From IMG/VR virus record IMGVR_UViG_3300020421_002737, positions 1 to 27,458 of that record: a stretch of DNA of 27,458 bases; one strand, 5' to 3'. Position numbers and translations under genes: made by a program. The notes beneath the pieces were generated by a model. The model did no database searches. It worked only from the letters and a program-made list of their open reading frames with translations, and was not told where the DNA came from. The stretch comes from a virus. This document shows, in pieces, positions 1 to 27,458 of this stretch (positions within the stretch are counted from its first letter, which is position 1; the number at the start of each line of letters is the position of its first letter).

Positions 1-241
1 GTTTGTCCAGTGTTAATGTGTTGTTTGCAGGGACTTCCAAATTCTTTCCTACGTGATAAAACGTTGATCCACCATCTACAGTAACCTTAACAGTTACCTT
101 AGCTGCGTTTGACTCACTAGCATTTGATAGATATACAGCGTGAATTACAGCAGTTTCAGAACCTCCTGCTGTATATAAGTTTCCAGCAGACGAATCTGTC
201 GTTGGAACAGTTAATCCCGCATTTTTAAATGTACTTGCCAT
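1..241 (-). CDS. Virion structural protein, N-terminal part (runs off window)
   Basis: The ATG is at 241-239 on the minus strand, with an AGGA ribosome site about seven bases upstream, and the frame stays open to base 1, so the C-terminus lies outside the window. About 80 residues are visible. They begin MASTFKNAGLTVPTTDSSAG and continue with alternating hydrophobic strands (AVIHAVYLSNAS, KVTVKVTVDGG, TFYHVGKNLEVPANNTLTLD). This beta-rich pattern is one I recognise from small virion proteins of marine T4-like and other tailed phages, often annotated only as structural or hypothetical. It starts 8 bases after the TAG of the preceding gene (250-252), so it is probably the next gene of the same late transcript. 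The role in the particle is inferred from family resemblance and position; no enzymatic motif is visible. Confidence 0.75.
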   Translation of the reverse strand, partial: MASTFKNAGLTVPTTDSSAGNLYTAGGSETAVIHAVYLSNASESNAAKVTVKVTVDGGSTFYHVGKNLEVPANNTLTLDK

Positions 242-249
242 ATATTATC

Positions 250-630
250 CTACGAACCGAATACAACAGAATAAGCTAAAGCGTCATCTTGGGTACCTAT
301 TGTACCTGATGAATTAGGCAGTTTCAAAACATTATCAGCTGTAGGTTCTTCAACCTGTAGGATTGTTTCAAAAGCGTTCTCTAAATTACCTTCAAATATA
401 AAATGACTTCCATTCATAGTTATATTTTGGTCAGTTATAGCATTATTAGCGGTAACATCTTGTAGAGATACAGAACCTGCACCTCCTAACTCTTTGATTA
501 ATCCTGATGTTGTTTTTGTAAAAAACTTACCATCTTGAATATTCATAGCTAACTCTCCAACATCCATATTACCAGCTGATGGAATTCTAGTTGCTACTTC
601 TGTACGGTAAGGTTTAATTTTTGTTGCCAT
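250..630 (-). CDS. Short tail-fibre-like virion protein
   Basis: The protein has 126 residues and a fibre-type composition rich in N, T, G and S. Residues 20-50 hold a GELAMN...DGKFFTKT segment, the compact N-terminal fold found on many phage fibres and tropism proteins, followed by SLQDVTANNAITDQNITMNG. Near residues 92-112 is EPTADNVLKLPNSSGTIGT, a module that recurs in the 283-residue protein at 15043-15894. The start codon overlaps the upstream stop as TAATG, which suggests translational coupling within the left virion run. The ribosome site is weak (AAGA). It is probably a fibre or fibre-base component. No lytic or depolymerase motif is seen, and the exact attachment partner is unknown. 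Confidence 0.7.
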   Translation of the reverse strand: MATKIKPYRTEVATRIPSAGNMDVGELAMNIQDGKFFTKTTSGLIKELGGAGSVSLQDVTANNAITDQNITMNGSHFIFEGNLENAFETILQVEEPTADNVLKLPNSSGTIGTQDDALAYSVVFGS

Positions 631-848
631 TATCTTTTCTTACTCTTCATTCTTGCTCTAAATTTAATTTTGTTTATTAGTTTACTTTTTGTTAATCGTC
701 TGTCTAATTCAATACCCATTTTTCTACCAATGGATTCTAATTGTTTTTTTGTTCTTGATTGTAATTCTTTTAATGATATAGTTTCTGGTTTTTTTATAGA
801 AGGAGCGCCTGAAACAAAAAACCATTTAATCTTCTTCCAAAGATTCAT
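630..848 (-). CDS. Small basic SAP/HeH-like protein
   Basis: The protein has 72 residues and is strongly basic, with a lysine/arginine-rich C-terminus (KFRARMKSKKR). Residues 27-62 read as a two-helix unit of the SAP/HeH or Rho-N type: a first helix (LKELQSRTKKQLESIGRKMG), then IELDRRLTKSKLINKIK with the typical turn G-I-E-L-D-x-R-x-T-K. Such small helix-extension-helix units commonly bind nucleic acid or serve as protein adaptors. The N-terminal MNLWKKIKWFF is amphipathic and could touch membrane or another protein. A good GGAGGAA ribosome site precedes the ATG, which overlaps the stop of the long fibre gene as TAATG. It may be packed with or assist the virion, but its role is not established from sequence. 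Confidence 0.65.
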   Translation of the reverse strand: MNLWKKIKWFFVSGAPSIKKPETISLKELQSRTKKQLESIGRKMGIELDRRLTKSKLINKIKFRARMKSKKR

Positions 849-2557
849 TAGAAAGTTCCTCCATCAACTGTAGAAACTTCTACGTCACCAGAGGTAACTG
901 TAAAGTTTGAAGAATTAAATGAAGCTACTCCTATGTTTGATGTACTTGCTAATTCACCAACTATTTGTAATGTATTACCACTTGCAATAGTATTGATACC
1001 TTCTCCAGCAAGAAACTCTAAAGTTCCACCAACTCTAACTTGACCAGCAGTTGATGTTTCATCTTTAAAATATAAAGGATCAGCAAGTTTATCACTTGCA
1101 ATACTTCCTGCTAACATAGCACTTGTAATTCCTAATGCTTTAACTCTTAATGCGTCTCCACTTACTTCTACAGAAGAACCATCAACAGCAACATCTATTG
1201 TATTGCCTGATTTTGTTAAAGCTGCACCAGCAGTAATTTGACCTGCACCAGAAAATTGTGCTACATCTAAATCTGTTGTTCCAAATGTTGGAGCACCTGT
1301 GTGTGTAAAAGTATAACCATTGTTAGCATTAGCAGTTCCTTCTTCTACAAATACGAAAGCACCACCAGATAATTCTGCTGGTTGGTCTTCTGGAGTTGCT
1401 CTTGTTAATACAAAAGCAGTTGAACCATTACCAACAGTTGTCACCACGTAAATTCCGTTTTGAGCAGCTGCTGTTTGGTCTTTTACTAAAATTCTATCTG
1501 CAACACTTGGAGTTGTTCCATCAAGTGATAATGCACCATTTGATGAAGCAGTTAAAGTTGCACCAACACCAGCAGTTCCGTTATTATAAGTTGCTGATAA
1601 ATTAGCAGTTGTACCTAATCTACAAGAAGGTTTAGTATCTAAACCTTGAGCAACTTGGTCAACGTATGCTTTGTTGGCAAGAGATTGGTTTTGGAAACCA
1701 GCTCTATCTTCGTAACCACTAGGTACTATAATTGTACCAGTTCCGTGTGGTGTTATATTAATATTTTTATTAGAAGCAGTTGTAGTAATAGATTGACCAT
1801 CTATTGTAATGTCATCTATTACTATTGACGTTAATCCTGCAACGTCTGTTTGCGTAGCGCCTAAAGTTAATGTTGATGATCCTAATGTTGTAGTAGGATT
1901 TTCTAAATTTGCATTTGATATAGCTGCACTACCTGATAGGTTAGCATTTGTTAATGCTGTTGCTTGAATTTCTACATTGTTATCGGTAACAACTGCATTC
2001 ATTCCAGAACCACCAGCAAAAGTTAATGTTTCGGAAGTGTTGTATGTATCTGTTCCTGTGTCACCTGCTAAATCAATAAATTGATTAACTGTTGCAAAAG
2101 ATAAGTTTCCTGCACCATCAGTTTTCATAAACTGATTAGCAGCACCATCACCATCTGGTAATGTAAATGTTGTTGTTGAGGTTACGTTGTTTGGTGCTTT
2201 AAGTCCAATAAACGCTGAACCGTTATTAGTTCCTTCGTTTAATTTAACTGTACCACCAACTGTTGTAGCATTACCTATAATTAATTCGTCTATTGATTTA
2301 TTGGCGTCTACTAGTACAGCACCGTTTGCTGTTAACGTACCGTGTACGTGATCCAACATATCTGTAAAATATTGACCACCAATTACTGAAATATTATTTG
2401 CGTCTCCGTTACCGTCTACACCACCTTCACCTATAAAGATTCTATCTCCTAGGTTACCTTGCGTTCCTGTTCCATATGTATATGCTAATTCACCTAATTT
2501 TAGTGTACCTGGTGCTGAAGTTGCCGAACTTCTTTTTATCTGTATTACTGTTGCCAT
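848..2557 (-). CDS. Long modular tail-fibre protein
   Basis: The protein has 569 residues. The N-terminus (MATVIQIKRSSATSAPGTLK, then GELAYTYGTGTQ...GDRIFIGEGG) matches the small head domain found at the start of many phage fibres and tropism determinants. Residues 80-130 contain HGTLTANGAVLVDANKSIDE, a beta-prism-like repeat. Residues about 290-440 form a widespread fibre module: ANKAYVDQVAQGLDTKPSCR, ADRILVKDQTAAAQNGIYVV, an RATPEDQPAELSGGAFVFVE segment, and DVAQFSGAGQITAGAALTKS. The C-terminus ends VEVSTVDGGTF. The composition (A, T, S, N, G) and lack of catalytic residues indicate a trimeric structural or receptor-binding fibre. It follows the 82-residue protein by 7 bases; the only good ribosome-like sequence is rather distant. 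Which T4 fibre it replaces cannot be told. Confidence 0.85.
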   Translation of the reverse strand: MATVIQIKRSSATSAPGTLKLGELAYTYGTGTQGNLGDRIFIGEGGVDGNGDANNISVIGGQYFTDMLDHVHGTLTANGAVLVDANKSIDELIIGNATTVGGTVKLNEGTNNGSAFIGLKAPNNVTSTTTFTLPDGDGAANQFMKTDGAGNLSFATVNQFIDLAGDTGTDTYNTSETLTFAGGSGMNAVVTDNNVEIQATALTNANLSGSAAISNANLENPTTTLGSSTLTLGATQTDVAGLTSIVIDDITIDGQSITTTASNKNINITPHGTGTIIVPSGYEDRAGFQNQSLANKAYVDQVAQGLDTKPSCRLGTTANLSATYNNGTAGVGATLTASSNGALSLDGTTPSVADRILVKDQTAAAQNGIYVVTTVGNGSTAFVLTRATPEDQPAELSGGAFVFVEEGTANANNGYTFTHTGAPTFGTTDLDVAQFSGAGQITAGAALTKSGNTIDVAVDGSSVEVSGDALRVKALGITSAMLAGSIASDKLADPLYFKDETSTAGQVRVGGTLEFLAGEGINTIASGNTLQIVGELASTSNIGVASFNSSNFTVTSGDVEVSTVDGGTF

Positions 2558-2564
2558 AACTTAT

Positions 2565-2813
2565 TTAAAAACTCCCGCAATTAAATAATAGTGTACCTGT
2601 TGTGGTAACTATTTCTGTTCTGGTCACAAATTTTCCATCACTTGCTCTATACTGTATCATAGATCCATCTTCTAAAGAAGTCGTATCTACATCTCCCAAA
2701 AGAGAGAATTTTAATTGTGAGTTTTGAGCAGCCTGTCCAGACGGTAAAGTTACCGAAACTGCTTGTGGACCAGATTGTGTGTTTACATTAATTTTTGCTG
2801 TAATATCAGGCAT
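2565..2813 (-). CDS. Small virion/fibre-associated protein
   Basis: The protein has 82 residues. The central part, LLGDVDTTSLEDGSMIQYRA followed by SDGKFVTRTEI, is a recurrent phage-fibre phrase (S/L-x-D-V-D-T-x-x-L-x-D-G-x-x-x-Q-Y). The C-terminus TTGTLLFNCGSF resembles the ends of other fibre-like proteins in this window (VDGGTF at 848-2557). The start has an excellent GGGAGAGAG ribosome site and a TATAAATA late promoter exactly 18 bases upstream, so it heads a transcript including the long fibre gene. It is probably a small virion or fibre-assembly component. There is no recognisable enzymatic feature, and the name is by resemblance only. Confidence 0.7.
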   Translation of the reverse strand: MPDITAKINVNTQSGPQAVSVTLPSGQAAQNSQLKFSLLGDVDTTSLEDGSMIQYRASDGKFVTRTEIVTTTGTLLFNCGSF

Positions 2814-2831
2814 TACTCTCTCCCTATACTA

Positions 2832-2839
2832 TATTTATA
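2832..2839 (-). promoter_or_regulatory. T4-type late promoter box TATAAATA
   Basis: The minus strand reads TATAAATA here, the exact consensus used by the T4 gp55 late sigma factor. The spacer to the ATG of the 82-residue gene is 18 bases. Assuming T4 geometry (start about six bases past the box), the leader would be about 12 bases and consists mostly of the ribosome site AGGGAGAGAG. The box lies in one of the few intergenic gaps. An eight-base AT-only word will also occur by chance in this genome; placement is the main support. Confidence 0.7.
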
Positions 2840-2855
2840 ACAAAAATAAGTTTGA

Positions 2856-3191
2856 TTAAGTGGTAACTTGAGGTCTTACTGTAATTAATCCTTCAATGAC
2901 TCGGGTTACTTCTGTACCTTTAGTGATTTCAAGGTCGTACACATATCTTTCTGCGTCTAGGGCAGCTGATTGTGCTGATGTTAATGATAAGGTTACAACT
3001 CCAGTTGCTCTATCTGAAGGCATTGTAACCGTAAAGTTTGTTCTTGTTCTAGTTGACGCATATCCTTTTGCCATTTTGGCTGCACCTGTATAATCCGTAA
3101 GATTAAATGGTTGTCCATTTGCGTCTTTTACGGTAACATCGGAACTAAACGTAGCTCCTTGGTCTATTGTTAGGTTAGCTATTGCGGCCAT
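2856..3191 (-). CDS. Beta-rich virion protein, BppU-N-like
   Basis: The protein has 111 residues: D-Q-G-A-T-F near the start, then VTVKDANGQPFNLTDYTGAA, KMAKGYASTRTRTNF, GVVTLSLTSAQSAALDAERY, VYDLEI and TRVIEGLITVRPQVT. This order of strands (a polarised input, a linear term with LTDYT, alternating strands, YVYDLEI, then EG-x-I-T-V-x-P-x-V-T) is a common small phage structural fold, similar to the N-terminal domain of baseplate upper proteins (BppU). It lies three bases after the 66-residue gene and 42 bases before the next, and so belongs to the left virion run. The likely role is a fibre-base or connector domain. The family is recognised by pattern, not by search. Confidence 0.7.
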   Translation of the reverse strand: MAAIANLTIDQGATFSSDVTVKDANGQPFNLTDYTGAAKMAKGYASTRTRTNFTVTMPSDRATGVVTLSLTSAQSAALDAERYVYDLEITKGTEVTRVIEGLITVRPQVTT

Positions 3192-3194
3192 CTA

Positions 3195-3395
3195 TTACTT
3201 TTTCTCTTCTGGTACTTGTTTTTTAATCAGTTTGACTATTTTTTCGTTATAAAACTTGGTTAAAACATCTATCTTTTCAATCTCAATCAAGTGTCTAGTC
3301 TTACTTACTTGTATTTCTTGTCTAACAGCAATACAATTCTGTAATTCAGGACTAAACTTTGTTTCGTCATACTCTTTTCCATCAATTGTTATCAT
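3195..3395 (-). CDS. Short coiled-coil phage protein, DUF6447-like
   Basis: The protein has 66 residues. It starts MITIDGKEYDETKFSPELQN, the I-x-I-D-G-K-E-Y-D head typical of a small phage family (I believe DUF6447), followed by one long charged helix (QEIQVSKTRHLIEIEKIDVL) likely to form a coiled coil. A GGAG ribosome site lies about eight bases before the ATG, and a perfect minus-strand late promoter box lies 32 bases upstream, so this gene opens the left virion run. Homologues of this type accompany fibre genes in marine phages, possibly as assembly helpers or small virion parts. The function is not demonstrated. Confidence 0.65.
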   Translation of the reverse strand: MITIDGKEYDETKFSPELQNCIAVRQEIQVSKTRHLIEIEKIDVLTKFYNEKIVKLIKKQVPEEKK

Positions 3396-3427
3396 TGAAT
3401 AATCTCCATTTCAGTATTTTATATTAC

Positions 3428-3435
3428 TATTTATA
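3428..3435 (-). promoter_or_regulatory. T4-type late promoter, minus arm of divergent pair
   Basis: The minus strand carries a perfect TATAAATA ending 32 bases before the ATG of the 66-residue gene. It is separated by only three bases from an identical box on the plus strand, so the two boxes form a 19-base near-palindrome. The predicted start lies around 3421. It would serve the left virion run. Confidence 0.75.
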
Positions 3436-3438
3436 CGT

Positions 3439-3446
3439 TATAAATA
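3439..3446 (+). promoter_or_regulatory. T4-type late promoter, plus arm of divergent pair
   Basis: This is a perfect TATAAATA on the plus strand, 30 bases before the ATG of the 105-residue gene. The predicted start lies near 3452. A strong AAGGAG ribosome site (3465-3470) follows. The arrangement back-to-back with 3428-3435 means polymerases bound at both sites would collide, so the pair may be mutually exclusive. Confidence 0.75.
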
Positions 3447-3476
3447 ACTATATAGAGATTTAAAAAGGAGAAAATT

Positions 3477-3794
3477 ATGGCACATTGGTCATTAGTAACC
3501 TATACAAGACCCAATACTGGAGTATCTTGGTATACCCCTGGATCAGACGTTATGACTGTAGTTAACGCACAGTTAAATAGCGACCCTAAACTTATTGAGA
3601 GTTATGAGGTAACTGAATCAGGAGACGGATTGAAACAATATTATAAGATAGCTTTTAAAGATGAATCTACATCTGAAGCTTTAGCTGAGAATGCAACTTA
3701 TTTAGCAAACGTAACCGAAAGAAATAACTATTGTACTGCAAATAATATAACTTGTAATGTACAACAATTTGGTGCTACAGAACCTACTATATAG
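3477..3794 (+). CDS. Unknown 105-residue phage protein
   Basis: The start is well supported: AAGGAG six bases before the ATG, and a perfect late promoter box 30 bases upstream. The protein begins MAHWSLVTYTRPNTGVSWYT and continues with a predicted alternation of strands and helices (VMTVVNAQLNS, LIESYEVTE, GLKQYYKIAFKDE). A helix ALAENATYLANVTERNNY leads to two cysteines in YCTANNITCNV. The layout resembles a small ferredoxin-like alpha/beta fold. The T-R-P-N-T phrase is one I associate with small marine phage proteins, but I cannot name a function. It is the only gene on the plus strand in the left part, and its end overlaps the end of the convergent acyltransferase-like gene by eight bases. 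There is no signal peptide or membrane segment. Confidence 0.75.
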   Translation: MAHWSLVTYTRPNTGVSWYTPGSDVMTVVNAQLNSDPKLIESYEVTESGDGLKQYYKIAFKDESTSEALAENATYLANVTERNNYCTANNITCNVQQFGATEPTI

Positions 3795-4347
3795 GTCTAC
3801 TTGGTAAGTTAAAATCTTTATATCCTTCAACTTTCAAAATAGCAACATTCTGCCAACACATTGTATTATCGTTAGGTTCGCTATTGCAAGTATAATATAG
3901 TTTTGGTAATATAGTAAATTGATGTTTATTTTTTAAATTCCATCTTTCAACCATTCTATACATAGCAGGTCTTCTTTTGATACCTTGTATTGAAAAGAAA
4001 GGTATTAGATTTTTTGATAGTGCTATTTCTAATTGTTCAGGAAGAAAATAAGTTGAAGCTATAGCTTTTAATTCTCTTTCATTTAGAAAATTTAATCCAC
4101 TACTACGTGCTTCTTTGAAATAATAAGTACGGTCTAATACTCTACAAAATTTAGATTCCCAACGAGGAGTTTGAAAGATACCTGACATAGCGACAATCTC
4201 ACCACCATATATTGCTGTATGATATGCTAAATAATTATCTATTCTATTTTCAAAATTATTAAAGTTAGCAGAATCATCTTTTGCCATTTCAGCTAATCCT
4301 AACATTTTATCTTTAGACTTAACTATATCATTAATTATTATTTTCAT
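3787..4347 (-). CDS. Possible GNAT-like acyltransferase
   Basis: The protein has 186 residues and is the last gene of the minus cargo operon. Features that suggest an N-acetyltransferase-type fold are an N-terminal helical half (residues 12-45), a strand segment GEIVAMSGIFQTPRW around 49-63, CRVLDRTYYFKEAR at about 68-81, and a later IPFFSIQGIKRRPAMYRMVE segment where GNATs carry their acyl-CoA region. The canonical Q/R-x-x-G-x-G/A pyrophosphate loop is not clear, so the assignment is tentative. Marine phages commonly have such proteins annotated as N-acetyltransferase. The ATG overlaps the preceding stop by one base, implying coupling to the 2OG oxygenase gene. It might acylate an amino-sugar or a protein; this is inference. 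Confidence 0.6.
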   Translation of the reverse strand: MKIIINDIVKSKDKMLGLAEMAKDDSANFNNFENRIDNYLAYHTAIYGGEIVAMSGIFQTPRWESKFCRVLDRTYYFKEARSSGLNFLNERELKAIASTYFLPEQLEIALSKNLIPFFSIQGIKRRPAMYRMVERWNLKNKHQFTILPKLYYTCNSEPNDNTMCWQNVAILKVEGYKDFNLPSRPI

Positions 4348-4955
4348 TATAAATCATCTTGTCCATTTACAGCAACAACTAATCTAATACAATCTTCTTT
4401 ACCAAAATTCCAAGCTGAGTGTGTCCAACCTTGATTTACAAAATATACAGAACCATCTGCTTTCATATTTAACAATTCAGGTTCTTCTCCTTTTCTTTTA
4501 ACAGCAGTAAACGACCATTCATTTGTTTTTAATGGTATAAAATATCTAACACTATAAGTTGTATCATAATCCATATGAGGTAATATATGAGCACCTGGTT
4601 TTTTAATTATAATTCTAGCTCTTGTTGCAGGAGATTTAAACATTTTAATTACTTCTTCTACGTATGTTCCTCTTAAACATTCCACAAGTGTTGTATAATT
4701 TCTTTCATCATATTTTACATCTCTATGACCATCTAAAGGTAAAGTGTAATTACTATTTTCTGTTAATTCTGTAATAGGTATTTGTTCGTATAACTCATTT
4801 AAAAAAGGTGTAGCGCATTTAACATTTAAATTATCTCTATACTTTACCAAGTTATCTTTATTATCTTCTATAACTTTTAAAAGTTTATCTTTATCTATTG
4901 TTAATGATATTTTTTTGTAATTTGGTAATTCTGTTCTAGTTTTATTTTTTATCAT
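4347..4955 (-). CDS. Fe(II)/2-oxoglutarate oxygenase, Asp/Asn hydroxylase-like
   Basis: The protein has 202 residues with a cupin (double-stranded beta-helix) core in the C-terminal half. The iron triad is visible: H127 and D129 in ILPHMDYD, and H179 in GWTHSAWN. The 2-oxoglutarate-binding arginine R191 follows 12 residues later in CIRLVV. R136 in SVRYFIPL is also typical of the aspartyl/asparaginyl beta-hydroxylase-like group. All catalytic residues therefore appear intact, and the protein should hydroxylate a substrate using O2 and 2OG. The substrate is unknown; neighbours (desaturase, sugar epimerase, acyltransferase-like) suggest a lipid, sugar or small-molecule target, although protein hydroxylation is the family's best-known activity. 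The start overlaps the desaturase stop by 14 bases. A GAAAGA ribosome site is present. Confidence 0.85.
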   Translation of the reverse strand: MIKNKTRTELPNYKKISLTIDKDKLLKVIEDNKDNLVKYRDNLNVKCATPFLNELYEQIPITELTENSNYTLPLDGHRDVKYDERNYTTLVECLRGTYVEEVIKMFKSPATRARIIIKKPGAHILPHMDYDTTYSVRYFIPLKTNEWSFTAVKRKGEEPELLNMKADGSVYFVNQGWTHSAWNFGKEDCIRLVVAVNGQDDL

Positions 4956-5583
4956 TTAAATATCTTTCTGCAAATAAACCACCTATATCCCATTTACCTA
5001 ATCTAATTTGTTTCCAATTATCGTGGTGTTTATCGTGATATCCTTCTCCAGCAGCAAACCAACTTATTATATGATTGGTTGTAGGACTTCCATTTTTATG
5101 TCCTAAAGTATTAAACAATCCATAAAATATAAAACTTAATACAAAAGGAATAACTATAAATCCAATAAAGAATTTAATACTAATTAATACTGCAATAATT
5201 GAACTAATAATATGTATAGTGTTATGATGTTTATGAAAAAATCTAATTCTTTTATTTTGTAATAAATCTTTAACTTCTTCTTTTTTTATTGTAGGATAAT
5301 TATACATCCACCTATTAAATAATACATTCCAAAAACCTTTATGTTTTGGTGAGTGTGGATCTTTTTCTGTATCTGAATATTTGTGGTGAGCTCTATGAGC
5401 AGCTGCCCAACCTAATGGAGACTTTGCACCTGTTAATACTATCATATATAAGGCTATAGTTTCCATTATAGGAGAGAGTTTAAAATCCATCCTATGAGTA
5501 AAGTATCTATGTAGTCCTATAGACAATCCAAAAATTGCAATAACTTGATACCATAATACTCCAAATAGTATTGTTTCAATCAT
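4942..5583 (-). CDS. Membrane fatty-acid desaturase (Delta-9-like)
   Basis: The protein has 213 residues. It would introduce a double bond into a membrane acyl chain with a di-iron centre. All histidine boxes are visible: HRYFTH (25-30), HRAHH (63-67) and HDKHH (183-187). So is the extra N-x-x-x-H (158-162, NTLGH), which supplies a further ligand in the acyl-CoA desaturase type. Hydrophobic segments lie at about 3-24, 38-58 and 124-157. It is compact beside cellular enzymes of roughly 300 residues, missing N- and C-terminal extensions rather than the core. Lipid desaturases are known auxiliary genes of marine cyanophages. An electron donor is not encoded nearby, so host ferredoxin is implied. 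The start overlaps the 43-residue gene by eight bases. Confidence 0.9.
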   Translation of the reverse strand: MIETILFGVLWYQVIAIFGLSIGLHRYFTHRMDFKLSPIMETIALYMIVLTGAKSPLGWAAAHRAHHKYSDTEKDPHSPKHKGFWNVLFNRWMYNYPTIKKEEVKDLLQNKRIRFFHKHHNTIHIISSIIAVLISIKFFIGFIVIPFVLSFIFYGLFNTLGHKNGSPTTNHIISWFAAGEGYHDKHHDNWKQIRLGKWDIGGLFAERYLNDKK

Positions 5584-5707
5584 CTTTTTGTTTTACGTCT
5601 TCCTCGTTAAATGTGTCGCCACTAGAAAAAAGTTTAGTTGTTTCTTCAGGCCAATTTATTGGTTGGCACGAAGCGTACCATTCGTCATAAGTTTTTTCTT
5701 CTATCAT
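5576..5707 (-). CDS. 43-residue acidic protein of unknown role
   Basis: This short reading frame fills the gap between the TauD-like and desaturase genes. Translation gives MIEEKTYDEWYASCQPINWP, then ETTKLFSSGDTFNEEDVKQK and a final DD before TGA. A GGAG ribosome site lies five bases before the ATG, and the stop overlaps the desaturase ATG (GATGATTGA), as for other genes of this operon. Composition is strongly acidic, with two tryptophans and a single cysteine. It has no membrane segment and no homology I can name. The coupling and ribosome site argue for real translation. It could be a small regulatory or partner protein for a neighbouring enzyme, but this is not supported by any motif. Confidence 0.65.
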   Translation of the reverse strand: MIEEKTYDEWYASCQPINWPEETTKLFSSGDTFNEEDVKQKDD

Positions 5708-5715
5708 TTGTTCTC

Positions 5716-6417
5716 CTATTCAATTGCAATTCTATGCATTAATCTTTCTTTCATATTATTAAATTCGTGTCTTTTATGTATAGTTAACCATTGTTCACTA
5801 ACAACTAAATCGCCATCTTCCCAATGATGGTCATATCTATATTTATCTTGTAGAATATGTTTTTTAAGATATTCAAATAAATCTTCTGGTATACCTTCTA
5901 TAATTTGATTAAAAGGAAAGTATAATCCTGTTAATCCCATTTTATTTTGATATACTAATTTATGAACATTATCTTTATTGTGGTGTTCGTGAAAAGTAGG
6001 ATCATCTGTATATCCACCTTTCTTAAAACCACAAGTGAAAGTTATATTAACACACTTCTTTTTAATATCCTCTGGTAAATCTTGCCAAGCTTTATAATTA
6101 TTAATCCAACTAGTGATACTTCCTTTACTTCCTTTAACAGCATATATCCATATTATAGAAGCTCTATTAGGATCACTTGGTTTGTTTGCGTGCCAATCTA
6201 AAACTTTTTTATGTCCAAATAAACCACCTTCGGTAACGTGAACTAATCCTGGAACTTCACCTTTAAACTGTTTATGTAATTCTAATTGTCTTTCTGATTT
6301 AGGTTTTTGAACTGTACCTAAAGACTCTGCTAATTTCATTTCTTCTTCCACAGATATTTTACCTAGTTTATGTACGCAAATTAAATCTGTAAAGACTTTT
6401 TCTCTAGTTATTTCCAT
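5716..6417 (-). CDS. TauD/TfdA-like Fe(II)/2OG dioxygenase with H-x-N motif
   Basis: The protein has 233 residues with a TauD/TfdA layout: N-terminal helix (residues 23-35, SVEEEMKLAESLGT), then HVTEGGLFGHKKVLDWHANK, the strand ASIIWIYAVKGSKGSITSWI, and a C-terminal EQWLTIHKRHEF...KERLMHR. H214 fits the distal iron histidine, and R225 and R229 follow it by 11 and 15 residues, the same spacing as the 2OG-binding arginines of E. coli TauD. The proximal motif is H76-A-N78 where TauD has H-x-D, so the carboxylate ligand is replaced by asparagine. It may still bind iron with a changed chemistry, or be inactive. It overlaps the upstream oxygenase by ten bases. The substrate is unknown. Confidence 0.8.
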   Translation of the reverse strand: MEITREKVFTDLICVHKLGKISVEEEMKLAESLGTVQKPKSERQLELHKQFKGEVPGLVHVTEGGLFGHKKVLDWHANKPSDPNRASIIWIYAVKGSKGSITSWINNYKAWQDLPEDIKKKCVNITFTCGFKKGGYTDDPTFHEHHNKDNVHKLVYQNKMGLTGLYFPFNQIIEGIPEDLFEYLKKHILQDKYRYDHHWEDGDLVVSEQWLTIHKRHEFNNMKERLMHRIAIE

Positions 6418-7022
6418 CTCATTAACTCAAATACTTTTTTAATACAATCATTTGTAGCTTTTAGATTCATAACTAACATTGTACAATCATTATTAAAAGA
6501 AAATATAGAATGTACTTTATTTGTATTTACAAAGTATGCTGATCCTCTATTAAAATTTAAGATATTTCCATCGTGAATAAAATACATATAACTTGGTTTA
6601 ACTTTTTTAATAGGAACAAGTATTCTTAAAAATTGTGTTTTATCTAGTGTTCTATTATCTATATGAGGTGGAAAATAACCACCTTTTTTAAAGTTTAAAA
6701 AGTGTGTTCTACATAACCAAGGTTTAAATGGTTCAACTAACTTTTGTACTTGTTTACTTTTGTAATAAACATCTGTTAATGTAGTAAAAGAATCTTCATT
6801 ATAAATTGTACCAGTTTCTTTAGACAATTCATATAAAGAATCTAAATCTTTTCCTGTAAGTTTACCATCTTCACTGGTTACACTTAATCCATATCTAGGT
6901 ATATTTTTTCTAGGATTATATCTTTTCCATTCAAAGTCTTTAATCTCTTCTAATAGTTTCATAGAGTTGCAAGTTAAATCTAACTCAATTACATCTCCAT
7001 AAGTTAATAGATTAGTAAACAT
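6408..7022 (-). CDS. 2OG-Fe(II) oxygenase-like protein lacking the usual arginine
   Basis: The protein has 204 residues. The C-terminal half resembles the 202-residue oxygenase at 4347-4955: YFPPHIDNR supplies H120 and D122, QFLRILVPIKK parallels SVRYFIPLK, and AYFVNTNKVHSIFSF supplies H171. The iron triad is therefore intact. At the place of the 2OG-binding arginine (DCIRLVV in the relative), this protein reads DCTMLVM, so methionine 182 replaces arginine. It may use another residue for the cosubstrate or have lost normal turnover. The N-terminal half is unlike any family I can name. The gene has a GGAG ribosome site nine bases before its ATG and overlaps the epimerase stop by one base. The probable reaction is hydroxylation; the substrate is not evident. 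Confidence 0.75.
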   Translation of the reverse strand: MFTNLLTYGDVIELDLTCNSMKLLEEIKDFEWKRYNPRKNIPRYGLSVTSEDGKLTGKDLDSLYELSKETGTIYNEDSFTTLTDVYYKSKQVQKLVEPFKPWLCRTHFLNFKKGGYFPPHIDNRTLDKTQFLRILVPIKKVKPSYMYFIHDGNILNFNRGSAYFVNTNKVHSIFSFNNDCTMLVMNLKATNDCIKKVFELMRWK

Positions 7023-7768
7023 TAATTTGTTCTCCTATACTTTGTAATATAGTCTTTTAACATAACTTGTGGTACCCAACCTACTGAATTTAAAAAATAA
7101 GTATCTGCTTTATTGTCTAGCCTTTCCATTTCACCTGCCTCTTGTTTTTTAGTATCAATTGAAAAGTAGTCCATTATATCTGTTAATTTGTGAGATAGAC
7201 CTGTACCTACATCTATAACTTCGCCGAAAGGAAGTAATCTTTCACTTTGAGTTATTAAATTTTGTATTGCTGAGCATACATCATCTACGTGAATAAAATC
7301 TCTTTTATGATTTGTGTTTATATAAGGAACATCATTTCTTAATATTCTAGGTATTAACATATTTTCTCTTGCGCCTGGTCCATAAACTGTAGTAAATCTC
7401 ATACCTATTGATATAGGAGGAGCAATTTGTTCTAAAGAATATTTACTCATTGCATATGGATTTCTCCAAGGCTCATATGCTGTTGATGAACTTGCATAAT
7501 ATATTCTTTTATCTTTGAAATGGTCAAATAATCTTTGACTTGCTATAACGTTTTGTGTCCAATAATCTGTAGGATTTTTAAGACTATCTCTAACACCAGA
7601 TAGACCTGCTAAATGCACAACACAATCAACATCATATTTTAAATCACAGGTTAGTAAATCATTACCTGTTTGTTTATCTATTTCAATAATAGTATGAGCT
7701 CTATCTTGTAAATAGTTTCTTAAATTTTTTCCTATAAATCCTTCTGAACCTGTTATTAATACTTTCAT
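7022..7768 (-). CDS. NAD-dependent nucleotide-sugar epimerase/dehydratase
   Basis: The protein has 248 residues and belongs to the extended short-chain dehydrogenase class. The Rossmann loop is G7-S-E-G10-F-I-G13, followed by an acidic residue after strand two (EIDKQ) that favours NAD. VVHLAGLSGV is the third strand, YASSSTAYEP (91-100) holds the catalytic serine/threonine region, and Y105-A-M-S-K109 is the Y-x-x-x-K motif. RFTTVYGPGARENM and RDFIHVDDVCSAI are typical of the sugar-binding half of UDP/GDP/dTDP-sugar epimerases. It is shorter than the usual 310-330 residues. The likely reaction is interconversion of a nucleotide sugar feeding the four glycosyltransferases of the opposite operon. 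An AGGAAC ribosome site precedes the ATG, which overlaps the upstream stop by four bases. Confidence 0.9.
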   Translation of the reverse strand: MKVLITGSEGFIGKNLRNYLQDRAHTIIEIDKQTGNDLLTCDLKYDVDCVVHLAGLSGVRDSLKNPTDYWTQNVIASQRLFDHFKDKRIYYASSSTAYEPWRNPYAMSKYSLEQIAPPISIGMRFTTVYGPGARENMLIPRILRNDVPYINTNHKRDFIHVDDVCSAIQNLITQSERLLPFGEVIDVGTGLSHKLTDIMDYFSIDTKKQEAGEMERLDNKADTYFLNSVGWVPQVMLKDYITKYRRTN

Positions 7769-8334
7769 TTTGTTCCTATTATCATATATCTATTATACTT
7801 ATCTAACTCTAGCGTTCCTTTGTATAGTATTTTTTTTAATTTTAAAGTTTTTTCAAACTCTTCTAAACTATTATGGCAGTTTATATGTTCATCAATTTGT
7901 TTATAATTATTTGATTGTAATATAATCAAAGAACCATTTTTACATCTATCAATCATATTATCTATTACTTCTTGTTTAAGATGTTCGCAAGAGGTACAAA
8001 TTACTACATTCCATTTTTCAAATTTATAATCTATTATATCTTCTATTTTAAACCATACATTTGGATAAAGTTTTTGACCTATCTTTTTTGTTATAGGATC
8101 AATATCAAAAGACTGTACTCGTTCATCTGTATATTGAGTTAATCTATTTGCTAAATGGCCATACCAACCTGCAGCCACACATATTTTTGGATTAACAAAA
8201 AGGCTGAGATATTGCTTTGACTTTTCTATTAGCCAATCTTTACTTTTTTCTTGATTGTCGTTAACTGAATTTATAATAGACTTTACTAGTCTGTCATTGG
8301 TAACGCTGTCAATCACTTTTAATATCGTATCCAT
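7765..8334 (-). CDS. Class I SAM methyltransferase-like protein
   Basis: The protein has 189 residues. A Rossmann-like core is visible: KICVAAGWYGHLANRL (about 50-65) in place of the glycine-rich SAM loop, VQSFDIDP (about 73-80) with the acidic end of strand two, KIEDIIDYKF, then NVVICTSCEHLKQEVIDNMI and a hydrophobic strand SLIILQSN. The absence of a classic G-x-G-x-G loop is common in phage methyltransferases. The N-terminal 45 residues are helical. It opens the minus cargo operon, 25 bases downstream of a perfect late promoter box, and overlaps the epimerase start by four bases. A methyl acceptor cannot be deduced. Sugar or glycan methylation would fit the epimerase and glycosyltransferases nearby (inference). 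Confidence 0.75.
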   Translation of the reverse strand: MDTILKVIDSVTNDRLVKSIINSVNDNQEKSKDWLIEKSKQYLSLFVNPKICVAAGWYGHLANRLTQYTDERVQSFDIDPITKKIGQKLYPNVWFKIEDIIDYKFEKWNVVICTSCEHLKQEVIDNMIDRCKNGSLIILQSNNYKQIDEHINCHNSLEEFEKTLKLKKILYKGTLELDKYNRYMIIGTK

Positions 8335-8341
8335 AATCTTA

Positions 8342-8349
8342 CATAAATA
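8342..8349 (+). promoter_or_regulatory. T4-type late promoter (CATAAATA) for plus cargo operon
   Basis: CATAAATA matches seven of the eight bases of the T4 late consensus and lies 27 bases before the ATG at 8377. The predicted start is near 8355. It is placed to the left of the minus-strand box at 8360-8367, so the two promoters are interleaved, with their start points only a few bases apart and pointing away from each other. Confidence 0.55.
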
Positions 8350-8359
8350 GTTGTATTAC

Positions 8360-8367
8360 TATTTATA
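8360..8367 (-). promoter_or_regulatory. T4-type late promoter (TATAAATA) for minus cargo operon
   Basis: This is a perfect TATAAATA on the minus strand, 25 bases before the methyltransferase ATG at 8334. The predicted start is near 8354. The box overlaps what would be the leader of the plus operon. The intergenic gap is only 42 bases, so both operons must be driven from here or from read-through. Confidence 0.7.
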
Positions 8368-8376
8368 AGAGATATT

Positions 8377-9252
8377 ATGAAAAGAATTATTTACAGTTTA
8401 TATGTTGATGTGCCTGAAAAAGAACATTATGGTCCTTCTAAATTCAAGTACGATACATTAGAAAAAGCATTAGAAACTAGAAACTCATTTAAAGATAACT
8501 ATAAACAATTAGTTAATGTTAAACGTGAGTATGCTAAAGATATAGGTGTACCTTTTATAATGTATGAATATGATAATCAATATCAAACATTTGAAAAAAA
8601 TTTATTAAAAGACTTTCCAGAATTAACAGGATATGAAATAATAAACTTTTACAAAATACATTTGTTATATGAACTAGCGAAAGAATATGATGAGATATTA
8701 TATTTAGATTTTGACGCTATACCTGTAACCAAAGATTGTTTCTTTACACATTGGAATCTATCTAAAGGTATTTGCGTTTATAATAATAACGTTATGGTTA
8801 ATAAAAATAATCGTACTATTGATAAAATGATACACGGTATTAGAAGTCCATCAGCAAAATATTTTAATGCTCAAGCAATGCTTATTGCAACTAATAACAA
8901 TCCAAAAAATGATGTTATTAATACAGGTATTATTGGTGCTAGAAAAGAAGACATATTAAAATTAGATTTCTTTGGCAAGTTTAAAGATACAATAGACTTA
9001 ATGACTAAATTAAAAAAAGAAGGATTAGATAATTTATATCCTCAAAATGTTATTGATATGTTTAGATATGATAATGAAACTATTTTTTCTTATAAGATAG
9101 AAGTTAATAAAGTTAACATACAATGGTTAGATACACAATGGCATTATTTTTTTGACAAACAATTTTATATACCAAAAGAAACAAAGATAGTACATACAAT
9201 TAATAAAGACTTTACTACAGTATGGAGGTATCGTGAAAAACATAATCTATAG
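8377..9252 (+). CDS. GT-A glycosyltransferase, paralogue 1
   Basis: The protein has 291 residues. It starts MKRIIYSLYVDV, a first beta strand typical of GT-A folds. The segment EYDEILYLDFDAIP places the metal-binding D-x-D at 111-113 after a hydrophobic strand. Later NTGIIGARKEDI and the C-terminal KIVHTINKDF (histidine before the end, a common second metal or donor contact) complete the pattern. It would transfer a sugar from a nucleotide donor, with metal help, in the cytoplasm; donor and acceptor are unknown. It is clearly paralogous to the next gene. The ribosome site AGAG is modest. It is the first gene of the plus cargo operon and ends 20 bases inside the next gene. Relatives are common in marine phages. 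Confidence 0.85.
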   Translation: MKRIIYSLYVDVPEKEHYGPSKFKYDTLEKALETRNSFKDNYKQLVNVKREYAKDIGVPFIMYEYDNQYQTFEKNLLKDFPELTGYEIINFYKIHLLYELAKEYDEILYLDFDAIPVTKDCFFTHWNLSKGICVYNNNVMVNKNNRTIDKMIHGIRSPSAKYFNAQAMLIATNNNPKNDVINTGIIGARKEDILKLDFFGKFKDTIDLMTKLKKEGLDNLYPQNVIDMFRYDNETIFSYKIEVNKVNIQWLDTQWHYFFDKQFYIPKETKIVHTINKDFTTVWRYREKHNL

Positions 9253-10087
9253 TATATACATTGAAAACAAAGAACCTAATTTAAGTGAAAAACATTTATT
9301 CACTAAACAACAATTAGAAAAACATTATAATAGATTAGTAGATGTTAAAAAAGAATACGCCAAACATTGTAATGCTGAATATAGAGTATATGAAAATGAT
9401 ACTTTCTATCAAAAATTTAAAAATAAATTTGATGGGTTTGAATTTGATATTATTAATTTATACAAGATATATCTATGGGAAAAATTAGGTAAAGAATATG
9501 ATAATGTTTTATATATGGATTTAGATGTGGTTCCTAATACAACTGAAAACTTTTTTGAAACTTTTGATATGAATAAAATATGCGTCTATGCTCCTAACGC
9601 CAATATAGATTCGTGGTCGCAATCAGATAGAAAGAATTATAAAAAAGGCAAGGTAGATTTTGAAACAATAATATCTCATAAAGATAAGTATAACGAATAT
9701 GTAAAAGCAGTATGTAAAAAAGCAATGTTAGCTATAGATAATAAATTTGATACTGATTATCTAATAGCAAATACAGCAATACTTGGAGGCAATTCTAGTG
9801 CTATATCAAAATTAAGATATACAGAAAGACTAGATGAAATGTCATATACTTTAAAGAAAGCAAAAGAGGAACAGTTTTTTGGTGAAACAATATCAAAACT
9901 TTTCTTTGCAAATAATGAAATATTTGTACACTATCTATTAGATAAAGATAATATAGATTGGTATAATCTTCCTAAAGAATGGCATACTTATTTAATGAAA
10001 AATGATAAGATAACAAGTGATTTAAAATCTGTAAAGATGATACATTTAATCAATAAAAGATTTGAGGAGTTGTGGAATGTTATATAA
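9233..10087 (+). CDS. GT-A glycosyltransferase, paralogue 2
   Basis: The protein has 284 residues with a GTG start at 9233 preceded by GGAGG (9224-9228), and overlaps its upstream paralogue by 20 bases. Shared landmarks with paralogue 1 are the start (MKNIIYSIYIEN), VDVKKEYAKH, DIINLYKIYLWEKLGKEYDN, the D-L-D metal site at 96-98 in LYMDLDVVP, NTAILGG, and the end KMIHLINKRFEELW. Divergence in between, with an inserted charged stretch around residues 115-160, suggests different specificity after an old duplication. The role would be a second glycosyl transfer in the same pathway. Donor and acceptor are not deducible from sequence. Confidence 0.85.
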   Translation: MKNIIYSIYIENKEPNLSEKHLFTKQQLEKHYNRLVDVKKEYAKHCNAEYRVYENDTFYQKFKNKFDGFEFDIINLYKIYLWEKLGKEYDNVLYMDLDVVPNTTENFFETFDMNKICVYAPNANIDSWSQSDRKNYKKGKVDFETIISHKDKYNEYVKAVCKKAMLAIDNKFDTDYLIANTAILGGNSSAISKLRYTERLDEMSYTLKKAKEEQFFGETISKLFFANNEIFVHYLLDKDNIDWYNLPKEWHTYLMKNDKITSDLKSVKMIHLINKRFEELWNVI

Positions 10088-11183
10088 TTCTAGTATTGAT
10101 TTTGATGTAATGTTAGATATAACAACTAGATGTAATGCAGGTTGTCCACAATGCCATAGAACTGATTTAAATGGTTTAAAAAAACAATCTTGGTTACCTG
10201 ATATTAATTGGGATTTAGAAACATTTAAGAAAGCATATCCAGAAAATGTAATTAAAAGATTAAGAGTAGCAGACTTTTGTGGAACCTGGGGAGATCCTAT
10301 TGTAAATAATAATATTATTGATATGGTAAAATATATTAGAGATACTAATAATGAAACAAAAATTAATATTAATACAAATGGGTCAATGAGAAATGATGAG
10401 TTTTGGTGGAATTTAGGTGTAGCTGGAGATAAAAATTTAATTGTTGTTTTTGCTATAGAAGGTATCAATCAAAAAATGCACGAAGTTTATAGACAGAATA
10501 CTTATTTAGAAAAAATATTAAATAATATGAATATACTATCAAATACAAAAGCTAAAATTTATACTCAAACTTTAATATGGAAACACAATGAAGATTACCT
10601 AGATGAAATAGAAAAACTATGTGTAGAACACGGATCAGTTAGACATAATGTTATGGCAACTGATAGATTTGGAAATACTAAAGAATTAAAATTTACAAAG
10701 ACTGATGGAACTAAAGAAGTATTAAGAAAGACAGGTGAAACATTTGAAGATAAAGATGAGTTTATAGTATTAAATAGGAGAAGATTTGTTAGAAAGAAAA
10801 AGTATATGGGAACTGCTGATAAAAAATTAATAGAAAAAATAAGAAAAGCAAAACAAGTTATGGAAATTGTTTGTGAGTGGGGAGAAAAAAATAAAGTTGT
10901 TGTTAATCCTGACGGACAAGTTTTACCTTGTTGTTTCTTTTGCAATTCTCATTTTTATAATAAACAAGTACCTGAAGCAGCTAAACATTTTGTGGAACAT
11001 CCTGTAATGTTAGAATATAAAAAATATGAAAAAGAATTAAATGTATTTAATAATAATCTAATAGATATAATGAAACACAAATGGTTTCAATCAACCCTAC
11101 AAGATAGTTGGTCAAAGACTAAACCAGTCTACCAATGTGAAAAATTTTGTGGTAAATGTAATAAGAGTTATGAAAGAATCTGA
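10077..11183 (+). CDS. Radical SAM protein with SPASM-like C-terminus
   Basis: I place the start at the ATG 10077 because GAGGAGT (10064-10070) sits at proper spacing; an in-frame TTG at 10062 would fall before that ribosome site. The product has 368 residues. The radical SAM cluster motif C19-x3-C23-x2-C26 (RCNAGCPQC) binds the 4Fe-4S that cleaves SAM. FCGTWGDPIVN takes the place of the usual GGEP strand. Extra cysteines occur in NPDGQVLPCCFFCN (about 277-290) and at the very end (CEKFCGKCNK), a SPASM-like arrangement for auxiliary clusters. SPASM enzymes modify peptides, proteins or sugars; with glycosyltransferases on both sides, a sugar or glycan precursor is plausible but not shown. It overlaps its neighbours at both ends. 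Confidence 0.85.
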   Translation: MLYNSSIDFDVMLDITTRCNAGCPQCHRTDLNGLKKQSWLPDINWDLETFKKAYPENVIKRLRVADFCGTWGDPIVNNNIIDMVKYIRDTNNETKININTNGSMRNDEFWWNLGVAGDKNLIVVFAIEGINQKMHEVYRQNTYLEKILNNMNILSNTKAKIYTQTLIWKHNEDYLDEIEKLCVEHGSVRHNVMATDRFGNTKELKFTKTDGTKEVLRKTGETFEDKDEFIVLNRRRFVRKKKYMGTADKKLIEKIRKAKQVMEIVCEWGEKNKVVVNPDGQVLPCCFFCNSHFYNKQVPEAAKHFVEHPVMLEYKKYEKELNVFNNNLIDIMKHKWFQSTLQDSWSKTKPVYQCEKFCGKCNKSYERI

Positions 11184-12303
11184 TATAAAAAAATTCTACG
11201 AGAATAACAAGTCATATTGTTCTATGCCTTTCAAAGAAATATATGGAGATAATGCAGGTAGGTATAAATTATGTTGCCACGCCAGCGAACATCTTCCTAT
11301 ACAGAAATACAATACAAGTAATACTACACCATTTAAATATTTTAAATCTCCTGAAATGGAAGAGTTAAGAAATAAAATGCTAGCAGGTGAAAAAATTGAC
11401 GCTTGTAAAGTATGTTATAAATTGGAAGAAACAGGTGAATCATATAGAACTGGAAAATATAGACACAAATACGGTGTTGATTTAGAACCTAATAAGATAG
11501 GATTAAAGTTAAGAATACACGGATCATTTTGTAATTTAAGTTGTTATATGTGCCATCCATATAATTCATCTACAAGAAGAAATGAACTAAAAGCTATTTA
11601 CGGAAAAGAGGGAGTATGGGGTACACCGTTTGCAACTGTTAAACATAAACAATGGAATGATATTATAAAAGATATATTAGATAATATTCATTTAGTTGCT
11701 TATATGAATATAACAGGAGGCGAACCTTTACAGTTACCAAAACATTGGGAGTTTTTAGATTTAATACCTGAAGAACACGCAAAACATATAACATTATCTT
11801 ACGACACTAACCTAACAGAATTAAGATATAAAAATAAATCTATATTTTCTTATGTTGATAAATTTGAAAGAATTAATTTAGGTGTATCGTGTGACCATTA
11901 TGGAAGAAAATTAGATTGGATGCGATATCCTATTGATAGAGAAAAGTTTGAACACAATTTAAAAGAAGCAAAAGGTTTAATTAAACAATTAAATTGTAGT
12001 ACTTCTTTATTAAACATTTTTGATTTAAATGAAATATATAATTATTATATGGATAATTTTGGTATACCTACAACATTTGTTAATATAGTTAGAGGACCTA
12101 AAATGTTATCAATAAGAAATTTAAAACAAAAGGATAAAGATATATTATTAAAGAAATATGAAAAACTAGCGTTCTATGACTATATAAAAGCAGAATTATT
12201 ATTAGAACCTTTTGATAGTGAATTTAAATTAATGAAAAAATATTGTGATGACTTATCTAAACATAGAAAATTTAACTGGAGAGAACTTTGGAATGAGTAT
12301 TAA
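11170..12303 (+). CDS. Radical SAM protein with N-terminal twitch domain
   Basis: The start at ATG 11170 (AAGAG just upstream) is preferred over an in-frame GTG at 11137 that has no ribosome site; it overlaps the previous stop by 14 bases. The product has 377 residues. Residues 15-95 carry a cysteine set, C17, C35, C36, C79 and C82, in YCSMPFKEIYGD, YKLCCHA and ACKVCYKLEETGESYR, the signature of a twitch (half-SPASM) domain. The radical SAM motif C121-x3-C125-x2-C128 (FCNLSCYMC) follows, and NITGGEPLQLP near 180 is the GGEP SAM-binding strand. The domain order is reversed from ordinary SPASM enzymes, matching the group named twitch domain-containing radical SAM proteins. The substrate is unknown. 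Confidence 0.85.
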   Translation: MKESDIKKFYENNKSYCSMPFKEIYGDNAGRYKLCCHASEHLPIQKYNTSNTTPFKYFKSPEMEELRNKMLAGEKIDACKVCYKLEETGESYRTGKYRHKYGVDLEPNKIGLKLRIHGSFCNLSCYMCHPYNSSTRRNELKAIYGKEGVWGTPFATVKHKQWNDIIKDILDNIHLVAYMNITGGEPLQLPKHWEFLDLIPEEHAKHITLSYDTNLTELRYKNKSIFSYVDKFERINLGVSCDHYGRKLDWMRYPIDREKFEHNLKEAKGLIKQLNCSTSLLNIFDLNEIYNYYMDNFGIPTTFVNIVRGPKMLSIRNLKQKDKDILLKKYEKLAFYDYIKAELLLEPFDSEFKLMKKYCDDLSKHRKFNWRELWNEY

Positions 12304-13045
12304 AATTTGTACATTATATTTTGAAGGCAAATATACGCCAGACTATGTTGAAAAACTATACAATAGTTTAAAAAGAAATTGCACTATACCATTTGAGTTT
12401 ATATGTTATAGTGATAATCCTAATGTTAAAGCTGATGTAGTAATACCTTTAAAACCACATAGTGATATTAAATTACATTGGTATAAATTATCTTACTTTT
12501 CACCATTATTTGCTAATCAAAATCCTGAAGATGAAATAATTATTATGGATATTGACCAAATAATTGTAGGTAATGTAGATGATATGATTGGTTATCCTGT
12601 TGGTGATAATGAATTAGTATCATACAATAAATGGTGGGGTGGTAAACCTACGTATGGTTTAAAATTAAATGGTGGTTTTTTAAAATTTAAATCTGGTAGT
12701 TGTCAAGTTATATGGGACGAGTTTATAAAATGTCCTGAAGTTTGGCAATTGAATTGGTATAAAACTGGTGTTGTTCATTACAAATACTATGGCGAACAAA
12801 ACTTTATAAACTGGATGTGTGATAAAAACAATATAAAATTAAAATTAATGCCACCTGAATGGGTATGTAAATTAACTAATAAAGAAGATGAAGATAGAAA
12901 TAATAACATTGAATATATGAAAAGATTTAATAAAGATTATATGATATTAGATAAACCAAATGATGATATAAAAATTGTACACTTTGCTAATCCTAATGCT
13001 AATATACACACTAGTAAATACTCTTGGATAAAGGACTATTGGAAA
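12293..13045 (+). CDS. DxD glycosyltransferase, marine phage type
   Basis: The ATG at 12293 has GGAGAG (12278-12283) nine bases before it; upstream in-frame starts overlap the previous gene more deeply and lack such a site. The product is 251 residues (stop TGA at 13046-13048). It opens MSIKICTLYFEGKYTPDYVE, then FEFICYSDNP, KLHWYKLSYFSPLFANQNPE, and the metal site D86-I-D88 in IIMDIDQIIVGNVDD. NGGFLKFKSG and the final KIVHFANPNAN are further GT-A marks. It likely transfers a sugar from a nucleotide donor. It is not close to the two upstream paralogues except in the D-x-D region. Proteins with this opening occur in many marine phages. It overlaps its neighbours by 11 and 4 bases. Confidence 0.85.
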
Positions 13046-13614
13046 TGAGAATAATTTGTGTTAACACAGGTACTAAATTTGATTCTTGGTATACAAGAAA
13101 TCTAAAACATATGATTGATACTTACTCTGGTTTAAAGTATGATGAGTTTGTAATTATTAAAGATGAAAATTATAGAGGTGTATTTAATAAACTCCAGATG
13201 TTTGATAGATTTAGAGATGGAGAAAACTTATACTTTGATTTAGATATTTGTATCTATGATAAAGTACCTAATTTAATTAGAAAAGATTTAACAGTATTAC
13301 ACGCTTGGTGGAGAGATAGAGCTCATACGTCATTTAATTCATCTGTTATATCTTGGACTGGTGACCAATCACACGTATATAAAACATTTAAAAAAGATTG
13401 GTATTATTTACAAGGTAAATATTACAAAGGTATTGATGAAATGTTAGAAAAAGACTTTGATGTAAAGACTTATGATAAAGTTTGTTATTCAATACAAGAC
13501 AATGAATACGAACCTAAAAATACAGATTATAGTATTATGTTATTTAATCAAAGACAATTTATGATGGAGCCAGGTTGGTCTGGTTGGTGGTCTAATTACT
13601 TTCTTCCCAGATAG
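13045..13614 (+). CDS. Small DxD glycosyltransferase
   Basis: I start at ATG 13045, with AAGGA (13031-13035) nine bases upstream and an ATGA overlap with the preceding stop. The product has 189 residues. It begins MRIICVNTGTKFDSWYTRNL, has DEFVIIKDENYRGVFNKLQM, and the metal motif D65-L-D67 in NLYFDLDICIYDKVP. HAWWRDRAHTSFNSSVISW is the acceptor-side loop, and the end is tryptophan-rich (GWSGWWSNYF). At 189 residues it is short for a complete GT-A enzyme and may be a minimal phage version. It ends the plus operon and overlaps the end of the convergent virion gene by 23 bases. It is probably the fourth glycosyltransferase of one pathway. Confidence 0.75.
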   Translation: MRIICVNTGTKFDSWYTRNLKHMIDTYSGLKYDEFVIIKDENYRGVFNKLQMFDRFRDGENLYFDLDICIYDKVPNLIRKDLTVLHAWWRDRAHTSFNSSVISWTGDQSHVYKTFKKDWYYLQGKYYKGIDEMLEKDFDVKTYDKVCYSIQDNEYEPKNTDYSIMLFNQRQFMMEPGWSGWWSNYFLPR

Positions 13615-14083
13615 TAATAAAGTTTTTCAAAGCTTCTAAAGGTGTTTTAGATTTTCTAATAGCAGTTTTTATTTTTTCATTTTTAGAATTTTTTACAATA
13701 TCTTGTTCAAATATGTAAATTTTAAAATTAAACAATCTATCAATATGTTCTTGTTTATCACTTAATAAAAAGTCAAACAATAATTTAAAGAAATCGCTAT
13801 CAACATCTTCAATTATCTTTTTAATAAGACCTTCATTTTGAGCAATCTCTTTTACTTTATCCTCAAAAGTTTTTCTTTCATCTTTTTTCTTTTCCCAAGT
13901 ATTTTCGTGTATTTGGTCTAAAGGACATATATCTAACAATTCTTTACAGATAGGATCATCTGGATTGTATTCTAATATATAAGGATTAACTGCTGTGTCA
14001 TCATCATTTTTAGATATGACCTCAATATTTTTTCTGTTATCGTCTATGAAATATGCTGTAATGAATTTATCAATCGTAAACAT
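13592..14083 (-). CDS. T4-like phage hypothetical protein, 163 residues
   Basis: AGGAG lies eight bases before the ATG at 14083. The protein opens MFTIDKFITAYFIDDNRKNI and continues EVISKNDDDTAV...YILEYNPDDP, CKELLDICPLDQIHENTWEK, then a helical charged region (KKDERKTFEDKVKEIAQNEG) and a C-terminal helix bundle ending AIRKSKTPLEALKNFITIWE. The beta-rich head with I-E-V, the H-E-x-T-W-E-K-K-K-x-E-R-K segment and the helical tail match a conserved hypothetical family of marine T4-like phages that lies beside baseplate or fibre genes. No function is known to me. It is the last gene of the right virion run, just before the cargo island. Confidence 0.75.
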   Translation of the reverse strand: MFTIDKFITAYFIDDNRKNIEVISKNDDDTAVNPYILEYNPDDPICKELLDICPLDQIHENTWEKKKDERKTFEDKVKEIAQNEGLIKKIIEDVDSDFFKLLFDFLLSDKQEHIDRLFNFKIYIFEQDIVKNSKNEKIKTAIRKSKTPLEALKNFITIWEESN

Positions 14084-14097
14084 AATATACTCCTGTG

Positions 14098-15033
14098 TTA
14101 TGATTTATTAAGTCGTAAATAATATGTATTTACTGTTGTTTCTGTTCCGTCAGGAAACTCTTGAGCTCTATAGTCATCACCAACTTGTTGAGTTTGATAA
14201 TTACCTGATCCATTTAATTTTGTATCTGCCATACCAGAACCTCTAGCAACACCTGAACCACTTGTTCCTATATTGTAATCTATTTTATAACCATCTAAAG
14301 AAGCAGCGGCAGTATATTTAATTGCGTCACCTAGTAAAGTTTCAAAATCAACTTCTCCATATTCTTGTAAATCATTTGAACCACTAATATATAAACAAGG
14401 ATATGTTAAAGTGTTGTCTACACCATTAACTCTATGTAAATAATAACTTGTAATATTTGTAGGTTGGTCTAAAGTTTCAGGTATGTTTGCAGCCTGATAA
14501 GCAGAAGTATCTGCTCTTGTATCTACGAACACAGGATTTGCGTCAACTAAAGTTGAACCTGTTACCGATGTTGATGTTGAAATATGATATGTACCTGCTT
14601 GTGCTGAAGTTGTGGTTGCAGCTGCTAATTTATCTATTGCAGGATGCAAAAATGTATCTTTAACATCTTGTAAAGTCATCGCTTGAATATCTCCAGAAGC
14701 AGTATAATAAACAGGCCAAGTCTTTCCTGAATCTGATGGTGCTGTTCCACTAGTTAACGATTGATGAACTTTATCCCAACTAACAGTTACCGTTCCAGGT
14801 TCTGCTGTTGAAGCTTCATTAGGAAAAGAACTATTTGTTGAAGACATAGCACCTGCTTGTAATCTTGTATCTTCTATAGCACTCAAATTTCCATTTGAAC
14901 TTACTACACTTAAAGCAACTGATGGTGCAATTGAATATTGATAAACTGTCTGATTAATTATATCGTCAACCATAGAAGTTGACATCTGTTTTAAGTCGCC
15001 TGCAATATAATATAAAGGACTTCTGATTGCCAT
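14098..15033 (-). CDS. T4-like marine phage virion structural protein
   Basis: The protein has 311 residues. The start MAIRSPLYYIAGDLKQMSTS followed by MVDDIINQTVYQYSIAPSVA is characteristic of a structural protein conserved in marine T4-like phages. The middle holds TVSWDKVHQSLTSGTAPSDS and PVYYTASGDIQAMTLQDVKD. The remainder is a beta-rich T/S/N/G sequence that ends ETTVNTYYLRLNKS. AGGAGG six bases before the ATG gives strong translation. It lies 9 bases after the 283-residue gene. It is likely part of the tail or neck; neither an enzymatic motif nor a close T4 counterpart can be named. Confidence 0.8.
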   Translation of the reverse strand: MAIRSPLYYIAGDLKQMSTSMVDDIINQTVYQYSIAPSVALSVVSSNGNLSAIEDTRLQAGAMSSTNSSFPNEASTAEPGTVTVSWDKVHQSLTSGTAPSDSGKTWPVYYTASGDIQAMTLQDVKDTFLHPAIDKLAAATTTSAQAGTYHISTSTSVTGSTLVDANPVFVDTRADTSAYQAANIPETLDQPTNITSYYLHRVNGVDNTLTYPCLYISGSNDLQEYGEVDFETLLGDAIKYTAAASLDGYKIDYNIGTSGSGVARGSGMADTKLNGSGNYQTQQVGDDYRAQEFPDGTETTVNTYYLRLNKS

Positions 15034-15042
15034 TTAGTCCTC

Positions 15043-15894
15043 CTAACTTGTACTGCCAACTATAGTCTTTTGTGCTACTCCAGCTGAGTTTAATATTCGT
15101 AAAGTTACCGATGTTGCAAAGATACCACCGTCAGCATATCCTGTAGCGTTAGTTAATGCAACTGTTCCAGTTGAATCTGGAAAAGTTATTATTCTATCAG
15201 CTGTTGGTTCTGTCATAACTAAAGACAATTCATTTGCGTCTTCTGTATCTCCTTCAAATATAATTCTATCATCATTAATAACAGGAGCCGCTTTTATAAC
15301 TAAAAATTTATCAGGTCTATTAGATTGAATATATGGAAATCCACCTGATTCATAAAATCTTAAATTGCCTTTTATATTCATAGCGTCAGCTTCTATTTCA
15401 TCATTAAATTTAATTTGTGATGAATCAGTAGAACGAATTATATTACCTGCAATTTCTATTGTACCTATAGTACTTGTAGCACCTGTGATATTAATAGAAC
15501 CTGCTGTTAACGTTCCAGTTAATCCTACGTCACCACCAACACTTGTTATTTCTCCAGTTACCACTAAATTATTTGGAATGGTTACGTTATTTGCTAATCC
15601 AATTGTTAATGTATCAGGAGAAGAAACAACAGCAGTTATTTGATTTGAAGCACCAAAAAATCTAGCAGTTTGTCCTGCACCGACTTGCTGTATAGTTGAA
15701 GAAGAATCTTCCATCTTCCAACCTTCAGCAGCACCTACTTGAGCAGACAATTCATTAACAGCACCTATAACACTCGTTGCTGTTAACGAGGCGTCTAGTG
15801 TACCTATATCGCCAAAATCATCAGCCGCTAATGCGTTAAACTGTTGTCTAAACGTTTCTAGTGTATCTGTTATTGCTATATTTCTTACAGCCAT
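15043..15894 (-). CDS. Fibre-like virion protein with repeated fibre modules
   Basis: The protein has 283 residues. The N-terminal MAVRNIAITDTLETFRQQFN with ALAADDFGDIGTLDASL and VIGAVNELSAQVG is a helical head common to marine phage fibre proteins. A beta-rich body follows with repeated V-T-G / L-T-G-T-L-T-A-G-S-I strands (LVVTGEITSVGG, GLTGTLTAGSINIT). Towards the end, VMTEPTADRIITFPDSTGTV is the same module as in the 126-residue protein at 250-630. The ATG overlaps the stop of the small coiled-coil gene by one base. It is probably a fibre or whisker component. The receptor and the exact position in the virion are unknown. Confidence 0.75.
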   Translation of the reverse strand: MAVRNIAITDTLETFRQQFNALAADDFGDIGTLDASLTATSVIGAVNELSAQVGAAEGWKMEDSSSTIQQVGAGQTARFFGASNQITAVVSSPDTLTIGLANNVTIPNNLVVTGEITSVGGDVGLTGTLTAGSINITGATSTIGTIEIAGNIIRSTDSSQIKFNDEIEADAMNIKGNLRFYESGGFPYIQSNRPDKFLVIKAAPVINDDRIIFEGDTEDANELSLVMTEPTADRIITFPDSTGTVALTNATGYADGGIFATSVTLRILNSAGVAQKTIVGSTS

Positions 15895-16112
15895 TAGTTT
15901 TTAATTACCTTTGTTATTAAATCTTTTATTTCTCTTAATTCAGCCTTTAAATTATTTATCTCACTACAAACCATTCTCATTTTATCAGCACCTTTTTCTC
16001 TATCTTTAACTCTTTTCATATAAACACTATACTCATTACTTGTACGAACTATAGCGTTTGTATTTGTATCTCTTACTAAATCAGTATGTCCTTCAACTTT
16101 TAATACAGCCAT
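15894..16112 (-). CDS. Small coiled-coil virion-associated protein
   Basis: I choose the ATG at 16112 (MAVLKVEGHTDLVRDTNTNA), which lies just after the stop of the large gene; a longer frame from 16133 would overlap that gene. The product is 72 residues. The motif D-L-V-R-D-T-x-T-x-A-I at residues 10-20 is a hallmark of a small marine T4-like phage protein, followed by Y-S-V-Y-M-K-R-V and then a charged helix (NNLKAELREIKDLITKVIKN) likely to trimerise or dimerise. In related phages it sits between baseplate and fibre genes. The likely job is a connector or chaperone for fibres (inference). A weak AGAAA ribosome site and the four-base gap suggest coupling. Confidence 0.75.
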   Translation of the reverse strand: MAVLKVEGHTDLVRDTNTNAIVRTSNEYSVYMKRVKDREKGADKMRMVCSEINNLKAELREIKDLITKVIKN

Positions 16113-16116
16113 TTTC

Positions 16117-19100
16117 TTATATCGCCAAAGCAATTCCTCTCATATCTTTTATTCTAGGAGCGTAAGATGATACAGTTCCTTTCATAACAATTTTAACTTG
16201 GAATGAAGTAAAGTCTGTTAATCCACTTACTGAATATTTGTGTTCTTTAAATGTACTATCATTTTCAGAAGGATTAACTGCTGTGTCAGCACTTCCATCT
16301 GTATTGAATGGTATCCAATTTAAGTCTTCTATTTTTCTAACTTCTGAAGCACCTGATGTTCTAAAGAATAATTTTATTTCTGAACTTGAACGTATATTTG
16401 CTGTCAATCTAATATCAAGAGCAGTTGAGTTATTTTCTAATACAATCGGTCTTGTTAAGTAAACTCCAGCAGTTGACGTTCCTGTTTTTGCTGTATCAGA
16501 AACAAAGTCTGGTGTATTACCAGAAGTTGGACTATTTAATCTGTTTTGTATTACATAAGCACTTGCTCTTTGTAAATCTATAACTGGTGATAATTTTGTA
16601 TTTGTTGTTGACATTTCTACATTAACAAATAAAGATTTAATTCCTGCCATCTCATTTGTTTCATTTATTGTACTTGCAACCATTCCTGGTGCTGTCATAT
16701 AGATATTATCACTTTGAACAATAGAACTTGAATTTGCAACAGAAGTTAAACTAAATTCTGATTCTGAACCGTGTACAGATTTACCTGTAGTATCTCTTAA
16801 TTTATAAGATACAGAAGTACCTGGTAAATTCATTGAAGCAACATTTACGTTAAGAACATCATACAATCTATTTTGAGTAGCGGTTACACTATTACTTCCA
16901 ATATCTCCTGAAGAAGTTGCATTTGTAGAACCTGGTATTTGTATATCATAACTATCTAAAGTTATGTTTGAAATACTTGTATATGTTCCATTAATAGAAC
17001 TATGTGCTAATCCGTTATAAGTACCTGATGGTATTCCTGCAATGGTAACATTGTTTGATGTACTATGCATTCCGTGGTTTGGATGGTAAACTCTAACTAC
17101 GTCTGATCCGCTTGTTGTTCTAATTGGATTATTTTTAAGTTTTCTTGTTGGTAAGTCATCATTAACAAGTGAAATTCTACCAACTACGTTTGAAAATTCT
17201 GCTCTGTTTAATGTAAATTTAATATCTTCGTTTTGTTCAGCAGTCCAAGTTGAACCGTTTTGAGATTTAAACATAACACCAGCATATGGTTGTTGTGATA
17301 TTGTTCTATCTGAACCTATTACTGTTTCTCCTAGTCTTCCTACATAAGCAGTATACTCATTTGAGTTTGCTAATACAACAAAACAATATTCTGTATTTTC
17401 TTGTAAGTATACAGGACTTGCAAAATTAAATTTAGTTGCTGTTGTTCCATCAGCACTTATATTAACTGAACTTGGATTTAAACTTACTTCACTAAAAGGT
17501 AATATTGTTGATCCAGGATAACCATTTACAACTTCTCTTATTTGAACGGTAACTGGAATATTACTATCTTTAGTACCAAAGAATAAATCAACAGAAGTTA
17601 AGAATACACCACCAACATCATCAATCATAAATGTTTGTGCTAATGGGTCAACCCAACCTACTGTTCTTTCTGATTGTCTTGTTGACGTTCTTGTAATACT
17701 TCTATTTTCTGTAGTAGCATTTCTAACAAGTCTAGGTTCTCTAGTTGAAATAATTGTGTTTTGTACAGTTTCTAATATACCTCTAGCAACGTAATCTGCT
17801 TCTCCTGAAGTTTCTACGTCTGAACTTGTATCGTTTGTAGGTGAACTTGTTAATCTGAATACTCTTTGACCTGTTCTCCATCTAGGATTTGTATTAACAG
17901 TTGGATCAGGAATTGCAAAAGTACCTCCACAAGCACCACTAGCGTCTGATACTATATTACCTCCTAATGAACCACCTGATGGTGTACAATAAGAAGATAC
18001 ATCTATATTATCAAAGTAAGGATAAACTCTTGTATTTGGTTTTAATCTTGTAGCAGCAAAAGTTATTGTTCTACTTCTAACAAATGGAACAAAAGCAACT
18101 GATACAATTCTGTCACCTATTGAATTTCTTACAACTTGAGGAACTAATCTGTTTCTCATTCCTGTTCTTGATTGTTGAACTCCTTGAGCAGTTTCTACTT
18201 CGGTTCTTTGGAATACTCTTCTTCCAGCTCTTCCTCTTCCACCAACATCTCTACTTGCGACATCTCTAGGTGTTCCAGTCCAGAAATCTTGCCAATCGTT
18301 CCATACTGTTCCAATTTCTACACCGTTTAATGCGTTATTACCGAGACCAGAAACTAGAGTATCAAAACCTCCCACGTTATTGATAACTAACTCTGGTGCT
18401 CTTTCTGTTTCTTTCCACTCATCACTTGGTGGTGTTAAATCTATTGTACCTGACCAAGTAAATACATCAAATGGATTTACATTAACACTCTTACTTGCGA
18501 AAGGTTGTGTTATTAAAGCAGATTCAGTAAAAGGTAATGTTAAACAGTCTCCTGTTTTTTGATAATTTCCTGATGTTCTATCGGAAGCTAATATAGCAGT
18601 ACCATCGTCATCTGCCTCAATTAATTTAACTGCGTCCTCATTGAACATAGGTCTTAACTCACCTTGCGCCATATCAATAGATGATTTATAATCTACGTTT
18701 CCTACATCACCTATATTATGACCACTAAAGTTATCTACTATGATTCCATTTTTAAATCTGTCAAAACCATTAACGTCTTGAATTTGTAAATTTTGTGCTT
18801 GTGTTTCTAACATTGATAATTGAGTATAGTATTCCATATTCTCAATTCTATTTTCTAACTTACCAATATCTCTCATTGTGTATCTTCTGTTATCAACTTT
18901 CTTGATAATAATATCATCTAAAGTTAAAACGTAAGACGGTAATTCTAAAGTATATAAATGCATAGCACCTTCTAAAGTTTTAGGTACTTGCGGTACTAAA
19001 GCACTTGCACCTTCAACTACTTTAAAGTTTCCTTCTTTATCTAAAAAGATTTTATCTATTCTTGGTAAGTAATATTCAAAGTCAGAAGTAATATCTGTTC

Positions 19101-22100
19101 CAAATTTAACAACATCTGTTGTAGAAGCACCTGTACCGTCAAAACTACGGTCTACGTTACCACTATCTATTGTTGAAGCGTCATCTACTCTTGGTCTGAA
19201 ATCTAAACTATCTCTTAATTTATATTCTTTACCTGTTGTATCAGAAACATAACTTGGTATATTTTCGTATGCAACAATACCTCCGTATGAGTCTACATCA
19301 AAGTAATCTCCAGAACCGTGAGAGAAATAACTAAATGTAACCAATAATCTTCCAGTAGGTGTTAATGCACCAGTTTTTAAAACAAGTCTTCCTATATCAT
19401 ATAAGTTATCTCTTTGTCCTGTGTCTAAATTAAATCTGTCTGTAATATCAGTATCTCCTGATACAGCGTCTGTACTAAAGTTAGCAGCCATTTTAATAGA
19501 ATCTATTTGATAAACGTCTGCCTTACCTAAACCAATCGTTCCACTTTCTATAATTGATTGTGTAGCAACTTGTAATGTTGTTGCTGAGTTTAATGTTTTA
19601 GTTTTAGAACCTGCAACACTTCTATTAATTGTTGCTAAAATTTTTACTTTATGTCCAGCATAGTTAGCTCCAAAGTCTAACGTTAATGTTTTACCTGTAG
19701 GAGAACCAGATAATACAAATATTGGATCACCTTCGTGATTGTTTCCAGATAAACTTAATCCAGCACCAACTTCAGCAGCTGTACCTGATCCCATAGACAT
19801 AACTGAAACTGAAAAATCTTTTTCTACTAAAGAACTAAATGTTTCATTTGTTCCAGCAGTTATACTTGCGTCACCATTTGATGATAATGTTGCTGTAAAG
19901 TGTCTTCTTATTGAAAAGTTTGTATCTGTTATTCCAGAATTAGCTGTAGTTTTTAATGTTTTAACAGTTTCATTTGGCATTTCAAATATTGAAATATTTT
20001 TATTTGCGTCTTTAATTTCACCTCTTCCTCTAGTTATAGATGATTTGGTTACGTTTGCACCAGAATTAGTTGTTATATTGAAACTTGTATCACTAATAAC
20101 ATAACCTACTATTTTTGTTTCTATTAATCCATTATCCGTTCTATATGAAACTTTATCTCCAACTTTTAATTCATCTGTAAATCTTGTACCGTTTCCTGTA
20201 AATACTTTTGTACCACTTGAATTAGATACTGTTCCTGTCAAGGTAACATCTTTTGTTTTTACATCTGCTGTATATGCAGGTGAACCTGACATTGTAATTT
20301 GTTTAACATCTGTAGGTCCATAATTTCTTACACCTTTAAATCCGATTGTATCTGCTTGTATTGTTGCTGTGTTAGAAGAAGTACCACCTGTAATTGTTTC
20401 TCCTGGTGTAAACTCTCCTTGTACATTTGAAACTATAACAACTCCGTGTGTTGCTGTTCCACCAGTACCTGCGTTGGTTACGTTTACAGAAGTTGTTCCA
20501 TCTGCTTTATACAAATACCAATTTGAACCATCTGCTTCTCTTACTGTAAATGTTCCACCAGTTTCTACAGTTGAATCAATTGCCCAAGAACTACCAACAC
20601 CTGCAATTACAATTTGTTGTCCGTCTACTAAATTATGTGTACTAGCAATTTGTGCTTGTCCTGGATTTGCAGCTGTTATATTATTAATAGCTACTGTTTC
20701 TGCTGTTCCCATTTGTTGAACTGTAGCAGTAGCACCTGAAGTACTTCCTGTTACCGTTTCACCAGTTGTAAATGATTGTGCTTGTAAAATATTTAAATGA
20801 GTAAATGTTTCTATATCAAATAGATAATGTTTATAAACAGCACTTGTTAAAGTACCATTAGTAAATATATTGTTTGAAGCTGTACCAGTTGAATATTCAA
20901 ATCCTCTTGACTTAGCTCTTCCTATTGTATTAATACCTGAACCAGCACCTACATTAGGAGTACCTCTAACAGCAGTTGCTGTATCGTATAAGTTTACAGA
21001 TTTAAATGCTTCTGTATCTCCAGATACGAAACCAACGTCTGGTGAACCATATACATTATTTACTTCAAAATAATTTCCTAATTCAAATCTAGTTTTAAAA
21101 TTGTTTTCTGTATTAAACTCTCTTGTTTTATTAATATCAACAAAAGAAGTACCAATAGTTTCTATTTCATAACCTCTTACGTATGCTTTACCAGGTGATA
21201 ATCCTGCAGCTATTTTAGATTCTAAACCACCACTAGCAGAAGTATAGATACCTCTATTATTTCCTGATAGTAAATGTTCTCTTAAATCTAAATCAAAATC
21301 TCTTACTGCATAATCTCCTGATTCGTCAAACGTTCTACGAGCAAAAGTATCTTCTATTACAGCGTATTGTGTTGTTCTAACTTGGTTTTGAATAATACCA
21401 TTTTTTAATCTTAATAACTCTACAAAGTTTGCGTCATCTGTAGCAGTTAAAGATTTTTTATTTAATGTTAAAAGTATTTTAAATCTGTGAGCACCAGGAG
21501 CATTTACGTTTGATGTTCCTTGAGCGTTATCGTTTATACTTGCGTCATCATTAGGGGTTACAAAAGATTCTGTAACCGTTAAACCTACTCTATAAGATGG
21601 TGTGTTTGTGTATTTGTCAAGAACAATTGTTTGTCCTGAAACTTGTACGTGATATCCATTAATATAATAAACACCTTCTTGTACTTGAGCAGCTGCACCA
21701 GTGTGAACTGAAGCAACAGTTGCTGTTGCACTCGCACTATTAATTGTACAGTCTAAAGTTTCTGTAGCTGTAAATTGTGTTGCTGTATTATCTGTTCCAG
21801 TTTTTGTATATTTTACAAATAAAGTATCTGGATCAGTACCATCAGCAATAGATACACCTACAACTTTTGCAACAACGCCAGAAGTTGCGCCTGTTAAAAT
21901 AACTCCGTTATAATCTGCTAATGTTGAGTTTGATTTTGCTGAAAGTTTTATTGCGCTGTAATTTAAATCGTATCCAACTTCGCCAGGTATAACCATAGCG
22001 CCTTTTTCAAATAGATGGTCTGATACTCTCTCTACTTGATTCTGTAGTTGTGTCTGTGATTGTGTTAACTCTCTTGCTTGAACAGCAAATGCTGGTCTAA

Positions 22101-22179
22101 ACAATATTCTATGAAACTTTTTACTTTCGTTAAAGTCATCATAGTAAGGTGAGAGGTTAAAATCTGTTGGACTTGGCAT
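16117..22179 (-). CDS. Giant DUF4815-type baseplate/tail structural protein
   Basis: The protein has 2020 residues and is the largest gene of the window. The N-terminus (MPSPTDFNLSPYYDDFNESK, KFHRILFRPAFAVQARELTQ, SQTQLQNQVERVSDHLFEKG) is the DUF4815 signature seen in marine T4-like phages. The middle contains two F-x-x-G-E-x-x-T-G-x-T-S repeats near residues 468 and 588. An Arg/Gly-rich segment (RDVGGRGRAGRRVFQRTEVE) lies near 1315. RSRTITFAATRLKPNTRVYP follows near 1375. A C-terminal module (DPLAQTFMIDDVGGVFLTSV, SVDLFFGTKDSN, QPYAGVMFKSQNGS, IKFTLNRAEF, about 1510-1660) is common to phage baseplate proteins. A strong AGGGGAG ribosome site precedes the ATG. It lies directly after gp8, so it probably decorates or extends the baseplate, perhaps replacing T4 gp9-gp11 (inference). 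Confidence 0.9.
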   Translation of the reverse strand: MPSPTDFNLSPYYDDFNESKKFHRILFRPAFAVQARELTQSQTQLQNQVERVSDHLFEKGAMVIPGEVGYDLNYSAIKLSAKSNSTLADYNGVILTGATSGVVAKVVGVSIADGTDPDTLFVKYTKTGTDNTATQFTATETLDCTINSASATATVASVHTGAAAQVQEGVYYINGYHVQVSGQTIVLDKYTNTPSYRVGLTVTESFVTPNDDASINDNAQGTSNVNAPGAHRFKILLTLNKKSLTATDDANFVELLRLKNGIIQNQVRTTQYAVIEDTFARRTFDESGDYAVRDFDLDLREHLLSGNNRGIYTSASGGLESKIAAGLSPGKAYVRGYEIETIGTSFVDINKTREFNTENNFKTRFELGNYFEVNNVYGSPDVGFVSGDTEAFKSVNLYDTATAVRGTPNVGAGSGINTIGRAKSRGFEYSTGTASNNIFTNGTLTSAVYKHYLFDIETFTHLNILQAQSFTTGETVTGSTSGATATVQQMGTAETVAINNITAANPGQAQIASTHNLVDGQQIVIAGVGSSWAIDSTVETGGTFTVREADGSNWYLYKADGTTSVNVTNAGTGGTATHGVVIVSNVQGEFTPGETITGGTSSNTATIQADTIGFKGVRNYGPTDVKQITMSGSPAYTADVKTKDVTLTGTVSNSSGTKVFTGNGTRFTDELKVGDKVSYRTDNGLIETKIVGYVISDTSFNITTNSGANVTKSSITRGRGEIKDANKNISIFEMPNETVKTLKTTANSGITDTNFSIRRHFTATLSSNGDASITAGTNETFSSLVEKDFSVSVMSMGSGTAAEVGAGLSLSGNNHEGDPIFVLSGSPTGKTLTLDFGANYAGHKVKILATINRSVAGSKTKTLNSATTLQVATQSIIESGTIGLGKADVYQIDSIKMAANFSTDAVSGDTDITDRFNLDTGQRDNLYDIGRLVLKTGALTPTGRLLVTFSYFSHGSGDYFDVDSYGGIVAYENIPSYVSDTTGKEYKLRDSLDFRPRVDDASTIDSGNVDRSFDGTGASTTDVVKFGTDITSDFEYYLPRIDKIFLDKEGNFKVVEGASALVPQVPKTLEGAMHLYTLELPSYVLTLDDIIIKKVDNRRYTMRDIGKLENRIENMEYYTQLSMLETQAQNLQIQDVNGFDRFKNGIIVDNFSGHNIGDVGNVDYKSSIDMAQGELRPMFNEDAVKLIEADDDGTAILASDRTSGNYQKTGDCLTLPFTESALITQPFASKSVNVNPFDVFTWSGTIDLTPPSDEWKETERAPELVINNVGGFDTLVSGLGNNALNGVEIGTVWNDWQDFWTGTPRDVASRDVGGRGRAGRRVFQRTEVETAQGVQQSRTGMRNRLVPQVVRNSIGDRIVSVAFVPFVRSRTITFAATRLKPNTRVYPYFDNIDVSSYCTPSGGSLGGNIVSDASGACGGTFAIPDPTVNTNPRWRTGQRVFRLTSSPTNDTSSDVETSGEADYVARGILETVQNTIISTREPRLVRNATTENRSITRTSTRQSERTVGWVDPLAQTFMIDDVGGVFLTSVDLFFGTKDSNIPVTVQIREVVNGYPGSTILPFSEVSLNPSSVNISADGTTATKFNFASPVYLQENTEYCFVVLANSNEYTAYVGRLGETVIGSDRTISQQPYAGVMFKSQNGSTWTAEQNEDIKFTLNRAEFSNVVGRISLVNDDLPTRKLKNNPIRTTSGSDVVRVYHPNHGMHSTSNNVTIAGIPSGTYNGLAHSSINGTYTSISNITLDSYDIQIPGSTNATSSGDIGSNSVTATQNRLYDVLNVNVASMNLPGTSVSYKLRDTTGKSVHGSESEFSLTSVANSSSIVQSDNIYMTAPGMVASTINETNEMAGIKSLFVNVEMSTTNTKLSPVIDLQRASAYVIQNRLNSPTSGNTPDFVSDTAKTGTSTAGVYLTRPIVLENNSTALDIRLTANIRSSSEIKLFFRTSGASEVRKIEDLNWIPFNTDGSADTAVNPSENDSTFKEHKYSVSGLTDFTSFQVKIVMKGTVSSYAPRIKDMRGIALAI

Positions 22180-22189
22180 TTATCTCCCC

Positions 22190-23650
22190 TTAAAATTCTA
22201 TAATCAATTTGATATTTTCGGTCTGGTCTGCAGCTCTTGTAATTGGCGCTCTATTCTCAACATACACTACGTCTCCACTACCGTGGTCTAATTCAGAAGC
22301 TGAGTAACCACTAGAAAATGATTGACTATTAACTGTTCCTGTTGTTGTTGCTGGTGTTAAAGTTGCTGATGAACTTGCACCTGTAATTATATTAGTGCCA
22401 CTAAAAGCTGTTTGATTACCGTTAGTATCTACTCCCTCGTCATTGTGTCTTGTTTGCATAAAGTAAAGAATTTTATTTGTTGAGTCCCACTCAATAACTT
22501 TACCTACTGCACCAGTTGTTGCTTGTGTTATTTTCTCGTCAACTGTAAAGTTTGACGTATTAGAAGCTCCTACAACAGCTCTTGTTGCTCTTAATGTTGT
22601 AGATGTAGCAGCCGAACCTCCAGAACTTGGATCTCTCATTAGAGATACTTTTCTAAAATCGTTAGCAACGGTTACGTCACCAGAGTTTGCTGATTCAGTT
22701 CCTTCTAAACTTGTATTTAACATTACAAAGAAACCACCTAATTCTTCTACTGCATTAAATCCGTGTCCACCTTTTGGTTCAATCATTACATCTAATTCTG
22801 TACTAATTAATGATCCACCACCTTGAGCATTTATATCTGCAAGTCTAATATATCCATAAGTATAACCTGTTCCTGCGTTGGTTACTGTTACCGCTGAAAC
22901 GGCACCTGAAGCAATCGTTACCGATACTTGTCCATTTGAACCGTCTCCTCGTATTGCGATACCTGTATGTGTACCATCAGTACCAGCAGAACCTGCTGTT
23001 TTAATTTTTACTACGTTAATTGCGCCATCAATAGCAGCCGAACTAACTGTTGAGTTTGTTGAAACTGCCATAAAGTCAACTGATAAGAAATCAGCTTGTT
23101 GAGAAGCAGATAAAGTGTACATATATTTCCACTTGTATCCGTCAGCAGTTGATAAAATTGTTGTTGATGTTCCTGTTGGTTCAACTGTTGAAGTTGCACC
23201 ATTATTATTATCTAAACATTTGTATACGTTTCTTGCAGCTGATAAAACATAAAAAGTTGCGTCATATAAAGTAGACGCACCACTATTTGATGTTTGCGCT
23301 GTTGTTGTTCCAGTAATATATTCTCCGTAGTCGTGTCTGTAATAATCGTATACTGTGCCAGTTGTCCAATTTCTTCTAGGAACTACGAAAGAAACGTTAT
23401 TAGCTGTTACCTTTTTACAAGCTAACATATCGTCATATGTGAAATTTTGTGTGTTCTCGTTATCTGCTGGGGTTACAGGTAAAGCGTCTGTACCTTCGTT
23501 ATTTGTTCTTCCGTCACCTCTTGTAGAAGTAGTAAATCCTTGAGGTCTTCCTATTCCTAAATAGAAAGTATTACCTGAAGCTTCAGAAAACGCTTCTTGG
23601 AATTGTTCCGAGTTGTGTATTCTGAATTTATTTGTTATTATTGCTGGCAT
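22190..23650 (-). CDS. 8: Baseplate wedge protein gp8
   Basis: The protein has 486 residues. I recognise T4 gp8 from three stretches: the start (IITNKFRIHNSEQF against T4 IVTSKFRTEK), the early VVPRRNW (T4 VIPRRDW), and the very end VENRAPITRAADQTENIKLI (T4 MENRPPIIMAMDQTEEINIL, from memory). gp8 forms part of each baseplate wedge, contacting gp10/gp7 and gp6. It is about 150 residues longer than the 334-residue T4 protein; the extra material lies in the C-terminal half, including a repeat related to the DUF4815 protein. A late promoter box lies 18 bases upstream, and GAGGATAA serves as ribosome site. The symbol follows the T4 name. Confidence 0.88.
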   Translation of the reverse strand: MPAIITNKFRIHNSEQFQEAFSEASGNTFYLGIGRPQGFTTSTRGDGRTNNEGTDALPVTPADNENTQNFTYDDMLACKKVTANNVSFVVPRRNWTTGTVYDYYRHDYGEYITGTTTAQTSNSGASTLYDATFYVLSAARNVYKCLDNNNGATSTVEPTGTSTTILSTADGYKWKYMYTLSASQQADFLSVDFMAVSTNSTVSSAAIDGAINVVKIKTAGSAGTDGTHTGIAIRGDGSNGQVSVTIASGAVSAVTVTNAGTGYTYGYIRLADINAQGGGSLISTELDVMIEPKGGHGFNAVEELGGFFVMLNTSLEGTESANSGDVTVANDFRKVSLMRDPSSGGSAATSTTLRATRAVVGASNTSNFTVDEKITQATTGAVGKVIEWDSTNKILYFMQTRHNDEGVDTNGNQTAFSGTNIITGASSSATLTPATTTGTVNSQSFSSGYSASELDHGSGDVVYVENRAPITRAADQTENIKLIIEF

Positions 23651-23668
23651 TTATTATCCTCTTTCATA

Positions 23669-23676
23669 TATTTATA
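23669..23676 (-). promoter_or_regulatory. T4-type late promoter box before gp8
   Basis: This is a perfect TATAAATA on the minus strand, exactly 18 bases before the gp8 ATG, the same spacing as the box before the 82-residue gene at 2565-2813. The predicted leader is about 12 bases and contains the ribosome site. It sits in the 30-base gap after the DUF7483-like gene. Confidence 0.72.
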
Positions 23677-23680
23677 CAAG

Positions 23681-24730
23681 TTATCTGGCAGTTGCTGGAA
23701 CATTATTTGTTCCTACTATTGTTTGGCCAAATGCCATATAGATGTATTCTGTTCCATCAGCATTATCTCCACTATCTGTCGTCCTTAATTTAAACCCAGT
23801 TGATAGTATGTCGTGCCAAGTTTGTTCAGAATCATTTTGAGATACACTTGGTTGTAAAATGTCATTATTTGGATTATATCCTTTTCTTCTATTATCAATA
23901 ATTCTCCAGTTATCTGTTCCTGTCGTCTTGGTTAATACAAATGACGGTTTAAAGCCAGTATATATAAATGTCCCATCAGTATTTCCATTCCCAACATACC
24001 TTCCAATTTTACTATAACCAGGTATCTCGGCAAAGCAATAAGCGACATAAGTTCCGCCACTTGCATTATAAGCTGTCCATTGATTAGCTAATGTAAATGT
24101 AGTTGAAGAAGTTGGTAACCAACCACTACTTGAAGATATTCCGTCATTAGTATGTAAATAAAAATAACCATCTGTAGATGAATCAGCTTTAGTAATAAAC
24201 GAACCAGTTGTATCTCTTCTTTTAATCATAACAAATTTTGGAGTTTTGCCAAGGCCGTGGCCGACAGTAGCTCCTGCTGTATTATTTCCTGTATATGTTG
24301 AAATTGAAAAACCTGCTGTTGTATTAGCAGAAACAGTTGATGTTATTGAACCATCTGAATTTGATGAACCTGCACCATTTGCTTTCCAGTTCCACGCAAT
24401 AAAATTAACTCCATTATCATTACCACCTACAACAGATTGATTTGAACCTGTACCATTTCTACCTGTCCAACCATCACTATCAAAACTTCCAACCGTATAG
24501 TATTCTTCGGTATTTTCAGCAGCGTTTTGTGAAGAATGTATAACTTTATTACTTCCTCTAACTGCGTCCATTAATCTATGTTCGTAAGCAGATCCACCAT
24601 CTCTATTTTTTATCCATAAGAAGTCTGGTTGGAATCCAACTCCAGTTAAACTTCTAGGTGAAGCACCATTACCTGCATAGGTAATTCCATTATGATGAAG
24701 TGAACTTTTATTAATTGTTGTGTAAGCCAT
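23681..24730 (-). CDS. DUF7483-like phage tail/adhesin protein
   Basis: The protein has 349 residues. It shows a tandem of a recognisable phage unit: GVGFQPDFLWIKNRDGGSAY, EHRLMDAVRGSNKVIHSS, GSFDSDGWTGRNGTG, GVNFIAWNWKANGAG. A second partial copy follows: GLGKTPKFVMIKRRDTTGSF, NDGISSSSGWLPTSSTTFTL, TYVAYCFAEIPGYSKIGRYV. A third strand set (GFKPSFVLTKTTGTDNWRII, YIYMAFGQTIVGTNNVPATA) completes it. The G-F-x-P-D-F-x-W-I-K-N-R and V-A-Y-C-F/A-W-N-W-K phrases identify the family, which I believe is named DUF7483. Such proteins occur beside LamG adhesins in marine phage tail clusters and are probably beta-sandwich adhesion or fibre-tip proteins. The ribosome site is weak. The gene ends 30 bases before gp8. 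Confidence 0.8.
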   Translation of the reverse strand: MAYTTINKSSLHHNGITYAGNGASPRSLTGVGFQPDFLWIKNRDGGSAYEHRLMDAVRGSNKVIHSSQNAAENTEEYYTVGSFDSDGWTGRNGTGSNQSVVGGNDNGVNFIAWNWKANGAGSSNSDGSITSTVSANTTAGFSISTYTGNNTAGATVGHGLGKTPKFVMIKRRDTTGSFITKADSSTDGYFYLHTNDGISSSSGWLPTSSTTFTLANQWTAYNASGGTYVAYCFAEIPGYSKIGRYVGNGNTDGTFIYTGFKPSFVLTKTTGTDNWRIIDNRRKGYNPNNDILQPSVSQNDSEQTWHDILSTGFKLRTTDSGDNADGTEYIYMAFGQTIVGTNNVPATAR

Positions 24731-24731
24731 A

Positions 24732-26090
24732 TTAGATATTTAGTCCTTTCGTACAGAGCGCCGTAAATCCCGTTGGAACATCAAATTCAAAGATTCCCAA
24801 ATTTGAAGCATTTGTTCCTGCACTAGAAACTGCTGTTGTTCCGAAGTAGCCATTACCAAAGTTAGCAGACCAATTACCTCTACCACTTCCACCCCAATCC
24901 ATAGCTGTCATAAAATAAAAACCTAAATCTGTATCATCTGGATCAGTTATTGAAATACCATTAGTTCCACTTGATGGGTTTCCAGTACCAGTACCATTAG
25001 TTATATAAGTTCCGTTTTTGTGCATATACAATTTATTATTATCACAGTCTAAAGCTATTCCAATAATATCATTTGTCGTATAATCTCCAACACTTGATAC
25101 CACAGTAGAGCTATTGTTTTTAATATTTCCAGTACCACCAGTCCTATACCAACTCCATTGATGTTGTTGAGAACCTATATAATTTCCTGAAGCACCAAGT
25201 TTAGCAAATATACCAATCATACCATCTCCAGGTTCATTAAGAGTTTTAAATTCTGCATACCATTTTCCTTTATTAACACCTATTGTACTTCCAAAAGGAT
25301 TATAAACAGTACTACCACAAGCAACTGTAGTATTACCATTTGAAAAAGTTGATCCTGCTGCCATAGTATTGTTACCAGCAATTGGATTAAATGTAGCAAA
25401 AACATTGCTTGGATTATCTTCTGATTTTGTAAGTGTACCACCTGCTACTGTAAAAGTATTAGAATTAGGTGAATGGTCTGTTGTAGCATTATCATCTTTT
25501 AACCACCAGAATCCATTAGTTCCATAAGTTATTCCAGAAGGATTAGTTTTTATAGACCATTCTCCAGTTATTGAATCTGTTTGTCCGAAGTCAGAAGCTG
25601 CATAAGTAGTACCATCTGTTAAATGAACGTGGCTCCAAATTGCTGATGTTTCTTGTCCACCACCGCCATATCTACCATAATTTTGAACTATTCCAGCATC
25701 CATAAATCCACTTTGAGCATTAAGGTCAGGATCTGAACTAGCTGAAAAGCTTGTTATTAGCTCTCCATTAATCCACATTTTAAGTCTATCCCCAGCTGTA
25801 CTTTGTGTTGAATCAAAGGTTATACAAACGTGGTAAAATGCTGAATTATCTCTAAACTTTCTATTGGTAACTCTTTCCCAGTTAGTAGAACCACCACCTC
25901 CAGATGTATTTCTCCAAATTAAATCATCTGTATTCCATTCCAATTTTTCTTCTCCACCTGAACCCCAGGTTCTTGAAAATATTTTAGAATTAGCCGCACC
26001 TATATCACATCTTTTTATCCAAGCAGAAAAAGTATATTTTTTATGGTCTGTTGGTGTGCCTGTTGTTCTTGTTAAATATGTACTAGCCAT
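24732..26090 (-). CDS. LamG + SPRY two-domain phage adhesin
   Basis: The protein has 452 residues with two carbohydrate- or protein-binding sandwich domains. Residues about 1-170 are a LamG/concanavalin A-like domain (KYTFSAWIKRCDIGAANSKI, FYHVCITFDSTQSTAGDRLK, MWINGELITSF, then a bipartite IWSHVHLTDGTTYAASDFGQ). Residues about 250-430 resemble a SPRY/B30.2 domain (NKGKWYAEFKTLNEPGDG, MIGIFAKLGASGNYIG, DIIGIALDCDNNKLYMHKNG, WSANFGNGYFG). The end FDVPTGFTALCTKGLNI is a frequent phage fibre-tip phrase. It would act as a receptor-binding or virion-decorating protein. It lacks a signal peptide, as expected for a virion part. It overlaps the preceding stop by one base. Confidence 0.85.
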   Translation of the reverse strand: MASTYLTRTTGTPTDHKKYTFSAWIKRCDIGAANSKIFSRTWGSGGEEKLEWNTDDLIWRNTSGGGGSTNWERVTNRKFRDNSAFYHVCITFDSTQSTAGDRLKMWINGELITSFSASSDPDLNAQSGFMDAGIVQNYGRYGGGGQETSAIWSHVHLTDGTTYAASDFGQTDSITGEWSIKTNPSGITYGTNGFWWLKDDNATTDHSPNSNTFTVAGGTLTKSEDNPSNVFATFNPIAGNNTMAAGSTFSNGNTTVACGSTVYNPFGSTIGVNKGKWYAEFKTLNEPGDGMIGIFAKLGASGNYIGSQQHQWSWYRTGGTGNIKNNSSTVVSSVGDYTTNDIIGIALDCDNNKLYMHKNGTYITNGTGTGNPSSGTNGISITDPDDTDLGFYFMTAMDWGGSGRGNWSANFGNGYFGTTAVSSAGTNASNLGIFEFDVPTGFTALCTKGLNI

Positions 26091-26833
26091 TAGTTAAATT
26101 GTGCTCCTCCCGTTGCTCCGTGTGATACTGTAATTGTAAACTCTCTATCTGTCGTTTGACTTTCATTATCCGTTGCACGAATGGTAAATGTATATGTAGT
26201 TGTTGCTGTACTTCCACTTTCAGTTCCTGAAATAGTACCAATAGTTGAATCACCATCTAAACTAAATCCACCAGGTAAAGAACCTGATTGTAAACTATAA
26301 CTTGACACTGCTGTGCTATCATCATCATAAGCGAGTAAAGTAAATGATTGAGTTGAAGCAGCAGCTATTGTGCCTAAACTACCTGCAGCTGTTGACCATA
26401 CTGGTGCTAAACTAGCAACTAAAATTGCTGTTGAACTTCTTACAGCATTACCATCATTATTTTCTACTCTTACAAAATAACTACCTGCACTTAAATTTGT
26501 TGTAACCGTTAAACTTGTTGCGTTATTAAAGGTAACAGCACTTGCAACAGTTACCGCACCTGTTGAACTTATTAATTCTACTTTAGGTGTATTAACAAAA
26601 TTTGTACCTGCTAATGTAAATGAAGCACTTGTACCTGGTGCAATTGCTAAACTTGTAGATGTTATAGTAGGTTTTGTTTCTCCTACACTAACAGAACCTC
26701 CTAATGAAACTGCTGAACCATTAATTGTAATACTTGAATTTACTAAATCAGCATTTTCAATAGAAGTATCAACTACATCTATTTTACCATCTGTAGTAAT
26801 TGTATTCGCAAATTTTCTAGTTTGTGTTCCCAT
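26090..26833 (-). CDS. Ig-like domain virion protein
   Basis: The protein has 247 residues. After a short N-terminal fibre-attachment part (MGTQTRKFANTITTDGKIDV), residues about 53-137 look like an IPT/TIG domain (KPTITSTSLAIAPGTSASFT, LAGTNFVNTPKVELISSTGA, SAGSYFVRVENNDGNAVRSS). Residues about 140-240 look like a cadherin-like He_PIG domain (GSLGTIAAASTQSFTLLAYD, SSYSLQSGSLPGGFSLDGDS, TTYTFTIRATDNESQTTDRE). Ig-like domains of this kind decorate phage tails and capsids and weakly bind surface sugars. It overlaps the upstream stop by one base. The distance to a good ribosome site suggests coupling. It is probably a decoration or fibre protein. Confidence 0.8.
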   Translation of the reverse strand: MGTQTRKFANTITTDGKIDVVDTSIENADLVNSSITINGSAVSLGGSVSVGETKPTITSTSLAIAPGTSASFTLAGTNFVNTPKVELISSTGAVTVASAVTFNNATSLTVTTNLSAGSYFVRVENNDGNAVRSSTAILVASLAPVWSTAAGSLGTIAAASTQSFTLLAYDDDSTAVSSYSLQSGSLPGGFSLDGDSTIGTISGTESGSTATTTYTFTIRATDNESQTTDREFTITVSHGATGGAQFN

Positions 26834-27458
26834 TAGCTTAAATACCTCACAACTATTTCTGCATTAGCAGAAGGTGCTAATACAAAGGTTAATGTTGTTC
26901 CTGAAATCGTGTAATCATCTGTTGGAACTAAACATATTCCATTAACAAAAACTAAAACATCATCAACGGTTCTTCCAGAATTTATTGTAATTGTACTTGT
27001 TGAACCATCTCCTGTGTTTGATTTATCTGTGGTTACATTTCTTCTTCCACCTATTACTTCAACAGCGTGTCCCATAAGTGAGTGTGCTGTACATTGATAA
27101 TAAAGTAAAGAAGGTGTATCACTATCAATTGTTATTTGAGTATATGCACCAGAACTTCCTGGTGTACCTGCAATGGTAACGTTAGTATCATACTCAACAT
27201 TTTTCATTGAATCTCTATAAAATTTTAATGGGTGACCAGTGTTTGAACCATCTGATTGGTTAAATTTCCAAACACCTGGAGTTAATTGTAATAATGGAGA
27301 TTCATCTCCTTCAATTAAATATCCTGTACTAGAACCAGTACCATAATTATAATGAGCACTTGTTTTAGTAGCTGCGGTTACTGTAATTTCTTGTATTGCT
27401 GAATCTGCCGAAGAACGTAAACCAATATATTTAACATCTGATATTCTTTCGTTTGCTT
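26833..27458 (-). CDS. Cupredoxin-like phage virion protein, 5' end outside window
   Basis: The frame is open from the window edge to 26833, about 207 residues; the internal ATG at 27207 is not its true start, because reading through it continues the same fold. Visible order: VWKFNQSDGSNTGHPLKFYR, VTIAGTPGSSGAYTQITIDS, then SLLYYQCTAHSLMGHAVEVI. The last is a C-x2-H-x2-M sequence; with the earlier GHP histidine it supplies His, Cys, His and Met, the four ligands of a type 1 copper site, spaced as in amicyanin. The last 65 residues (GDGSTSTITINSGRTVDDVL, VFVNGICLVPTDDYTISG) form a common phage-fibre strand unit. This cupredoxin-like domain recurs in marine phage tail proteins; copper binding is unproven. 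Confidence 0.75.
   Translation of the reverse strand, partial: ANERISDVKYIGLRSSADSAIQEITVTAATKTSAHYNYGTGSSTGYLIEGDESPLLQLTPGVWKFNQSDGSNTGHPLKFYRDSMKNVEYDTNVTIAGTPGSSGAYTQITIDSDTPSLLYYQCTAHSLMGHAVEVIGGRRNVTTDKSNTGDGSTSTITINSGRTVDDVLVFVNGICLVPTDDYTISGTTLTFVLAPSANAEIVVRYLS

Follow-up and report, generated by a model that had tools for sequence, protein, structure and literature searches.

A conserved type 1 copper ligand set in a cupredoxin domain of marine phage tail connector proteins

A cupredoxin domain with all four ligands of a type 1 copper site is encoded, in a single copy, at one end of a viral contig of 27,458 bases (IMG/VR record IMGVR_UViG_3300020421_002737, analysed over its whole length and hereafter called the window). 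Its fold, its ligand set and their conservation, its homology to blue-copper proteins, the gp9-type N-terminus of its closest full-length relative and the occurrence of the same domain in cyanophage gp9 proteins all emerge directly from the computational comparisons described here. The reading that we favour, with a probability of roughly 0.55, is that this cupredoxin, its type 1 copper site intact, is a module of a T4 gp9-type connector, the protein that joins fibres to the baseplate, in a myovirus near pelagiphage Mosig, and that copper stiffens the fibre joint. Copper binding by the tail domain is in this respect something that we infer.

The coding frame lies on the minus strand, contains no stop up to the contig end and specifies 207 residues, the C-terminal part of a longer protein (Table 1). 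The ATG at 27207, taken as the nominal start, lies inside the gene, since the frame runs off the contig and its closest full-length relative (L001:2795-4561), 88% identical over the shared part, has 589 amino acids. The initial annotation had extended the frame upstream of this ATG, to the codon of the first His, and placed four copper ligands in it; the frame does continue, and all four codons are found in it in order. The C-x2-H-x2-M spacing is that of amicyanin, as that annotation also recognised. A pattern of the form H-x(35-60)-C-x2-H-x2-[MQ] matches once in 71 six-frame open reading frames of at least 60 amino acids, against 0.036 matches expected after residue shuffling, which rules out a chance occurrence of the ligand motif.

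Table 1 Features of the cupredoxin-containing gene, in window positions
Feature	Position	Strand	Remarks
3′ part of gp9-type tail fibre connector/adaptor gene (most likely assignment)	26833..27456	-	Open frame to contig edge; 207 aa and stop; truncated by contig end
His75, N-terminal copper ligand (GHPLKF)	27232..27234	-	Codon CAC; aligns with ligand His of blue-copper proteins
Cys122, thiolate ligand	27091..27093	-	Codon TGT; aligns with ligand Cys of blue-copper proteins
His125, second His ligand	27082..27084	-	Codon CAC
Met128, axial ligand	27073..27075	-	Codon ATG
Cupredoxin-fold domain (residues 21-137)	27046..27396	-	AlphaFold2, Foldseek, VIA-align, hhalign
C-terminal domain (residues 139-207), anchor/adaptor-like	26836..27042	-	VIA-align match to CBA120 TSP4

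The predicted structure is that of a cupredoxin. An AlphaFold2 model of the window protein, computed with 56 relatives in the alignment, has a mean pLDDT of 82.7 and values of about 90-98 over most of residues 21-137. When compared with the PDB by Foldseek, the model ranked the blue-copper protein rusticyanin first (E 2.4e-5, probability 1.00). VIA-align gave rusticyanin a Z of 9.6 (rmsd 3.0, 114 aligned residues, model range 3-135), followed by the blue-copper domain of nitrite reductase (Z 8.3) and laccases (Z about 7); a VIA Z below 8 can mean merely a common arrangement, and the rusticyanin value is above that level and spans the whole domain. The model, the Foldseek match and the VIA Z of 9.6 agree on the Greek-key beta-sandwich of cupredoxins. 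Met128 would face Met148 of rusticyanin if the alignment is ungapped there, as the VIA range pairs model residue 135 with rusticyanin residue 155.

Profile comparison links the domain to copper proteins at the level of its ligands. An hhalign comparison between the phage-domain profile and alphaproteobacterial Copper-bind (PF00127) proteins gave P = 1.8e-7 and a probability of 94 in local mode. The type 1 ligand order, His ... Cys-x(n)-His-x(n)-Met/Gln, is present and aligned with true blue-copper ligands: both His ligands and the Cys are in register, and the Met pairs across a two-residue gap because the pseudoazurin spacing is longer (H-x4-M). The phage profile alone detects a protein of a 1.4-Mb alphaproteobacterial genome (L142/L148; E 2.4e-5), which is a pseudoazurin by NCBIfam TIGR02375 (1e-30, slightly below the cut-off) and a Copper-bind protein by Pfam. 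Searches of the PDB gave no copper protein when phmmer was run with the window protein, and pseudoazurin 3tu6 with a profile, at an E of 0.079 that is suggestive only.

Assignment to an existing family is a separate matter. The window protein has no match to PF00127 at E up to 5 (cut-off 21.2 bits), a family that matches 3 of the 56 relatives with a best E of 0.0036, and it scores 18.7 bits over residues 23-135 against the At5g54830-like domain PF25489, below the cut-off of 27 bits. The amicyanin model TIGR02657 (cut-off 110 bits) was not reached either, there being no NCBIfam match for the window protein. The domain is a diverged cupredoxin, and we file it in neither PF00127 nor PF25489 because neither cut-off is reached on the window protein.

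Relatives of the domain are encoded in 298 IMG/VR stretches and 53 phage records. Conservation was scored in 50 representatives below 62% identity, with a mean of about 31%. Position 75 is His in 46 of these 50; among the representatives aligned at the remaining sites, position 122 is Cys in 41 of 43, position 125 is His in 42 of 42, and position 128 is Met in 39 of 41 and Gln in the other two. Stellacyanin, a natural type 1 copper variant, has Gln as its axial ligand. A wider set of 61 diverse representatives has all four ligands in 55 (two of them with Gln, HCHQ) and has lost the Cys-His-Met set in six, the three residues being present together or absent together across the 61 copies. About three changes between metal-competent and metal-less states are counted on the tree, many forks of which are unresolved. 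Some 60 copies occur in 21 isolate phages, with the triad in 37 and absent in about 21; the third copy of S-CAM4 is the sole isolate-phage copy with a lone Cys and a displaced His. The homologue searches behind these counts are biased towards copies with an intact motif, and a search with the ligand-free N-terminal half, meant as unbiased, found only the nearest relative. In both representative sets and in the isolate-phage copies, neither Cys nor Met is freely replaced. With the predicted cupredoxin fold, this answers both checks named in the initial annotation in its favour, as far as the predictions reach. That three side chains are kept or lost together is what one would expect of a metal site. 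Fold prediction, comparison with blue-copper profiles and the conservation pattern all support the earlier proposal that a phage tail protein here has a cupredoxin domain with every type 1 copper ligand.

This pattern also bears on two readings in which copper has no dedicated site. His, Cys, His and Met could form a hydrogen-bond or packing network inherited from a copper ancestor and bind no metal, which would be in keeping with the free reuse of folds in phage tails and with the retention of the first His in some copies after the loss of the other ligands. Such a network should tolerate piecemeal change, however, and Cys, His and Met are virtually invariant at this low mean identity and are lost jointly; we consider it improbable. 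Alternatively, the site may bind another metal, or copper adventitiously from seawater, with a role limited to metal buffering. Sites made of Cys, His and Met accept Zn(II), Ag(I) and Hg(II) as well, and virion assembly occurs in a cytoplasm with little free copper. Yet the sole axial substitution observed is the Met to Gln change of a natural type 1 copper variant, and all four ligands of the type 1 set are present with the amicyanin spacing, which leaves another metal, or adventitious copper, as a decidedly unlikely occupant.

The gene that carries the domain sits in a tail region like the one in Pelagibacter phage Mosig EXVC030M. At 22190-23650 the window encodes a gp8-like baseplate protein with 75.6% identity to its counterpart in Mosig, the order fibre protein, gp8 and VrlC-like protein is common to both, and the Mosig orthologue of the truncated gene is annotated as a putative tail fiber protein. 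The N-terminus of the window protein lies beyond the contig end; that of L001 matches phrog_677, baseplate wedge tail fiber protein connector (4e-25), and scores 24.7 bits against T4_gp9_10_N (PF07880), for which the cut-off is 25. The C-terminal domain aligns with residues 186-250 of CBA120 TSP4 (VIA Z 9.4, rmsd 1.8, 65 residues, 25% identity) and also resembles domains in the T7-like fibre/tail complexes 8dsp, 8es4, 8vbx and 9efk, with VIA Z values, TSP4 included, from 9.4 to 6.7. An anchor-type domain of this kind would fit a site where another fibre protein attaches. The window protein is most likely a gp9-type connector or adaptor and not a fibre tip, given the gp9/gp10-like N-terminus of L001. 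The initial annotation spoke of a virion tail protein and of a tail fibre; the former stands, and a connector or adaptor is a better description than a fibre tip, in view of both the L001 N-terminus and the anchor-type domain after the cupredoxin. The position at the fibre joint rests on sequence, because the AlphaFold2 model of full-length L001 (8 rows in the alignment) has a pLDDT of 49 and is useful only in the cupredoxin and C-terminal domains.

In marine cyanophages the same cupredoxin domain ends gp9, the baseplate wedge tail fiber connector. A tblastn search with one cyanophage gp9 matched 414 records, 339 of them cyanophage entries by name, and among the matches listed the cyanophage rows mostly extend to the cupredoxin, whereas T4-like coliphages match the N-terminal part only. 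Eleven gp9 proteins were read individually (ACG-2014a, S-RIM2, P-SSM3, Syn33, S-ShM2, ACG-2014b, P-RSM4, S-N03, P-TIM68, S-SZBM1 and P-RSM6). All eleven have the cupredoxin domain with its four ligands, at the very C-terminus in ten and some 50 residues before the end in S-N03, and T4_gp9_10_N lies at the N-terminus of the cyanophage gp9 proteins where this was tested. The domain is widespread at the C-terminus of cyanophage gp9, and the initial annotation had already noted that similar sequences are common in marine phages. Two phage proteins (L022:3233-4963 and L052:2738-4903) pair a YHYH-type domain with a cupredoxin, that of L052 having Gln at the Met position.

Several cyanophages encode four or five copies of the domain, and metal-less cupredoxin paralogues occur in gp7-like and other structural proteins of phages whose gp9 domain is metal-competent (L102-L126, L194-L218). 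The fold itself therefore does not need copper. Because the fold can do without the metal, the retention of intact sites suggests, from sequence comparison, that they are kept for a metal-dependent role; this may be joint stability in seawater, our first choice, or, as a second choice, a redox or recognition role. A purely structural need for copper is weakened, since metal-less paralogues in the same phages let the fold serve in a tail without it. The pelagiphage HTVC008M has no copy of the cupredoxin domain and, unlike Mosig, no fibre gene between the gp7-like and gp8 genes. Mosig, which has the domain, and HTVC008M infect the same host strain, and so copper is not needed to infect that host.

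These observations cut both ways for a functional rather than structural copper, which would sense the cell surface or periplasm, through reduction of Cu(II) to Cu(I) or copper hand-over, and aid fibre deployment or receptor recognition as a copper counterpart of the proposed iron 'Trojan horse'. Metal-free paralogues in the same genomes indicate that the site is selected for something besides the fold, HxH tail fibres that bind iron, with a Trojan-horse role, have already been suggested in marine phages (PMC11705849), and tandem domains of the phage cupredoxin family are encoded in small alphaproteobacterial genomes, presumably those of SAR11-like bacteria. The gp9-type or adaptor context, by contrast, places the domain near the baseplate and not at the fibre tip, and HTVC008M manages without it on the same host. 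We regard this role as possible, if rather unlikely. A more specific idea, which we hold as a slightly longer shot, is that in marine T4-like phages fibre deployment or host recognition is governed by the copper state of the fibre connector (bound or free, or Cu(II) or Cu(I)); infection would then respond directly to copper and redox conditions in the ocean.

Under the favoured reading, that of a copper-stiffened fibre joint, the site would take up copper during or after virion assembly, because a free Cys would otherwise face oxidation outside the cell. The bound metal would clamp the ligand loop of the domain, and the clamped loop would in turn stiffen the joint where fibre proteins attach. 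A photosynthetic or respiratory type of electron transfer is unlikely, because no redox partner is apparent in the virion.

Two groups of known proteins come close to the domain. Small blue-copper proteins (rusticyanin, amicyanin and pseudoazurin; PF00127) resemble it in the cupredoxin beta-sandwich, in profile homology, and in a mid-chain His followed by C-x2-H-x2-M near the C-terminus. The phage domain differs from them in lacking an apparent redox partner, in lying inside a multi-domain virion protein below PF00127 detection, and in its Tyr-rich LYYQCTAH loop. T4 gp9, the connector between baseplate wedge and long tail fibre, has the gp9/gp10-type N-terminus common to the full-length relatives and the annotation used in cyanophages, but it is a cupredoxin that forms the C-terminus in marine phages.

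Cupredoxins are well known, among them the copper-bearing electron carriers of bacteria and plants, and metal-binding phage tails are known for iron, through HxH motifs in the tail fibres of T4 (gp37) and Alteromonas phage R22Y (PMC11705849). Those fibres share conserved tail metal ligands and a marine setting with the phage cupredoxin, but bind octahedral iron in trimeric fibre shafts, whereas a Cys-containing type 1 copper fold is found here. In the open-access literature searched we found no report of a cupredoxin, blue-copper or type 1 copper site in a phage virion, in line with the initial annotation, which knew of none of copper in a tail fibre. If the tail connectors of marine cyanophages and some pelagiphages do hold complete type 1 copper sites, copper would be a constituent of particles that rank among the sea's most abundant, metal-bearing phage tails would include copper besides iron, and infection would be tied to a trace metal with toxic effects on cyanobacteria.

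Cyanophages also have a cupredoxin in plastocyanin, encoded by petE as an auxiliary metabolic gene; it resembles the host protein and is a redox carrier that stands alone, unlike the virion domain. The two can be confused by gene callers. In Synechococcus phage S-SCSM2R (PQ898602.1), a gene annotated PetE (L184:2803-3309) belongs to the virion cupredoxin family, adjoins peptidase and FhaB-like genes, and scores 21 bits against TIGR02657, far from its cut-off of 110 bits. Plastocyanin auxiliary genes in cyanophages may thus be over-called, and the case is a warning that virion cupredoxins can be mistaken for them.

Cellular relatives are few. Prokaryote genomes were searched by profile because a pattern scan of genome contigs with a narrower alignment, the first one being too diverse for it, gave two MAG contigs only. 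In one alphaproteobacterial class, 7 of 385 genomes gave a match (two of them weak, E about 1e-5), as did 5 of 199 in a sample of a planctomycete phylum. Four alphaproteobacterial genomes of 1.3-1.4 Mb (L132, L133, L134 and L135) encode a chromosomal protein of 430 amino acids with two complete type 1 copper-type domains, which looks like a secreted surface protein. The planctomycete-phylum relatives L175:1204-2046 and L176:1330-2043 appear secreted and have a longer C-x4-H-x2-M loop followed by dockerin-like repeats. The cellular copies are scattered over several parts of a tree with weak support, from which a direct host-to-phage transfer of the domain cannot be read.

Elsewhere in the window, a fatty-acid desaturase-like protein with the histidine boxes HRYFTH, HRAHH and YHDKHH is encoded between phage tail genes (4942-5583, minus strand), and a block of glycosyltransferase-, epimerase-, hydroxylase- and radical SAM-like genes (3787-13614) lies within the structural gene region.
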